From positions 186,001 to 250,000 of the forward strand of contig NZ_JAKMCM010000004.1 in assembly GCF_022662015.1 (NCBI RefSeq): a stretch of 64,000 nt of DNA. Reading direction: 5' to 3'. Source of the stretch: Aestuariivivens sediminicola (GTDB lineage: Bacteria; Bacteroidota; Bacteroidia; Flavobacteriales; Flavobacteriaceae). The position numbers were made by a program, and so were the translations under genes. Below are positions 1-64,000 of this stretch, one piece after another. Under the pieces are notes generated by a model. It was not told the DNA's origin, did no database searches, and saw only the letters and a list, made by a program, of their open reading frames with translations. The stretch's first letter is position 1; every line of letters starts with the position of its first letter.

Positions 1-411
1 GAATCCGTGTTCGCCAAGCACGCTGAAAAGACGTCACTCCAAGGCGCCATTTCTCGTTTCAAATCACTTTTTTTTGAAATTGAGCATTTACCCAGAAGCA
101 AAAAGCACATCAGTGATCCATTGAAAAATTCTGCCGCTAAGCGCCTAAACATGATGCTCAGATGGTTCGTGAGAAAGGATAATTCTGGAGTAGATTTTGG
201 CATCTGGAAAAGCTTGTCCCCTTCCCAGTTATCTTGTCCTTTGGATGTACATTCAGGAAATGTGGCACGCAAATTAGGATTATTAAATCGTAAACAAAAT
301 GATGCAAAAGCTCTTGAAGAACTGGATAATAATCTTAGAAATCTGGACCCTTCGGACCCTGTAAAATATGACTTTGCATTATTTGGATTGGGTGTGTTTG
401 AAGGATTCTAA
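1..411 (+). CDS. TIGR02757/DUF2400 family protein, C-terminal part (5' truncated by window)
   Basis: The frame is open from the first base of the window and ends at a TAA at 409-411, so only the last 136 or so residues are present and the true start lies upstream. The visible part carries the C-terminal pattern I associate with the TIGR02757 (DUF2400) family: an RLNMMLRWFVRKD segment, a D-x-H-S-G-N-VARKLGLL segment and a closing DPSDPVKYDFALFGLGV motif. Members are soluble proteins of about 250 residues, common in Bacteroidota, with helix-hairpin-helix-like character; their function is not established. The gene is followed by about 100 bp without coding and then converges on the acr3 gene. 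A GTG at 7-9 is in frame but is unlikely to be the start because the family has a longer N-terminus. Confidence 0.8.
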   Translation, partial: ESVFAKHAEKTSLQGAISRFKSLFFEIEHLPRSKKHISDPLKNSAAKRLNMMLRWFVRKDNSGVDFGIWKSLSPSQLSCPLDVHSGNVARKLGLLNRKQNDAKALEELDNNLRNLDPSDPVKYDFALFGLGVFEGF

Positions 412-515
412 CAGCTATTCACCCTTAATTAGATGCGCAATTATTAATGTGTAGAGATAATAAATCAGCGAATAGAATAGAATGATTAATACGGCAAAGG
501 TCGACTCTAATAGGT

Positions 516-1553
516 TCACATATTATATTTCTTCTTTAACCAAAAGGAAACCTTGACTAACATAATCAGGGCAGGCACTTCCACCAAAGGCCCTATAACA
601 CCCGCAAAGGCCTGTCCTGAATTCAGACCAAAAACAGCTATGGCCACTGCAATAGCCAGTTCAAAATTATTACCTGCTGCTGTAAAAGCTACTGACGCAG
701 TTTTATCATATTCACCACCCATGCCCTTGGTGAAAAAGAAACCGATGATAAACATTACAGTGAAGTAAACCAACAATGGAATGGCAATAATCAAAACATC
801 CATCGGAATTCGGACAATCAGTTCCCCTTTAAGTGAGAACATCACCACAATGGTAAATAGCAATGCAATCAATGTAAGTGGTGAAATTGTTGGAATGAAT
901 GTTTTGGTGTACCATTCTTCACCTTTTAGTTTTACCAAACCCCATCTGCTTAAAATACCCATTAGAAATGGAATGCCGAGATAGATGGCGACACTTTCAG
1001 CAATAGTGGCAATTGAAATATCTACTATGGCGCCTTCGAAGCCCAATAAAGGTGGTAATTTCGTAATGAACAACCAGGCATAAAAGCTGTAAGCAAAAAC
1101 CTGAAAGATGCTATTTAAAGCTACAAGTCCAGCTCCGTATTCAGCACTTCCTTCTGCCAAGTCGTTCCAAACCAATACCATTGCAATACATCTTGCCAAT
1201 CCTATCAGGATTAATCCGACCATATATTCAGGATAGTCTTTTAAAAATATAATCGCCAATACAAACATAAGTACAGGACCAACAACCCAGTTTAGTAGTA
1301 ATGAAATGGAAAGGATCTTAACATTTTTGAATACCTTGGGCAATAAGGCATAATTCACTTTTGCCAGCGGTGGGTACATCATTATGATCAAACCGATGGC
1401 TATAGGGATGTTTGTTGAACCTTTACTAAATGCATTTATGACATTTGGAATGGATGGGAATAAATACCCTAATCCTACACCAATGGCCATTGCGAGGAAT
1501 ATCCAAAGCGTAAGATTTTTATCTAGGAAACTTAATTTTTTAATTGCTGTCAT
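516..1553 (-). CDS. acr3: ACR3-family arsenite efflux permease
   Basis: A 345-residue inner-membrane protein with about ten hydrophobic segments, the usual size for bacterial ACR3. It exports arsenite, using the membrane potential or proton gradient. The sequence contains the family's hallmark cysteine in the fourth membrane segment ([14 protein letters not shown]) and the conserved glutamate late in the protein ([18 protein letters not shown]); both are known to be needed for transport in characterised ACR3 proteins. Its ATG overlaps the stop of the arsenate reductase gene by four bases (1550-1553), which indicates translational coupling. It is the last gene of an arsR-arsC-acr3 operon read on the minus strand. 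No strong terminator is visible between it and the converging gene ending at 411. Confidence 0.95.
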
Positions 1554-2188
1554 TTTTTTGATTCGATTTGCGAAAAAACATAATAGAGTTCTGTCGCAAT
1601 TTGAATACTGCGCTCCAAATATTTTTGAGCCTGTTGAGGGGTATTGTCAAAAGCCTTTGGGTCCTCAAATGTAACGGGAACGCGTTGTTCCGCACCTGGC
1701 ACAAAAGGACATGCTTCGTTGGCGGAATCGCAGGTCATGATTGCGGCAAATTCTGATTTTGGGTTAAACTCATGGTCCATCTTTTTTGAAAATCCAATGA
1801 TTGGGTGTTCATTTTCTGCAAATTTTATGGCATAAACAGGATTGTTCGTCTCTGAAAGCTTTTGTATCGCATACCCTTGATTACCCAGAGTTTCTGCTAC
1901 CATTGGAAAAAGTGCTGTAGCCTCTGTGCCACCGGAATAACAGAATACAGTATTTATTTTAAAATAATAGGCCAAAGTTTGCGCCCATACTTGAGAAAAA
2001 TGACTTCTTCTTGAATTATGGGTGCAAATGAAATTGATTCTTATGGCTTGGTTTTGATTTACCTTATTTTGAATAAAATCAATGAGCGGCTGTAAGATCA
2101 TTTTACGATCTTCTCCAATGCCTTGAACTCTTATATTTTCAATGGTCTCCTTTATTTTAGGGAATAGGTCGGTTTTGGTAGGTATCAT
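1550..2188 (-). CDS. arsC: Arsenate reductase / low-molecular-weight phosphatase-like protein
   Basis: A 212-residue cytoplasmic protein of the low-molecular-weight tyrosine phosphatase fold. The P-loop is seen as ICTHNSRRS, which fits C-x5-R with Ser. Further on, [12 protein letters not shown] holds two cysteines six residues apart, matching the C-x6-C pair (Cys82/Cys89 in Staphylococcus ArsC) that relays a disulfide to thioredoxin. The expected role is reduction of arsenate to arsenite for export by the neighbouring permease. Compared with the S. aureus enzyme the P-loop lacks the extra Cys15 (Arg here). It is longer than the classical 130-140 residue enzyme: it has about 50 extra N-terminal residues and an insertion around [20 protein letters not shown]. 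It lies between arsR (54 bp gap) and acr3 (4 bp overlap). The reductase function is inferred from the motifs and the operon. Confidence 0.88.
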
Positions 2189-2242
2189 TTTAGTTTTTCT
2201 ATCATTTTAAAGCAATAAAGAAATTAATCATTGTAAATTTTG

Positions 2243-2575
2243 TTAGCAACATTCATCTTTTGTCTGTATATCTTGATTCAGAAATTCGTGCATCAATTGT
2301 TTCATCCGCTCCCAGTTTTCCTTGTCTATGCAGTAGCATACACTCGTCCCCTCAACATTACCTTTTATCAATCCAAGATTTCTTAGTTCCTTTAAATGCT
2401 GAGATACTGTCGGTTGTGCCAGGCCTATCTCATTCACCAAATTACCACAGTAACAGCTTTCCATTTTAAATAAATGTTGCAAGATGGCCACCCGAGCCGG
2501 GTGTCCTAAAGCCTTTGCGAATAGAGAAATATCGTTTTGATAGGCAGAAAATATTTCTGATTTGGTTAAACCCAT
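2243..2575 (-). CDS. arsR: ArsR/SmtB-family transcriptional repressor
   Basis: A 110-residue winged-helix repressor. The HTH core reads AQPTVSQHLKELRNLGLIKG, and the metal-sensing helix just before it carries a Cys-x-Cys pair (ESCYCGNLV), equivalent to the ELCVCDL As(III)-binding motif of E. coli ArsR. The C-terminus adds a further CC pair (KDECC). The protein should bind the operator as a dimer and release it on binding arsenite or antimonite. It is the first gene of the arsenic operon. A 24 bp palindrome 12 bp upstream of its start codon is the obvious candidate for its autoregulatory operator. A terminator-like hairpin at 2731-2761 separates it from the copper genes upstream. Confidence 0.93.
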   Translation of the reverse strand: MGLTKSEIFSAYQNDISLFAKALGHPARVAILQHLFKMESCYCGNLVNEIGLAQPTVSQHLKELRNLGLIKGNVEGTSVCYCIDKENWERMKQLMHEFLNQDIQTKDECC

Positions 2576-2586
2576 ATTAAATATTT

Positions 2587-2610
2587 TTTAATTGTAATAT
2601 TACGATTAAA
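2587..2610. promoter_or_regulatory. Near-perfect 24 bp palindrome, candidate ArsR operator
   Basis: The left half reads TTTAATTGTAAT and the right half ATTACGATTAAA. They are reverse complements except for one pair (T/C against G/A at the fifth position inside the arms). The palindrome ends 12 bp before the arsR start codon (2573-2575, minus strand), where a self-regulating ArsR would bind. The operator role is inferred from position and symmetry. Confidence 0.7.
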
Positions 2611-2730
2611 TAAAAATAAAACAAAAAAAATAAGGTCTGTTATTCGATTAATTTTTGCTAGTTAAAAAACCCTGTTTACCACTAAACTTTTGTATCACTT
2701 TGAATTGGTGTTCTGATCGTGTTATCATAT

Positions 2731-2761
2731 AAAAAAAAACTCACTTCCGAAAAAGTGAGTT
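2731..2761 (-). terminator. Rho-independent terminator after the metal-binding lipoprotein gene
   Basis: A 9 bp perfect stem, AACTCACTT (2738-2746) and AAGTGAGTT (2753-2761), with a six-base loop. On the minus strand it is followed by a run of nine U residues (A-run 2731-2739). It separates the copA/lipoprotein unit from arsR. Confidence 0.85.
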
Positions 2762-2804
2762 ACCTGGTCCTGAATTTCAAACTTAAGCGGATAAAACTGT
2801 CATT

Positions 2805-3245
2805 TTAGTGAGCATCGTGGTCATGAGCATCACTTTGAGTTTCCCCGGATTGATTCATTGCCATGGCATGGTCATACTGACAACATTCCGGTAGGTCACT
2901 GTAAGCCTTGCTATCGGCATCAACTTTTTCAGTATCGTATCCTGAAGCGGCAATCGCATTATGAATGGCCATCTCATTGGTTTTTGAGCCATCAAATGAC
3001 ACGTCAATTTTCTTTTTGTTGACATCCCAGGAAGCCTTAACCACACCATCAACACCATTTGCCGCCTTTTCTATGGTCTTTTTGCACATACTGCAATTAC
3101 CCCTTACACCAAAGGACAGGTCTGTAACTGCCAATTCCTTCGACACCGCTTCAGAGCTGTTATCAACTTCCTTTTTGACTTCATTTTTGCAAGCCATTAA
3201 TCCCAGTGCTCCAATAAGAGCGATACTAAAAATTATGTTCTTCAT
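2805..3245 (-). CDS. HMA-domain heavy-metal-binding lipoprotein
   Basis: A 146-residue secreted lipoprotein. The N-terminus is a type II signal peptide ending in LGLMAC (Cys19), then an acidic/Lys linker. A heavy-metal-associated domain follows with the metal site GNCSMCKKTIEKA (C-x2-C) at about residues 50-62, ending near residue 110. The tail contains LPECCQYDHAMAM and a His/Asp-rich end (DAHDHDAH), further potential metal ligands. It probably binds copper or a similar soft metal in the periplasm and may hand it to or from the ATPase encoded 183 bp upstream on the same strand. The partner relationship is inferred from gene order. Confidence 0.87.
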   Translation of the reverse strand: MKNIIFSIALIGALGLMACKNEVKKEVDNSSEAVSKELAVTDLSFGVRGNCSMCKKTIEKAANGVDGVVKASWDVNKKKIDVSFDGSKTNEMAIHNAIAASGYDTEKVDADSKAYSDLPECCQYDHAMAMNQSGETQSDAHDHDAH

Positions 3246-3428
3246 TGTTAAAAATTTAATTAAAGTTTATAGTATTTATTCTATTACTTGTCTTAATTCT
3301 CCACCTTTTTGCGTGATATCACAATTTATAACTACAAATTAAGAATAATATAAATTGAACTCCTAAAAAAGGTCCTGAACAAGACTGTATTTTACTTATT
3401 TTTAAAAGCGTAGCTCTGTTGCTCATGG

Positions 3429-5930
3429 CTAAATGGATTGATGTCTTAATCGTAGGGCATTGGCAATTACGGAAACCGAGCTGAAGCTCATAGCTAAAGC
3501 TGCTATCATTGGTGACAATAAAATTCCGAAAAAAGGAAAGAGGATTCCGGCAGCTATTGGAACGCCTAAAGTGTTATAAATGAGTGCAAAAAACAGATTT
3601 TGTTTTATGTTCTTCATTACGGCGTCACTTAGGTGACGGGCCTTTACTATACCCTGTAAGTCCCCTTTTACCAAAGTGATCATGGCGCTTTCTATAGCGA
3701 CATCCGTTCCGGTACCCATAGCGATACCAACATCACTTTTGGCCAGTGCCGGTGCATCATTAATGCCATCACCGGCCATACTTACCACCTTTCCCATGTT
3801 TTGAATGCGTTCAACTTCCTTTAATTTATCTTCCGGTAACATATTGGCTTTATAAGTCGCTAAATTTAATTCCGATGCTACTGCCTTGGCCGTATCCTCA
3901 TTATCACCGGTCAGCATAACAACATCGATACCACTCTCGTGAAGTTCTCTAATGGCCTTTGCACTGGTTTCTTTTATTTTATCGCCTATCACTACGTAAC
4001 CAACAACATGATCATCGATGGCCAAATAGGAAACCGTTTTTCCCTGCTTTTGATAGGTGTTGGCCTCTACTTTCATTTCAGAAGTCAATTCGGCAGCAGC
4101 GTAGTCCATCATTTTGGCATTTCCCAATGTTACCTTTTTAGTATTTATCTCTGCTTCCACACCTTTGCCGGAGACGGCACTAAAGTGATTTGATTTTAAA
4201 ACTTCTGCATGGTGTTCTTTACCATAGGTAACCGTGGCTTCTGCCAGTGGATGTTCACTGTTTGTATTGAGGGACACGATGTAATTCAATACCTCTGAAG
4301 CATCAAAGCCATCGGTAAAAGCTCCTATTTTTTCTACTGTTGGTTTACCTTCTGTGAGGGTTCCGGTTTTATCAACTACCAAAGTGTTCACTTTATGCAT
4401 TTTTTCAAGAGCTTCCGCATTTTTAATCAATACCCCTTTTTGAGCCCCCCTGCCAACACCAACCATAACAGACATGGGTGTGGCTAGTCCCAATGCGCAT
4501 GGGCAGGCAATGATCAACACCGCTATAGCATTGACCAATGCATAGACATAAGCAGGGTCAGGACCCCAAATGGCCCATATGATAAACGTAATGATCGAGA
4601 TCAGTACCACAATGGGAACAAAATAGGCCGATACTTTATCTGCCAGGTTCTGAATAGGAGCACGACTTCTACTGGCATCGTTGACCATTTGAATAATTTG
4701 AGACAGTAAGGTATCACTGCCCACCTTTTCAGCTTGGATCAGAAAGGTTTGATTTCCATTAATAGTCCCACTACTGACCATGTCTCCTTTGGTTTTACTT
4801 ACGGGAATGGGCTCTCCGGTTATCATCGACTCGTCAATACTGGTTTCACCCTCCGTAATTCTGCCATCAACGGGAATTTTATCCCCCGGTTTGACTTTAA
4901 GTATATCGTTTAATTCGATCAAGCTAATATCCACTTCCACATCTTCACCATCAATGACCCTGGTGGCTTTATTTGGTGCTAAATTTAATAAGGCCTTAAC
5001 GGCGGAATTGGTTTTGCTGTGTGCTCGAGCCTCTAAAAGCTGACCCAACAGAACTAAGGTCAGAATGACCGTTGCCGCTTCAAAATACACATGAACATTA
5101 CCCGCATCCGTTTTAAATTGGTCCGGAAAAACATTCGGAAACAACAGGCCTATCACGCTGAATAGCCATGCCACCCCCGAGCCTATGCCAATAAGGGTAA
5201 ACATGTTGAGATGCCAGGTTATTACACTCTTATAGGCGCGTTCAAAAAACATCCAGGTGGCATAAAATACCACAGGAAGAGATAACACGAACTGCAACCC
5301 GTTCCAGTACCTCTGTTCCATGATAGGGTATAACGGGTTATCATGAAGCATTTCACTCATGGCGATGAGGAAAACAGGCAGGGTAAAGCTGATGGCCACC
5401 CAAAATTTCTTCAGCAATTTTTTATAGGTCTTTTCTTCTGCAGAAAGATCGGGTTTCATTGGTATAAGGTCCATCCCACAAACAGGACAAGAACCGGCCG
5501 TATCACGAACAATTTCCGGATGCATGGGGCAGGTCCATTGTCTGGCTTTAGACGTCGAAAGCTGTTGTTCCTCGACTAAATCCATCCCACAAACTGGACA
5601 ATCGCCCGGTTGATCATATGTTTTATTCCCCTCACAATGCATCGGACAATAAAAGATCCCCGTACCTTTTTCTTCAGGCTGCATTTTCTTTTTTGGTGCC
5701 GGAGGATGATGATGCGCTCCATGTTTATGGATACTGTATCTGCTTCCGTCGGCTTTTAAAGCTTTTTGAAAGGTTTCCAGGGCAATATGGATTTCCATGT
5801 CGATAGTTGCTTCGGCTTTTTCCAGATTAACCTTAGCCTCAATTACACCTTCGACCTTCGAGAGTGTTTGCTCGACATGACTGCGACAACCATTACAGGT
5901 CATGCCGTGAATATGATACGTGTGTTTCAT
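3429..5930 (-). CDS. copA: Cu(I)-translocating P1B-type ATPase with two extra metal-binding modules
   Basis: An 833-residue inner-membrane ATPase that exports Cu(I). From the N-terminus: an HMA domain with GMTCNGCRSHVE (Cys12, Cys15); a His-rich linker; two short heavy-metal-binding modules of the YxCPMH...CPVCGMDL type at about residues 92-118 and 131-160; then the transport core. The core has the TM6 CPC motif (IACPCALGLATPMS), the phosphorylation motif DKTGTLTEGKP, the SEHPLAEA HP site and GDGINDAPALAKSDVGIAMGTGTD. Subgroup 1B-1 residues for Cu(I) are visible: an YN in TM7 (ALIYNTLGVP) and MxxSS in TM8 (AMSFSSVSVIANALRL). It is probably cotranscribed with the downstream lipoprotein gene and divergent from the peptidase gene at 6123. 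Confidence 0.95.
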   Translation of the reverse strand: MKHTYHIHGMTCNGCRSHVEQTLSKVEGVIEAKVNLEKAEATIDMEIHIALETFQKALKADGSRYSIHKHGAHHHPPAPKKKMQPEEKGTGIFYCPMHCEGNKTYDQPGDCPVCGMDLVEEQQLSTSKARQWTCPMHPEIVRDTAGSCPVCGMDLIPMKPDLSAEEKTYKKLLKKFWVAISFTLPVFLIAMSEMLHDNPLYPIMEQRYWNGLQFVLSLPVVFYATWMFFERAYKSVITWHLNMFTLIGIGSGVAWLFSVIGLLFPNVFPDQFKTDAGNVHVYFEAATVILTLVLLGQLLEARAHSKTNSAVKALLNLAPNKATRVIDGEDVEVDISLIELNDILKVKPGDKIPVDGRITEGETSIDESMITGEPIPVSKTKGDMVSSGTINGNQTFLIQAEKVGSDTLLSQIIQMVNDASRSRAPIQNLADKVSAYFVPIVVLISIITFIIWAIWGPDPAYVYALVNAIAVLIIACPCALGLATPMSVMVGVGRGAQKGVLIKNAEALEKMHKVNTLVVDKTGTLTEGKPTVEKIGAFTDGFDASEVLNYIVSLNTNSEHPLAEATVTYGKEHHAEVLKSNHFSAVSGKGVEAEINTKKVTLGNAKMMDYAAAELTSEMKVEANTYQKQGKTVSYLAIDDHVVGYVVIGDKIKETSAKAIRELHESGIDVVMLTGDNEDTAKAVASELNLATYKANMLPEDKLKEVERIQNMGKVVSMAGDGINDAPALAKSDVGIAMGTGTDVAIESAMITLVKGDLQGIVKARHLSDAVMKNIKQNLFFALIYNTLGVPIAAGILFPFFGILLSPMIAALAMSFSSVSVIANALRLRHQSI

Positions 5931-6122
5931 TGTTCTCTTAATTGTGATTGCGACAGGATACCTATTTTAGTCGTTAATTTGAAAAGTAACATATCATAAT
6001 TTTAAAGATTAGCAATACCGCCACTAATCTTAAGCGTATTTATAGCCTTAAAGAAAATGTTAACATGTGTTAATTCCTTTAGTTTAACAACTAAAAGCAA
6101 TATTTTAGATTGCCAAAATTAG

Positions 6123-7616
6123 ATGAATATAATGAAATTTTTACGAATTATTGTCTGTTTCATCGTGACACTCACCTATGCCCAAAACCGGAAAATTCCG
6201 GTCGATACCATGGTTGTAACGACCCATACAGCTACTGTTAAGGGAGTTAACTTTCAATATACGGCGACCACCGGGATGCAGCCTGTCTGGAACGCGGATG
6301 GGGCGCCCATTGCCACCTTGTACTATACCTATTACCAGCGCAATGTAAAGCAAAAAGAAAAACGCCCTCTGATTTTTTCATTTAATGGAGGCCCGGGGTC
6401 GGCTTCAGTTTGGATGCATATGGCCTATACCGGACCAAAACTGTTGCAAATTGATAGTGAAGGCTATCCGCTCCTACCCTATGGTGTTCGCGATAATCCG
6501 CATTCCATTCTTGATATTGCCGATATCGTATATATAAATCCTGTGAATACGGGGTATTCAAGAATGATTCCCGATGATGAAGGTAAATTACCGGACCGAA
6601 AAACATTTTTTGGTATCAATGCAGATATCAAATATCTGGCAGAATGGATAACGACCTTTGTTTCTCGAAACAGTCGATGGCATTCACCCAAATACATTAT
6701 AGGCGAAAGTTATGGAGGGGTGCGTGTTATGGGATTAGCTAATGCCCTTCAAAGCAATGAATGGATGTTCCTAAACGGGGTTATCATGGTATCGCCTGCC
6801 GATTATAAGTTATACGGGACGAACCAACCCGTATATTCCGCATTAAATTTACCCTACTTCACTGCGGCGGCCTGGTATCAAAAGGCCTTACCGCGGGCAT
6901 TGCAGGAGAAGGATCTTTTAGACATTTTGCCGGAAGTTGAAAATTTTTCGATTCAGTCACTCATGCCGGCTTTAGCCAAAGGTGGATTTATCTCAGAACA
7001 GGAAAAGCTACAGATGGCCCAAAAAATGAGCTATTATTCGGGTTTAAGTGAAAAGGCCATACTGCAAAACAACCTGGACATCCCAACGAGCTTTTATTGG
7101 AAAGAACTCCTTCGGGACAAAACGGGGCATATCATTGGACGTTTGGACTCCAGGTACCTGGGAATTGACAAGAGAGAGGCCGGTGATGCTCCAGATTACA
7201 GTCCGGAGTTCAGCGCATGGAAGCACGCTTTCACACCGGCAATTAATTATTACATTAAAGAACATCTTAATTTTGAAACGGATGTCAAATACAATGTCAT
7301 GGGGGATGTTAACCCATGGGATAAAACCAACGACAATACGAGAGATCAGTTACGCCAGGCCATGGCCCAAAATCCGTATCTGAAGGTCCTTATACAATCG
7401 GGCTATTACGATGGTGCGACCACCTATTTTGCTGCAAAATATACGATGTGGCAAATTGACCCGAGTGGGAAAATGAAAGATCGGTTTACGTTTAAAGGCT
7501 ATAGAAGTGGCCATATGATGTATTTAAGACAAGAGGATTTGGCAACGGCTAATGATGATCTCAGGACCTTTATTAAAAACTCCCTATCCTTTGGGAAAGT
7601 GGCTAAATATGAATAA
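6123..7616 (+). CDS. S10-family serine carboxypeptidase-like protein, secreted
   Basis: A 497-residue alpha/beta-hydrolase of peptidase family S10. An N-terminal signal peptide (about 20 residues, ending TLTYAQ) sends it across the inner membrane. The oxyanion-hole motif FNGGPGSASVW lies near residue 87 and the nucleophile motif GESYGG places the catalytic Ser at about residue 196. The remaining triad members are probably Asp430 (SGYYDGATTYF) and His464 (YRSGHMMYLR). Family members remove C-terminal residues from peptides; bacterial ones are usually periplasmic and poorly characterised. The gene stands alone: it diverges from copA across about 190 bp and converges on the M61 peptidase gene. 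There is no sorting domain, so it is probably periplasmic. Confidence 0.9.
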   Translation: MNIMKFLRIIVCFIVTLTYAQNRKIPVDTMVVTTHTATVKGVNFQYTATTGMQPVWNADGAPIATLYYTYYQRNVKQKEKRPLIFSFNGGPGSASVWMHMAYTGPKLLQIDSEGYPLLPYGVRDNPHSILDIADIVYINPVNTGYSRMIPDDEGKLPDRKTFFGINADIKYLAEWITTFVSRNSRWHSPKYIIGESYGGVRVMGLANALQSNEWMFLNGVIMVSPADYKLYGTNQPVYSALNLPYFTAAAWYQKALPRALQEKDLLDILPEVENFSIQSLMPALAKGGFISEQEKLQMAQKMSYYSGLSEKAILQNNLDIPTSFYWKELLRDKTGHIIGRLDSRYLGIDKREAGDAPDYSPEFSAWKHAFTPAINYYIKEHLNFETDVKYNVMGDVNPWDKTNDNTRDQLRQAMAQNPYLKVLIQSGYYDGATTYFAAKYTMWQIDPSGKMKDRFTFKGYRSGHMMYLRQEDLATANDDLRTFIKNSLSFGKVAKYE

Positions 7617-7708
7617 AATACTTCAGTAAGCGAACAAAACGCATACATTTATTCTGAAATCATTTACACCGCGTGTAAATGTTATTTGTGAAACACTTAA
7701 ATAGAAAA

Positions 7709-7738
7709 GCCCTGCCCAAAACATATTAAGGACAGGGC
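7709..7738 (-). terminator. Probable terminator of the M61 peptidase gene
   Basis: Inverted repeat GCCCTGCCC (7709-7717) and GGACAGGGC (7730-7738) with one internal mismatch and a 12-base loop. On the minus strand it is followed by a short U-rich stretch (cttttctattt). It lies between the two converging peptidase genes. Confidence 0.6.
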
Positions 7739-7763
7739 GTTCAAATATGTATTTATTGAACTT

Positions 7764-9656
7764 CTAACCTTTTAACCAGGCTTCTCTCAGGACTATCTGG
7801 GCCTCAGTGGCATCTGATTTTTCAATGAGACCTTTTCCAAGGGTATAGCCCTGAGTTGTAGTGGTGTCTATAATTATTTCTTCACCCTGACGATGCAATA
7901 CAACCAAAATATCCTGTCCCGGCTTCCAAAAAAACACCTCCTGTAAAATCTCGTTGGCATTTTGTAGGGTTAATTCATTTCCATTTATGGTTTTTATGAC
8001 ATCATTAGGCTGAATGCCTTGCGCCTCCCAGAAGCTGTTCTCCAGTGCCATTTCCGTAAAGAATATGGTATTGCTTTGAGGATCCCCACTTACAATAGGA
8101 GCACCATTCATAAGAATGTAGTTAGCTTCAATTTTGGACTCCCCTATTTCCAGCCCAACTTTATCCAGAAAATCATCGTAATTAATCGGGATATCCCCAA
8201 TGACATGGGTGTCAAAGAACTCCCGCAATGAAGGGTAGGTCATTTCAACAATTTCATCAAACAGGGTGTCGTCATCAAAGGGCTTGTCTTTGCCATATTT
8301 GGTCGACAGTGCCTTCATTAAAGACAGGATGCCACGCTCACCGTTACTTCCTTCCCGTATCAAAATATCGACGCACATGCCAATAAGTGCTCCCTTTTGG
8401 TAAACATTGATATACTGATCCTTATAGGGTTGTTTAAGAACGTTTTCACTCATTATGGTAAAACTCATGGCATCATTCATTTGCATAGAACTTTGCATCT
8501 TCCCCAAAATTTTGTTGTAAAATGCTTCTTTCTCCACCAAACCCTGGTTCACTTGAAATAAAGTTGCAAAATATTCCGTCACACCTTCATACATCCATAA
8601 GTGTTTGGAAAATGTCGGGTTATTATAATCGAAATAGTGCACGTCTTCCGAATGGACGGTCAAAGGCGTTACAATATGAAAAAATTCATGAGACACGACA
8701 TCAATCAGACTACTTGCCAGGGCCTCCTCGGCCATTTGCTCGGGCATAACGACCACTGTTGAGGTATGATGCTCAAGGGCTCCAAAACCCTTTGGTGAAT
8801 CTTTTTTACCTTCAGACAGATAGACATATATATCGTAACGCGGGGTACTGTTGATATCGCCCAGATAGGACTTCTGAGCCTGCATCATTTTATAAATGGT
8901 CGTTTTAAGGGATGCCGCCGTGTGCACTTTATTGGGGGAATAGACACTCAAGACAATTTTAATGTCTCCCACTTGAAATTCCTCGACATCCAGAGCACCA
9001 TACATCATAGGATTGTCTGTAATTTCAAAATACCGATCGGCTTTATAGGTGTTAATCATCGTAGCACCATCTTCACTGTATTTGGTTCCTATATTCTGCA
9101 AGGCTGAAGTATGTACCAAGTCCTTGGGTGCTGTTACAGTAACGGTGTAGGAATTGTTCCTCAGCGCATCAAAATACCCGATAAATCCGTGCAGGTTTAA
9201 CACAAAATTGTTGGGTTCTATATTGGTGCCAGCGGGTGAGAACGGGGTGTCCTTGCCAATACCTCCTTCTTCCTCGATATCATAAGTGTCATTTACGAGG
9301 TATGTCACCTTATCGAGTTCCTTCGCATTACTTATCGACCATGAATTCGTATCCAATTTACTCACGGTCATTTCCTTACCCTGGTAATCTAAAGCTTTAA
9401 AGTTGTCCACATATTTTCCAAAATCACTGACGGCATAGGTACCTTGAACCACCTTTGGCAACCTGTAAATAACAGTTTCTGTGGTGAACCTTCCCGGATC
9501 GATACTCACAGGCACTTTATCATTACTGACACCATTTAAATCAACTGCAGTTAAAATAGGTGTGTTAATGGCTAAATCATTGGCTGTGTTTATACGTGTA
9601 CCACAACTTGATAAAATAAGTGTTGCCAGGAAAAGGCTAAGGAATCGAGTTTTCAT
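7764..9656 (-). CDS. M61-family peptidase with PDZ domain, lipoprotein
   Basis: About 630 residues from the start chosen here. An ATG at 9693-9695 is also in frame, but the one at 9654-9656 gives a clean lipoprotein signal (MKTRFLSLFLATLILSSC), so I prefer it. The protein fits the M61 glycyl-aminopeptidase family: an N-terminal beta-rich domain, then the zinc motif SHEFFH (about His323, Glu324, His327), a downstream WMYEGVTEYFA segment that carries the third ligand in the family, and a C-terminal PDZ domain (GIQPNDVIKTINGNELTL). It should act in the periplasm, attached to a membrane. The gene is monocistronic, with a terminator-like hairpin downstream and a TAnnTTTG-type element at 9684-9691. 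Confidence 0.9.
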   Translation of the reverse strand: MKTRFLSLFLATLILSSCGTRINTANDLAINTPILTAVDLNGVSNDKVPVSIDPGRFTTETVIYRLPKVVQGTYAVSDFGKYVDNFKALDYQGKEMTVSKLDTNSWSISNAKELDKVTYLVNDTYDIEEEGGIGKDTPFSPAGTNIEPNNFVLNLHGFIGYFDALRNNSYTVTVTAPKDLVHTSALQNIGTKYSEDGATMINTYKADRYFEITDNPMMYGALDVEEFQVGDIKIVLSVYSPNKVHTAASLKTTIYKMMQAQKSYLGDINSTPRYDIYVYLSEGKKDSPKGFGALEHHTSTVVVMPEQMAEEALASSLIDVVSHEFFHIVTPLTVHSEDVHYFDYNNPTFSKHLWMYEGVTEYFATLFQVNQGLVEKEAFYNKILGKMQSSMQMNDAMSFTIMSENVLKQPYKDQYINVYQKGALIGMCVDILIREGSNGERGILSLMKALSTKYGKDKPFDDDTLFDEIVEMTYPSLREFFDTHVIGDIPINYDDFLDKVGLEIGESKIEANYILMNGAPIVSGDPQSNTIFFTEMALENSFWEAQGIQPNDVIKTINGNELTLQNANEILQEVFFWKPGQDILVVLHRQGEEIIIDTTTTQGYTLGKGLIEKSDATEAQIVLREAWLKG

Positions 9657-9683
9657 ATTGATATTTAATTTTAAAGGTGACGC

Positions 9684-9691
9684 CAAAAATA
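9684..9691 (-). promoter_or_regulatory. Candidate -7 element of the M61 peptidase gene
   Basis: CAAAAATA on the plus strand reads TATTTTTG on the minus strand and matches the Bacteroidota -7 consensus TAnnTTTG, 28 bp before the start codon chosen at 9656. No TTG is visible at the ideal -33 spacing, so support is partial. Confidence 0.4.
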
Positions 9692-9738
9692 CCATTATGT
9701 TACAGCTCTTTTTCCTAAGGTTATGTTAAATTAGCGCC

Positions 9739-10746
9739 ATGAGTCTACCCTTAATAAGTATTCTGACACCATTTAAAAATACAGAATCTTTTATAACTGA
9801 ATGTATCGATTCCATACGAAACCAGACCTATTCCAATTGGGAATTAGTCATTGTTGATGATGGTTCTACAGACAGGAGCTATGACCTTGTTGAAAGCTAT
9901 CAAAAACGAGATCCAAGGATTCAACTCCTTAAAAATTCGGGAACCGGGATTATAGATGCGCTGCAATTGGCTTTAGAACAGGCTTCAGGTACTTTTATTA
10001 CACGCATGGATAGTGACGACATCATGGCTCCGAATAAACTGGAGGTTCTGGCAAATAACTTAATGAGCCATGGCAAAAAGCATGTTGCCATAGGCTTGGT
10101 GCGCTATTTCTGTGCCGATGGCGTAGGCGAAGGTTATAGGCATTATGAAAGCTGGTTAAACGATCTCACCAAACTGGGAACCAATTATACTGAAATCTAT
10201 AAAGAATGTGTCATTCCCTCACCCTGTTGGATGATCCATAAGGACGATTTAATGGCCTGTGGAGCCTTTCATCCGCGGCGATATCCGGAAGACTATGATT
10301 TGACCTTTCGATTTTACAAACATCAGTTCAAGTGTATCCCATGCGACCATGTCTTGCATTATTGGCGGGATTACCCGACACGAACGTCCAGAACACATGT
10401 TCATTATGAACACAATCATTTTACGGCATTAAAAACACATCACTTCATTGCTATTGATTATAACCCCGATAAAAAATTAGTGGTCTGGGGTGCAGGCAGC
10501 AAAGGCAAAAAAACGGCAAAGATCCTTTTAGAGCACGGGATTGCATTCGAATGGATATGTAATAATCCCAATAAAATTAGTCGCAGCATCTATGGTAAGG
10601 TTCTACTGCCTTTCGGCCATTTAAGATCATGGCGCAACACGCAGAGCATTATTACCGTAGCAAACAAAAAGGCTCAGAAAGAGATTCGACACTATTTGGG
10701 CACCTTGAATCTGCGTCCCGTTAGGGATTACGTCTTCTTTTGTTAA
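9739..10746 (+). CDS. Family 2 glycosyltransferase with C-terminal Rossmann-like extension
   Basis: A 335-residue soluble or membrane-associated protein. The N-terminal GT-A fold opens with SLPLISILTPFKNTESFI and VIVDDGSTDRSYDLV, and the metal-binding DxD-type site is MDSDDIMAPNKL (about residues 90-101). After about residue 245 there is an extension, LVVWGAGSKGKKTAKILL, with a GxGxxGK glycine pattern. It looks like a nucleotide-binding Rossmann segment rather than part of the transferase. Such enzymes add sugars to cell-surface glycans or glycoproteins; donor and acceptor cannot be read from the sequence. It is not clustered with other glycan-synthesis genes, so a specific pathway cannot be inferred. 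Confidence 0.88.
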   Translation: MSLPLISILTPFKNTESFITECIDSIRNQTYSNWELVIVDDGSTDRSYDLVESYQKRDPRIQLLKNSGTGIIDALQLALEQASGTFITRMDSDDIMAPNKLEVLANNLMSHGKKHVAIGLVRYFCADGVGEGYRHYESWLNDLTKLGTNYTEIYKECVIPSPCWMIHKDDLMACGAFHPRRYPEDYDLTFRFYKHQFKCIPCDHVLHYWRDYPTRTSRTHVHYEHNHFTALKTHHFIAIDYNPDKKLVVWGAGSKGKKTAKILLEHGIAFEWICNNPNKISRSIYGKVLLPFGHLRSWRNTQSIITVANKKAQKEIRHYLGTLNLRPVRDYVFFC

Positions 10747-10875
10747 TCCTATTGTAATACCTGTAACTGCTGAGATTTAAAGGATTGGATGATAACCCCC
10801 TTGATGTATTTTAACGGACTTTTACGGGATACAAAAATTATTATTCCAGGATGGAGCAGAATGAAAAAAAATATG

Positions 10876-10883
10876 TACGTTTG
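10876..10883 (+). promoter_or_regulatory. Candidate -7 element for the BatA-like operon
   Basis: TACGTTTG matches the Bacteroidota -7 consensus TAnnTTTG exactly and lies 16 bp before the ATG at 10900. A clear TTG at the -33 position is not seen. Confidence 0.5.
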
Positions 10884-10899
10884 ATAAACCGTTAGCAGC

Positions 10900-12822
10900 A
10901 TGCAGTTTAAAAACCCCGAAATTCTTTATGCTTTAGTTTTACTGCTAATTCCAATTATTATCCACCTTTTTCAATTGCGTCGATTTAAAAAAGTGGATTT
11001 CACCAATGTGGCCTTCTTAAAAAAAGCAAGCCTGCAAACCAGAAAAAGTTCCGAAATAAAAAAATGGCTTGTTCTGTTGACCAGACTTTTATTATTTGCT
11101 GCGATAATCATTGCCTTTGCCCAACCCTACACCTCTAAAACCAGGGGTCAGACTAAAACGGAAAACGTTATTTATTTGGATAATTCGTTTAGTATGCAAG
11201 CCAAGGGAAACCAGGGTGAATTATTTAAACGCGCTGTCCAGGATGTCATTGCAAACGTACCTCAGGATGCCGTGGTTTCAATCTTTACCAATGATGCCGT
11301 GTTTAAAAACACTACCATTGATGCGGTAAAGAATGAATTACTTCGCCTGGAGTATTCTGCGTCCCAATTACCGTATAAAGCCGCCTTATTGAAAAGTAAT
11401 TTATTACTGGAAAACAATAAAAATAGTCTGAAAAATATAGTGTTCATTTCAGATTTTCAGGACTATGACAACAGTCTCAATGAAGTTATCGATCCCTCAG
11501 TAAATCTCCACCTGGTGAAATTAAGTCCGGTGAACACAGCCAATATATCTGTTGACAGTATTGCTGTATCGAGTGCAAATGCAACCAACCTGGAATTAGC
11601 TGTATTCCTAAAGAACAGCGGGGATTTGATCGATAATTTACCGGTTTCATTGTACAACGACAATGACCTTGTTGCAAAGACTTCTGTTGAATTGGACCGA
11701 TCTTTAAGTACGTTATTTTCAATTCCAAGTAATACGGCTTTTAAGGGTCAGATTGTTATTGATGACGGGGCCTTACAATTTGATAATATTTTATATTTCA
11801 ATTTAAACGACATCAAAAAAATAAATGTTTTGGTTATCAATCAGGCTGATGACAGCTTTCTAAAGCGTATTTATACTAAGGATGAATTTAATTACAAGGC
11901 CTTTGAAATAAATCAACTGGACTATAATCTTATAAGTGACCAACAGCTCATCATATTAAATGAATTGGATCAAATACCGAATTCACTTGCCACCTCTTTA
12001 AAAGCATTTGCCAGGCAAGGTGGTTCTATTCTGGTGGTTCCCGCAGAAGCGATTCATACGAGATCCTACAACGATTTGCTTATTGATTTCAACATAGCTC
12101 TTGATAGTTTCAATTTAAATGAAAAACGTATCACCGAGATCAATTTCTCACATCCGCTCTACGCGAATGGGGTTTTTGAAAAACAGATCAGCAATTTTCA
12201 GTACCCCAAGGTAAAAGGACACTACAGGGTGAATACAAATAAGGCCTCCTCTGCCTTAAAATTCGAAAATGGTGCTACCTTTTTGTCTCAAGGGAAAAAC
12301 CTGTATTTATTTGCTTCGCCCCTAAGTGGTGATAACTCTAACTTTGTCAATTCGCCCTTAATCGTTCCGTCATTGTATAATATAGGCAAATACAGTCTTA
12401 AATTGCCTCGCTTATATTACACCATTGGCAGAAATAACAGTTTTGATGTAGCAACTCAGCTGCAACAGGACGATATCCTGACACTGGTCAAAAATGAGAT
12501 AAGCATTATTCCACGTCAGCAGCAATACAACAACAAGGTGGTTATTAAAACTGAGGAAAGTCCCGAGGTTGCGGGAATCTATTCCATAAACTCAAAAGAT
12601 CAGGTGTTATCTCATGTCAGTTTCAATTATCAACGAACAGAAAGTGATTTAACCTACAAAGACGTTTCAAACTCAGATCAGGTTCTTGTGAACAATTCTG
12701 TGAGCGCGGTTTTTGATGCTATAAAAAGTGATACAAAAATGAATGCCTTATGGAAATGGTTTGTTATTTTTGCACTGCTGTTACTGATAATAGAAATGCT
12801 CATCTTAAAATATTTTAAATGA
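10900..12822 (+). CDS. BatA-domain / von Willebrand A-like membrane protein
   Basis: A 640-residue membrane protein. It begins with the Bacteroidota BatA-type N-terminus (TIGR02226): FKNPEILYALVLLLIPIIIHLF, then a basic RRFKKVDF stretch and a second helix (LLTRLLLFAAIIIAFAQP). A von Willebrand A-like domain follows with a MIDAS-like start, YLDNSFSMQAKG (DxSxS-like with Asn in the second position). A final hydrophobic helix sits at the C-terminus (FVIFALLLLIIEMLILKYF). These proteins are anchored with the vWA and the large middle domain in the periplasm; their function is unknown. The stop overlaps the ATG of the next gene by four bases (12819-12822), so the two are translationally coupled and begin a four-gene operon. 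Confidence 0.85.
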   Translation: MQFKNPEILYALVLLLIPIIIHLFQLRRFKKVDFTNVAFLKKASLQTRKSSEIKKWLVLLTRLLLFAAIIIAFAQPYTSKTRGQTKTENVIYLDNSFSMQAKGNQGELFKRAVQDVIANVPQDAVVSIFTNDAVFKNTTIDAVKNELLRLEYSASQLPYKAALLKSNLLLENNKNSLKNIVFISDFQDYDNSLNEVIDPSVNLHLVKLSPVNTANISVDSIAVSSANATNLELAVFLKNSGDLIDNLPVSLYNDNDLVAKTSVELDRSLSTLFSIPSNTAFKGQIVIDDGALQFDNILYFNLNDIKKINVLVINQADDSFLKRIYTKDEFNYKAFEINQLDYNLISDQQLIILNELDQIPNSLATSLKAFARQGGSILVVPAEAIHTRSYNDLLIDFNIALDSFNLNEKRITEINFSHPLYANGVFEKQISNFQYPKVKGHYRVNTNKASSALKFENGATFLSQGKNLYLFASPLSGDNSNFVNSPLIVPSLYNIGKYSLKLPRLYYTIGRNNSFDVATQLQQDDILTLVKNEISIIPRQQQYNNKVVIKTEESPEVAGIYSINSKDQVLSHVSFNYQRTESDLTYKDVSNSDQVLVNNSVSAVFDAIKSDTKMNALWKWFVIFALLLLIIEMLILKYFK

Positions 12823-14075
12823 ATGTACTTATAAAGTCCGCTACAATTATAGATCCTGAAAGCGAATTTCACAATACGACTCAGGATGTATTAATTGAAA
12901 AGGGCGTAGTTACGCGAATTGGAAATTATCTAAAAAATCCCGGCAACTATAAGGAAATTCAGTTTAACAACCTTCACATTTCACAAGGATGGTTTGATAG
13001 CAGTGTAAGTTTTGGAGAGCCGGGTTATGAAGAACGTGAAACGATTACAAATGGACTACATACAGCGGCTTTATCGGGATTTACTGCAATAGCACTGAAC
13101 GCTGATACCAATCCAATTATCGATACCAATGCAGATATTGCCTTTGTACTATCAAAATCGAAGGACAATGCCGTAACCTTGTTACCCATGGGAGCATTGA
13201 CCTCTAACAGCAATGGTACGCATTTAGCGGAGCTCTTCGATATGAAATCTGCCGGAGCGGTTGCTTTTTATGATTACAAAAAGTCGGTTTCCAATCCGAA
13301 TCTGATGAAAATTGCATTGCAATATGCAAGTAACTTCAGTGGTTTGGTGTGCTCCTTTCCTTTAGATCAGGACATTTCGAGAAATGGTGTCATGAATGAG
13401 CATGTTGCCAGTACAAAACTTGGTCTTAAGGGTAATCCTGCGCTGGCGGAAGAACTTCAGGTGTCTCGCGATTTGTTTCTCCTGGAATATACAGGTGGTA
13501 AATTACATATACCGACCATTTCCACAGCGAGATCGGTCGCCCTAATCAAAGAAGCCAAAGCCAAAAAATTAGACGTTTCCTGCAGTGTTGCCATACACAA
13601 CCTGTGCTTTACCGATGATGCGTTATCCGATTTTAACACCAACTTTAAAGTCCAGCCACCCTTGAGAACGCAAAAAGATATTGGTGCCTTAATTGACGGT
13701 CTTAAGGACGGCACCATTGATATGGTTACCAGCGATCATTCCCCTATAGATATTGAAGAGAAAAAGCTGGAGTTCGATCGGGCAAATTATGGGACCATTG
13801 GTTTAGAAAGTGCTTACGGGGCATTGCAAACCGTCTTATCAACAGAAAAATGTGTGGAGGTGTTAACAAGAGGAAAATCCCGCTTTGGAGTGCAACCAGT
13901 CCCCATCGCAATAGGAAACATATTGAATGCCACCCTTTTCAATCCTGATGATACCTATGTTTTTGAAAAAGGAGACATCAGTTCCAAATCCAAAAATGCC
14001 ATATTTGAAGGTGCTCAATTAAAGGGTCGCGTGTATGGCATCTTTTCTAATAATAAACTAGTCTTAAAGAAATAA
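12819..14075 (+). CDS. Dihydroorotase-like amidohydrolase lacking key metal ligands
   Basis: A 418-residue protein clearly related to class I dihydroorotases along its length: VLIKSATIIDPESEFHN at the start, FGEPGYEERETITNGLHTAA, GNPALAEELQVSRDLFLLEYTGG, FKVQPPLRTQKDIGALIDGLKDGTIDMVTSDHSP and a GLESAYG segment. However, the metal-binding HxH of the DVHVHLREPG motif is SxS here (Ser62, Ser64, and Gly66 for the substrate-binding Arg). The later zinc-ligand His of the H-x-ST motif is Thr233, and the PHHL region reads IHNL. Only the Asp of the final motif (about Asp306) remains. It is therefore probably not a working dihydroorotase; a structural partner of aspartate carbamoyltransferase is one possibility. 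It is the second gene of the operon and overlaps the BatA-like gene. Confidence 0.85.
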   Translation: MNVLIKSATIIDPESEFHNTTQDVLIEKGVVTRIGNYLKNPGNYKEIQFNNLHISQGWFDSSVSFGEPGYEERETITNGLHTAALSGFTAIALNADTNPIIDTNADIAFVLSKSKDNAVTLLPMGALTSNSNGTHLAELFDMKSAGAVAFYDYKKSVSNPNLMKIALQYASNFSGLVCSFPLDQDISRNGVMNEHVASTKLGLKGNPALAEELQVSRDLFLLEYTGGKLHIPTISTARSVALIKEAKAKKLDVSCSVAIHNLCFTDDALSDFNTNFKVQPPLRTQKDIGALIDGLKDGTIDMVTSDHSPIDIEEKKLEFDRANYGTIGLESAYGALQTVLSTEKCVEVLTRGKSRFGVQPVPIAIGNILNATLFNPDDTYVFEKGDISSKSKNAIFEGAQLKGRVYGIFSNNKLVLKK

Positions 14076-14077
14076 GC

Positions 14078-14410
14078 ATGCATCAGCAAGAGATAAACGA
14101 TGGAAAAACATTGGCTTTTGTGAGCTATATCACCATTATAGGCACCATTATTGCCTATTTTATGAATAACGATAAAAAAAACCCATTCATTAGTTTTCAT
14201 ACACGTCAGGCACTAGGCTTATGGCTCACCTATTTTATCTTGGGATGGCTTATTAGTGCTGTAGATAGTTGGTACGCTACCCTGGGATTCTGGATTTTCT
14301 TTAGTGTGCTATTTGTGTATGCCATTGTAAGTGCCATTGGTGGTAAAACCCGACCGGTCCCTCTTGTGGGGCATTTGTTTCAAAACTGGTTTTCAAGTAT
14401 AGGACACTAA
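14078..14410 (+). CDS. Small membrane protein, DUF4870/Tic20-like
   Basis: A 110-residue protein with about three hydrophobic segments (residues about 11-28, 47-63 and 68-87). The loop NDKKNPFISFHTRQALGL is the typical signature of DUF4870-like and Tic20-like small membrane proteins. The function is unknown. It begins 2 bp after the stop of the dihydroorotase-like gene, so it is cotranscribed and perhaps coupled to it. It is followed 12 bp later by the esterase gene. Confidence 0.78.
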   Translation: MHQQEINDGKTLAFVSYITIIGTIIAYFMNNDKKNPFISFHTRQALGLWLTYFILGWLISAVDSWYATLGFWIFFSVLFVYAIVSAIGGKTRPVPLVGHLFQNWFSSIGH

Positions 14411-14422
14411 ATTTTAAATACC

Positions 14423-15067
14423 TTGCCTTCTTTGCACCATATCATTCGCGAATCCAGTTTAAAGGAAAATGCACCACTGCTCATCATGCTGCATGGTTAC
14501 GGTAGTGACGAAAATGATTTGTACTCCTTTTCACAGGAATTACCAGAAGAACTTTTTGTTATTTCGTTGCGAGCGCCCTACACCATGCAACCCTTTGGAT
14601 ACGCCTGGTATAGCATTAATTTTGAGGCAGAAAAAGGGAAATGGAGTGATAATGATCAGGCGATACAATCTCGTGATCTAATCGCTAATTTTATTGATGA
14701 AGCCGTTGTAAATTACCCTGTAAATAAACACAATATAACCCTCCTCGGTTTTAGCCAGGGTACCATTTTGAGTTATGCAGTGGCATTGACTTATCCGGAA
14801 AAGGTTAAAAACATAATTGCATTGAGCGGATACGTTAACAAGGATATCATTTCAGGTGATTATCGAAAAAGAGATTATTCTCATCTGGATTTTTATTGTT
14901 CACACGGCAGTGTAGATCAGGTCATACCAGTTGAATGGGCCAGACAAACACCTTCTTTTTTACATCAGCTGAACATTAAACATTGTTACGCCGAATTTCC
15001 TGTTGGTCATGGTGTTGCACCTCAAAACTTCTATGAGTTTAAAAACTGGTTAAAAAAACGTATTTAG
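14423..15067 (+). CDS. Alpha/beta-hydrolase, phospholipase/carboxylesterase type
   Basis: A 214-residue cytoplasmic serine esterase of the Abhydrolase_2 type. Motifs in order: LIMLHGYGSDENDLYSF near the start, the nucleophile elbow LLGFSQGTIL (about Ser113), the acid SHGSVDQVIP and the base EFPVGHGV. Substrates in this family are short acyl esters or lysophospholipids; the true substrate cannot be read. The start is a TTG at 14423-14425. The next ATG in frame would remove the first strand (it lies within LLIMLHGYG), and homologues of this family usually have about 20 residues before LHGYG, so the TTG start is the best available. It is the last gene of the operon that begins at 10900. Confidence 0.88.
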   Translation: MPSLHHIIRESSLKENAPLLIMLHGYGSDENDLYSFSQELPEELFVISLRAPYTMQPFGYAWYSINFEAEKGKWSDNDQAIQSRDLIANFIDEAVVNYPVNKHNITLLGFSQGTILSYAVALTYPEKVKNIIALSGYVNKDIISGDYRKRDYSHLDFYCSHGSVDQVIPVEWARQTPSFLHQLNIKHCYAEFPVGHGVAPQNFYEFKNWLKKRI

Positions 15068-15170
15068 CTTTCTTACCAGATATCTTCATTAATGGTCGTT
15101 AAACGATCAATTAATTTTTACATCGAATATATCTGTAAATCACGGAAATAATTTCTTTTTGATAATATTT

Positions 15171-15209
15171 TTTGTATTTTTGTTCAACTTTTTTTGTATA
15201 TTGTTCAAC
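15171..15209 (+). promoter_or_regulatory. Duplicated TTTGTAT...TGTTCAAC box before the carotenoid ketolase gene
   Basis: Two direct copies of a composite box are seen: TTTGTATTTTTGTTCAAC at 15171-15188 and TTTGTATATTGTTCAAC at 15193-15209. The TGTTCAAC cores are 21 bp apart, two helical turns, and the second ends 8 bp before the start codon. This looks like a regulator binding region overlapping the promoter. A MerR-type carotenoid regulator is a plausible binder, but that is inference. Confidence 0.5.
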
Positions 15210-15217
15210 AATATTAA

Positions 15218-15925
15218 ATGCTGTTAATGTCAAAAAGGAGCGCACTTCATAAAGACGTAGACCCGGTAGGTATCATAATTGGAATGGTTATGATAATTAT
15301 TTGGTTCGTCAGTTTATTGGCCCTGCTGAACTGGAAGCTGAGTTTTTCAAATCCATGGGTCTATGTGGGTGTCTTTTGGCAGACACACTTATTTACAGGC
15401 TTGTTTATTACAGCTCATGACGCCATGCACGGATCAATATCCAAAAACAAGAAGTGGAATTATTGGCTGGGCTGGATCACATCTATGCTTTTCGCGTTCA
15501 ACTTCTATGACAGATTGCTGGTAAAACATCATGAGCACCACAGATTTGTTGCGTCAGAGCATGACCCGGATTATCACGAATCCGGTAATTTCTGGTTGTG
15601 GTACTGGACTTTTATTAAAAAATATACAACCTTAAAACAATTAATCCTGATGACTATTAGTTTGCAGCTCTTACGATTTGTATTTCCGATAGAAAATTTA
15701 TTGCTGTTTTGGATTCTACCCGGTATTTTATCAACGTTTCAACTGTTCTACTTCGGGACATATATTCCTCACAAGGATGGCCACGAACACGATAATAAGC
15801 ATAAATCAAAAACCTTGAAGAAAAATCATATCCTGGCTTTTTTCAGCTGTTATTTTTTTGGTTATCACTATGAACACCACGACGCGCCCGGAGTACCATG
15901 GTGGCGACTTTGGCAATTGAAATAG
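15218..15925 (+). CDS. crtW: CrtW-like beta-carotene ketolase (membrane di-iron oxygenase family)
   Basis: A 235-residue integral membrane protein of the fatty-acid-desaturase/hydroxylase superfamily, with about four hydrophobic helices and three histidine clusters. The clusters are ITAHDAMHG (about His67/His71), LVKHHEHHRF (HxxHH, about residues 104-108) and FGYHYEHHDAPGVPWW near the C-terminus. The combination of HDAMHG, the DPDYH segment after the second cluster, FGTYIPH, and a third cluster followed by PWW fits the CrtW ketolases that add a keto group to the beta-ionone ring of carotenoids. A general desaturase is the alternative. An ATG at 15227 could also be the start. It stands alone, with no other carotenoid genes in view. 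Confidence 0.75.
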   Translation: MLLMSKRSALHKDVDPVGIIIGMVMIIIWFVSLLALLNWKLSFSNPWVYVGVFWQTHLFTGLFITAHDAMHGSISKNKKWNYWLGWITSMLFAFNFYDRLLVKHHEHHRFVASEHDPDYHESGNFWLWYWTFIKKYTTLKQLILMTISLQLLRFVFPIENLLLFWILPGILSTFQLFYFGTYIPHKDGHEHDNKHKSKTLKKNHILAFFSCYFFGYHYEHHDAPGVPWWRLWQLK

Positions 15926-16115
15926 ACTCGTATACTCTTCTGCACTGTACTTTAAAGTGTATCGGTGATTCCTAATGGATGTGCTTTTACATACTTACAA
16001 ATCTTAAGTAGCGTTCGTTTTTCATCCTGACACCGCTCTAAAAATAATCTTCGTATTTAGAAATCTATTGCATATTAGCGGACAATGCCTAACTTATGGT
16101 CATAAAACCATTGAC

Positions 16116-16634
16116 ATGAAATTAATATATAAAATGGCTGTCTGTTGTTTTCTTGCCTTACCTTTTCCAGGAGTCTCACAAAACAGTTCACATTTTAAGG
16201 ATATCAATACTGAAGTCTGGGAAAATTTCACAAAAGCTTTCGAAACCTACGATGTCGAATTGTTTTCGCGTCTCCATGACGAAGAATTAATTCGAGTGAG
16301 CGGCGATGGAAAATCAATACGGGGAAAGACATCATACCTCGCAGTATATAGGGAGCGTTGGCAGCATAAGTCCGGTTCACAAACCATTTCATTTCGGTTT
16401 TTAGAACGTATATGTGACGGGAATATAGCCTCGGAAAGAGGTATATACAAAATAACGCGTCAATTACATACCCCGAATGAAAGGTCGTATTACGGTAAGT
16501 TTCATGTCCTTTTAGTTCGGAAAAATGAGCAATGGAAAATCTTAATGGATTACGATTCTTCAGAGCATCATTCAATAAATGAAACAACTTATGCGTCAGC
16601 TTCAGAATTACATGATTTTCAGAAATTTAAATGA
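16116..16634 (+). CDS. Secreted NTF2-like (DUF4440-type) protein
   Basis: About 172 residues from the start chosen here (MKLIYKMAVCCFLALPFPGVSQ). This gives a good Sec signal peptide; an in-frame ATG at 16068 would add 16 hydrophilic residues before it. The mature protein resembles a single SnoaL/DUF4440 domain of the NTF2-like fold: a helix with WENFTKAFETYDVELFSRLHDEELIRVSGDG, a middle region with RFLERICDGNIASERGIYKI, and a final strand pair FHVLLVRKNEQWKILMDYDS. Such domains bind small molecules or act as simple enzymes, and no catalytic assignment can be made. It is probably periplasmic. A hairpin follows directly after the stop. Confidence 0.75.
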   Translation: MKLIYKMAVCCFLALPFPGVSQNSSHFKDINTEVWENFTKAFETYDVELFSRLHDEELIRVSGDGKSIRGKTSYLAVYRERWQHKSGSQTISFRFLERICDGNIASERGIYKITRQLHTPNERSYYGKFHVLLVRKNEQWKILMDYDSSEHHSINETTYASASELHDFQKFK

Positions 16635-16636
16635 TA

Positions 16637-16660
16637 CCAACTCATCAATGCCGGAGTTGG
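16637..16660 (+). terminator. Possible terminator after the NTF2-like gene
   Basis: A perfect 7 bp inverted repeat, CCAACTC (16637-16643) and GAGTTGG (16654-16660), starts 3 bp after the stop codon. It is followed by a weak T stretch (gatcaattttt). Confidence 0.45.
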
Positions 16661-16691
16661 GATCAATTTTTAAGCTTTTACTAAAGCACTA

Positions 16692-16722
16692 TTTGAATGC
16701 TTGATACAATAGTTTATCTTTG
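16692..16722 (+). promoter_or_regulatory. Promoter of pheT
   Basis: A TTTG at 16692-16695 (-33 element) is followed after a 19 bp spacer by TATCTTTG at 16715-16722, an exact match to the Bacteroidota -7 consensus TAnnTTTG. The pheT ATG lies 24 bp downstream. Confidence 0.75.
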
Positions 16723-16745
16723 CAAGCTTAAATGGATGTTGCGTT

Positions 16746-19172
16746 ATGAACATTTCTTATAACTGGATTAAACAATTTTTAAAAACGGATTGGTCCCCGG
16801 AAGAGATAAGTGAACTGTTAACGGATCTCGGATTGGAAGTAGAAGGACTTAAAGCCTATGAATCTGTGAAGGGAGGACTGGAAGGTGTCGTTGTTGGTGC
16901 GGTATTGGCCTGTGAAAAACACCCGAATGCTGATAAATTGAAGCTTACCAAAGTCGATATTGGTCAGGAGCAACCACTTCAAATTGTTTGCGGTGCTCCA
17001 AATGTGGCCAAAGGACAAAAGGTCCCTGTTGCCACAATAGGAACAACATTGTATCCATCTGAGGGGGAGCCCTGGAAGATAAAAAAAGGGAAAATTAGAG
17101 GTGAAGAAAGTCATGGTATGATTTGTGCTGAAGATGAACTGGGACTGGGTTCATCTCATGATGGTATCTTAGTATTAGATCCAAAGATAAAAGTTGGGAC
17201 ACCCGCTTCTGCCATTTTTGAAATTGAAAATGATTGGATTTTTGAAATTGGCCTGACCCCTAATCGCGCTGATGCCATGAGCCATTTAGGCGTAGCCAGA
17301 GATCTGAAAGCAGGATTTATTCAAAGAGAGATTAACTTAGAGCTTATTACTCCTTCTGTGAGTGCTTTTCATGTTGACAATCGCATGCTCAAGATGGATG
17401 TGCAGGTAAAGAACAGAAAATTAGCACCCCGGTATTGTGGTGTTACCATAAGTGGATTGAAAGTTGAGGAATCACCCAGATGGCTACAGAACCGATTGTC
17501 TGCCCTAGGCCTAAAACCCATAAACAATGTAGTGGATGCTACCAATTATGTATTGCATGAGTTGGGTCAACCGCTGCACGCTTTTGATGCCATCAAAATT
17601 TCCGGTAATAAAATTGAGGTCAAAACCTTGGAGAGCGGTACAAAATTCACAACTTTAGATGGCATTGAAAGGGAGCTTCACGAAGACGACCTGATGATCT
17701 GTGATGCTAAAAAACCAATGTGTATCGCCGGCGTATTTGGTGGAATCGATTCCGGTGTAACGGAAAACACAACAAGTATATTTCTTGAGAGCGCCTATTT
17801 TGACCCGGTAAGTATTCGAAAAACTGCAAAACGTCATGGCTTAAGCACAGATGCCTCGTTCAGGTTTGAACGTGGTATTGATCCGAATATAACCGAATAC
17901 GCCCTCAAAAGGGCTGCACTTTTAATTCAAGACCTTGCCGGAGGTGAAATCACCAGTGATATCGTTGATATTTACCCGGATAAGATTAAGGATTATGAAG
18001 TGCGTCTGAGTTTTGATAATGCCAAAAAGCTTATTGGAGAGGAAATTCCACGTGAAATCATTAAACGGATTCTCACGTCATTGGAAATTAAAGTGAATAA
18101 TGTAACCGAGGCTGGCCTTGGATTAACGGTACCGGCGTATAGAAATGACGTGCAACGTGAAGCCGATATCATTGAGGAGATTTTGAGGGTTTATGGATAT
18201 AACACTATTGCAACAACCAAAAAGCTCAGTGCGTCTATTTCGAATACATCGCGATTTGAGGATCATATCATTCAGGATACCATAGGTCATTTATTAGCGG
18301 CAAGGGGCTTTTTTGAAACCTTATCAAATTCACTGACAACACCTGAATATGTAAACTTAAGCGATCAGTTGCAAACCGAACACAATGTGACTATGCTCAA
18401 TCCATTGAGCAATGATCTTTCTGTGCTCAGACAATCGCTTTTATTTTCTGGATTGGAAGCTGTTTCCTTCAATATTAACAGGAAACGTCAGGATTTAAAG
18501 CTTTTTGAATTTGGTAAAACCTATCACCAAATTGATGACCAAAGAAAAGAATTAAAACACCTGAGTATCTTAATTACGGGTAACACGGCAAATGAATCGT
18601 GGCATAGCACCAGTGTAAAAAGTGATTTTTTCTATTTGAAGGGCATAGTTATTTCCGTGTTGGAACGACTGGGAATTTCAAACTGCAGTGAGGCGCCCTT
18701 TAGAAGTGATCTGTTAAGTGAAGGCCTATGTATTGTGCAGGGAGATACACTGGTGGTTGAATTTGGTTTGGTAAAGAAATCGATCCTCAAAGCCTTTGAT
18801 ATTTCATTAGAAGTGCTTTATGCTGACTTCAATTGGGACGCTGTATTAGAAATTATAAAACGAAACAAAATCATTTTTGAACCCATACCGAAATACCCGC
18901 AGGTTCGACGTGATTTTGCATTACTAATCGATCACTATGTGACTTTTGAAGATATCCTCAATATTGCCAAAAGGAGTGAAAGACATTTACTTAGAGACGT
19001 CAATCTTTTCGATGTGTATCAAGGAAAAAATTTACCGCCCGGTAAAAAGAGCTATGCGGTTAGTTTTACCTTGCAAGACGACAACAAAACCCTTACCGAT
19101 AAACAAATCGATAAAATCATGTCCAAAATTCAGTTCAATCTGGAAAAGGAACTGGGCGCACAATTGCGATAA
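16746..19172 (+). CDS. pheT: Phenylalanyl-tRNA synthetase beta subunit
   Basis: An 808-residue protein of the usual length for the bacterial beta subunit; with PheS it forms the alpha2-beta2 enzyme that charges tRNA-Phe. Domains in order: the N-terminal B1 part (MNISYNWIKQFLKTDWSPEEI), a tRNA-binding OB fold (about residues 40-150, with VVGAVLACEKHPNADKLKLTKVDIG), the B3/B4 editing domain (about 210-380, NNVVDATNYVLHELGQPLHAFD), a B5 domain (about 405-475), the catalytic-like core (about 485-690) and a C-terminal ferredoxin-fold anticodon-binding domain (EPIPKYPQVRRDFALLID to the end). pheS is not next to it, which is common in this phylum. A consensus promoter precedes it, and it converges closely (4 bp) with the cyclase gene. 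Confidence 0.97.
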   Translation: MNISYNWIKQFLKTDWSPEEISELLTDLGLEVEGLKAYESVKGGLEGVVVGAVLACEKHPNADKLKLTKVDIGQEQPLQIVCGAPNVAKGQKVPVATIGTTLYPSEGEPWKIKKGKIRGEESHGMICAEDELGLGSSHDGILVLDPKIKVGTPASAIFEIENDWIFEIGLTPNRADAMSHLGVARDLKAGFIQREINLELITPSVSAFHVDNRMLKMDVQVKNRKLAPRYCGVTISGLKVEESPRWLQNRLSALGLKPINNVVDATNYVLHELGQPLHAFDAIKISGNKIEVKTLESGTKFTTLDGIERELHEDDLMICDAKKPMCIAGVFGGIDSGVTENTTSIFLESAYFDPVSIRKTAKRHGLSTDASFRFERGIDPNITEYALKRAALLIQDLAGGEITSDIVDIYPDKIKDYEVRLSFDNAKKLIGEEIPREIIKRILTSLEIKVNNVTEAGLGLTVPAYRNDVQREADIIEEILRVYGYNTIATTKKLSASISNTSRFEDHIIQDTIGHLLAARGFFETLSNSLTTPEYVNLSDQLQTEHNVTMLNPLSNDLSVLRQSLLFSGLEAVSFNINRKRQDLKLFEFGKTYHQIDDQRKELKHLSILITGNTANESWHSTSVKSDFFYLKGIVISVLERLGISNCSEAPFRSDLLSEGLCIVQGDTLVVEFGLVKKSILKAFDISLEVLYADFNWDAVLEIIKRNKIIFEPIPKYPQVRRDFALLIDHYVTFEDILNIAKRSERHLLRDVNLFDVYQGKNLPPGKKSYAVSFTLQDDNKTLTDKQIDKIMSKIQFNLEKELGAQLR

Positions 19173-19176
19173 GATG

Positions 19177-20001
19177 TTACTCTGTTAAGGCAATTATTCG
19201 CAATGGACCACCACTGCCACCCTTTATTTTAATAGGAAGGGCAAAAATCATAAAATTGTTGGACGGCAATTTATCCAGCTGGGTTAGATTTTCAAATGCA
19301 GGAATATTATGTCCTAAAAGGACAACATGACTCTTAAAATCGGTCGATTGCCCATAATCAATACTGGGTGTGTCTATCCCTATAGCATGTATATCTCTGT
19401 TCTCAACCAACCATGCCGCTGCATCAGGATCTAAACCGGGAAAGTGCAAATCTTTGATGGCTTCAGGACCACGCATTTCTGTTCCCAAATATTTAAGTTT
19501 GTCGGGATAATATTTTGAATAACCTGTTTCCAAAAGCACGATGCCCCCAACTGGTATTTGTTGCTGTTCTTTCTTTTCCCAATCCAGAATATCCGCAATA
19601 CTTACTAAATAATCAGGGTTGTTTAATGCCTTCTCTGAGACATCTATCTTTATTGCTTTACCTACCAAATGCTGCAATGGAATCTGATCTACAGTTTGTC
19701 CATCCTTGGCAAAATGGATAGGCGCATCGATATGCGTACCACCGTGCTCGGCCGTCGAAAAATTATTGGCCGCATAGAAAAACCCAGCTTCTGTATCACC
19801 ATATGCAACCGTATCCAGATGAAATTCCTTAGCTGTTACCCAGTAGATGGTTTCGTCTGAAAAATCGTAGGACAGATCGACGATCTTGGCGCGTGATAAA
19901 GATTCAAAATGCAACCCTTCCGCTTCCAAATTGCTTTCAGGATCGTTCTTACAGGACATGAATGATACCCAAATACATACGATGAGAATACGTCTATACA
20001 T
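19177..20001 (-). CDS. Cyclase-family metal-dependent hydrolase, lipoprotein
   Basis: A 274-residue protein of the PF04199 'cyclase' family, which includes kynurenine formamidase. The N-terminus is a lipoprotein signal peptide ending in VSFMSCKND. The metal-binding signature is HGGTHIDAPIHF, with the expected Asp and His ligands, and a downstream HAIGIDTPSIDYG segment is also characteristic. Members hydrolyse amide or ester bonds in small molecules; the export signal makes cytoplasmic kynurenine metabolism unlikely here. The gene is single, converging on pheT, and starts about 150 bp from the divergent DUF2007 gene. The substrate is unknown. Confidence 0.87.
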   Translation of the reverse strand: MYRRILIVCIWVSFMSCKNDPESNLEAEGLHFESLSRAKIVDLSYDFSDETIYWVTAKEFHLDTVAYGDTEAGFFYAANNFSTAEHGGTHIDAPIHFAKDGQTVDQIPLQHLVGKAIKIDVSEKALNNPDYLVSIADILDWEKKEQQQIPVGGIVLLETGYSKYYPDKLKYLGTEMRGPEAIKDLHFPGLDPDAAAWLVENRDIHAIGIDTPSIDYGQSTDFKSHVVLLGHNIPAFENLTQLDKLPSNNFMIFALPIKIKGGSGGPLRIIALTE

Positions 20002-20154
20002 AACTTAAAAGAGTTAAATTATAAAGCAACATATTAACTGAAGCCACTCTAATGTAATCATTTAATTTAATTTGTTTATGACCCCTGTGATTTAAATTTT
20101 AAATCTGCCTTAGATTCCGTATCTTTAATACTATAATGAATAATACAAATCGAT

Positions 20155-20391
20155 ATGGCTGATTCGAATTACACCAAGATATTTACTGGTAATTTAGTGG
20201 TAAGTGAAAGAATAAAACAAAGTTTAGAGGAACTTGATATCAATGCAATTGTCAGGGAGCAAAATGAATCCGGTCTAAACCCTATCTTTGGAGGTCATGT
20301 CCTACAGGATGTGTTTGTGCATAAAGACGAACTCGACAGGGCCTTACCTATAGTGGAGACGATTAAAACGGAATTCGAAGCGCAATCCTAA
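20155..20391 (+). CDS. DUF2007-domain small protein
   Basis: A 78-residue soluble protein with the pattern of DUF2007 ('putative signal transducing protein'): a beta-alpha unit YTKIFTGNLVVSERIKQSLEELDINAIVREQN, then VFVHKDELDRALPIVETIKTEF. Proteins of this family have a GlnB-like ferredoxin fold and no known function. The stop codon lies 9 bp before the start of the flavoprotein gene, so the two are probably cotranscribed. An imperfect -7-like TATCTTTA lies upstream. Confidence 0.8.
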   Translation: MADSNYTKIFTGNLVVSERIKQSLEELDINAIVREQNESGLNPIFGGHVLQDVFVHKDELDRALPIVETIKTEFEAQS

Positions 20392-20400
20392 TCTGTACTC

Positions 20401-21090
20401 ATGCCTAAAGACCACATTGAAATTAATGGTTTTAAACACATTAAGTATAAAACCATGTCATGTACGCCTGAGGCGTCCTTACAAAAGAGTCTGGATTTTT
20501 TTGAAGAGATGAACGGCCGACGTTCTATAAGGGAGTATGCCAAAACCCCTGTACCTCGCAAAGTCATTGAGAATATCATTAAAACAGCATCCACTGCCCC
20601 ATCAGGAGCGCATAAACAACCCTGGATGTTTTGTGCTGTATCCAACCCGGAATTAAAATCGAAAATTCGGAAGGCTGCTGAAAAAGAGGAACGGGAAAGT
20701 TACACCAACCGCATGAGCGAACGTTGGCTTAAGGATTTGGAACCGCTGGGCACCAACCCGAGCAAACCATTTATTGAAGAGGCGCCCTGGCTTATTGTGG
20801 CATTTAAAAAGGTGTATAACAGGGATCAATCCGGTACGAAAAACAATAATTATTATGTTAACGAATCCATTGGTATTGCCTGTGGGATGCTTATTACAGC
20901 GATACATAAGGCCGGTTTGGTGACCCTGACCCATACCCCGAGCCCAATGCACTTTTTAACGCAACTTCTTGACAGACCGAGCAATGAAAGAGCATTCCTC
21001 CTGTTACCTGTTGGATATCCTAAAGATCCTGTTTATGTGCCTGATATCCAAAGAAAGCCTTTAAATAAGGTGGCGCAATTCTATTTATAG
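20401..21090 (+). CDS. Nitroreductase-fold flavoprotein, iodotyrosine-deiodinase-like
   Basis: A 229-residue FMN protein of the nitroreductase superfamily. The FMN-phosphate region is NGRRSIREY and the flavin-facing segment is TASTAPSGAHKQPW. The active-site lid residues that define iodotyrosine deiodinase (Glu, Tyr and Lys with spacings of 4 and 21, as in mammalian IYD) are present as Glu97, Tyr101 and Lys122. The region around GLVTLTHTP and the end LLLPVGYPKDP...RKPLNK also match the IYD subfamily closely. Such enzymes reductively dehalogenate iodo- and bromotyrosine. Activity is inferred from these residues; the physiological substrate in a marine bacterium is not known. It pairs with the DUF2007 gene and converges on the ABC-F gene (20 bp). 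Confidence 0.87.
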   Translation: MPKDHIEINGFKHIKYKTMSCTPEASLQKSLDFFEEMNGRRSIREYAKTPVPRKVIENIIKTASTAPSGAHKQPWMFCAVSNPELKSKIRKAAEKEERESYTNRMSERWLKDLEPLGTNPSKPFIEEAPWLIVAFKKVYNRDQSGTKNNNYYVNESIGIACGMLITAIHKAGLVTLTHTPSPMHFLTQLLDRPSNERAFLLLPVGYPKDPVYVPDIQRKPLNKVAQFYL

Positions 21091-21110
21091 GTCCAGGAGA
21101 AAGCAGGCGT

Positions 21111-22832
<1,722 letters not shown>

Positions 22833-22933
22833 CTATTATAAGATTTAACAGGCCCTTAACAGCACATTTTAATTACAAGAATTATTTTTGCTATAGGATT
22901 TCGGTGTGGAAACCCGAAAAATATGTGGAATTT

Positions 22934-24355
22934 ATGAAATTTAAGATTGGAATACTTCTACTCTTCATCTTACTGATTGGATGCATGAATAATTCGGATA
23001 CCGGAGAGGGCGATTATGCTTACTTCGGCGGTCAGGTTATAAATCCGAAGAATAATTTTGTTGTTTTATCTGTATCTGAAAAAGTTTTAGATACCGTTTT
23101 ATTGGATAACGCCAATAGGTTTGTTTACAGAATAGACAGTCTCAAAACAGGTTTTTATACATTTAAGCATGGAGATGAGTTTCAAATGGTCCTATTAGAA
23201 CCTCGGGACAGTATTATGTTTCGTCTGAACACATTGGATTTTGATGAATCTCTTGTTTTCACAGGTGTGGGTGCCAAAAAGAATAACTATTTAGTGAATG
23301 AATTTCTGAAAAATGAAGTTGAGGAGAAAATTGTCTTTAAACAATGTCAGTTAGATCCCGATATTTATGAAAATAAAATTTCTGAAGTAAGACAACAGAA
23401 ACTTAAAGAGCTTTCACAATTTAAAGAAAAGTATGCGCCCTCGGAATTATTTAGCAATATTGCGATGGCGAACATCGATTACAATTACTACTTTAAAAAA
23501 GAAATCTATCCATTTGTTCATTATGGCTATAACAAAAATGAAATATTAGAATCATTGCCAAAAGATTTTTATAACTATAGAGCGTCGATTAATTATAGCG
23601 ATGCCTTCTTAAAAGATCATTTTACCTATAAGTCGTTTTTACGTTCCAACATCAATAACATGGCGCTTAAAACGCATATGGACCATTCTGAAAACAAAAT
23701 GTTTAAAAGAAATTCGGTCTGTTACACATTGGATAAGTTGACACTCATTGATAGTTTGATAGAAATTCCATTAATGAAAAATGAGATGCTTTACCACTAT
23801 ACGATTAATTTTCTCACCAAAAATGAGGAAGAAAAATATAATGAAACGGTAATGGCGTCCTATTTATCGAAGAGTAATGACACGAAGAATAATATGCTGG
23901 TCAGGCAGTATGCGGCGGCCATAGGTAATCTAAAAAGTGGTTATGAATTGCCGGACTTTATGGTTAGAGACTACAAAAACACCGAATTTAATATTAAATC
24001 GAAGATCGTATCTCCCACGGTAATCTGTTTCTGGTCACATACGGCTTTCAATCATTTTAAAGACAGCCACTCTAAACTAAAAGAACTTCAGGCCAAGTAC
24101 CCGGAAGTCACCTTTATCTCTATAAACTTAGACGATTATGAGTTGGACACGGTCAAAAAGACTTTAAAACGCAACAACATGCCATTAGAGGATGAATATG
24201 TTCTCATGAATCCGATAAAAACTCGGGAACTACTGGCTGTATATCCTTTAACCAAAGCGTTTATAGTCGATGAAAATAAAAAGATCGTAAAGAGTAATTC
24301 GAATATTTTCGATCGTCATTTTGAAGAAGATTTACTTGGTGCGATCAACAGATAA
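22934..24355 (+). CDS. Lipoprotein with thioredoxin-fold C-terminus lacking the CxxC motif
   Basis: About 473 residues from the ATG at 22934, which begins a clear lipoprotein signal (KFKIGILLLFILLIGC). The same frame is open further upstream, with a TTG at 22775, but that extension is hydrophilic and precedes the signal. The N-terminal part (YAYFGGQVINPKNNFVVL) resembles the DUF4369-like beta domain often found before TlpA/ResA-type thioredoxin modules in Bacteroidota; the middle is helical. The C-terminal 120 residues match a TlpA-type fold (VICFWSHTAFNHFKDSHSKLKELQAKYPEVTFISINLD...LTKAFIVDENKKIV). Where redox-active members have CxxC after FW, this one has HTAF, so it cannot do dithiol chemistry. 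Function unknown. Confidence 0.75.
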   Translation: MKFKIGILLLFILLIGCMNNSDTGEGDYAYFGGQVINPKNNFVVLSVSEKVLDTVLLDNANRFVYRIDSLKTGFYTFKHGDEFQMVLLEPRDSIMFRLNTLDFDESLVFTGVGAKKNNYLVNEFLKNEVEEKIVFKQCQLDPDIYENKISEVRQQKLKELSQFKEKYAPSELFSNIAMANIDYNYYFKKEIYPFVHYGYNKNEILESLPKDFYNYRASINYSDAFLKDHFTYKSFLRSNINNMALKTHMDHSENKMFKRNSVCYTLDKLTLIDSLIEIPLMKNEMLYHYTINFLTKNEEEKYNETVMASYLSKSNDTKNNMLVRQYAAAIGNLKSGYELPDFMVRDYKNTEFNIKSKIVSPTVICFWSHTAFNHFKDSHSKLKELQAKYPEVTFISINLDDYELDTVKKTLKRNNMPLEDEYVLMNPIKTRELLAVYPLTKAFIVDENKKIVKSNSNIFDRHFEEDLLGAINR

Positions 24356-24392
24356 ATCAGTTGTGAACACAAACGTTCAATATTAAACAAAT

Positions 24393-24428
24393 AAAAAACC
24401 GCTTCCATAATTTGGAAGCGGTTTTTTT
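24393..24428. terminator. Bidirectional rho-independent terminator
   Basis: An 8-9 bp GC-rich stem, CCGCTTCC(A) at 24399-24407 and (T)GGAAGCGG at 24413-24421, is flanked by six A on the left and seven T on the right. It can end both the lipoprotein gene (plus) and the transaldolase gene (minus) that converge here. Confidence 0.93.
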
Positions 24429-24443
24429 AATTTCGAATTAGTA

Positions 24444-25100
24444 TTAGGTATTCCCTTTTTTATAGTCCTCTAAAAATTTAGCGAGCCCAATATCGGTTAA
24501 CGGATGTTTTAGAAGTCCTTCTATGGCACTTAGCGGGCCAGTCATAACATCTGCTCCTAACTTCGCGCAATCAATGATATGCATTGTATGACGCACTGAA
24601 GCAGCAAGTATTTCAGTATCAAAGCCATAGTTGTCATAAATTTGTCGAATTTCAGCGATCAGGTTTAAACCGTCTGTGGATATATCATCGAGTCGACCAA
24701 TGAATGGGGAAACATAGGTTGCACCTGCCTTTGCAGCCAACAGTGCCTGACCTGGAGAGAAAACAAGCGTCACATTTGTTTTAATGCCCTTTTCCGAAAA
24801 GTATCTGCAGGCTTTTACACCATCTTTAATCATCGGGAGTTTGATTACGATTTGATCATGTAATTCGGCCAAAGCTTCTCCTTCTCTCACCATGCCTTCA
24901 TAATCGGTAGAAATCACTTCAGCACTTACATCGCCATCAACAATATTACAGATGTCCACATAGTGCTTCATAATATTGTCATGTCCTGTAATACCTTCTT
25001 TGGCCATTAGGGATGGGTTGGTTGTAACCCCATCTAAAACTCCCATATTCTGTGCTTCCCTTATTTGATCGAGATTGGCTGTGTCTATAAAAAATTTCAT
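24444..25100 (-). CDS. fsa: Transaldolase / fructose-6-phosphate aldolase family protein
   Basis: A 218-residue cytoplasmic TIM-barrel enzyme of the short (type 3B) transaldolase group, which also holds fructose-6-phosphate aldolase. It begins [16 protein letters not shown] and [17 protein letters not shown], both typical. The Schiff-base lysine is in [14 protein letters not shown], followed by [33 protein letters not shown]. In Bacteroidota the short enzyme commonly serves as the transaldolase of the pentose phosphate pathway; which reaction dominates cannot be read here. It is a single gene closed by the bidirectional terminator at 24393-24428. Confidence 0.93.
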
Positions 25101-25204
25101 GTGTCTTGTTTAATTTATAACTGGTTTATTTTTTGGTAAATTTACAATATTAAGAACTGTATAAGGAAAAGAAATATAACAATTTATTAAAAGTAGTGAA
25201 GGGC

Positions 25205-26008
25205 TTAGAGCTTGTAATGCGACATGAGTAATCTTTCATAAATGGTATCGGGTAATAACCGTTTTAACACGATAGAAAATTTTTGCATCGGGCTTCCAAC
25301 TTTGTAGTGGACTTTAGGGGATTTGGTTCTCATAATTTTATAAATGACCTTTGCCATCAGTATAGGATCACTCCCGGAATCGACATGGGCATTCATCAAA
25401 TCCAAAGATTTACCATAGGCCGATTTATATGGAGAATCCTCCTCTAAAGGGGCATGGTAACGTCCGGCAGCGATGTTCGTTGCAAAATCGCCCGGAGCTA
25501 CATTGGTCATATATATATTAAAAGGCTTCAACTCCATTCGAAAAGCTTCAGTTATGAGTTCTAAAGCTCCTTTGCTCGAACTGTAAATACCCCTGAAAGG
25601 CAAGCCCATATATCCCGCTATAGAGGTTATATTGATAATAAGTCCCGCTCTTTGCTCACGCATATAAGGTAGGACTGCTTTTATGACATTTATCGGACCA
25701 AAAAAATTGGTGTCAAAATTAGTTTTCATCTCATGTTCCGGAATCTCTTCAACAGGTCCGGTGATTCCGGCTCCGGCATTATTTATCAACACATCAATTT
25801 TGCCTTCCTTTTCAATAATGTCCCCTATAGTAGTTTCAATCGAATTCCTATTCTTTACATCCAGGGATAACAAGGGAAATTTACTTTCCGGATAGTTTAC
25901 CGGTTGTCTGCTTGTACCGTAAACAATACATCCCCTTTCTGTTAAAAACTCGCCAATGGATTTACCAATTCCGGAAGATCCACCTGTTATCAGTACAATT
26001 TTGGCCAT
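25205..26008 (-). CDS. Short-chain dehydrogenase/reductase
   Basis: A 267-residue classical SDR. The cofactor-binding motif TGGSSGIGKS is at the N-terminus, then NNAGAG, the catalytic Ser in INITSIAG and the YSSSK motif (Tyr-x3-Lys). The Arg after GTS in the cofactor region (YGTSRQPVNY) suggests NADP(H) preference. The C-terminal region (KFSIVLKRLLPDTIYERLLMSHY) is the usual SDR tail for acting on lipophilic or larger substrates. The substrate is unknown. The gene is single on the minus strand, with a TAnnTTTG-like element 20 bp upstream of its start. Confidence 0.92.
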   Translation of the reverse strand: MAKIVLITGGSSGIGKSIGEFLTERGCIVYGTSRQPVNYPESKFPLLSLDVKNRNSIETTIGDIIEKEGKIDVLINNAGAGITGPVEEIPEHEMKTNFDTNFFGPINVIKAVLPYMREQRAGLIINITSIAGYMGLPFRGIYSSSKGALELITEAFRMELKPFNIYMTNVAPGDFATNIAAGRYHAPLEEDSPYKSAYGKSLDLMNAHVDSGSDPILMAKVIYKIMRTKSPKVHYKVGSPMQKFSIVLKRLLPDTIYERLLMSHYKL

Positions 26009-26027
26009 AAATCAATGAGAATAGTCA

Positions 26028-26035
26028 CAAATATA
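26028..26035 (-). promoter_or_regulatory. Candidate -7 element of the SDR gene
   Basis: CAAATATA on the plus strand is TATATTTG on the minus strand, an exact TAnnTTTG match 20 bp before the start codon. A -33 TTG at the right distance is not seen. Confidence 0.4.
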
Positions 26036-26085
26036 AAATTATAAATAAAATATTGTTTTAGAAGTATGGGATAGGCATAAAAAAA

Positions 26086-26179
26086 GGCAAGCTACCTACA
26101 TCACACCGCTACGACCGTATACCTTTGCTGCGTTCCCGCCCTGGAGGATTCTACAGGAGCTGGTTGTGTAGGACTTGCC
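26086..26179 (-). ncRNA. ffs: Signal recognition particle RNA (4.5S type)
   Basis: Read on the minus strand, this roughly 94-base RNA folds as one long hairpin closed by GGCAAG (26179-26174) and CTTGCC (26091-26086). At its apex it carries the conserved SRP core: CAGGGCGGGAACGCAGCA, with the GGAA-type tetraloop closed by G-C pairs, then AAAGGTA. This is the Ffh-binding site of bacterial small SRP RNA. It works with Ffh in co-translational membrane targeting. A seven-base U-tract (A-run 26079-26085) follows the closing stem as a terminator, and a consensus promoter lies immediately upstream. The exact ends are estimated from the stem and promoter. Confidence 0.93.
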
Positions 26180-26184
26180 TACTG

Positions 26185-26214
26185 CAAAGATACAACCTTT
26201 TAAAATTTTCACAA
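26185..26214 (-). promoter_or_regulatory. Promoter of the SRP RNA gene
   Basis: On the minus strand a TTG (26214-26212) is followed after a 19 bp spacer by TATCTTTG (26192-26185), a full match to the Bacteroidota consensus. Transcription would begin about 5 bp further on, at the first base of the SRP RNA stem. Confidence 0.8.
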
Positions 26215-26267
26215 TGATTTTTTAAACCGATTTTAAATAAATATCTTCGCTTAAATCTTGAAAAAGC

Positions 26268-27302
26268 ATGCCTTCCTTTAAATATGTTATCCTTGCTGTT
26301 TTCAGCCTACTCCTACTGTCATGTGGTTCTAACGCCAAACAGAAAAAGAGTGATTTTAGTATCCTAACCAACACGGAAAAAGGAAATATTTCTATTGACA
26401 ATACCTTGGAGCTTACACTTAAAAACAAAAAAAATCATACCATAGATTCTGTGACCTATACATTAGACGGCGAGCGGATTGACGAGAGTACGGCCTTATC
26501 TCATTTTAAATTGGGAAAACATACCATTGAAGCGACAGTCTATTTTAACAATGAAAAACAAATCACCACTGCCCCAATCACCCTATTGAATAATGAACCC
26601 CCTCGTATTTACAACTACAAAATTATTAATGAGTATCCACATGATATAAGCTCATACACCCAGGGTATAGAATTTTTTAATGGTTATTTGTATGAGAGCA
26701 CAGGGCAGTATAAGGAATCCAAATTGCGTAAGCTGGACTATAAAACAGGTGAAGTCATAAAAAACATCGATCTTGCTGACAGTTATTTTGGAGAAGGTTT
26801 AACCATTTTACACGATAAAATTTATCAGTTAACCTGGAGAGAGGGTACCGGATTTGTTTATGATGTCAATACCTTCGACAAGCTAAGTAGTTTTAAATAC
26901 GGGAACAGTAAAGAAGGTTGGGGATTATGCAATAATGACAGCACCATATATAAGAGCGATGGTACCGAAAACATTTGGCTTCTAGACCCAGAGACCTTAA
27001 TTGAACAAAGTTATATACAGGTCTATACCAATAAGGGAAAAATTGTAGGTATTAATGAAATGGAATGGATCGATGGAAAAATTTATGCCAACCGTTACCA
27101 AAAAGATGGTGTTGCCATTATTAATCCTAAAAACGGTGCCGTTATCGGAGTGATCGATTTTTCTCCATTGAAGCGAAAGGTGACGCAACATGACAAGTTA
27201 GATGTTCTAAATGGTATTGCCTATAATCCCGAAACCAAAACCATTTTTGTAACCGGAAAGCGTTGGGATAAATTATTCGAGGTAGAGCTAATCGAGAATT
27301 GA
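26268..27302 (+). CDS. Glutaminyl-peptide cyclotransferase, beta-propeller type, lipoprotein
   Basis: A 344-residue protein with a lipoprotein signal (MPSFKYVILAVFSLLLLSC) and a roughly 90-residue Ig-like spacer. The C-terminal 230 residues fit the glutamine cyclotransferase beta-propeller family (plant/bacterial type). Recognised segments are YPHDISSYTQGIEFFNGYLYESTGQYKESKLRKLDYKTGEV, YFGEGLTILHDKIYQLTW, GWGLCNNDSTIYKSDG and VGINEMEWIDGKIYAN, the last with the conserved NELEW-like motif as NEMEW. The enzyme turns N-terminal Gln of secreted proteins into pyroglutamate. This is relevant here because Bacteroidota exported proteins often begin with Gln after signal cleavage. It is divergent from the SRP RNA gene. 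Confidence 0.9.
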   Translation: MPSFKYVILAVFSLLLLSCGSNAKQKKSDFSILTNTEKGNISIDNTLELTLKNKKNHTIDSVTYTLDGERIDESTALSHFKLGKHTIEATVYFNNEKQITTAPITLLNNEPPRIYNYKIINEYPHDISSYTQGIEFFNGYLYESTGQYKESKLRKLDYKTGEVIKNIDLADSYFGEGLTILHDKIYQLTWREGTGFVYDVNTFDKLSSFKYGNSKEGWGLCNNDSTIYKSDGTENIWLLDPETLIEQSYIQVYTNKGKIVGINEMEWIDGKIYANRYQKDGVAIINPKNGAVIGVIDFSPLKRKVTQHDKLDVLNGIAYNPETKTIFVTGKRWDKLFEVELIEN

Positions 27303-27429
27303 TTTCCCATTGACCATATTACCTAAATCACCATTATTCAATCAGCTAATTATAATTGAATTAATAACTTAACACACTTTGGTGTTTCCGCATGCCTTAT
27401 GGTTATTGAAAACCAGATAACAACCTGAG

Positions 27430-29052
27430 ATGGATATCATTACGAAGTATAGGTTTAGATTACTAATAATATCATTTGCTGTACTCACAAGTTGTAAACA
27501 AAATCCTGCTGAGCAAAAGAGACCAAATATTCTGTTTGCAATCAGTGACGATCAGTCGTTTCCTCACACCAGCTTTGCCGGTTGTAACTTCGTAAACACG
27601 CCTGCTTTCGACAGGGTAGCGACAGAAGGTGTTTATTTTTCAAATTGTTATGCCGGATCTCCAGGTTGCGCACCCTCGAGGAGCAGCCTTGTCACAGGCC
27701 GTTATCATTGGCAAAACGAGCAGTCGGGTCAGCATGCATCTTCGTGGATGAAAAAATATGTCCCCTTTGTTGATTTGTTGGTTGCCAATGGATATGTTAC
27801 AGGCTTGACGGGAAAAGGTGTTGGTCCTTTTCGCTATGCACGTAGTGAAAAAGATACGCTGTGGCGAACGATGAATGCAGCCGGTCAAACGCACAGCAGC
27901 ATAAGCTATACGGATGCCACTGATGAGCGTTTTGCTAAAGGCATCAGAACTACCAATTATTTTGAGAATTTTAAGTATTTCATGGAGAATCTAAAAGGTG
28001 ATAAGCCATTTTTCTTTTGGTATGGTGCTTTTGAGCCTCACCGTTCTTACGAGAAGGGTTCATGGAAACGTATGGGTAAAAAGTTGGAGGATGTAACAGA
28101 AGTTCCGGGGTTCCTTCCTGACAATGATGAGATCCGCAGTGACTTGCTCGACTATGCTGTTGAAATCGAGTGGTTTGACCTTCATCTTCAACGTATGCTG
28201 AATTATCTCGATCGTATTGGAGAACTGGATAATACGATTGTCATAGTTACTTCTGATAACGGCATGCCATTTCCAAGAGCCAAAGCAAACTGTTATGAAT
28301 ACGGCGTACATGTTCCGCTCGCCGTGCGGTATCCAAAAGCATTTCCAGGGAAAAGAGTGGTTAACGATCCGGTAAGTTTTATAGATATTGCGCCTACAAT
28401 TTTAGAATTGACTGAAACCAGTTCAGAAGGGATGATGCCCATTTCAGGAAAAAGTATACTGAATATTTTAAAGAGTGAGAAACAAGGCAGGGTGGACAAG
28501 ACAAAGGAATTTGTCCTAGCAGGAAGAGAAAGGCACTCGAGCTCACGCTATTTAAACCAGGGATACCCTCAACGTGTCATTCGCAGCGGGGATTTCATTT
28601 ATATCTGGAATATAAAACCGGAACGATGGCCGGCTGGTGCACCCCAGCGATTCAATCCGGAAGATAGCACAAGTTTGTGGCCCATGTTTGGTCTTAATGA
28701 AGAAGGAAAATACGTGCGTTCAGGATCATTCACGGATATTGATGATTCCCCAACGAAAACGTATATTATTGAAAATTTCGAGGATGCTGAGATTTCCAGG
28801 TATTTCGAGTTAGCGCATGGTAAACGGACTGAAACAGAATTATACAATGTCAATGAAGATCCATATTGTCTGAAGAACCTGGCTGGAACTGCTGAATATG
28901 CATCGATCGAAAAAGACCTTAAGGGAAAAATGATGGCAGAACTTCAACGCACAAAGGATCCACGCGTTGTTGGTTCAGACAAAGAAGTGTTTGATAGTTA
29001 CATCCGGTATTCACCGATGCGAAAGTTTCCAAAACCGGAACACTCGGAATAA
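27430..29052 (+). CDS. Sulfatase (formylglycine type), lipoprotein
   Basis: A 540-residue sulfatase of the type I (S1) class. The N-terminus looks like a lipoprotein signal (LLIISFAVLTSCKQNP). RPNILFAISDDQ gives the paired metal-binding Asp residues, and GCAPSRSSLVTGR is the C-x-P-S-R motif in which Cys80 is converted to formylglycine. The second metal segment is TIVIVTSDNGMPF. Overall it resembles the heparan N-sulfatase-like subgroups; the substrate cannot be assigned. It is 195 bp upstream of the PHP-domain gene on the same strand and far from the SusCD locus. An anaerobic or oxygen-dependent maturase is needed but is not in the window. Confidence 0.92.
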   Translation: MDIITKYRFRLLIISFAVLTSCKQNPAEQKRPNILFAISDDQSFPHTSFAGCNFVNTPAFDRVATEGVYFSNCYAGSPGCAPSRSSLVTGRYHWQNEQSGQHASSWMKKYVPFVDLLVANGYVTGLTGKGVGPFRYARSEKDTLWRTMNAAGQTHSSISYTDATDERFAKGIRTTNYFENFKYFMENLKGDKPFFFWYGAFEPHRSYEKGSWKRMGKKLEDVTEVPGFLPDNDEIRSDLLDYAVEIEWFDLHLQRMLNYLDRIGELDNTIVIVTSDNGMPFPRAKANCYEYGVHVPLAVRYPKAFPGKRVVNDPVSFIDIAPTILELTETSSEGMMPISGKSILNILKSEKQGRVDKTKEFVLAGRERHSSSRYLNQGYPQRVIRSGDFIYIWNIKPERWPAGAPQRFNPEDSTSLWPMFGLNEEGKYVRSGSFTDIDDSPTKTYIIENFEDAEISRYFELAHGKRTETELYNVNEDPYCLKNLAGTAEYASIEKDLKGKMMAELQRTKDPRVVGSDKEVFDSYIRYSPMRKFPKPEHSE

Positions 29053-29247
29053 GTAAAACATCACCAATAAAAAAATTTGTATTAGTACTTGTTATTTTTT
29101 AGAAATGCCAAGGTTGGCAGTTCTAATTATCCCGGTCAGGTTTGACGGTTAGACCATTTTGAAAAGGTGCAGTTTTTAACTACTTTGTAACCTGGACACG
29201 AATCCATTTAAAAGCCGCTATTACGGATACACAAAATATTAAGGACA

Positions 29248-30441
29248 ATGAAATTTCACACACTTACCCTATTGACATTACTGCTTTTTTTTTCCTGTAA
29301 GCAGGAACAATCCATTGCAAAACAATGGTATAAAGGAAATTTACACACGCATTCCTATTGGAGTGACGGGGATGAATTCCCTGAACCCATCATGCAGTGG
29401 TATAAATCCCATGATTACCAGTTCGTAGCACTTACTGACCACAACACCCTCGCGGAAGGTGAGTTTTGGAAAGTGATCAGGAGCGATTCCATATACCAAA
29501 ACGGCTTTGAGAATTATCTTAACACTTATGGTGATCAGTGGGTTAACTACACTACCGATTCTCTTGACAATATCAGTGTTAAGCTAAAAACCTTTGAAGA
29601 GTACCGTCCCTTATTTGAGGAAAATGGGCGGTTTTTGATTTTACAATCCGAGGAGATTTCCGACGGGTTTAACAACAAGCCCATTCACCTGAATGCTACA
29701 AATATCCAAAAGAAAATAGACCCGCAAGGCGGGGAAAGTGTCTCTGAGGTCCTTCAAAATAATATTGATGCGGTTCAAAAGCAAAGCGATCAGTTCAACA
29801 TCCCCATGATGACCGTTATTAACCACCCCAATTTTGGATTCGCCCTGGATCTCGATGATTTAATTCCATTGAGAAACGGTATTTTTTTCGAGCTCTTTAA
29901 CGGGCATCCCGCAGTACATAACGCCGGTGATTCATTACATCTGTCCACAGAGCGTTTATGGGATCTTGTTAATATTGCCCATATCAAAGCTAACAAACCG
30001 TTATTGTATGGACTGGCTACAGATGATTCCCATAACTATCATATGCAGGGCAAAAAATGGTCGAATGCTGGTAGGGGATGGATTGAAGTCAGAGCCACCG
30101 CCTTAAATCCGGAAGCGCTGATTGAGGCCATGAAAGCTGGTGATTTTTACGCTACTACCGGAATAGAATTAAAAACTTTAAATTTTGCAGACAATACCCT
30201 GAGCATTGAAGTCGATGAGGAAGAAGGGCACACCTATCAAATTTCATTCATAGGATGCAAACAAGGTAAAACGGAACCAGAGGTATTAATGACCATGAGT
30301 GGTGCCAGTGCGCAAATGAAAGTAACCGATGAACTGCTGTATGTGAGATGTAAGATTGTTTCCTCTAAATTACACGACAACCCTATCGAAGATATCATTT
30401 ATGAAATGGCCTGGACGCAACCCGTGTTATTTGGTCATTAG
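29248..30441 (+). CDS. PHP-domain phosphoesterase-like lipoprotein
   Basis: A 397-residue protein with a lipoprotein signal (TLLTLLLFFSC). The PHP metal-binding motifs are visible in order: HTHSYWSDG, ALTDHNTLAEG, LQSEEIS, VINHPNFGF, and LATDDSHNY near residue 265. These are the His/Asp ligands of the three-metal PHP site found in histidinol phosphatase-like enzymes. The last 100 residues (ELKTLNFADNTLSIEVDEEEGHTYQISFIG) look like a beta-sandwich. It is probably a periplasmic or outer-membrane phosphoesterase of unknown substrate. It may be cotranscribed with the sulfatase upstream. Confidence 0.85.
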   Translation: MKFHTLTLLTLLLFFSCKQEQSIAKQWYKGNLHTHSYWSDGDEFPEPIMQWYKSHDYQFVALTDHNTLAEGEFWKVIRSDSIYQNGFENYLNTYGDQWVNYTTDSLDNISVKLKTFEEYRPLFEENGRFLILQSEEISDGFNNKPIHLNATNIQKKIDPQGGESVSEVLQNNIDAVQKQSDQFNIPMMTVINHPNFGFALDLDDLIPLRNGIFFELFNGHPAVHNAGDSLHLSTERLWDLVNIAHIKANKPLLYGLATDDSHNYHMQGKKWSNAGRGWIEVRATALNPEALIEAMKAGDFYATTGIELKTLNFADNTLSIEVDEEEGHTYQISFIGCKQGKTEPEVLMTMSGASAQMKVTDELLYVRCKIVSSKLHDNPIEDIIYEMAWTQPVLFGH

Positions 30442-30596
30442 AAGCAGCAGGCAATTTGAAGCGTGAGAGGTGGATAATATAGGTGCTGATGAAATGATGA
30501 TAGCACAACGCTGTTATAAATACACTTGATGCAATTTATAGCAGGGTATGCATTAATCCCTGATAAAAACGAATTGCAATAGGTATTAATGACGTC

Positions 30597-31586
30597 CTAA
30601 TAGCGGACTCTGGTCTTGGTACACGGACAGTTACTGATACCTCTGAGGAAGTTCAGTCCTATGGTAATGACATGTGTTCCGGAGTTATAGGCAGCTAACC
30701 CATTGGCTGTAATTTGATAGGCATAGGCAAAATAGAACTTGTTTTGATTTAAGCCCATCATAGGTCCAATATTGAGCGGTTTAAAGAATTGATCGTTCAG
30801 GAAACGGTAGGAAATCCCTCCAAAGAAATAGTTGTCGTTTCTACCAAATTTTTTCACTTTAAAGTTAAGGTCAGTACTGGAACGTTTGTCACTCGTAAAC
30901 ATCTGATAGAATATTGAAGGTTCGAATTGCAGTCCGTTTCGTACCGGCTTTCCAAAGACATACCCCGTATAGATTTGATAATTCAATAACAGATTAGGCT
31001 CATCCTGACGTATAACCGCATCAATATTCTTATCGAGGATATTATTCACATTAAGACTGAAAAAGAAATCCTTATACCGGTATAGGGCGCCGACATCAAA
31101 GTTGATATTCGAAGTTCTTCTGTCGTCCTCAACGCCTACTATGGGGGCTGGTGATCCATCATTATTATAATTCTGAAAGTTATTGATGTCAATTCTAAAA
31201 TTGTTAACATTCAGGGACAATCCTAATGAAAGGTACTGTTCTGAAGTAACATCCAATATCAGGTGATGCGCAAAAGAAAATTTGGCCCCAGTCTGTATGG
31301 TATTCCCATTGCGGTCGTTGTAAAACGAAAATCCAAGACCTGACCTGTCTGCTATGCGTATATCGGCATAGACCGATTGGTTGTCGGGTGCGTCTTTAAT
31401 CCCAACCCATTGCGTCAGACCATTGGCCCTGATCTTGAGGTAGTCGCCAATTCCGGCATAGGTCGGTGAAACCACAAAGTCATTATCGGCTAAATATTGC
31501 GTATAAACAGGCAAATTCAACTCCTGCGCATAACTGTGCGTTATAAGAGCAAATAGGCAATATTTTAGTAGGTCTTTTAGTTTCAT
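30597..31586 (-). CDS. sprF: PorP/SprF-family outer-membrane protein, partner of the gliding adhesin
   Basis: About 329 residues from the ATG at 31586, which opens a signal peptide (KLKDLLKYCLFALITHSYAQ); an in-frame ATG at 31610 adds eight residues. The mature start LNLPVYTQYLADNDFVVSPTYAGIGD is the typical PorP/SprF opening, followed by a predicted beta-barrel (alternating strands to the end, KTRVRY). In Flavobacterium johnsoniae SprF is needed to secrete SprB to the cell surface and is encoded directly after it. Here the gene begins 26 bp after the giant adhesin gene. The assignment is by family and position. No terminator is obvious in the 155 bp before the converging PHP gene. Confidence 0.88.
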   Translation of the reverse strand: MKLKDLLKYCLFALITHSYAQELNLPVYTQYLADNDFVVSPTYAGIGDYLKIRANGLTQWVGIKDAPDNQSVYADIRIADRSGLGFSFYNDRNGNTIQTGAKFSFAHHLILDVTSEQYLSLGLSLNVNNFRIDINNFQNYNNDGSPAPIVGVEDDRRTSNINFDVGALYRYKDFFFSLNVNNILDKNIDAVIRQDEPNLLLNYQIYTGYVFGKPVRNGLQFEPSIFYQMFTSDKRSSTDLNFKVKKFGRNDNYFFGGISYRFLNDQFFKPLNIGPMMGLNQNKFYFAYAYQITANGLAAYNSGTHVITIGLNFLRGISNCPCTKTRVRY

Positions 31587-31612
31587 AATAAACTGTTTGA
31601 GGGTTAACATGG

Positions 31613-34600
31613 TTATCGATACAGTGTAAAATGTCCTACAAAGTCTCGATCATCGCTATCGTCGTTTAATTTTACCACATACCAATAATCTCCTGTTGGC
31701 AATTCACGGCCATTATACTTACCATCCCATTTGTCGCTAACACGGAGTCGAGCCACTACCCGACCATAGCGATCGTAAATATCTACTGTTAAGTTTTTAT
31801 AACTATCCTTACCACATCCGGGGCCCCAATCCTCCTGGCCAGGAACGAAATAGTTAGGAATACAGATATCGACAAATTCAAAATACCCGGAAGCAGTTGC
31901 TGTACATCCATTACTATCGGTGACGACCACCGTATAATTACCGGTTTCATAGATCTGGAAGGTATTCGTACTGCCTGTGGATTCACCGTTGAACTCAAAT
32001 TCATATTCACCGGTTCCACCGGTAGCAATGGCTTCAATTTCGTTAATATTGCTGCTCTCCACCAACACCACTTCCAGAGGTTCATAGCTTGGAATATCGA
32101 ACGGCTCAGTGGACTGTATGCAACCATTGGTATGTCTGACATCAATATAGTGTCCCATTCCCGGAGGTACATCGGTAAATACATTGCTCGCCTGGTATGG
32201 TCCGCCATTTAAGGAATAATCGACATCTGCGGGATTGGTTAAACTGTCATCTATAGTAACGGTAATCGTATTTGTAGATAAATTGTTTACACATCCGAAT
32301 TCAATGGTCAGTTCAGGATCGATACGCACGGATTCAGGGAATGTGATGTTCCATTCCGATTCGCATCCCTGAGCATCCCTTACATACACAATATGATCAC
32401 CACCTACTAATCCGGTGAAATCAAACTGTGTTTGTGTAGCGCCACCAACAGTATAAGTACCGTTAATATCATCTAATGCCACACTGTAGGGCAGTGTTCC
32501 TCCTGAAATGTCTATACTGAATTCGCCATTCATGTCCCCTTCACATACCTCAGGTAAAATAGAATTTGGAACGATACTTAATATCACAGGAGCGGCTTCG
32601 ATTATTTCAATATCTTCAAGTAAGACATAGCAGCCCAATTCATCCTGAACGATGATATCGTAAACACCAGGACTCAATTCATCGAAAATAGCTTCATCAA
32701 AGAACTGATCTAATCTTGGAGTTATGGCATATTTTATGATTCCGGTTCCACCAGAGGCAATAACTTCTATAATACCGTCATTTTCCCCATTACAGGTGAC
32801 ATCTGAAACGGTGTATTGAGCGACCAGGGGTTCAGAAGGTTCTGTTATGATAACCGCAGCCGAAGTGACCTCACAATCCACACTTTCCACATGCACCTGA
32901 TAGGTTCCAATTGGTAAGTCGGTAAATACCCCTGGACTGTTCTGTATGGCTCCGATAATATCGTTTCCTGCATCGTCCTGCAGGGTATAGACATAATTTC
33001 CCAGTCCGCCCTGTGCTTCGGCAACAATAACACCTGTGGCATCTCCTGCACAATTGACGGTTGCGTTGGTAGTGTCTAAAATCACAGTTAAAGGCTCGAG
33101 AGGTTCAATCGTTATTTCATTTGAAATAGCGGCGACACAACCGTTGGCATCACGCACATAAAACGCATGACTGCCTACCGATACAGTAAAGGTCGTTGAT
33201 GTTGTAAATGAACCTAATACAGTTGTAAAGGTTGGCGTGTCACTATATTCATAGGTGCCTGTGCCTCCTGTAGCACTTAGTGTAAGCATGGCATCATTAA
33301 CACAGGTTTGAGTACTTGCCGTAACTAGTGAAGCGGTTACCTGCGTGGGCTCATCAATAACGACATCCGGTGTTGTAAATGAACAGTTGTACCCGTCGGT
33401 AATCGTAACATTGTATGTTCCGGCACCCAAATTGGTAAATACTGGTGTTGTTTGTGGTCCTGAAGAACTTACTGTCGGAGCAGTCCTATTTAAGGTATAG
33501 CTATAATTACTGCCCTGTCCGCCGGTCACATTACTAACCGTAATGGTAGCATTGGCATCACCGAAACAGTTTAATAGTGTGGGTGTAGCAGCAATCGTGG
33601 CATCTATAGGTGTCGGCAGATTCAGGGTTATATTCTCTGAAACAACACAGCCACCAGCATCCATCACATTAACGGTATAGGATCCTGCAGAAAGATTGGA
33701 GAATGTACCATTGGATGAATACGGTACTGTGGCAGCACCTGTTAATTCGTACTGGTAATTACCCCAGCCGCCACTGGCAACAGCATTAATGCTGCCCTGA
33801 TTATCATCGCAGGTCACGTTTGAAGTCTCCGAGACCGAAAGTGCTAACGGCGCTGACGGTGAATCGATAGTTACCGTATTCGATGTTGCAGCACAAAATG
33901 GACTTGATGTTTCAGTAACTTCTACATAATAATTGCCGCCGGATATACCTGTAATTATCTGTGGATTGGTTGATGTATCCGCTGCAACGATTCCGCTTAC
34001 AGAGGCACCGGTACTATCGAAAACTTCATAGCTATAGGTACCTGTATATCCGCTAACCGTTAGTTCTAAAGTGCCATCGCTATCTCCGAAACAAGTTACC
34101 GCTGTGGTAGCCAGAGCTGTAACCTCTATAGTGTCGTAAGGCGCAATGGTTAATGGTGACGTATCGATGCTACATCCTGTGTCTATATCGGTAACCCTGA
34201 AGTAATAGGTTCCAGGATCCGTAATTGCGAATGTATTGGAGACCTGTGGTGTTCCACCTGGCAACAATTCATAACTAAAATTACCTGATCCCCCGGTAAC
34301 TGAAATAGTGACCGTACCCGTATTATTACAATCAATAGGCGTGGCTATAGCAGCGGTAGCTATAGTTAATTCCGGTAGCGGATTAATGCTCACAGAATTC
34401 GATGCCATACAGCCATTAGCATCTGTAACATAAATAGAAATACTCTGTACACTGCCATTATCTATTATTTCGAATGTGTTCGTTGTAAAATAATTCGTGC
34501 CATCAATACTGTAAGTATAAGGTGCCGTTCCACCTGTTTCAGTGATTGTGAGTATCGAGGTGTTGACCGAATTATCCGCTGCACATGAAAAATCCGTAGC

Positions 34601-37600
34601 CGAACCTGAAACATCCAAAAGAAGTGGTTCACCAATGGTTATCGGTTCTGTGGTACTACAATTTCTTCCGGAAGTTACCGTAATATCATAATTTCCAGCG
34701 GGCAATCCTGTAAACAGGTTTGAACTCTGTGGGCCTGCCAAAACGGGTCCGGAAGTGATTTCATAGGTGTATGGCGGATTATCATTACTTGCTGGTAAAT
34801 TTACAGTTATGCTGCCATCTGTACCCCCGTTACAGCTCACATCGGATGCTGTCAAAGTAAATGCCACCGGAGTGGCCGGGTCTAAGAGTATAGTGGTATC
34901 ACTGGTACACAATGTCGTTGTATCTGCTATGGTAATGGTATAGGTACCGTTTGGTAATCCATTAAATACATTGGATGCCTGCGGCCCAATTAATACGGGT
35001 CCGGAGGTGATCTCATAGGTGTAATTTCCTGATCCACCATAACCTGTTGCCGTTATTATACCGTCGTTATTAGAACATGAGGGTAAACCTGTAACCTGGG
35101 CATTTACCTGTAATGGAGGATAAATGGTAATGGTATCCGTGGCTGTACAACCGTTGCCATCTCTAATGGTTACTGTATAGGTTCCTGTTGATGTTACCGT
35201 AAATGTCGGGCTCGATTGGAAACTAACACCATCAATGCTATAGGTTACCGGTGTGATTTCACCACCACCCGGTGTCGCCGTAAAGGTGTATGCGCTACCA
35301 TCAGATGAACATTGGTCGTCTGCTATAGATGGTAAGGTCACTGTTGGTACAGGATCTGATGCAATGGTGATATCTAAAGGTACCAGAATAGTACAGCCAT
35401 TGGAATCACGAACGTACACGTCCCAATCCAGGCTCGTAGCCGGATCCAAGAACGCCAGGTTACTGGTGGTCCAATCCCCTGTTGTCGGTAATATAGCATC
35501 CACTACGAATGCATATTCATATGGTGGTGTACCACCACTGGCATTTACGGCCACCTGTGCGTCCTGATTACAATTGGCATTGGTATTCTCTACCTCGGCC
35601 AATAACAATTCTGTTGGTTCTGTAATCTGGAAATACACTATCGCGGTACATTGTGTTGAACTCAAATCGGTTTCTGTAACCAACAAATAGTAATCTCCCG
35701 GGGCCAATCCGGAAACAGAATCACTGTAATCACTACCTGTCAGACCAGCGGCATTACCTGTTATTCCGGTAGTGGTATTACTGAGGTTTTCAAATACCTC
35801 CCAGGATAAGTCAGAGCCGTCATAACCGGAAACCGTAAAATCAAAACTACCGTTACTTAGTGCCGGTAATTCATAACACGATACATTGGTAGGTGTTCCC
35901 GTTACGCCAATTGTCGAAGGACTTGGAACAGCCGGAACCTGTTCTATATAGGTACAATTCGTACTGGTATCCAATACTTCAAACACATAGCTCACATCAA
36001 ACAATAATCCCGTAAACTGGTGGTTTCTCTCATTCGGTGAAACGTCAGAGGTCGGTAAACCATTTGGTGCCACACCATCTGCTGGTGTAAAGGTTGTCGT
36101 TCCGTCATAGATGCGTACTCTGAACGGTCCGGTTCCATTAACAATACTGATGTTGTATTCAACACCTGCTATACAGGTACCTCCGCCATTGGCAAGGATA
36201 TCCAGGTTGTCTACATCCGAAGCCACCAAATAGGGGCCGAAATTGTATTCACATCCATTGGCATCCACAATTCTCAAATAGTAATTACCAAAAATGAGGT
36301 CATTAAAGGTTACGTTATCATTGGGCGTCGGTCCAAACGGATTAGTTGATGATGTTGCTGCTACTGCTCCTGAACTGTCTAAAAGCGTATAGGTGTAGTC
36401 AGGTGTACCACCGGTCACATTTAGAATCTGAATACTACCGAGGACATTACCTCCCACACCACAGGTAATAGGGGTAATGATTTCTGAACCTAATACAACA
36501 GGGTTCGGTTCGTTAACCGTTACAGAACCATTGAAAACACAACTGTTACTATCCCTAACCATATAATTATAGGTTCCGGATACCAGGCCATTGTATACTG
36601 TCTGGGCGGTATATGCCGAACCATTGAAGCTTATCTCATAGGGTGGCGTCCCGGCGGTTTCATCAACATCAATGGTTACTATACCGCTGGCATCGCCATT
36701 ACAGAATACATCCGTGGCTGTTGCTGTTGCCGAAGGGTTGGTAATGGGTTGTATGGTAATCACATTCGTTAAGGCTGTACAACCTTGAGCATCCGTAATT
36801 CTGTACTGATAATCACCGGTCTCCGCACTGTTATAAGTATAGGGCGGATTACCGGTGGCCGTAAAGGCACCGCCATTGTGTGAGACCTCATAACTGTAAG
36901 GTGCTGTACCCCCTGAGACCGTTACATTAACTTCGGCATCAGGATTGACGCTACAATCCAGTCCTTTTGTCAGGCTGGCCGATGCGGTTAACTGATCGGA
37001 AATGGTTTCCGTTGGTAAGGTATAGGTGCATCCATAGGCATCCCTTACTATAATATCGTAGGTTCCCGGAATTAAATTTGAGAACACGTTATTGGATTGG
37101 AAAGCACTGCCGTTAATACTGTATTCATAGGGCGGATTTCCTCCTGAAGCACTCACTTCCAAAGACGCTCCGTTCGATGCATCATAACAATAATCAGCAT
37201 TACTTATGGTAGCTGTCGGATTGCCTGGAGTATTGAGATCAAATGTTGTACTGGCAACACAACCGTTGGCATCAGTAACATTGACTGTATAGGTTCCGAT
37301 CTGTGATAATCCTCCGAAAGCAGCGCTACCCTGTGGGCCTAATACGGAACTGTCGGGTTGCACCAATTCAAAACTGTAACCACCCCATCCACCTGTTGCT
37401 GTTATAGTGACATTACCATCGGCATCACAGGTAATTGGCGATTCTGTAGCAGTAACTGTCAATGCAGAAGGTGGACCATCTATGGTCACCGTATCTGTGG
37501 CGGTACAATTCGTTGCTGAATCCGTTATAAGTATGGTATAACTACCGGCGGCTAATCCTGACAAATTAATGGTTGAGGTACCTGCAACAGATGCACCGCC

Positions 37601-40600
37601 ATTAATGGTATAGGTAAAACTGGTCGTTCCTGAAACCGTAAACTCAGCAGTTCCATCGGAAGCGCCAAAGCAGGTCACATTATTTAAAGCCAATCCAACC
37701 ACCGTTAGTGTCGGCAGGGGATCAATGGTATACGATTCGCTGTAGGTACAGTCGTTAGCATCATTTACCTGGAAGGTATAGGTCCCCGGGGCCAATCCTG
37801 TAAATACATTGGAGGATTGATAAGCGGTTACAGCACTGGATGGTGCAATAATCTGATATTCCAAAGGACTCGTGCCACCTGTTACAGTTATCGATACGTC
37901 GGAGGTATTCGTAGGGCAAGTCAGTGCTGTACTGCTAAAGTCCATATCTGTTGGTGGATCCAGAGGATCTATGGTAATAGGTGCCAGGGCAGCACTACAT
38001 CCACTGGCGTCTCTGATAGTCACGGTATACGTGCCATTGGTTAATCCGGTGAAGGTGGTTCCGGATTGAAAATTTATGCCATCGATACTGTATTCATAAG
38101 GTGCTGTCCCTCCTGTCACCCCTGATACGGTTATTTCACCGTTGCTCGTACAGGTATAAGGAGCTGTTAAGGCAGCCGATCCTGTAATGGGAGCCTGAGC
38201 TGTTATTGTTATGGCTTGTGGGAATGTTGCACAAATATCGGCATCATAGGTATATTGAACCAGCACATCATAAGTTCCTTCAGCCAGTCCGGTAAACACA
38301 TTCGAACTCACAAAACTGGCACCGTTGTCTATGCTATACATTAAACTATTCCCATTGGCATTGGTGACATTAATCGTTATAGATCCACTGTTCGGATCAT
38401 CAGCACATAGAATATCAGCCTGGGAGATTGTGAATTCCGGGGGTAAAATACCTTCAACATCAATCGAAGTCGTGGCCTCACAGCCATTAAAATCGATGAC
38501 TGTAATCGTATAGGTTCCAGCCGCTGTGACAACGTATTCCGGATAATCCTGAGATACCGTCGTACTGTTGATGAAGTAGTTATAAGGTGGTGTCCCTCCA
38601 TCAGGGTAAATGGTGATTTCCCCGTCCGTACAGGTCAATGGTTGGGTTAATGCCGCAGTTACCGTAATAAACGGTGGATCCAGTATATCGATATCGCCGG
38701 TAAACACACAACCATCGTCTGTTGTGACATTATAAGTGTAGGTCCCCGGATTGAGATTGTCAAATGTGTAATTGCTATCCGCTATGGGTCCGACGCTGCT
38801 GATTAATGTGCCTCCTTCAGTTAATGTATAATAATACTGTGGTAAGGCATCGTTCACCTGTAGCTGTATGCTGCCTTTATCGCCATTACAATCAGGCTGG
38901 GTGACCACCGTGGTTAAGTTGGCATCCCTCTGACGCACATAGATGCTCGGCGTCTGAAATGTACAGGGAAAAGAATCAGCCACAGTTTGTTGTATATAAA
39001 CTGTATAGTATCCTGGCGTATTCACAGTGAATACGTTTGAAGCCTGGTAAGGGCCGTTAGGGTCTAAACTATATTCATAACCGGAAGGCACACCACCTAC
39101 CGTTACCTGACCCGGCGTGGTACATATGATATCTTCAGCCGTAATCGTAGGATTTAAGAGGTTTTGATAGACATTGAAATAGAAAATGCTAAAACAACCA
39201 CCAGGATAATTGATAACCAATCTGAATTCTCCCGAGGTGTTCGCAACATAATCAGGCCCCGTGCCCACTTGATTCCATGTACAGGCATCATTTTCATTGG
39301 CACAGTCATCAACTGTCATTGCCGGGCAACTGGATTCATCAAGTTGCTCCCAAACTATAGAAACGGCATCACTGATACCAGTGGCTATAGCTCTTGTTTC
39401 ATTGGCACCACATAGGAATATATAGGGTAAGACCTTACCGTCGTTCGGACACACCGGTAATAGGTCGGCGTAAGGAATAACGGGATTGGTTTGGGTATTG
39501 CCATAAAGGGCAACCGTAATTTCCTCCTGAATGGAAATACAGGTTGAATTGGTCGTGTTGGTTACATAATAGGTACCCACTTCTGTGGCCGTATAGGTTT
39601 GTCCTGTACCTATTACGGGTGTCCCGGTCGGACTGGTGGACCAGGAATACGTGTCATAACCACTGGCTGCGGTTAAAACGACACTGGATCCACAGAGTAT
39701 TTCAGTTTTTTGATATTCACAATCGGAGATGTCGACTATAAAGTTGGTCGATCCCGGAACGCCGAGACACTCCACGGTAGCAAAACTACCCTCCTCTTCA
39801 ATTAGCGTTGGATTGATGACCCCTCTGTACGTTGCAAAAGCCTGGTTAGCGACTTCATTGGAACAGGCCTGACTGAGATCGTAACAATTGGGAACAACCT
39901 GGACCGCAAGACGAATGACAAAAGCCGGATCGTCCACTTCAACGGATTCGTCCGGGATGCTAAAAATCAGGGTACGCGTTACCGGATCCCATGATAATAA
40001 GGTTGCACCACCGGCATTTGATAAATCAATGTCGGTATTCGGATCGAAAATAATATTGTCAGGTAAGACATCCTTAATTGTGAATTCGGTCACATTATCA
40101 TTTCCGACACTCTGATAGGTAATTTCATAGAATAACCTGTCGCCCAAATAGACGTCAGCACCATCGATATCATTGCCGAACTCATCATGTACGGTCTTTG
40201 TTAAATCAATATCCGGAGCAATGATATCCACTGCAAAGGCCCCTAAAAATGCAAATATGGGATCCGCCTGACCTCTGGCCACCTGTAATCTGAAATCGGC
40301 CGATGTATCGCCATTCTTTATGAATTCGGGTTCCGAATTAATGATCTCCAAAAATCCGGTATCGTATCCCAGGGTATTCGCGCTGTTGGGCACTCTGGGA
40401 TGTGACACGCCATTTTCGTTTTCAATGACCGATCCAAAGAATTTGTTTGCTGATCTGAAGGGTGTAGTCACCTCTTTTCCATTTATTTCCAGTTTTGTGG
40501 CGCGTTTGGTGCGATCACCGTCCAAAGCGGCATAGGCAAATTGCAAATCGATATTACCTGCAGGCGGGGTTGCAAATCCGGTTACCGGTACGGTTTCCTG

Positions 40601-41305
40601 GTGACCATCATAGATATGACTGAAGCCATCAAAAATATTAAATGACTTCATATGCAGATTGGGGTCTTCATAGATCACTATCAAGGTCCACCCTGCGGCC
40701 AAACCGGTTGAATTATTCAATCCCAGGCCTGAAGTGACATTAGCTACGGTATAGGCGCCTTCAATATCGGTCAATCCGGATAACAGATCCGTGACCTCGG
40801 CATAGCATGCATAAGGTGTGTTTCCAGGCTCACCCGGTTCGGAGGGTATAGGATCTACAATGGCATCATAGATAATCTCTCCGGTAATATCAATGTAGTC
40901 TGTTGTACCTGGCAACTTGAACTTTACTTTATCTATATCGGCGCGACTCCCACTCTGTAGAATGGCACCCCAATAGAGTCCTGCATACGCAACGCGATAA
41001 CAGGTGGTGGGGCTTCCGTCTTCCTGAAGGTGTAATTGTAGGTCGGCACTACTGGAACTGAAGGTAGAGGCGTCACTATCGATATCGATATACTGCATGG
41101 AGATATCTTGATTGTCTCTGGTCAGATCGTTGAAATCGTTGTTATTCTCGCCAAGGATGGCATTACCAACGACCAACATACTTCCTCTTTCCTCTATTTG
41201 CTTTCTCAAACTGAAGGGTTTATAGGCCTGTGCGAAAGCCGTTAACCCGAACGACAGAAAGCATAAAACAACAAGTATGGATTTTACATAAGTAGTTTTG
41301 TTCAT
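31613..41305 (-). CDS. sprB: Giant SprB-like gliding adhesin with type B T9SS sorting domain
   Basis: About 3,230 residues from the ATG at 41305 (signal peptide NKTTYVKSILVVLCFLSFGLTAFAQ); an in-frame ATG at 41341 would add 12 residues. Architecture: an N-terminal module to about residue 360 (GNAILGENNNDFND...AYAGLYWGA), a DUF11-like Ig domain at about 365-475 (LTKTVHDEFGND), a Cys-containing stretch, then about 28 degenerate SprB repeats (about 730-3110). The repeats have the pattern CxGxxxG, GGTxPYxYxI, FTGLxxGTYTVxVxDxxGC. The C-terminus is the gliding-associated type B sorting domain (NYFVPGQED...YDRYGR...WDGKYNGRELPTGDYWYV...FTLYR). In F. johnsoniae SprB moves along the cell surface to drive gliding. 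This version is about half as long as the F. johnsoniae one. It has a 383 bp upstream region of its own. Confidence 0.93.
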   Translation of the reverse strand: MNKTTYVKSILVVLCFLSFGLTAFAQAYKPFSLRKQIEERGSMLVVGNAILGENNNDFNDLTRDNQDISMQYIDIDSDASTFSSSSADLQLHLQEDGSPTTCYRVAYAGLYWGAILQSGSRADIDKVKFKLPGTTDYIDITGEIIYDAIVDPIPSEPGEPGNTPYACYAEVTDLLSGLTDIEGAYTVANVTSGLGLNNSTGLAAGWTLIVIYEDPNLHMKSFNIFDGFSHIYDGHQETVPVTGFATPPAGNIDLQFAYAALDGDRTKRATKLEINGKEVTTPFRSANKFFGSVIENENGVSHPRVPNSANTLGYDTGFLEIINSEPEFIKNGDTSADFRLQVARGQADPIFAFLGAFAVDIIAPDIDLTKTVHDEFGNDIDGADVYLGDRLFYEITYQSVGNDNVTEFTIKDVLPDNIIFDPNTDIDLSNAGGATLLSWDPVTRTLIFSIPDESVEVDDPAFVIRLAVQVVPNCYDLSQACSNEVANQAFATYRGVINPTLIEEEGSFATVECLGVPGSTNFIVDISDCEYQKTEILCGSSVVLTAASGYDTYSWSTSPTGTPVIGTGQTYTATEVGTYYVTNTTNSTCISIQEEITVALYGNTQTNPVIPYADLLPVCPNDGKVLPYIFLCGANETRAIATGISDAVSIVWEQLDESSCPAMTVDDCANENDACTWNQVGTGPDYVANTSGEFRLVINYPGGCFSIFYFNVYQNLLNPTITAEDIICTTPGQVTVGGVPSGYEYSLDPNGPYQASNVFTVNTPGYYTVYIQQTVADSFPCTFQTPSIYVRQRDANLTTVVTQPDCNGDKGSIQLQVNDALPQYYYTLTEGGTLISSVGPIADSNYTFDNLNPGTYTYNVTTDDGCVFTGDIDILDPPFITVTAALTQPLTCTDGEITIYPDGGTPPYNYFINSTTVSQDYPEYVVTAAGTYTITVIDFNGCEATTSIDVEGILPPEFTISQADILCADDPNSGSITINVTNANGNSLMYSIDNGASFVSSNVFTGLAEGTYDVLVQYTYDADICATFPQAITITAQAPITGSAALTAPYTCTSNGEITVSGVTGGTAPYEYSIDGINFQSGTTFTGLTNGTYTVTIRDASGCSAALAPITIDPLDPPTDMDFSSTALTCPTNTSDVSITVTGGTSPLEYQIIAPSSAVTAYQSSNVFTGLAPGTYTFQVNDANDCTYSESYTIDPLPTLTVVGLALNNVTCFGASDGTAEFTVSGTTSFTYTINGGASVAGTSTINLSGLAAGSYTILITDSATNCTATDTVTIDGPPSALTVTATESPITCDADGNVTITATGGWGGYSFELVQPDSSVLGPQGSAAFGGLSQIGTYTVNVTDANGCVASTTFDLNTPGNPTATISNADYCYDASNGASLEVSASGGNPPYEYSINGSAFQSNNVFSNLIPGTYDIIVRDAYGCTYTLPTETISDQLTASASLTKGLDCSVNPDAEVNVTVSGGTAPYSYEVSHNGGAFTATGNPPYTYNSAETGDYQYRITDAQGCTALTNVITIQPITNPSATATATDVFCNGDASGIVTIDVDETAGTPPYEISFNGSAYTAQTVYNGLVSGTYNYMVRDSNSCVFNGSVTVNEPNPVVLGSEIITPITCGVGGNVLGSIQILNVTGGTPDYTYTLLDSSGAVAATSSTNPFGPTPNDNVTFNDLIFGNYYLRIVDANGCEYNFGPYLVASDVDNLDILANGGGTCIAGVEYNISIVNGTGPFRVRIYDGTTTFTPADGVAPNGLPTSDVSPNERNHQFTGLLFDVSYVFEVLDTSTNCTYIEQVPAVPSPSTIGVTGTPTNVSCYELPALSNGSFDFTVSGYDGSDLSWEVFENLSNTTTGITGNAAGLTGSDYSDSVSGLAPGDYYLLVTETDLSSTQCTAIVYFQITEPTELLLAEVENTNANCNQDAQVAVNASGGTPPYEYAFVVDAILPTTGDWTTSNLAFLDPATSLDWDVYVRDSNGCTILVPLDITIASDPVPTVTLPSIADDQCSSDGSAYTFTATPGGGEITPVTYSIDGVSFQSSPTFTVTSTGTYTVTIRDGNGCTATDTITIYPPLQVNAQVTGLPSCSNNDGIITATGYGGSGNYTYEITSGPVLIGPQASNVFNGLPNGTYTITIADTTTLCTSDTTILLDPATPVAFTLTASDVSCNGGTDGSITVNLPASNDNPPYTYEITSGPVLAGPQSSNLFTGLPAGNYDITVTSGRNCSTTEPITIGEPLLLDVSGSATDFSCAADNSVNTSILTITETGGTAPYTYSIDGTNYFTTNTFEIIDNGSVQSISIYVTDANGCMASNSVSINPLPELTIATAAIATPIDCNNTGTVTISVTGGSGNFSYELLPGGTPQVSNTFAITDPGTYYFRVTDIDTGCSIDTSPLTIAPYDTIEVTALATTAVTCFGDSDGTLELTVSGYTGTYSYEVFDSTGASVSGIVAADTSTNPQIITGISGGNYYVEVTETSSPFCAATSNTVTIDSPSAPLALSVSETSNVTCDDNQGSINAVASGGWGNYQYELTGAATVPYSSNGTFSNLSAGSYTVNVMDAGGCVVSENITLNLPTPIDATIAATPTLLNCFGDANATITVSNVTGGQGSNYSYTLNRTAPTVSSSGPQTTPVFTNLGAGTYNVTITDGYNCSFTTPDVVIDEPTQVTASLVTASTQTCVNDAMLTLSATGGTGTYEYSDTPTFTTVLGSFTTSTTFTVSVGSHAFYVRDANGCVAAISNEITIEPLEPLTVILDTTNATVNCAGDATGVIVAEAQGGLGNYVYTLQDDAGNDIIGAIQNSPGVFTDLPIGTYQVHVESVDCEVTSAAVIITEPSEPLVAQYTVSDVTCNGENDGIIEVIASGGTGIIKYAITPRLDQFFDEAIFDELSPGVYDIIVQDELGCYVLLEDIEIIEAAPVILSIVPNSILPEVCEGDMNGEFSIDISGGTLPYSVALDDINGTYTVGGATQTQFDFTGLVGGDHIVYVRDAQGCESEWNITFPESVRIDPELTIEFGCVNNLSTNTITVTIDDSLTNPADVDYSLNGGPYQASNVFTDVPPGMGHYIDVRHTNGCIQSTEPFDIPSYEPLEVVLVESSNINEIEAIATGGTGEYEFEFNGESTGSTNTFQIYETGNYTVVVTDSNGCTATASGYFEFVDICIPNYFVPGQEDWGPGCGKDSYKNLTVDIYDRYGRVVARLRVSDKWDGKYNGRELPTGDYWYVVKLNDDSDDRDFVGHFTLYR
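31960..39130 (-). repeat. Array of about 28 degenerate SprB repeats within sprB
   Basis: By eye the translated product shows about 28 repeats of roughly 75-90 residues. Each contains a variant of GGTxPYxYSIDG, a FTGLxxGTYT turn and a DxxGC end with a conserved cysteine. They are diverged at the DNA level rather than identical, so the array should be stable. Boundaries are approximate. Confidence 0.85.
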
Positions 41306-41688
41306 AGTCGCCTCTATTTTCAGGACCTTTAATCGGGGCAATTAAAAGTCGTTCTCTTTAAATTTGAATTATATTGTAGTCAAAATATTACTCTTTAGTC
41401 CTTTTGTCTAAATATAATGTCCTTAAACGGGATAAATATCGTGAATTTTTTTGGAACAATTGTAAGAAGAAAGGAAAAATTATGCATTTTATCGATGTTT
41501 TTTAACTTTTAACATCTTTTTTAAGACAAAATGTAATCTTTATATTACTTTTTTGACGTATATACCCGTTTAAAAGTATCCAGATGCTCACCGCTAATCA
41601 GGAAATGCAGTTCAATTTTATTAAAACTAAAGCATAAGAAGCATCAATTCCCTCCTGCTTAAAGGGAAAAAATTAGTGTGAAAATGAC
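41306..41688. other. 383 bp non-coding region between sprD and sprB, with CGATAAAATGCA motif
   Basis: AT-rich and without a credible gene. On the minus strand it holds CGATAAAATGCA (41494-41483) inside ATCGATAAAATGCAT, the same motif seen twice upstream of the gene at 45749-47080. A one-mismatch -7 element, TACAATTG (41464-41457), lies about 20 bp further towards sprB. This suggests sprB has its own promoter besides read-through from sprD. No strong terminator is seen after sprD. Confidence 0.5.
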
Positions 41689-44169
41689 CTAATCTTCTAT
41701 TTTAACCACAGACATATTTGCATTATAAGGCTGACTTCCTTTTGCAGCCAAGCCACGATTCGCGGCCTCGATACTATCGTATTTTGAATAGTAGATATAA
41801 TACTTGCTTGAATTCACATCAAAGAAGAAATCAATATTAGTCTGACCCGAAGCAACGGCTTTCCTCAGGAACTCATCTCTTTTAGCCACATCGCTATGAA
41901 CAGCAATCACCAGATAATAACCATTATCGGCATTGTTGACCCCTTTCAGAATCTGAATGTTCCGCAATACCTCACCAGAATCGAAATCCTCAGCTCTTAA
42001 AGGCGTGGTGCTTCTGGGGGTAATTTGCCTGATCATATCAAGGGTCCGTCGATCCTTTTCATATCGTACCTGCTCATTGTCGTATGCTGCACGGCTAATT
42101 CTGCGCTTTCTTTCTATTTCAGTTGCGACTTTAATGGTCTCCAGATTCGAGAATAAATCCGTTCTGGTGGACAGGGTTTGTTCCTGAGCTGCCTTCAATT
42201 CATTAATCTTGCTCAAATAATAGGCATTCACCTCGTCCTCTTTATCCTTAACCGTCTTAAGACGTTCATTATACACGTTTTCGAGTTCCGTGATTTTCAC
42301 ACCCTGAGACCGGATAATATTGTCAATATTAACTTTTAACGCCTCTATTTCCCTGTTCTCTGCCGTTATACTCTTAAAGGCTCTTGGGGCAACCACAATA
42401 CCCTGTTCACTTAAATCATTCTCCTCTTTTAAATCATCCAGGTCCTGCTGCTTAATGGCGACCTTCGCTTTCAACTGATCCAACAGGTTTTGCTGTTCTA
42501 TGCGTGTATTTTCCGTCAGTTCAGTTAAATTCTTCATTTCCAATGCCTCTCTGTCCTTAGCCACCGGTATAAGTACACCATCTAATTCCTGCATGGCGAT
42601 GTCTTCTTCCCTTTCGGCTTTAGCTCTTGCTTCTGCTTCTTCAGCAAGCCTGGCCTCTTCTGCCAGTTTCGCCTGTGCTTCCTGCTCTGCCAGCAGTCGC
42701 GCTGCTTCAGCCTCCTGTTCGGCCTTCAATTTGGCCTCGGCTTCTGTCTTCAGCCTGGCTTCCTCTGCAATTCTGGCCTGCTCCGCTTCCTGTTCTGCCT
42801 TGATCCTGGCGGCTTCTTCAGCCTGAAGACGGCGTTGTTCAGCCAACCTGGCCTGTCTTTCACGTTCTGCCTTTAAACGGGCCTCTTCAGCCAATCGCGC
42901 TGCTTCAGCCTCCTGTTCGGCCTTTAATTTGGCCTCGGCTTCTGCTTTCAGTCTGGCTTCCTCGGCACGTCTCGCCGCTTCGGCTTCCTGCTCGGCTATC
43001 CTTTGGACTGCTTCCTGAGCCTCCAGACGTTGCTGCTCTACATTAGTATCAGTATCGGCTACAGGAGTGTCATCAGGACGATTCACCTCTTCCACATTCG
43101 GATCGATTTCCAGAGTGTTCTCTCGAACCGTTCTTGGTTGTCGTACCACCCGAGGTCTGTTGCTGTTTTTAGATGTCTGACGTCGTGTTGCGATGCCGTT
43201 TGCGCGTCGTGATGGCATAATAAGGGCTTCCTCATCGTCATCATCGGCATAGTTATAGCGATATGATTTTTTAAATTTATAGGCCAGGGTAATTTCATGT
43301 GAGTTTCCAAATTCGGCTAAATCACCTATGGCCTGCTCATAATTATATTCCAGTGCAATTTCTTTGGTCAGGTTCAAGCCTATACCGGCCGATACCCCAT
43401 AAAGCGTATTGTATCCTACCTGCGCCCAGATACCTTTAGGCACCGTTAGCATTACGATTCCCGACAAAACGGTGTTATCCTTTTTAAAATCAGACTTGAT
43501 TAGGGCAGAAAACTTACTTTGATCCAAAAACCCGCGCGTATTCATGTAACCCGTGTACATGACATGAGCAGCTATGCTTTGCTCGGGATTATCTTCAAGC
43601 ATCGCTGAGGTTTTAAAATTATAAGCGATGAGATTGTTGACGGAAAGTCCAAAATCGAAAAATGCGGTACCATAATTAATGCCCGGGTTTATCGCCATAA
43701 CAGATTGGGTGGGTATATTATCCAGTGATGGATCCGAAAAGTTGGTCACTACCCTGCCTTCATTAATCCCACTCTGATAAAATCCGAGGTTCATCCCAAA
43801 GGTGAGATTGCTGTCTCTGTTCAGCACCACGTTATAGGCAAAGTTTAAAATCCCACCAAAACTGGTCAATACGCCGTAATCTTGTTGGAACAGACCGATA
43901 CCGGCTCCTATGTTTTCTCGAAATCGTCCGGAATAACTAAACAAATAGGTGTTCGGGGCATCGTCAAACTGGACCCACTGTCTCTTGTTGCTAAAACTGA
44001 TATATCTATTTTGTTCCCTTACAAAGCTAAATGTGGGGTTTATGGCATACCGGTTGAACCTTAACCCGTTTCTTACAGGTAAATCGAGTGCAATTACACC
44101 ATCTTCCTGTGCCAGGGCCTGCGGAATACAAGCAAATAAAATAATATATATGAAGAGGTGCTTGAGCAT
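41689..44169 (-). CDS. sprD: SprD-like protein: PorP/SprF-type barrel, long charged helix, SPOR-like end
   Basis: An 826-residue exported protein (signal IYIILFACIPQALAQ). Residues about 20-310 resemble a PorP/SprF beta-barrel (LDLPVRNGLRFNRYAINPTFSFVREQNRYISF...GSHEITLAYKFKKS-like end). Then comes a basic linker, followed at about 380-545 by an Ala/Glu/Lys/Arg-rich helix of AEEARLKAEAEAKLKAEQEAE type, a second coiled-coil stretch to about 700, and a C-terminal roughly 80 residues. The last of these (GYYLVIAVHSD...KYYIYYSKYDSIEAANRGL) resembles a SPOR domain, which in known proteins binds denuded peptidoglycan. It lies between the SprC-like gene (4 bp gap) and sprB, as sprD does in F. johnsoniae. 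It probably anchors or spans the periplasm beneath the adhesin; that role is inferred. Confidence 0.85.
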   Translation of the reverse strand: MLKHLFIYIILFACIPQALAQEDGVIALDLPVRNGLRFNRYAINPTFSFVREQNRYISFSNKRQWVQFDDAPNTYLFSYSGRFRENIGAGIGLFQQDYGVLTSFGGILNFAYNVVLNRDSNLTFGMNLGFYQSGINEGRVVTNFSDPSLDNIPTQSVMAINPGINYGTAFFDFGLSVNNLIAYNFKTSAMLEDNPEQSIAAHVMYTGYMNTRGFLDQSKFSALIKSDFKKDNTVLSGIVMLTVPKGIWAQVGYNTLYGVSAGIGLNLTKEIALEYNYEQAIGDLAEFGNSHEITLAYKFKKSYRYNYADDDDEEALIMPSRRANGIATRRQTSKNSNRPRVVRQPRTVRENTLEIDPNVEEVNRPDDTPVADTDTNVEQQRLEAQEAVQRIAEQEAEAARRAEEARLKAEAEAKLKAEQEAEAARLAEEARLKAERERQARLAEQRRLQAEEAARIKAEQEAEQARIAEEARLKTEAEAKLKAEQEAEAARLLAEQEAQAKLAEEARLAEEAEARAKAEREEDIAMQELDGVLIPVAKDREALEMKNLTELTENTRIEQQNLLDQLKAKVAIKQQDLDDLKEENDLSEQGIVVAPRAFKSITAENREIEALKVNIDNIIRSQGVKITELENVYNERLKTVKDKEDEVNAYYLSKINELKAAQEQTLSTRTDLFSNLETIKVATEIERKRRISRAAYDNEQVRYEKDRRTLDMIRQITPRSTTPLRAEDFDSGEVLRNIQILKGVNNADNGYYLVIAVHSDVAKRDEFLRKAVASGQTNIDFFFDVNSSKYYIYYSKYDSIEAANRGLAAKGSQPYNANMSVVKIED
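42697..42964 (-). repeat. Two near-identical 70 bp units 198 bp apart within sprD
   Basis: Copies at 42697-42766 and 42895-42964 differ at only a few positions. They encode the helix segment around EEARLKAEAEAKLKAEQEAEAAR. The 198 bp offset is 66 residues, six 11-residue units, so the helix repeats in register. Confidence 0.75.
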
Positions 44170-44173
44170 GACA

Positions 44174-45613
44174 TTATTTTATTACTGTAATAGACCCTTT
44201 TCTTGAGGTATTGTTCGATGTTGTAATGATATAATAGTAAACAGGGTTTATGGCATTAAAATCCAATTCGTTTTGAGGCCAGTTATTTTGATAATCATTC
44301 GTTTGAAGCACCACTTTACCCTGGGCGCTGTAAATGACCACCTGGGTGTTGGTACCGCTGACATATTGCTGTGGAATAATCCAGGTATCATTAATACCAT
44401 CGCCATTGGGACTAATAACATTGGGTATATTGCTTACTGCCGGAAAGGCATCTACAACAGAAAAGGTGTGTTCTATGGACGCATTACAACCTCCGGTCTG
44501 GGAGACCACCACACTGTAATTCCCCAGTTGGATGACTTCATAATTCGCACTGACTGCCCCGGTAATTTGAACCCCGTCCCTAAACCAGCTAAAGGCTGGG
44601 CCTACGGCATCGGTTGTAACTGTGACCATCAGCGTTTCACCCTCATCCAAATAATTGATCTCAGGCACATCAATAGTACTGTTAAAGCCCTCTGCATTAA
44701 GTACAATGGATGCGCTATCAGTACAATCCCCTAAATCCACTTCAACAGAATAGGTACCGGATTCGTTGGTTTCATACATCTGTCCTGTAGCGCCGGATAT
44801 CTCCTCACCATCCTTAAACCATTTATAGCTTTCACCGTTAATGGCACTTAAGGTGGTCGGACCATTGGCAGAACAATACGGATTGCCCAAACTGGAAGCG
44901 ATCTCAGATGTAGAACCCGAACCGGATTCACTCACTGTAACCCTGTTGGAATAGGAATTGGACGTACAGGAGCCATAATTGGTCTCCACATAATACGTCC
45001 CGGGTTGGGATACAAGCAGTGTCTCACCACTGGACACGAATTCGAATGTCGTGGCCCCTGTTTCCTTATACCAATTGAATGTAAGGGATGGATATTGAAG
45101 GGGTGAATTGTTCATTGGACCACCCGGATTATCTATGGTCAACAGGTAACTCCCTCCAGGACAATAGGCCCCGGTGGCCACCAAATTATTAATCGTAAAG
45201 GGTTCATCCTGCGCTTTGAAGTAGGCGGGGAAAGTATCGGATGGTGTACTTGTCGCTGCCGGTGCGGTGCTTTTGATTCGCAACCTGTACCCTTCTCCGG
45301 ACACCGTGGTTGGGAACGAAAAGTTTAAGGTTGCCGGAGTGGTGGTAACACTCCCTGCGGCCGAAGTAAAAATGACCTCTGCACTCGTAAAGTCGCCCGT
45401 TTCATCCGAGAGTTCAATGATAAATTGATTACTGGAGGTGATATCGCCTTCGGGAGAAAATGTAAACGTCACATTGTAGGAATTAAAGGTGTCACTGGCA
45501 CAGGCCTGACTGAAACCTAAATTTGGCTTACTAATGACAATTTGAGCGTTGAGATCTGTTCTGATCCCTAAAGCAATAAGAGCAATTATGATAATGATGT
45601 TATAATGTCTCAT
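44174..45613 (-). CDS. sprC: SprC-like secreted protein with Ig-like domains and type B T9SS sorting domain
   Basis: A 479-residue secreted protein with a signal peptide (IIIIIALIALGIRTDLNAQ). The body consists of beta-sandwich segments typical of cell-surface proteins (GTYYVETNYGSCTS, GTYSVEVDLGDCTDS, GNYSVVVSQTGGC), several with paired cysteines. The C-terminal roughly 85 residues (VISPNGDGINDTWIIPQQYVSG...VVIYSAQGKVV...YYYIITTSNNTSRKGSITVIK) form a gliding-motility-associated type B sorting domain, so it is exported by T9SS. Position directly before the sprD-like and sprB genes matches sprC of F. johnsoniae. The stop codon is 4 bp from the sprD start. Gene naming rests on order and domain type. 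Confidence 0.82.
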   Translation of the reverse strand: MRHYNIIIIIALIALGIRTDLNAQIVISKPNLGFSQACASDTFNSYNVTFTFSPEGDITSSNQFIIELSDETGDFTSAEVIFTSAAGSVTTTPATLNFSFPTTVSGEGYRLRIKSTAPAATSTPSDTFPAYFKAQDEPFTINNLVATGAYCPGGSYLLTIDNPGGPMNNSPLQYPSLTFNWYKETGATTFEFVSSGETLLVSQPGTYYVETNYGSCTSNSYSNRVTVSESGSGSTSEIASSLGNPYCSANGPTTLSAINGESYKWFKDGEEISGATGQMYETNESGTYSVEVDLGDCTDSASIVLNAEGFNSTIDVPEINYLDEGETLMVTVTTDAVGPAFSWFRDGVQITGAVSANYEVIQLGNYSVVVSQTGGCNASIEHTFSVVDAFPAVSNIPNVISPNGDGINDTWIIPQQYVSGTNTQVVIYSAQGKVVLQTNDYQNNWPQNELDFNAINPVYYYIITTSNNTSRKGSITVIK

Positions 45614-45748
45614 TTGTCATTATTTTATAAATGGGGTCGTGCAAACCATTCCTATGCAAAATCATTTGAATACGAATTATCGAAAGACCGGCAAGTATGG
45701 GTGAAATGTCATAAAGCGTGTAGGTTACAATTTTGAAAATACATCGAT

Positions 45749-47080
45749 TTAGTCATCGATAAGATCCGGGTCGTTATTCGTGGCTATAATTTTATTGATT
45801 TTTAGTCTGAAATCCGGACGTCTCGGATTGTCGACATCAATGAAGGTTTCGGCATTTTGACTCTTCGAGTATACATTGAAAAAAGCACTGTTACCATACC
45901 AGTTTTCCAAATCGTCATTATTCGAATTGTTCTCGACAAAAATATTTCCATTACAGTTGTTGAAATACATTTCGGAGAACTTTATGTTCTCTAAATTCTC
46001 CTGATTGATCAGCACCTTACTATCAAAAATAACAGCAGGATTAAATCCGGAAATAACGGTTTTCTCCATATCCAGGGCCGCAAAATGCCCGACAAATACC
46101 CCGGCCTTCACCAGTCCCATGCTGATATCGTTTTTTAAATCTTCACTATCATTAAGAAGCGTTAAATTACTTGCGATCAATGATGTACCTTTTTTTGATA
46201 AATCTACCTCTCCGGGCTTCTCATAAGAAATCACCTGAACACATCGCGATCCGTCACTACTTGAAATATAAGGTGAACGTACCGCAAGGGAATTGGTCAG
46301 TTCACATTGTGCTCCATAGTTAAATTTAAAATCGTTACCGTTACATTTATAAGAAACGGCTTTATCTATCCCCAAGGCACCGCCTAAAACTTTAAAAGCA
46401 TCGCCCGCCGCAAAACTGACCATTATATTGCCTAGTTTGGTCTTATTACCGACACCGGCCAGTAACAGCCCGTTAAAATATCCGGCAGCTTTGGTGCGCT
46501 TCCCGGCATATTCGATTCTCACATAGCGAAAAACACCGGAATCGCTCTCGACATTATCACCGCCATAGTTTGTATGGCCGTAATTTGCAGGATCAAGTTG
46601 TTGATAAAATGCGGCTACAGATCCGTTTCCGAATTTATTGGTAGGTGCATCGCCGAGTATCATAATACCTCCCCAGTCTCCGGCGCGCTTCACGCTTTTA
46701 CCCGATGTAAAGATGATGGGATCCGTTTCTAAACCATCAGCGATAATTTTTGCTCCCCTGGCAACGGTTAAAGAACCATTTGTCTTCGAGTCACCTATGA
46801 TCACAGTTCCGGGTTCTATGGTCAGGGTAGCCTCATTGGCTACAAACACATTACCCAGTAACAAATAGGTGTATCTTTTATGAAGTTTCGTATCCTCTGT
46901 AATACTTCCAGTCAGTATTTGGGTGGGCTCGCCGTAATATTCCTGATGCGGCTTAAATTGGGTCCAGTTATTCAGCCAGTTGTCTATGCCTACTATGCCT
47001 TTTTCCTGTTGACCCAATAACGGACTGGTCATTAAGAACGCTGCAAATATCAACAAGATGATTTTAGTAGATGTTTTCAT
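45749..47080 (-). CDS. Exported beta-helix-like protein at the head of the gliding cluster
   Basis: A 443-residue protein with a signal peptide (KIILLIFAAFLMTSPLLGQ). Segments such as LLLGNVFVANEATLTIEPGTVIIGD, GSLTVARGAKIIADG and IIFTSGKSVKRAGDWGGIMILG are typical of right-handed beta-helix surface proteins that open with LTIEPGTVI-type repeats. No type A or B sorting domain is recognisable at the C-terminus (FRLKINKIIATNNDPDLIDD), so secretion beyond the periplasm is uncertain. It is 135 bp upstream of sprC on the same strand and may be the first gene of that operon. A strong candidate promoter with three copies of a repeated motif precedes it. Function is unknown; a gliding or adhesion role is suggested only by location. 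Confidence 0.75.
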   Translation of the reverse strand: MKTSTKIILLIFAAFLMTSPLLGQQEKGIVGIDNWLNNWTQFKPHQEYYGEPTQILTGSITEDTKLHKRYTYLLLGNVFVANEATLTIEPGTVIIGDSKTNGSLTVARGAKIIADGLETDPIIFTSGKSVKRAGDWGGIMILGDAPTNKFGNGSVAAFYQQLDPANYGHTNYGGDNVESDSGVFRYVRIEYAGKRTKAAGYFNGLLLAGVGNKTKLGNIMVSFAAGDAFKVLGGALGIDKAVSYKCNGNDFKFNYGAQCELTNSLAVRSPYISSSDGSRCVQVISYEKPGEVDLSKKGTSLIASNLTLLNDSEDLKNDISMGLVKAGVFVGHFAALDMEKTVISGFNPAVIFDSKVLINQENLENIKFSEMYFNNCNGNIFVENNSNNDDLENWYGNSAFFNVYSKSQNAETFIDVDNPRRPDFRLKINKIIATNNDPDLIDD

Positions 47081-47120
47081 GGTTCGGGGCTTTATTTAAG
47101 ATTAATCATTATTTGGAAGT

Positions 47121-47211
47121 CAAACATATGAAAAATATCCATGTAATGCAATTTTTTACGATTAAATGCATTTTTTTGCTAAATAACATATGTTTTTATC
47201 GATGAAATGCA
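47121..47211 (-). promoter_or_regulatory. Promoter and motif array before the gliding cluster
   Basis: On the minus strand TATGTTTG (47128-47121) is an exact -7 element, and TTG at 47151-47149 gives a 20 bp spacer. On the plus strand CATGTAATGCA (47140-47150) overlaps that TTG. Two fuller copies, CGATTAAATGCA (47159-47170) and CGATGAAATGCA (47200-47211), lie 20 and 61 bp further upstream. Their ends are 20 and 41 bp apart, close to whole helical turns. Confidence 0.6.
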
Positions 47212-47312
47212 ACATATATTCGATTAACCGAATTAGCATAAAATTATCTTAAAATTATGTTAAAATGATGTGATTTACCTATTTTAGTGAAGCCATCCCT
47301 ATTCCAGGACAC

Positions 47313-47342
47313 AAAAAAAGCCAATGCGAAAACATTAGCTTT
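47313..47342 (-). terminator. Terminator after the 47365-47811 gene
   Basis: On the minus strand AGCTAATG and CATTGGCT form an 8 bp stem (47340-47333 with 47326-47319) with one G-U pair and a six-base loop, followed by seven U (A-run 47313-47319). Confidence 0.8.
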
Positions 47343-47364
47343 AAGATATAGTTACAGTCCTCCT

Positions 47365-47811
47365 TTAATGAAATTCGGCATACTCATGTAATGATTTTAA
47401 GGTCTCTTCATAAAATAGAATGGCAGAGACCAGATCTTCGGTATCGGAATAGGGCAATATACGTTCTTGAAATTCCGCATTTGATTCTAAGAAGTTATCT
47501 GTGGCATCAAACTGCCTGTCCAGACTCTTGTAGTTCTCCTTATCGCTGGGAATTCCCAATGTCGACATGGTCACGCCGGGTTTTGTTGCAAAAGCAATAT
47601 AAGGCAACAGTCTAACGAGACTTTCTATGCGTTCCACATAGAGATCCAGGAGCTGTCCTTTGGCGAGCTCCTCCAATTCCGGTTTATTATGATATTTTTT
47701 TATGGCCACACCTTCCTGAATAATACTTTTTTCTCCTTTGTTCTTCTGGGCAAATATGGGGCCTGAAGCCAAGAAAAAACACAATGTAAAGAAAATAAAT
47801 GTTGTTCGCAT
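47365..47811 (-). CDS. Small exported protein of unknown function beside the gliding cluster
   Basis: About 148 residues from the ATG at 47811, which gives a good signal peptide (RTTFIFFTLCFFLASGPIFAQ); an in-frame ATG at 47841 would add ten residues. The mature part is mostly helical and charged: KGEKSIIQEGVAIKKYHNKPELEELAKGQLLDLYVERIESLVRLLPYIAF, then FLESNAEFQERILPYSDTEDLVSAILFYEETLKSLHEY. I recognise no domain. It is a single-gene unit with its own -7 element (TATGTTTG, identical to that of the next unit) and terminator. It shares the CGATNAAATGYA motif with the gliding genes, which suggests co-regulation. Confidence 0.75.
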   Translation of the reverse strand: MRTTFIFFTLCFFLASGPIFAQKNKGEKSIIQEGVAIKKYHNKPELEELAKGQLLDLYVERIESLVRLLPYIAFATKPGVTMSTLGIPSDKENYKSLDRQFDATDNFLESNAEFQERILPYSDTEDLVSAILFYEETLKSLHEYAEFH

Positions 47812-47838
47812 ATTGTAGATTTTAGTAATACTTTCGAA

Positions 47839-47859
47839 CAAACATAATACATTTTATCG
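47839..47859 (-). promoter_or_regulatory. Promoter of the small exported protein gene with CGATAAAATGTA motif
   Basis: On the minus strand TATGTTTG (47846-47839) is an exact TAnnTTTG match, 28 bp before the ATG. Immediately upstream lies CGATAAAATGTA (47859-47848), a variant of the motif found before two other units of the cluster. No TTG is seen at -33, which would suit an activator-dependent promoter. Confidence 0.55.
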
Positions 47860-48439
47860 AAATAATATGTATTTAATCTGTTTTTTTATTATTTAAATGT
47901 GTTTTTTCCTTCAAAACATGACAAGTCAAAGTCAATCATGATTTGCAGTGATTTGTTCTTATTAGTAGGTCACTTTATTCAGAACTTATCGTGTCCCCGG
48001 TCTTATACCTGAATAGGAGTTTGAGATAATACCTTTCCTGTTTTTATGCCCAACAGGCTATGTCACAACCTCATAAGTAGTTTTTGCTATGCTGCCAGGT
48101 ATGAAATATCTATGGATTCATGAATCAGAAGACATCTTGTAGCCATCATCGTTTAAAACAGTGGAGATGAGTATTCAAAAATCACCTGTCATCCCCTATT
48201 CTCATTAGGATGACTAAAATATTGTATTCCTATTGCTGCATGGTTAGTTTCAATTGAAAAAACGAGTAATCTTGAGCTAATGTATACCTTTTGCCCGACC
48301 TAAAACATTAAAACGTTGCCAATTGAGGCGTTTTTTTAAAGAATACACTTACAGATATCTGGTCGGCAACCCGGTAAAAACAGGATCTGAACTAAATTTA
48401 GTTACATTAGCCGAAACGAAACCCTCAATATCATTCGCC
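47860..48439. other. 580 bp region without a recognisable gene before the AraC-type regulator
   Basis: AT-rich and divergent between the gliding cluster and the polysaccharide region. I see a perfect 12 bp palindrome, TTTCAATTGAAA, at 48248-48259, about 180 bp before the regulator start. A reading frame continuous with the regulator runs from a TTG at 48323, but its product lacks membrane or family character up to Met at 48440. No RNA gene was recognised. Confidence 0.5.
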
Positions 48440-49570
48440 ATGTGGTTGCAGTCTCTCACCTCCATCATCATATTTAACAATTTATTGTTAGTTGTTTTTG
48501 GTGTTTATATCATTCTGAATAAGAAACTGCACCTTATGGTGGCCAATACGTTCTTAGGGGTTATGCTTATGATAATGGGCCTCTGTTTAGGGCTCTTTGC
48601 TATTGGAGAATTACTCAGTGTGCCTTCGATATATTTGTTGGACCACGTGTTAATTTTTGGAGGTGGTCCTGTATTTTACTTTTATGTTCGGACCTATTTA
48701 AGGAACCACTACCGATTTAATCCCGTACAACTATTACATTTCATTCCCTTCCTCATTCAAATTGTCTTATGGGTGGTCTGTTATGCCCTGAAATCACAGG
48801 AGGCTAAAATAGCCTATATGACCCAGGTACGGTGGCAAAACGATTTTTTCAGCATTCAAAGGGAACTGAGTATCATCGCCTTTACCATTTTTTATTTCAT
48901 TTTAATACGGAAGGACATTAAATCGTATCATGAACTGGCTAAGGAGGAATACTCCTATGTGAACCAACAGACCTTAACCTGGTTTTATGCCATGATTGGT
49001 TTGATTATGTGCACCCCGCCCTTGATAAGTCTCAATGCCTTATTCATGAGTCTCAATGAAGTCATCTATATGGCCGTCATATTGACCGCATTTACATTTA
49101 GCATCATGCTCATCATCTTGGCAAGACCTGAAATTTACAAGGGCATTGGTGTTATATCTCCCATTAAGCTATCCCGTCGAAAAGCAAAGAAATCGACGTT
49201 ATCGGATGAACATAAGGCCCTCCTTTATGAGAGATTACTGGAAAACATGCGTTCCAGAAAACCTTTTTTGGATCCAAAACTTACCTTAAGAGACCTTTCC
49301 GATGCCTTAAACTCGAATCCCAATTACGTGTCTCAAACCATTAACAGTATGGCGCAGCAATCCTTTTTTGATTTTATCAATTCCTATCGTATTGAAGAAG
49401 CCAGGAAACTCCTGTCCGATGATTCGTATGCACAGTTCACTATTGAGGCGATTTCCAAAGATTCCGGTTTTAATTCCACATCGGCCTTTTACGCTGCCTT
49501 TAAGAAGTTCTGTGCCATGCTGCCCTCTGAGTTTATAAACCAGAATAAAAAGAACAGCCATAAAAATTAA
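48440..49570 (+). CDS. Membrane-anchored AraC-family transcriptional regulator
   Basis: About 376 residues from the ATG at 48440; a TTG at 48323 is an alternative that would add 39 residues. The N-terminal 220 residues hold seven or so hydrophobic segments (SIIIFNNLLLVVFGVYII, LGVMLMIMGLCLGLFAIGELL, LLHFIPFLIQIVLWVVCY and others). The C-terminal 110 residues are an AraC HTH domain: LTLRDLSDALNSNPNYVSQTIN for the first HTH, FTIEAISKDSGFNSTSAFYAAFKKFC for the second. Membrane-bound AraC regulators of this shape are frequent in Flavobacteriia, often next to carbohydrate genes. It is the first plus-strand gene of the fucosidase side of the locus and may control it; this is inferred from position. 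Confidence 0.85.
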   Translation: MWLQSLTSIIIFNNLLLVVFGVYIILNKKLHLMVANTFLGVMLMIMGLCLGLFAIGELLSVPSIYLLDHVLIFGGGPVFYFYVRTYLRNHYRFNPVQLLHFIPFLIQIVLWVVCYALKSQEAKIAYMTQVRWQNDFFSIQRELSIIAFTIFYFILIRKDIKSYHELAKEEYSYVNQQTLTWFYAMIGLIMCTPPLISLNALFMSLNEVIYMAVILTAFTFSIMLIILARPEIYKGIGVISPIKLSRRKAKKSTLSDEHKALLYERLLENMRSRKPFLDPKLTLRDLSDALNSNPNYVSQTINSMAQQSFFDFINSYRIEEARKLLSDDSYAQFTIEAISKDSGFNSTSAFYAAFKKFCAMLPSEFINQNKKNSHKN

Positions 49571-49755
49571 CTGTAAACCCGCTGTCTTATGGGATGAGTG
49601 AAAGATAAACAGGATACATTAGGGCTGATAACTCCTATTTTTAATCCAGCTGAATTTTTACTACATTAGTCTGAATACTTATAAATCCCTTTTTCTGGAA
49701 AGAAGGAAGCGATAAAACCTATGGATTAAATTTGATTAACCTTAAAAACGAGAAC

Positions 49756-50706
49756 ATGAAAAAAAATAAGCTAGTCACAGTATTTGGAGCAACAGGCGGA
49801 CAGGGTGGTGGACTCGTCCGGGCGATTCTGTCGGATCAGAATTCAGCATACCAGGTCAGGGCGGTAACACGGAATGCCAGCTCCGATAAGGCCAAAGCAC
49901 TGGCCCAAAGTGGTGCGGAAGTCGTAGAGGCCGATGTTGAAGACATCGACAGTATGAAAAAAGCCCTTGAAGGGGCCGATGCTGCTTATTTCGTAACCTT
50001 CTTCTGGGAGCATTTTTCTGCAGAAAAGGAACAGCAGCATATAAAGAATTTCATTGAGGCCGCTAAGGCTTCCAATCTTGAGCATATCATATGGTCGACT
50101 CTTGAGGACATGAGACAATGGGTCCCATTGGATGATGACCGCATGCCGACACTTCAGGAAAAGTATAAGGTGCCTCATTTTGATGGTAAAGGTGAAGCCG
50201 ACCAGTTTTTTAAAGATGCCGGTTTGCCGGTGACGTTCCTGCGCACCTCATTTTACTGGGATAATTTAATATACTTTGGGATGGGACCACAAAAAGGTGA
50301 AGACGGGAACTACTACTTCACCCTACCCATGGATGACAAAAAATTAGCCGCCATAGCCGTGGAGGACATTGGAAAATGTGCTTATGGCATATTGAAAAAA
50401 GGCAGCGCCTTTATTGACAAGACCATCGGAATAGCCGGTGAGAAGTTGTCCGGGGATGAAATGGCGGCCAAGCTTTCTCAGGCATTGGGCGTCACGGTTA
50501 AATACAATTCTGTAAGTCCGGAAGCTTATAGGAATTTTGGATTTCCCGGAGCGGATGATCTCGGAAACATGTTCCAGGTAAAGCAGGATTTCAATGCTGC
50601 CTATAACGCGAATCGCGATGAGGCTTTGGCTCGGGAACTCAATCCGGAACTGCAGGATTTCGATACCTGGCTTTCTAAATATGCTTCGCTTATTCCATTG
50701 AATTAA
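49756..50706 (+). CDS. NmrA/SDR-type NAD(P)-binding protein
   Basis: About 316 residues from the ATG at 49756 (MKKNKLVTVFGATGGQGGG). A TTG at 49732 would add eight residues and is less likely. The glycine-rich motif GATGGQGG is the GxxGxxG nucleotide-binding loop, followed by RAVTRNASSDKAKALAQSGAEVVEADVED, which is characteristic of NmrA-like proteins. The family acts as redox sensors or as reductases of unknown substrate. A classical SDR Tyr-x3-Lys is not evident, as usual for NmrA. Context: between the AraC-type regulator (185 bp) and the fucosidase (377 bp). A role in sugar use is possible but not shown. Confidence 0.88.
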   Translation: MKKNKLVTVFGATGGQGGGLVRAILSDQNSAYQVRAVTRNASSDKAKALAQSGAEVVEADVEDIDSMKKALEGADAAYFVTFFWEHFSAEKEQQHIKNFIEAAKASNLEHIIWSTLEDMRQWVPLDDDRMPTLQEKYKVPHFDGKGEADQFFKDAGLPVTFLRTSFYWDNLIYFGMGPQKGEDGNYYFTLPMDDKKLAAIAVEDIGKCAYGILKKGSAFIDKTIGIAGEKLSGDEMAAKLSQALGVTVKYNSVSPEAYRNFGFPGADDLGNMFQVKQDFNAAYNANRDEALARELNPELQDFDTWLSKYASLIPLN

Positions 50707-51083
50707 AGGAATACCCGTTATATATTTTGGATTTTTAATTGGGCTATCGATATCTGCCAGAGGAGGGCAGATGACCCTGCTCCAATCCCAGGGATCGGAG
50801 TCACTCAAACTGAATACAAAACCTTATTCTATTAAACAAGAACCAGGTTGTCACTTCGAGTGAATTTGGGGAACATAGTGGAACAAATTTTTATCGAGAA
50901 GCATATCCAATATTAATGTTCAAAACATGACACATTTAGGCAGTCAATTTCAATCCATTTCGATTTATCGGAACGGACATTTGGAACCTTGTGTGACCCA
51001 AAATGAACAATGGATTAACAGATTATTCTTAAATGGCTAACCACCAGACAAACAAATTAAGTACAACAGATCATTTGCATTTT
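50707..51083. other. 377 bp region without a gene before the fucosidase
   Basis: A perfect 7 bp inverted repeat, ATCTGCC (50752-50758) and GGCAGAT (50766-50772), lies 46 bp after the reductase stop. It lacks a U-tract, so it is at best a weak terminator. The remainder is AT-rich with no promoter I would defend. An in-frame ATG at 51033 precedes the fucosidase start I chose. Confidence 0.45.
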
Positions 51084-52193
51084 ATGTTACACATTCGAGT
51101 CATTGGAATTGCGTTACTCCTATGTATCTCGTGTAAACCAAATACAGCGGTTCCTACCTATTTGGCTGACTATAAAAATGAATTTCAGGAGAACCCAAGA
51201 ACCGCCAATCTCAAGTGGTTCAAGGATGCCAAATACGGCATGTTCATTCATTATGGCCTGTACAGCCTTTTGGAAAAAGGCGAATGGGTACAGTTACGGG
51301 ATACCATTCCTTTGGACACCTACGCAGCCCTGACCTCCAAATTCACTGCGTCACATTTCAATGCGGAGGCCATTACGGATTTGGCCCTGGATGCAGGGAT
51401 GAAATACATTACCATAACCTCGAAGCATCATGATGGGTTCTGCCTGTTCAAAACTCAGGCCACTGATTTTAACGTCCTGAATACGCCTGCAAAACGCGAT
51501 TTAATCGGCGAGTTGTACGCGGCCTGTCAAGAAAAAGGTCTGGGATTGTTCTTATATTACTCCTATGGAGCCGACTGGAAGCATCCCTATTTCTATTCCC
51601 GCGATCGCGGGTGGCCCAATGCACGACCCGCATATCCCACTCCTCCGGAGGACTATAAGTTTAAAAAGGATGCCGATTTTAAGATCTACGTCGATTTTGT
51701 GCACAGGCAACTTGAAGAGTTACTCACCCAATACCCTAACATAGCAGGCATTTGGTTCGATCCGATCATGGGGTATTACAGCCGACCGGATCTGTTTCCC
51801 ATCGATTCAACCTATGCCCTGGTGCGACGCCTATCCCCGCATGCGCTCATCTCATTTAAACAGGGTGCCAATGGGGATGAGGATTTTATGGCTCCTGAGC
51901 GAGGTGGCAATGCCCGTGTGGGCCAGCAATTCGATGTGGCGCGAATCGCTTATGAAAAGAACAGGGACAAACCCAGGGAGATATGCAATACGCTGCAGCC
52001 TCATGCATGGGGGTATCATAAGAAGAATGACGGATTGCATAAAACTGCGGAAGATATCATCGCCTTACTGGAAGATGCCGAAGCAATGCATGCCAATTTA
52101 CTGCTGAATGTTGGTCCTAAAGGTGATGGTTCCATTCCGGAAGAGGATGTGAAGTCGCTAAAGGAAGCCGGTAAACGTTTAAAGGGGATTTAA
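51084..52193 (+). CDS. GH29 alpha-L-fucosidase, lipoprotein
   Basis: About 369 residues from the ATG at 51084, which starts a lipoprotein signal (LHIRVIGIALLLCISC); an ATG at 51033 would add 17 polar residues. GH29 hallmarks in order: WFKDAKYGMFIHYGLYSL, YITITSKHHDGFCLF, a YYSYGADW segment and GIWFDPIMGYY, whose Asp (about residue 226) is the expected nucleophile of this retaining family. It ends with ANLLLNVGPKGDGSI, also typical. At about 370 residues it is a catalytic domain alone, without the C-terminal beta-sandwich of many members. It removes terminal alpha-L-fucose. It is on the strand opposite the SusCD operon but within the same locus; with the sulfatase it points to sulfated fucans or fucosylated glycans. 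Confidence 0.93.
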   Translation: MLHIRVIGIALLLCISCKPNTAVPTYLADYKNEFQENPRTANLKWFKDAKYGMFIHYGLYSLLEKGEWVQLRDTIPLDTYAALTSKFTASHFNAEAITDLALDAGMKYITITSKHHDGFCLFKTQATDFNVLNTPAKRDLIGELYAACQEKGLGLFLYYSYGADWKHPYFYSRDRGWPNARPAYPTPPEDYKFKKDADFKIYVDFVHRQLEELLTQYPNIAGIWFDPIMGYYSRPDLFPIDSTYALVRRLSPHALISFKQGANGDEDFMAPERGGNARVGQQFDVARIAYEKNRDKPREICNTLQPHAWGYHKKNDGLHKTAEDIIALLEDAEAMHANLLLNVGPKGDGSIPEEDVKSLKEAGKRLKGI

Positions 52194-52252
52194 TAGACAA
52201 TTTTTTTGCAATCAGTTTTAAATGATAACATCCGTTAACAGCTGGAACTGTA

Positions 52253-52456
52253 TTAAGACGACTTCCTTCTACTTTCGAATGGAGGGTTAGTTTCTGCTAT
52301 GCTTTTTTTAAAATCTATAAGACGTTTAATCTCTTCTGTATCCCCTTGCCCAGATCTCGAAATTCTTGGTGTGGATTCGGTGATATCGTTGCAACTAAAC
52401 CGCAGAAGGAGAACGTTGATGACCATCAATATAAAAAGAATAGCAATAACAATCAT
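52253..52456 (-). CDS. Possible small membrane protein, 67 residues
   Basis: In the 376 bp between the fucosidase and the T9SS beta-helix gene, a minus-strand frame encodes 67 residues with a hydrophobic N-terminal helix (VIAILFILMVINVLLL) and a polar, charged tail. It lies 114 bp downstream of the gene ending at 52570. Nothing else in this stretch is recognised. I know no family for it, and the hydrophobic start could be chance in AT-rich sequence. Confidence 0.3.
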   Translation of the reverse strand: MIVIAILFILMVINVLLLRFSCNDITESTPRISRSGQGDTEEIKRLIDFKKSIAETNPPFESRRKSS

Positions 52457-52569
52457 CCCTCTAACCTATTTGTATTTTCTAAATCTCCTTTGCCTTAAAA
52501 CAACACTGCCCCTTGCCGAAAACATAGGGGCCGTGCGGTTCATGTCTATTAATCGGTTCTCTATATGTC

Positions 52570-54078
52570 CTATCTGGAAATCACTAATTTGTTACTGCTC
52601 CAGTTATGGTTTATGTCTTCTACCTGAAGGGTGTATAAACCTGCCTTTAACTGGGATACATCCAAACTGTTATTACGTACACTTTGTGAATGAAATACGC
52701 GTTTCCCCGTCATATCGTAAATAAATGCATGGGTAATCGTATTCAAACTCTTTATATATACTGTGGTCTTTGCAGGATTAGGGAAGATTTTGAGTGTATT
52801 ATCCTTGGAAGCTATATTTTCATCGGACAAGGTCCCTCCAAATTCGAAGGCCCCGGCGTCCTGAACACCTTCACGTGTGTAACCGCGTTGGTCTATGGTA
52901 GGCATTGTGATGCCTGTTGCAGCGGTGCAATAATCATCGGCAGTACTGCTTTCTGAAATAGGCAGAACCAATGTAGATCCTCCTTCATCGGTCAGAGTAC
53001 CGGTTAGACCTGCAAATGTGGCTGTCTTCCCTTTTTGGTTATTTTTATTCACATCGTCAACAAGGGCCGGAGCAGCATTAAGACCGCCCAAAATACAGTT
53101 GATGACATCAGTTGTATTGGTGTTTGCAAAATTCAATGCCTTTACCGTTACATCATCCCCAGCCACTACAATGGAATTGTAAGCGCTGAAATTGGTTTGT
53201 GCAGCAGAGCCGAACTGTAGTCCGGATTTATTAAGGGCCGCATGAGCATTGTTATAAAATGTGGCATGTACCAAACCCAAGGTAATATTACCGACCGCGG
53301 TATTCGATGTCCAGGGTCTCGACGCTGACCATATGGCGCCACCACCATTACCTCCTGAAGCGCTTGTGGCAGAGTTATTAGAAACGGTACTGTTTTCAAT
53401 GTTCACCTCTATTAAATAATCGTTACCAAAATTGGCATTCCCATTGATATATATGGCACCTCCATTTCTTCCTGTATTGCTATCAATTAAGGATTGTTTG
53501 ATATCAATAACACTATTTATACCGGAAGCATTATTTGGCGCAGCTAAAATGGCACCACCATCCAAATTAGACGTATTGTTTTGTATGGTGCATTCCGAAA
53601 TCGTCGCAATCGTCCCTGCCAAACCTATAGCACCGCCATTACTGCTTGCATAATTGTTTTCAACGATGAGATTGGATAAACTAACCGAACCCGTTACCTT
53701 ATCAACAAAAATGCCGCCACCATTACCTGTCACATTTCCATGTCTAATACCAAGGTTTTCAATATTTATTGTAAATGCACCTTCATTTAAGGATAAAACT
53801 CGGGTACCACTACCATCAGACCCTGGTGAAGCCGCAGCTTGAATAATATCTGTTGAGGGATCTGTTCCTCTTAAGGTAATACTTTTTTGAATGGTTACAG
53901 ATTCTGTATGAATCCCGGTAACTAAAATAACATCCGCCGCATTCGTAGAAGCTGCAACGGCATCGTTTATTGAGGCATAGGGATTCCCTCCATAAGGATC
54001 GCCCTCAATGTTTACGGTTTGTGCCGAAACTGTTAAAGTTAAAACAGCACATAATAAAAGAGTAATGTTTTGAATCAT
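52570..54078 (-). CDS. Secreted beta-helix protein with type A T9SS sorting domain
   Basis: A 502-residue protein with a signal peptide (QNITLLLCAVLTLTVSAQ). The N-terminal part resembles the DUF1565/pectate-lyase-like beta-helix entry (GGNPYASINDAVAASTNAADVILVTGIHTESVTI). It is followed by repeats of the SNGGAIGLAG, NLDGGAILAA, RNGGAIYING and NGGGAIWSAS type, which are Chlamydia-Pmp-like GGAI turns of a right-handed beta-helix. The end (LKIFPNPAKTTVYIKSL...IYDMTGKRVF...LKAGLYTLQVEDINHNWSSNKLVISR) is a type A sorting domain, so the protein is delivered to the surface by T9SS. It may bind or cleave polysaccharide; no catalytic residues can be named. It is 20 bp downstream of the next gene and cotranscribed with it. 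Confidence 0.87.
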   Translation of the reverse strand: MIQNITLLLCAVLTLTVSAQTVNIEGDPYGGNPYASINDAVAASTNAADVILVTGIHTESVTIQKSITLRGTDPSTDIIQAAASPGSDGSGTRVLSLNEGAFTINIENLGIRHGNVTGNGGGIFVDKVTGSVSLSNLIVENNYASSNGGAIGLAGTIATISECTIQNNTSNLDGGAILAAPNNASGINSVIDIKQSLIDSNTGRNGGAIYINGNANFGNDYLIEVNIENSTVSNNSATSASGGNGGGAIWSASRPWTSNTAVGNITLGLVHATFYNNAHAALNKSGLQFGSAAQTNFSAYNSIVVAGDDVTVKALNFANTNTTDVINCILGGLNAAPALVDDVNKNNQKGKTATFAGLTGTLTDEGGSTLVLPISESSTADDYCTAATGITMPTIDQRGYTREGVQDAGAFEFGGTLSDENIASKDNTLKIFPNPAKTTVYIKSLNTITHAFIYDMTGKRVFHSQSVRNNSLDVSQLKAGLYTLQVEDINHNWSSNKLVISR

Positions 54079-54097
54079 GATCTTAGAATTTAGTTAG

Positions 54098-54427
54098 TTA
54101 GTTTTTTGATTTATAGGCTTTCCATTGTTGTTGGCGCTCTTTACCAATTACATTTTTAACTTGATTAAACACTTTTTTACCTAAGGCCCTTTGTTTCTCT
54201 TTTAAAGTTTCAGGATCATCGGCATATGTTTTTCGCAAGGCCTGAATTTCTGTGAAACGCTCTACCTGTATCTCATATATGGCTTGAGATTCCTTTTTAT
54301 TCAAGGACAGGACCTCAGTCATTTCATCCGCAAATTTTTTAGCTTTTTTCTCAGGTTTTGGTTGCGCATTCAATCCCAGTGTAATCATCAGGAAAGACAT
54401 GGTCAGAAGAATTTTTAGTTTTTTCAT
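54098..54427 (-). CDS. Small exported Spy/CpxP-like protein
   Basis: A 109-residue protein with a signal peptide (KILLTMSFLMITLGLNAQ). The mature part is wholly helical and strongly basic: KKAKKFADEMTEVLSLNKKESQAIYEIQVERFTEIQALRKTYADDPETLKEKQRALGKKV. It contains an L-x-L-x4-Q/E-type segment reminiscent of LTxxQ proteins (Spy/CpxP group of periplasmic chaperones), without a clear LTxxQ. Function unknown. It is 20 bp upstream of the T9SS beta-helix gene on the same strand, so the two form a pair. A 267 bp gap separates them from the SusCD operon. Confidence 0.75.
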   Translation of the reverse strand: MKKLKILLTMSFLMITLGLNAQPKPEKKAKKFADEMTEVLSLNKKESQAIYEIQVERFTEIQALRKTYADDPETLKEKQRALGKKVFNQVKNVIGKERQQQWKAYKSKN

Positions 54428-54694
54428 GTTTTGAAAATTTTAATGTGTTATTCTGAATGCTCTAAACTACATCTATATTAAAGGAATCAGGTTTTTCAAC
54501 AGTTCATTAAGGTTGAAATGCTATTCAACTGAGATTTATTTATGAGTATATCGTGATACGACCAAAATATGGGACATGTTGGGGATGGTTTATCCGATCA
54601 TTGCATATCAGACGGAAATATGAATACTAGCTACCCTATTAATTTTCAATAAACGGTCTGTTATTAAACTATTCCAACAGGACTTAAGCAAAAG

Positions 54695-56515
54695 CTAAAG
54701 CTTTATGACATCGGAAACCGGCAAAATGTGGGAATAGCGGTCTACCGCCACCGGTATAGCATCACCATAGAATTTAGAGGTCTTTGAAAGTTTAGGCCTG
54801 GCCATAAGCCAATAAGATCCTTTTTTGGAAAGGGGGTAAAAAGTATCCACAATCTCATCTGCAAGTATGGTGGCATCTTTTACCTGGCCTGTTGCCGAAT
54901 AAAAAACCGCGTAGTCAGCAAAATCAGACGATGTCTCCCAAACCAATGTATTGCGGTCAAGTGAAACCTTCATTGGAGCATATTCCTGAAATCGCCAATC
55001 GGCAAGGGTTTGAAACCGCATATGTTGGTATAGATCCTGATGATCCTTACTAAAGATCAGGTTATTCAGTTCATCGGGATCGTCCTTTAAATTATAAAGC
55101 TGATCTATAATACCATGGGTATAAATAAATTTGTAATCGCCTTGCCGCATCATTCGTGAAGGCACATTTTTAATCTTGGGCAGAAGCGTATAATCGGCTC
55201 CCCTGAATTCGGAGAAGACCGGACGGTCTTTTAATTCGGTTCCGTTTTTCAATGTCCCTACCAATGAAATCCCCTGTGCTGTTTCAGGAGTCTTACCATC
55301 AATCAAGTCAGCCAGGGTTGGCATGATATCCACAAAACTGACTATCGAATTATTTACGCTATTTTGTTTGAACAGTTTTGGATAGGATATTATAAAAGGT
55401 ACATTTACCGCATCCTCATACATATTATGCTTTCCACGTAGCCCATGCTCAAACAGGTGCTCGCCGTGATCGGTGGTGTAGATGATGATCGTATTCTCAT
55501 AAAGATTACGATCTTTAAGGGTTTTGATCACCCGTCCTACCATATCATCCATTTCGGTGATGCAGGCATGGTACGCCGCCATGACATTTTGTGCTTTATC
55601 CAGGTTATTCGGTATACCCGAATGCACCCAGTTCGGTACCCAGGGGTATTTGCCCTTATTGTACCAGTCATCATAGGTCTTTGGCAATTCAAAAGCCTTA
55701 GGATTGTACCTATCCAAATAGGTTTGTGTCGTTGTAAACGGAGCATGTGGTTTTTCAAATCCCACATGTAAAAAGAAGGACTTACCGTCCTCAGCTCGTT
55801 TGTTAATGAATTCAATCGATTTTCCAGCCACCACCATATCGAAATTGTCCTCCTCGTCCTCTACCAAAGTCGGAACGTATTCCTGATTCAGGTGCATGGC
55901 CCCTCCTTTGTACACGGTACTGTATTTTTGAAACTGTCGGTAACGCATATAGGTATCCTTGCCCACTTCATCCTCGTAATGCCCCCTTGGAAAATAGGTG
56001 TAATAGCGTACACTTACCTCGTCAAAACCCATGGTGTTCCCTGCCTTATGATCTTCGTCAACATCCCTTTGCAGCTCACCATGCACATGCATCTTACCCG
56101 GTGCTCCGGTTATATAACCTTGTTCCTTGAATACTTCTCCCAGGGTAACAATGCCCTCGTGATACCCGGTTTCTCTTAAATAACCGCTACCGATGTTCTT
56201 AACCTTGCCATTGGGCATGGTAACCGGTGCCTTGTGATAAATGGCACCATTGGCATAGGGGTACATCCCTGTAATAAGCGCCGCTCTCGCCGGAGCACAT
56301 ACAGGAGCAGGTGTATAACAATTCGTGAATAAAACACCTGATTGAGCCAAGGCATCGATATGAGGCGTGATAGCCAATCGACTGCCGTAAGCACCGGTAG
56401 CTTCCAATTTATGCTGATCGGAAATGATGAATACGACATTAGGCCGCGACTTTTCCTGTGCCTGAGTAAAACTACAGATTACAAGGACAATTCCTAATAG
56501 ACGCTCTATTTTCAT
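54695..56515 (-). CDS. Sulfatase (formylglycine type), secreted, in the SusCD operon
   Basis: A 606-residue S1-class sulfatase with a signal peptide (ERLLGIVLVICSFTQAQ). RPNVVFIISDQHKLEATGAYG gives metal ligands, with Gln in place of the second Asp of the usual DDQ. CAPARAALITGMYPYANG contains the C-x-P-x-R motif, with Cys73 as the formylglycine precursor. Later motifs include KPHAPFTTT and TIIIYTTDHGEHLFEHGL. A roughly 90-residue C-terminal beta domain follows (YAPMKVSLDRNTLVWETSSDFADYAVFYSATGQV), Fn3-like in appearance. It starts 5 bp after the SusD stop and so is the last gene of that operon. It probably removes sulfate from the imported or surface-degraded glycan in the periplasm. Confidence 0.93.
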   Translation of the reverse strand: MKIERLLGIVLVICSFTQAQEKSRPNVVFIISDQHKLEATGAYGSRLAITPHIDALAQSGVLFTNCYTPAPVCAPARAALITGMYPYANGAIYHKAPVTMPNGKVKNIGSGYLRETGYHEGIVTLGEVFKEQGYITGAPGKMHVHGELQRDVDEDHKAGNTMGFDEVSVRYYTYFPRGHYEDEVGKDTYMRYRQFQKYSTVYKGGAMHLNQEYVPTLVEDEEDNFDMVVAGKSIEFINKRAEDGKSFFLHVGFEKPHAPFTTTQTYLDRYNPKAFELPKTYDDWYNKGKYPWVPNWVHSGIPNNLDKAQNVMAAYHACITEMDDMVGRVIKTLKDRNLYENTIIIYTTDHGEHLFEHGLRGKHNMYEDAVNVPFIISYPKLFKQNSVNNSIVSFVDIMPTLADLIDGKTPETAQGISLVGTLKNGTELKDRPVFSEFRGADYTLLPKIKNVPSRMMRQGDYKFIYTHGIIDQLYNLKDDPDELNNLIFSKDHQDLYQHMRFQTLADWRFQEYAPMKVSLDRNTLVWETSSDFADYAVFYSATGQVKDATILADEIVDTFYPLSKKGSYWLMARPKLSKTSKFYGDAIPVAVDRYSHILPVSDVIKL

Positions 56516-56520
56516 AAATA

Positions 56521-58116
56521 TTATTCAATATTTGGATTCGCAGAAGCCTCAATGAGCGGTATGGGCCAGGTATAATCTTCAGATCCTCTGGCTCCTACTG
56601 TGTTTCCATAGGTTCTTCTGCAGTAGACATCATACACCCCCATCCTGGTCAAATCAAAAAACCGGTGCCCTTCCATATATAATTCCACACCTCGCTCCCT
56701 CAATAATTCTTCTCTAAATTCATCCATGCTTAAATCGGTGTAATCAATATCATCCATGCCTGCCCTGTTTCGTACTGCATTAATATCATCGTTTGCCATA
56801 GCAGGAGATTGGTTTAATTCTGCCATCGCTTCAGCTCGAAGCAAATACACATCGGCAAGTCTAATGACATGCCAGTTCTGCTGGCTTGTATACTCGGTTG
56901 TCGCATCGGTGTCTATATATTTACCTGTAAACACTCTGAACAAATTGCCCGCTGAAGACCCATTTTCAATTCTCGTTCTAACATAGCCGGTTAGACCGGA
57001 ACCCAACTGATAAATGAAGGTATCGTCCTGATAATTATGAATTATGGTGTTGAGGTATCTCAGGTCAAATTTATCGATACTGCGGTTTACAAATTGTGGT
57101 TGAAGTCGATTGGTTCCCCCAAAACCACCTCCTGCAAGCCCTGAATTCCGGGGAGAGAACAGGTTGGAAACCGCCGTACCCTCACCGGCTATAGAGGCCC
57201 CTTGAATATCAAATAGCATTTCAAAATTATTCCCGTTTGTTGCATCAAAGATGGTCTCATATTCCTGCAGGTCTCCAGACAGCCTGTAAAAAGGCTCCTG
57301 AAACACGAAATTTGCCTGTTCAATGGCTTTTTGATAATAAAAATCCGAATCGTTGGTAAAACCTAAATATTTGGCATTACCCTCAATACCTGCCTGAGCA
57401 GTTCTTATCGATGACGCCAACTGCACATAAACCTTAGCTAAGAGTCCATGAGCCGAAGCCTTGGTTACTCTACCTATGTTGTTATTAACTCCATTTCTGG
57501 TTTCATCGTAACCCCAGCAATGCTCCCCGGCAAATAGTAAATCTTCGATGATTACGTCATAAATATCCTGCAATGGCGATAATGGCAGGCCTTCTTCACC
57601 AGGGAGGACTGGCGTTGTTCTAAGCGGTACTTCACCGTAACATCTTGCTAAGTTAAAATAATGCAACGCTCTTAAGAATCTGGCCTCACCTTGAATTCTT
57701 AACCTCAATTCTTCATCTATTTCCGGCACATCCGGCACCCTTGCAATAACATTATTGGCATCTTTTATAGCGACGTAAATATCTACCCATGATCTTTCTA
57801 TCAATGGTTCTGCATTAGTTATCGTCCCGAATCTAAAATCACGGTGATTAAAACTACCTTGTCCTTGATCTGAAGCTGCATACAAATTGGATAAAAACTG
57901 TTGTCTGTAATAGCCATTGGTACTTTTAAGCTGAGCATAGGCCCCTGTTAACCCTGCCAGTGCATCAGATTCATTTTGATAAAAGGCATTAATATCAACT
58001 TGTGTTCTTGGTTCTTCTTCAAGATAGTCTGCACAACTTGTACATACAATTGATAGGGTAAATAGCAGAGCGTTAAAAAGTATAAGGTTTTTAATATATG
58101 TCGTTTTCATTTTCAC
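56521..58116 (-). CDS. susD: SusD/RagB-family glycan-binding lipoprotein
   Basis: A 531-residue outer-surface lipoprotein. The signal ends in LSIVCTSCADYLEEEPRTQ, with the usual SusD opening D-x-L-x-E-x-P. TPR-like helical motifs follow (SDALAGLTGAYAQLKS, AEARFLRALHYFNLARCYGEVPLRT), and the C-terminus ends with the typical GHRFFDLTRMG...YTWPIPLIEASANPN. It should cap the SusC barrel and bind the oligosaccharide at the cell surface. It begins 5 bp after the SusC stop. A second ATG at 58110 could be the start; the difference is two residues. Confidence 0.95.
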   Translation of the reverse strand: MKMKTTYIKNLILFNALLFTLSIVCTSCADYLEEEPRTQVDINAFYQNESDALAGLTGAYAQLKSTNGYYRQQFLSNLYAASDQGQGSFNHRDFRFGTITNAEPLIERSWVDIYVAIKDANNVIARVPDVPEIDEELRLRIQGEARFLRALHYFNLARCYGEVPLRTTPVLPGEEGLPLSPLQDIYDVIIEDLLFAGEHCWGYDETRNGVNNNIGRVTKASAHGLLAKVYVQLASSIRTAQAGIEGNAKYLGFTNDSDFYYQKAIEQANFVFQEPFYRLSGDLQEYETIFDATNGNNFEMLFDIQGASIAGEGTAVSNLFSPRNSGLAGGGFGGTNRLQPQFVNRSIDKFDLRYLNTIIHNYQDDTFIYQLGSGLTGYVRTRIENGSSAGNLFRVFTGKYIDTDATTEYTSQQNWHVIRLADVYLLRAEAMAELNQSPAMANDDINAVRNRAGMDDIDYTDLSMDEFREELLRERGVELYMEGHRFFDLTRMGVYDVYCRRTYGNTVGARGSEDYTWPIPLIEASANPNIE

Positions 58117-58121
58117 TAGTT

Positions 58122-61100
58122 TTAATAATTGAAATTTAAGCCCAAAGAGTAGGTTTGAACGCCTGGATAACCTCCAAAATCTACACCCCTGCGCTGAGGG
58201 TCTTTATTGAAAGTTGTCACCTCAGGGTCATATCCAGGATAATCTGTAATAGTCACTAAATTTTGTGCAGTGGCATAAACTCTGAGGCTTATTCTATTTT
58301 TAAAATTAAAAGTGTACCCCAAATTGACATTTTTTAATCTAATAAAGGAGCCATCAAATACATTTCTATCGGATGAGATAATTCTTGGGCTATTGGCATC
58401 AATAATTGGGGCCGGATTTCCGACCCCTGATGTATTGCCAACAGATGGGTCGGAAAAGACATTGCCATTCGCATCGACATTCAGCGGTGCCTGCCAGGAA
58501 TCCTGAAAAGCAGAAGCTAATCCATTTCTCGAGTTTGAGTTACCTGTTATTGGCCAGGTATCCACCCAAAAAATGTCGCCTCCTTTTTGAGCTGTAATAA
58601 GCGCACTTAAATCCCAGTTCTTATATTTGAATTTGTTGTTTATCGCTATATTAAAATCCGGATTCGGGTCACCAATTTGAACGTAATCATCAAAGTTAAT
58701 CACCTGATTGCCGTTACTGTCAACAGTATTGGTGTCATTATTTACATATCTTCTTTCTCCTGGTGCTGCACCGGCTATTCCACTGGTATTTGCCTCTTCC
58801 CAGGATTCGTAAATACCATTGGTTTGGGCGCCCCAGAAAATCCCTAATGGACTACCTACCTGAAACAAAATGGGGTTTTCTTGAGCAAAACCAACATTAG
58901 GTCCAAGTTGAAAATCTAAATTGGAATTTAAACTTTTAAGATTATTTCTGTTTAAGGTAAAGTTGGTTCCAAACTCCCATTGAAAGTCATCCTTATTAAT
59001 AAGCTGGGCATTTAAGGCGATTTCGAGTCCATAATTTTCTACTTCTCCAAAATTATCCAATATCCTTACAAAACCATTCGAAGCTGGTAGAATTACATTT
59101 TGTAATAAATCACTGGTGAGTTTATAATAGGTATCTACAGTCACATTTATCTTATCATCTGCTAAGCCTAAATCTACACCAAAGTTGAACTGGTCTGTAA
59201 GTTCCCATTTTAAATTTGGGTTGGGCAAGTTGGATTCAATAAAACCTGTAGCTATTTGACCATTAAAATTATACCTTATGGCTTCACCAAGTGATAAGGA
59301 TTGGAATGGAGGAATGGCATCATTACCGACTCTCCCATAAGATAATCTAAACTTAAGATTGGATATGGTTTCTGATTTTCGTAGAAATTTCTCATCGGAT
59401 GCCAACCAGGCCAAAGCTACAGATGGAAAGAAATTGGCCTTGTTTCCTTTAGCAAGTTTAGAAGAAGCATCTACTCTGGCGTTAACATCTAGGAAATACC
59501 TTCTTTTATAATTGTATCCTACTCTTAAAATACTGGATAGCAACCTGGAATCCAAAAAATTTGATACCGGTGGTAAAATATCTGTAGCTGCACTTAGATC
59601 ATAATATTCCAACACATCACTCCCAAAACCAAAGGCTCTGTTGAACATGGTTCTTATCCTGACATCTTCAACAGTTCCTATAGCTACTGCATCAATTCTG
59701 TGTTTTCCAAAACGATTTCTGTATCTCAAATTAACCTCACCGTACAATTTCCTGTATTGCCTTGAGGCTTGAGATGCTTCTCCGTTATTTCGTCGTCCCC
59801 TTGTAGTGTTCGTTGGATAATAAATATCGCGGTTACTTTTTTGAAGATTAAACGCTCCTTTTATAACACCTGTAAGCTTAGGGGTAAGCTTTGCTGTAAC
59901 AGCAAGATTTTGAATAAGGTTGTAATTTTCTTTAAGATCGGTGACATCTCTTGCCAAAGTATAAGGATTTGAAATTTGATTCCCCTCATTCAGGTCGGCA
60001 TAAATATCATCATCTTGCCCGGGTTCTAATAGCCCAAAAATGGGTTGAAATTGAAGTGCCTGAGATGTCACACTTCTATTCAGTAATAAGTCTCCATTAC
60101 CTACCGAGGCCGAATTACCCTTGTTATAAGCAATATTCGTTTTAGAAAAAATATCTATTTTATCATTAAAAGCCTTTCTACGACCATTTACATTTAATGT
60201 AATTCTTTTGTTGCCAGTGTTTATAATAACTCCTTCCGTATCAATAAGGCCCAGACTTACAAGGAAATTATTTTTCTTGTTTCCTCCTCTGTAAGACAGA
60301 TTATAGGCTTGAGAAAAAGCCTCAGTATAAACGACGTCCTGCCAGTCTGTATCAACCCCTGTAGATGTTGGATAAGGAATGCTGAACCCATCTAGCTGAG
60401 GATAATTGGCCACCGTTAAATCTTGAGAACCATTAAACGGATCACTGTTATCCTGTGGATTTGTAATATCAATATACAATTGATTAATGGCTCTTCTGTT
60501 CATATAATTTTCAAAAGTGGGACCATCCATTACATTAATCTTATTTGTAATGGTCGTTATAAAATTATCCACTGTAATTGAAAGATTATCTGTTCCATCC
60601 TGTCGACCTCCCGTTTTAGTCGTAATGAGCACCACACCATTCGCCCCTCTGGCACCATAAACTGCAGTTGCTGCGGCATCCTTTAAGACTTCAATTTTTT
60701 CAATGTCATTCGGATTAAGAAAACTTAAAGAGTTTTGAGATGCGCCTGCACCTGTATTTCCCTGTGCATCTTCTACCGGATCTACGGGTAAACCATCAAT
60801 GATATAAAGCGGTTGAGTCCCTCCAAGGAATGAGTTCGTCCCTCTTATAGAAATAGCGACACCTCCTCCGGGTTCTCCATTTTCTGAGACCACCACACCA
60901 GCAACCTGGCCTTGGAGAAGTTGTTCTACAGCTTGCGTTCTTTGCTGCTCTAATGTTTCAGAATTTACTTGGGAAATTGAGCCTGAAAGGTCTCTTTTGT
61001 TGATATCAAAATAACCGGTGCTAATCACCACTTCATCCAGTTGGGCGATGTCCGGTTGCAATACGACATTTAAAAGAGCAGCGTTTGCAATTTGTTCCTG

Positions 61101-61328
61101 AGTTTTCATACCTATATATGAAAACACCAAAATATCGCCATTATTAACTGTCAATTCATATACTCCGTCAAAATTGGTTACTGCGCCTTTCGAAGTCCCT
61201 TTTACGAGAACGGAAACTCCCGGCAATGGTTGCTTGAATTCTTCATCTATCACCGTTCCGCTTACGGTTATTTCTTGCCCTAATACTGATAATGGTATTA
61301 GTAAAATAATTAAAATTATCCTTTTCAT
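58122..61328 (-). CDS. susC: SusC/RagA-family TonB-dependent outer-membrane transporter
   Basis: A 1,068-residue protein with a signal peptide (KRIILIILLIPLSVLGQ) and a carboxypeptidase-regulatory-like domain (about residues 20-95, VSGTVIDEEFKQPLPGVSVLVKGTSKGAVTNFDG). It then has the TonB-interacting and plug region (LDEVVISTGYFDINKRDLSGSISQVNSE, GVVVSENGEPGGGVAISIRGTNSFLGG, PLYIIDGLPV) and a large beta-barrel ending in aromatic residues (YSLGLNFNY). With SusD it imports oligosaccharides across the outer membrane using TonB energy. It sits 23 bp after the G8/glycosidase-like gene, giving a four-gene operon with SusD and the sulfatase. It lacks the extra N-terminal STN domain that pairs with anti-sigma factors. 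Confidence 0.96.
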   Translation of the reverse strand: MKRIILIILLIPLSVLGQEITVSGTVIDEEFKQPLPGVSVLVKGTSKGAVTNFDGVYELTVNNGDILVFSYIGMKTQEQIANAALLNVVLQPDIAQLDEVVISTGYFDINKRDLSGSISQVNSETLEQQRTQAVEQLLQGQVAGVVVSENGEPGGGVAISIRGTNSFLGGTQPLYIIDGLPVDPVEDAQGNTGAGASQNSLSFLNPNDIEKIEVLKDAAATAVYGARGANGVVLITTKTGGRQDGTDNLSITVDNFITTITNKINVMDGPTFENYMNRRAINQLYIDITNPQDNSDPFNGSQDLTVANYPQLDGFSIPYPTSTGVDTDWQDVVYTEAFSQAYNLSYRGGNKKNNFLVSLGLIDTEGVIINTGNKRITLNVNGRRKAFNDKIDIFSKTNIAYNKGNSASVGNGDLLLNRSVTSQALQFQPIFGLLEPGQDDDIYADLNEGNQISNPYTLARDVTDLKENYNLIQNLAVTAKLTPKLTGVIKGAFNLQKSNRDIYYPTNTTRGRRNNGEASQASRQYRKLYGEVNLRYRNRFGKHRIDAVAIGTVEDVRIRTMFNRAFGFGSDVLEYYDLSAATDILPPVSNFLDSRLLSSILRVGYNYKRRYFLDVNARVDASSKLAKGNKANFFPSVALAWLASDEKFLRKSETISNLKFRLSYGRVGNDAIPPFQSLSLGEAIRYNFNGQIATGFIESNLPNPNLKWELTDQFNFGVDLGLADDKINVTVDTYYKLTSDLLQNVILPASNGFVRILDNFGEVENYGLEIALNAQLINKDDFQWEFGTNFTLNRNNLKSLNSNLDFQLGPNVGFAQENPILFQVGSPLGIFWGAQTNGIYESWEEANTSGIAGAAPGERRYVNNDTNTVDSNGNQVINFDDYVQIGDPNPDFNIAINNKFKYKNWDLSALITAQKGGDIFWVDTWPITGNSNSRNGLASAFQDSWQAPLNVDANGNVFSDPSVGNTSGVGNPAPIIDANSPRIISSDRNVFDGSFIRLKNVNLGYTFNFKNRISLRVYATAQNLVTITDYPGYDPEVTTFNKDPQRRGVDFGGYPGVQTYSLGLNFNY

Positions 61329-61351
61329 TAGTTTATTTGATTAGTTATCAT

Positions 61352-63817
61352 TTAGTTTTTAAGTAATTTTTTGAATTCTATGGTGTTATCATTACTCTCA
61401 ATTTTAAGAATGTAAGACCCCTTACTTAAATTGCTGACATCTATTATGCTGTCTTCAGAATAATTGGTCGCCTTAACTTTTCTGCCATTCAAATCAAAAA
61501 ATGTAATTTTTGAATTGTTTCCTAAACCCTTGAATTGAACCAACCCTATTGACGGATTGGGGTATAGTTTAATAGTGCTTTCCAACATGCCTTTGGATTC
61601 TGCTGAAAGACCTTCCGCCCATTGCATCATTAAAAAACTAGCTGCATAGCCCCAACTCCCATCCGGTTCGATCAACCATTTACCATCCATCCACTGATAG
61701 AGAAAGCTAGCATCGTATTGGGTGTCTTTTTCCCAGGTAAAACCAGAGGGAGCACCTTGTTGTCCGGAACAATACAGATTCCATAGATAAAAATTTGGTA
61801 TTCCCAGACCAAGAGCGACACCAATATATCTGCCATACCTGTTAATAATGACGGACTCCGTATTACTGCCATTGTATGGCGGATTTTCATTAATGCCGAA
61901 CTCTCCAATTTGTACCGGGCAATCAGCTATTAGATCTCCTGTCTGAGTTGTATAATATCGTGCTATTTCGAGTCCTTTCCACAGGGCATGCCCATGGGGA
62001 TGACTTCCATTTGACCAACGGCCGTCATAGGCCGACCAGGACGATAGATCTATTCTGGTGTGTGGGATAACGTTTTCCAGAACACTTGGTGTATCATTGT
62101 CCATCATCGTAATGTAACTACCGCTCTGTTGTGTCCAAAGTTTATTGAATTCGGTAGCATAAAATACTTTTGCATTAGTACCTGCCAATTCATTACGTGC
62201 CCTTTCCGTTCCTCTTTGCCTTGCCCTAACTAATCTCGCCATACCTTCAGTCATCCATTCGACATCATCCGGTATGAGTGAGGGATCATTCTCCCAGGCC
62301 ACACCTTCACCTCTTAACTGCCAATCTCCTTCCCAATTTTGATATACAAAGGTCTTGTCCATGGAACCATAGGTCTCCAAAATATACTTGGTCAAATCAT
62401 AGAACTGTTGCTCTTCATCTAAATAAGTATCATGGTTAAAATCCGGACCGTTCTTAAAATCGCCTTGCTTTTTGGTGGTCGTCCAAAACGTATGTCTCCT
62501 AATGTGGTTTCTCAGAAATAGGGAATCTAAATATTCATGCTGGGCCACGTCTTTGAGATTCTGAAAGTTCGGCCAGGTATGATTAAAATGATAGGCATTA
62601 AACATATTACCATTCTTCGCCGTTAAAGTCGTCTTTATTGAGGTGGCACCAAAAGTTTTGTAATAATCCAATCCCTCCAGCAGGTATGGTCTGTCAGTAA
62701 AATTATACCAACCTGCAATATGGCTTGATCCAAATATATCTTGAATCTGAGGCACTTCAGCACCATTATTTGGGTCATATTGGTCTATACTGGCAGTAAT
62801 CTCTGCCTGGGACGGCATGGTTTCAGAATAATGCGCTCTCAACTCGCCATTGTTTACAAATACGAAATTCGGATTTGCATTGTTTAAATTGTCAAAATTA
62901 ACACCCTGACCCAAACGCAATAAGCCTCCCGGATCGATGGTTAATGTAAATCCGGCGGCCTCCGTTTTCTTATCCAGTATGCCTTTGTTGATCTTTTGTG
63001 TATACAAACTACCTTGATCAGCTATGGTAAGCGAGGTAGATTCTCCTATAGTCGTATTTTTGGTAAACAGACTCACATCGTCAGTCACCACGATCCCGTG
63101 TATGGTTATATCAGATTTGGCCGTGGGTGAACTGAATTGATAGTCGCTCCCGGTAAGGCCTAAAATACCATATATCCTGATGTAGGCATAATGACTAATG
63201 GTAACGTTCACGCGATTATCGGATTTAATGGCAAAATTGTCGTCAGTAGCCATGTTGTACAAATCGATAGTCAGACTTTTATTTTGAAGATTACTGGCAA
63301 TACTCAGCGATCTCGGATTGAAAAATCCCGAACCAGATATATAGGTCTGATCTTCTGTGAGATTCAGATATATGCGACTGTTGTAGGTAAAAATGGACCC
63401 ATCGCCCGACCCTCCAGGTTGATTGCGTCCGGAGGAGAAGGTTCCATTGCACAGAATACTGCCGTTAATCCTTAAATCCTTTGCAAAACTCGGCGTGTTA
63501 TGCCCCATTTGTAAAACCGCGGTTTGCCTGACCAGAAGATGACGACACAGGTCGACTATTTCACCGGAGACACCCCCCTGAACATCTATGTAGACGGTAT
63601 GACCATCTTCAATAATCACATCGGTTAGACCTGATGGTACCTGTCCGTTACTCCAAATGGCAGGGTTACTCCAATTACCCCCTGAAACCGAACTCACGGC
63701 ACTCGAAAAATCTATCGCCTGATCACTTACCAAGGCCAACTGCGCGAAGGCATTGCACCAGGCAAATAACAAGAGTGAACAAACAAGATGATGACTTATA
63801 TTAAGTGTTGTTTTCAT
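61352..63817 (-). CDS. Secreted G8-like plus putative clan GH-A glycosidase with type A T9SS sorting domain
   Basis: An 821-residue protein with a signal peptide (LVCSLLLFAWCNAFAQ). Residues about 40-330 are beta-rich and open with GGNWSNPAIWSNGQVPSGLTDVIIEDGHTVYID, a G8-type start. Residues about 385-730 look like a TIM-barrel glycosidase. KTFVYQNWEGDWQL would supply the acid/base Glu496 at strand 4 and CPVQIGEFGINENP the nucleophile Glu639 at strand 7, 143 residues apart, as in clan GH-A. I do not recognise a specific GH family. The last 80 residues (KLYPNPSIGLVQF...FFDLNGRKVKATNYSEDSIIDVSNLSKGSYILKIES) are a type A sorting domain, so it acts at the surface. It is directly upstream of SusC. 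Glycosidase activity is inferred. Confidence 0.75.
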   Translation of the reverse strand: MKTTLNISHHLVCSLLLFAWCNAFAQLALVSDQAIDFSSAVSSVSGGNWSNPAIWSNGQVPSGLTDVIIEDGHTVYIDVQGGVSGEIVDLCRHLLVRQTAVLQMGHNTPSFAKDLRINGSILCNGTFSSGRNQPGGSGDGSIFTYNSRIYLNLTEDQTYISGSGFFNPRSLSIASNLQNKSLTIDLYNMATDDNFAIKSDNRVNVTISHYAYIRIYGILGLTGSDYQFSSPTAKSDITIHGIVVTDDVSLFTKNTTIGESTSLTIADQGSLYTQKINKGILDKKTEAAGFTLTIDPGGLLRLGQGVNFDNLNNANPNFVFVNNGELRAHYSETMPSQAEITASIDQYDPNNGAEVPQIQDIFGSSHIAGWYNFTDRPYLLEGLDYYKTFGATSIKTTLTAKNGNMFNAYHFNHTWPNFQNLKDVAQHEYLDSLFLRNHIRRHTFWTTTKKQGDFKNGPDFNHDTYLDEEQQFYDLTKYILETYGSMDKTFVYQNWEGDWQLRGEGVAWENDPSLIPDDVEWMTEGMARLVRARQRGTERARNELAGTNAKVFYATEFNKLWTQQSGSYITMMDNDTPSVLENVIPHTRIDLSSWSAYDGRWSNGSHPHGHALWKGLEIARYYTTQTGDLIADCPVQIGEFGINENPPYNGSNTESVIINRYGRYIGVALGLGIPNFYLWNLYCSGQQGAPSGFTWEKDTQYDASFLYQWMDGKWLIEPDGSWGYAASFLMMQWAEGLSAESKGMLESTIKLYPNPSIGLVQFKGLGNNSKITFFDLNGRKVKATNYSEDSIIDVSNLSKGSYILKIESNDNTIEFKKLLKN

Positions 63818-63821
63818 TTTT

Positions 63822-64000
63822 TTAATTTACAGATGGCAATACCTGTGGTTCTATTTCCTGATAGACATTTTCCAGAATGTCCAGCGCCTTTTTCTTAAAT
63901 TCCTCATGACTTGGATAGACCTCATTTTGGGATTTGAACGTTTTCAGGTAGTCATTAAGACCTTTGTAATACTTCTGATGGAGATAGTACAGCGGCCTTT
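63822..64000 (-). CDS. C-terminal end of an unidentified gene upstream of the PUL operon (cut by window)
   Basis: On the minus strand an open frame runs in from the window edge and stops at TAA (63824-63822), 4 bp before the start codon of the G8/glycosidase-like gene. The 58 visible residues (from RPLYYLHQKYYKGLNDYLKTF to IEPQVLPSVN) are helical and rich in Lys, Tyr and Glu. They are too few to assign a family. The very short gap means it belongs to the same operon, so the PUL continues beyond the window. Confidence 0.65.
   Translation of the reverse strand, partial: RPLYYLHQKYYKGLNDYLKTFKSQNEVYPSHEEFKKKALDILENVYQEIEPQVLPSVN

Follow-up and report, generated by a model that had tools for sequence, protein, structure and literature searches.

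A decayed dihydroorotase homolog as a probable partner subunit of aspartate carbamoyltransferase in Aestuariivivens sediminicola and its class

Introduction

In Pseudomonas, the gene of a catalytically dead dihydroorotase homolog (pDHO) adjoins pyrB, and the class A2 aspartate carbamoyltransferase (ATCase) is a complex of pDHO and PyrB of about 500 kDa, in which pDHO is needed for activity. According to PMC7053772, this enzyme combines six catalytic chains with six of pDHO, and in P. aeruginosa, where the dodecamer is formed, ATCase activity requires pDHO. The same text presents the pseudo-DHO domain of the fungal CAD-like proteins (Ura2) as likewise devoid of zinc ligands and attached to ATCase. 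A third group, the Zur-linked PyrC paralogs of proteobacteria, also comprises dihydroorotase paralogs without zinc ligands; the accessible part of PMC2770081 attributes activity and a predicted zinc regulation to them, gives no link to PyrB, and mentions further PyrC paralogs in a Pseudomonas genome. In the Aquifex aeolicus DHO-ATC complex (class A1; PDB entries 3d6n and 4bjh), finally, the dihydroorotase becomes active once bound to ATC, and its loop A is described in PMC3880350. In the literature searched, i.e. titles and the openings of abstracts, with subscription papers largely outside, no publication on a pDHO of Bacteroidota was found.

The gene analyzed here encodes, like Pseudomonas PyrC', a full-length type-I dihydroorotase homolog without zinc ligands. 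Unlike PyrC', it is situated away from pyrB and beside a BatA-like gene, and the active site of its relatives decays stepwise across a class. It differs from Ura2 in encoding a free putative subunit rather than a domain in one long polypeptide. The Aquifex complex provides the closest solved structures by sequence and a probable model of the assembly, although its dihydroorotase is active when bound, whereas the pDHO is presumably not.

Results

The altered gene and its conservation

The window, i.e. the whole analyzed stretch of 64,000 nucleotides, contains the following features.

10900..12822, plus strand: BatA-like membrane protein (PF07584 / TIGR02226 at the N-terminus), upstream, with an ATGA overlap with pDHO
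12819..14075, plus strand: pDHO, decayed type-I dihydroorotase homolog, 418 aa, ATG start (ORF call, profile and PDB matches, model)
13002..13016, plus strand: codons 62-66, S62-V-S64-F-G66 replacing HxHxR, the alpha-metal ligands and substrate Arg (alignment with site-keeping relatives)
13356..13358, plus strand: codon 180, Phe at the expected first beta-site His (alignment)
13359..13451, plus strand: codons 181-211, aligned with Aquifex loop A and the residues that follow it (alignment, model)
13515..13517, plus strand: codon 233, Thr replacing the second beta-site His (alignment)
13593..13604, plus strand: codons 259-262, IHNL replacing PHHL (alignment)
14078..14410, plus strand: small DUF4870 protein, downstream, a neighbor conserved in the family
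14423..15067, plus strand: carboxylesterase-like protein, downstream, a neighbor conserved in the family

By profile search, dihydroorotase models match the 418 residues from end to end, as expected from an earlier note on this DNA that had called the protein full length. The score against TIGR00857 (pyrC_multi), 249.5 bits, is under the curated cut-off of 279.05, and a Pfam search of the protein at 0.001 returned no match. In the PDB it matches type-I dihydroorotases, with Aquifex 4bjh/3d6n (E 6-9e-60) as the closest solved structures by sequence; by fold, the Aquifex complex entries take second and third place for the structure model. Over its full length the model superposes on the ATC-bound Aquifex dihydroorotase 3d6n with a TM of 0.94 and an rmsd of 1.9, versus 0.78 and 3.4 for the free form 1xrf, the free-form entries being 47-59 residues shorter.

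The alignment with site-keeping relatives reproduced the residues that the note had read as changed (S62, S64, G66, T233 and IHNL at 259-262) and revealed a further change, F180, at the other beta-site His, while D152, D306 and H307 are retained. The protein thus lacks the complete set of a catalytic type-I dihydroorotase, which comprises HxH, the remaining metal ligands and the substrate Arg. Measured against the traits of class A2, it has the type-I fold of about 45 kDa, with the segments of the composite domain present at both termini (418 aa), it has lost zinc ligands and substrate residues (S62, S64, G66, F180 and T233, with D152 and D306 kept), and the host genome has PyrB with no PyrI match. 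The proximity to pyrB, which we did not treat as defining, is absent, as the host carries pDHO on contig C16 and, on C18, a pyrB that follows a PyrR-like gene.

Relatives share the losses. Of 80 named ones, 74 have S, 5 have G and 1 has A at position 62; position 64 is S, C or A in 39, 38 and 3, and positions 66 and 233 are invariably G and T, respectively. This conservation excludes chance, and together with the class-wide reading of the site it rules out a sequencing error or a lone odd gene. A pseudogene is ruled out by the dN/dS of 0.03-0.11 in the ten closest pairs among the named relatives, i.e. by purifying selection; the note had already taken the gene to be under selection. E194, G202, P207 and E211 are nearly invariant although the stretch 181-210 is modeled with low confidence.

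The decayed form is widespread in the class of the host. Among 156 class members read, H61 is kept in 18, H63 in 18 and H232 in 15; the pattern of decay differs by position and no member keeps all seven site residues. One of them, L324 (genome G188), has lost neither the Arg nor any alpha-site ligand and, judging by these residues, may still be active. The 156 do not include G231, G301, G199, G193 and G167 (fragments, split frames, an internal stop, a contig end), nor ten genomes assigned by profile score alone (G178, G191, G222, G251, G261, G264, G281, G288, G291 and G308), whose decay is not established by that score since G072, whose type-I gene is intact, scores comparably (E 5.4e-111). 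The pDHOs form one clade (SH-aLRT 99, 40 rows) adjoining intact outgroup type-I enzymes.

Co-occurrence with one type of PyrB

By comparing 198 genomes of the class, we found both a pDHO-family gene and a native-type PyrB in 169 and neither in 23, with six mismatches. The latter are G241, G267 and G282, with native PyrB and no pDHO in assemblies that are 81, 69 and 67% complete, respectively; G163 and G284, rated 100% and 95% complete, with a pDHO-family gene and no PyrB found; and one intact pyrB-pyrC pair. Where identity to the host PyrB was read, native-type PyrBs of the class range from 59 to 100% and other PyrBs reach at most 48.5%. The native type clusters (support 92) near outgroup PyrBs, in a tree that is partly unresolved. 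The pDHO is missing in all seven genomes with a PyrI over the cut-off, and no genome of the survey has both; a PyrI match in G029, at 25.8 bits below the cut-off and with five internal stops, was left out of this count.

On an rpoB tree of hand-picked genomes, pDHO and native PyrB each change seven times. Supported branches yield six independent pairs, and in 5.9 of these on average the second trait changed in the same direction as the first, never in the opposite one; the resulting p of 0.031 is the minimum attainable with six pairs, and applies to genomes picked by hand. Such a joint absence is seen even within a genus label (g97), where G232 is without both genes and G161, G200, G260, G287 and G315 carry both. 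Furthermore, pDHO and PyrB show correlated divergence even when rpoB is accounted for (partial r 0.73, 11 genomes). Next to intact type-I genes, pyrB is the direct neighbor in four of 16 such loci (L044, L050, L053 and L056).

This co-presence and co-loss, read from genome content, suggests that pDHO is a structural partner of native-type PyrB, and so lends support to the proposal of a Pseudomonas-like ATCase subunit made in the earlier note. At a probability of about 0.78, we consider pDHO to be a non-catalytic partner subunit of the PyrB of the class, like PyrC' of class A2 but encoded apart from pyrB. Its inactivity, its physical binding to PyrB and the effect of that binding are each things that we infer. 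By analogy with Aquifex and Pseudomonas, dimers of pDHO might hold PyrB trimers together or drive assembly into the active holoenzyme. The ancestor would have been an active type-I dihydroorotase, still encoded beside pyrB in some lineages; once a different dihydroorotase had taken on the reaction, the ancestral one could have lost its metal and substrate residues stepwise and been retained because PyrB still required it. A lineage that swapped its native PyrB for another kind, e.g. PyrB with PyrI, would then lose pDHO too.

A more specific role is possible in Flavobacteriaceae, although we regard it as rather doubtful: the dead site may have been rebuilt as a ligand-sensing pocket, making pDHO a regulatory subunit of ATCase that does a PyrI-like job on a dihydroorotase fold. 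The idea stems from the lack of any survey genome with both pDHO and an over-cut-off PyrI, and from the altered site being more conserved than the whole protein in the family (mean entropy 0.42 vs 0.93 bits; 95 rows, with the host sequence twice); in other families the site is instead less conserved than the whole protein (2.37 vs 2.00 bits, 26 sequences).

Residual catalysis and the second dihydroorotase

The earlier note had advised a search for a second, intact pyrC, and had counted the absence of any other dihydroorotase, together with growth without pyrimidines, against its reading. A profile search of the host genome identified one, at G000:C10:628951-630186. It scores 733.5 bits against NF006688 (NCBIfam equivalog, cut-off 535), passes the cut-off of TIGR00857 too, and retains the Arg and the motifs HCE, HLST and TDHAPH; intact, however, it is only in part, with Q-V-H where HxH is expected, as is also seen in its closest solved relative, 2gwn. 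From its profile score and motifs, this second gene is the putative working enzyme for the reaction. A dihydroorotase with the Arg and the other motifs is similarly found in seven genomes without pDHO (G012, G176, G185, G202, G232, G242 and G272).

Since the second enzyme is itself QxH, a change in HxH alone is no proof of inactivity, and pDHO might still be catalytic, as a dihydroorotase or as another amidohydrolase without the usual metal site. Published work also reports the Aquifex enzyme as fully active without the two beta-site His (PMC3880350) and a Zur-linked PyrC paralog without zinc ligands as active (PMC2770081), and pDHO has kept D152, D306 and H307. Against this, both HxH positions are changed along with the substrate Arg, the site positions decay differently among the 156 members with none keeping all seven, and the motif-bearing dihydroorotase is present in the host and in the seven pDHO-less genomes. 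Continued catalysis by pDHO is therefore quite unlikely in our judgment.

The BatA-like neighbor

Another proposal of the note was a new role tied to the membrane neighbors. With the upstream BatA-like protein, pDHO might for example act as scaffold of a membrane complex. The gene overlap is real: the BatA-like gene lies upstream in all 80 named relatives, and the 4-base ATGA overlap seen here recurs in 79 of them. The same placement holds for all 15 family members, and several other families have loci in which the BatA-like gene immediately precedes pDHO. Some association is apparent from the BatA-like match being missing in 12 of 24 pDHO-less genomes vs three of 17 with pDHO. Nevertheless, the two genes dissociate in both directions. 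A full-length BatA-like gene (at least 456 bits) occurs without pDHO in seven of the 24 pDHO-less genomes tested (G182, G217, G232, G247, G272, G299 and G314); in two of these with PyrI, G272 and G299, the BatA-like gene, the small gene and GT2 stand in a row with pDHO missing. Conversely, G002, G007 and G091 have pDHO without the BatA-like gene, and in G158 the two are about 11 kb apart. As pDHO tracks PyrB far more tightly, and each gene occurs without the other, we rejected a BatA-led role as very unlikely, the absence from 12 of the 24 making the link weaker, not absent.

That pDHO instead partners or regulates the second dihydroorotase, with which it shares fold, pathway and the host genome, is highly improbable, since the latter is kept in the seven pDHO-less genomes named above and pDHO thus does not track it.

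Discussion

If pDHO is indeed a non-catalytic partner of native-type PyrB, most of the sampled class members would carry out the committed step of pyrimidine synthesis with an ATCase that contains a dead enzyme as subunit, and the genes resembling dihydroorotase in their genomes would not encode that enzyme. The class offers a natural decay series within one clade, with sites ranging from nearly intact to fully eroded, together with several independent replacements of pDHO and its PyrB by other types of PyrB, in some cases accompanied by PyrI. Consequently, the role of dead subunits in ATCase becomes directly testable.

The pDHO gene and its altered site

12819-14075, plus strand: pDHO, a decayed type-I dihydroorotase homologue of 418 aa, with dihydroorotase model matches spanning its full length

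The PDB matches of pDHO are type-I dihydroorotases, topped by the Aquifex enzyme of the DHO-ATC (dihydroorotase-aspartate carbamoyltransferase) complex, and with 249.5 bits against TIGR00857 it falls about 30 bits short of the cut-off of 279.05. Alignment with site-keeping relatives confirmed all the replacements listed in an earlier note, i.e. S62, S64, G66, T233 and IHNL, and added a further one, F180. The losses are conserved among 80 named relatives, the nearest of which (78% identity) is from Aestuariivivens: G66 and T233 occur in all 80, position 62 is S, G or A, and position 64 is S, C or A. In the ten closest pairs of these relatives dN/dS was 0.03-0.11, and the gene is therefore under purifying selection; selection had been proposed in the note. 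Its ATGA overlap with the upstream BatA-like gene, described in the note as translational coupling, is found here and in 79 of the 80 relatives.

Extent of decay

The class was taken as Bacteroidia, from the named relatives (mostly Flavobacteriaceae). A family member was present in 172 of 198 class genomes and missing in 26; 157 members were read, the remaining 15 being unread or fragments. One of the 157, in genome G072, keeps all seven ligand and substrate residues. Among the other 156, which include the poorly aligning L438 of G163, the residues kept were (Aquifex numbering) D153 in 133, D305 in 114, H180 in 45, R65 in 43, H61 and H63 in 18 each, and H232 in 15; both HxH histidines were retained in five and all seven residues in none. 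The alpha-site set together with the Arg was found in a single one of the 156, L324 (G188:C88:15288-16544). It has both histidines of HxH as well as the Arg and the two aspartates, lacks the pair of beta-site histidines, and is possibly an active or transitional form. HxHxR is kept in all 15 out-of-class relatives read (L029-L035, L050-L057). In the tree, pDHO forms one clade (40 rows, SH-aLRT 99) adjacent to intact out-of-class enzymes, with the second dihydroorotase as a distant group. In G199 (C1:3673936-3675179; L093, L108), pDHO is broken into two matches in different frames, through either an assembly error or a real break.

Second dihydroorotase and other pathway genes

L001 1447-2787, minus strand: second dihydroorotase (QxH), immediately downstream of a gene for a DPM1-like glycosyltransferase

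The A. sediminicola genome (3.65 Mb, 21 contigs) holds another predicted pyrC, which the note had proposed looking for: the second dihydroorotase, on contig C10, exceeds the cut-off both for TIGR00857 and for the equivalog NF006688, where it reaches 733.5 bits against a required 535. The Arg and the HCE, HLST, HHL and TDHAPH motifs are kept, and the HxH position reads Q-V-H, as in the closest solved structure, 2gwn, a Porphyromonas gingivalis protein that is a dihydroorotase according to its PDB name. QxH was seen in nine of 13 second dihydroorotases read and HxH in four; three of the QxH forms come from genomes without pDHO (G012, G232, G242). The QxH form is probably an active dihydroorotase in which the metal motif has changed. 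One PyrB (aspartate carbamoyltransferase, ATCase) above the cut-off was found in the genome, on contig C18 after a PyrR-like gene, and there was no match to the regulatory subunit PyrI.

Co-occurrence with PyrB

PyrBs of the A. sediminicola (native) type were 59-100% identical to its PyrB where read and other class PyrBs at most 48.5%, with type assigned by E-value where identity was not printed. Out-of-class PyrBs are 49-60% identical, so this gap is class-level. Split or partial native PyrBs (71-85% identity) occur in G173, G198, G291 and G302. Across the 198 genomes, 169 had both a pDHO-family gene and native PyrB, 23 had neither, three had PyrB only and three the homologue only (Fisher p 9e-24, uncorrected for kinship). 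The PyrB-only genomes, G241, G267 and G282, are 81, 69 and 67% complete, and among the 176 genomes at least 90% complete the counts were 151, 22, zero and three, respectively. Of the homologue-only genomes, G072 has its intact type-I gene adjoining its own PyrB, G284 is 95% complete in 360 contigs, and in G163, rated 100% complete, PyrB was not found. As an exception, the latter carries a very divergent pDHO-like gene adjoining a BatA-like gene (L438, G163:C230:250-1440).

Furthermore, pDHO is missing from all seven genomes with PyrI above the cut-off; a sub-cut-off PyrI fragment in the pDHO-bearing genome G029, interrupted by five stops, was excluded from this count. G287 keeps pDHO and has two PyrBs (C52, L060, and C66), one PyrI-type and one native; no PyrI was found there. 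G232 has a PyrB 33% identical to that of A. sediminicola, without PyrI (C75:8268-9173, L066). In G243 (C1:191966-197030) pyrB and pDHO face each other across about 3 kb.

Kinship was addressed with an rpoB tree of 49 hand-picked genomes, 18 of them without pDHO (17 of the 26 absent genomes plus G095). G169 was left out because its rpoB is split. The set also omitted the incomplete mismatches G241, G267 and G282, and G284; G163 was included. The trait test used 46 rows, G072 and two outgroup rows (intact type-I genes) being in the tree only. Each trait needed seven changes. Over 200 pairings of six independent pairs on supported branches, the second trait went in the same direction in 5.9 pairs on average and never in the opposite one (median sign test p 0.031). 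Under genus label g97, five genomes have both pDHO and native PyrB, and their sister G232 has neither. In a small chosen set of 11 genomes for which all three sequences were available, the partial correlation of pDHO and PyrB distances given rpoB was 0.73 (permutation p 0.0002).

The BatA-like neighbor

By profile search (E 1e-10), 24 genomes without pDHO and 17 with it were screened for BatA-like genes. Among the former, seven had full-length matches (at least 456 bits), five partial weak ones and 12 none; 14 of the latter had a match (lowest 250 bits, in G163), and none was found in G002, G007 and G091. BatA-like and pDHO are therefore associated, but much more loosely than pDHO is with PyrB. 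This partial dissociation is also seen in the PyrI genomes G272 and G299, where the order is BatA-like, small gene, GT2, and pDHO is missing. The G272 GT2 is 66-72% identical to that of eight other loci, seven with pDHO upstream; the G272 BatA-like protein shares homology with the BatA-like proteins encoded at the pDHO loci L157, L043 and L049, and the small gene of the cluster weakly matches L158 (28%) and L157 (24%). On the most parsimonious view, only pDHO would have been lost from this cluster. From these results, the presence of pDHO is not set by gene position; PyrB type fits better.

Predicted structure, ancestry and function

An AlphaFold2 model of pDHO (31 class sequences) reached pLDDT 92.7 and pTM 0.92. 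Its sole long pLDDT dip, residues 181-210, aligns with Aquifex loop A, and E194, G202, P207 and E211, within or beside it, are near invariant in decayed and intact relatives alike. The modeled fold is closer to 3d6n (TM 0.94, rmsd 1.9) than to free Aquifex DHO (1xrf, TM 0.78), partly because the free-form entries are shorter (363-375 vs 422 residues). PMC3880350 describes ATC association as frequent among type-I dihydroorotases, and free Aquifex DHO as inactive, its loops becoming ordered upon ATC binding.

In four of 16 intact type-I loci (L044, L050, L053, L056) pyrB is the direct upstream neighbor; it was not found within the 1.5-2 kb flank of the remaining 12. A former class A1 (Aquifex-like DHO-ATC) enzyme made up of the two proteins would predict such adjacency. 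Three prokaryotic ATCase types, one being dodecamers with active or inactive dihydroorotase, are distinguished in PMC4581275, and PMC7053772 states that P. aeruginosa ATCase requires an inactive pDHO.

The Pseudomonas-like role as ATCase partner raised in the earlier note gains support from the co-loss of pDHO with one PyrB type. The pDHO protein would be inactive, would bind PyrB, and may be required for PyrB assembly or stability. Family-level conservation at the altered site, together with the finding that pDHO and PyrI did not overlap among the surveyed genomes, could hint at a regulatory pocket there, which we consider unlikely. By analogy, pDHO most likely works like the non-catalytic PyrC' subunit of the Pseudomonas ATCase, making it a candidate member of class A2.
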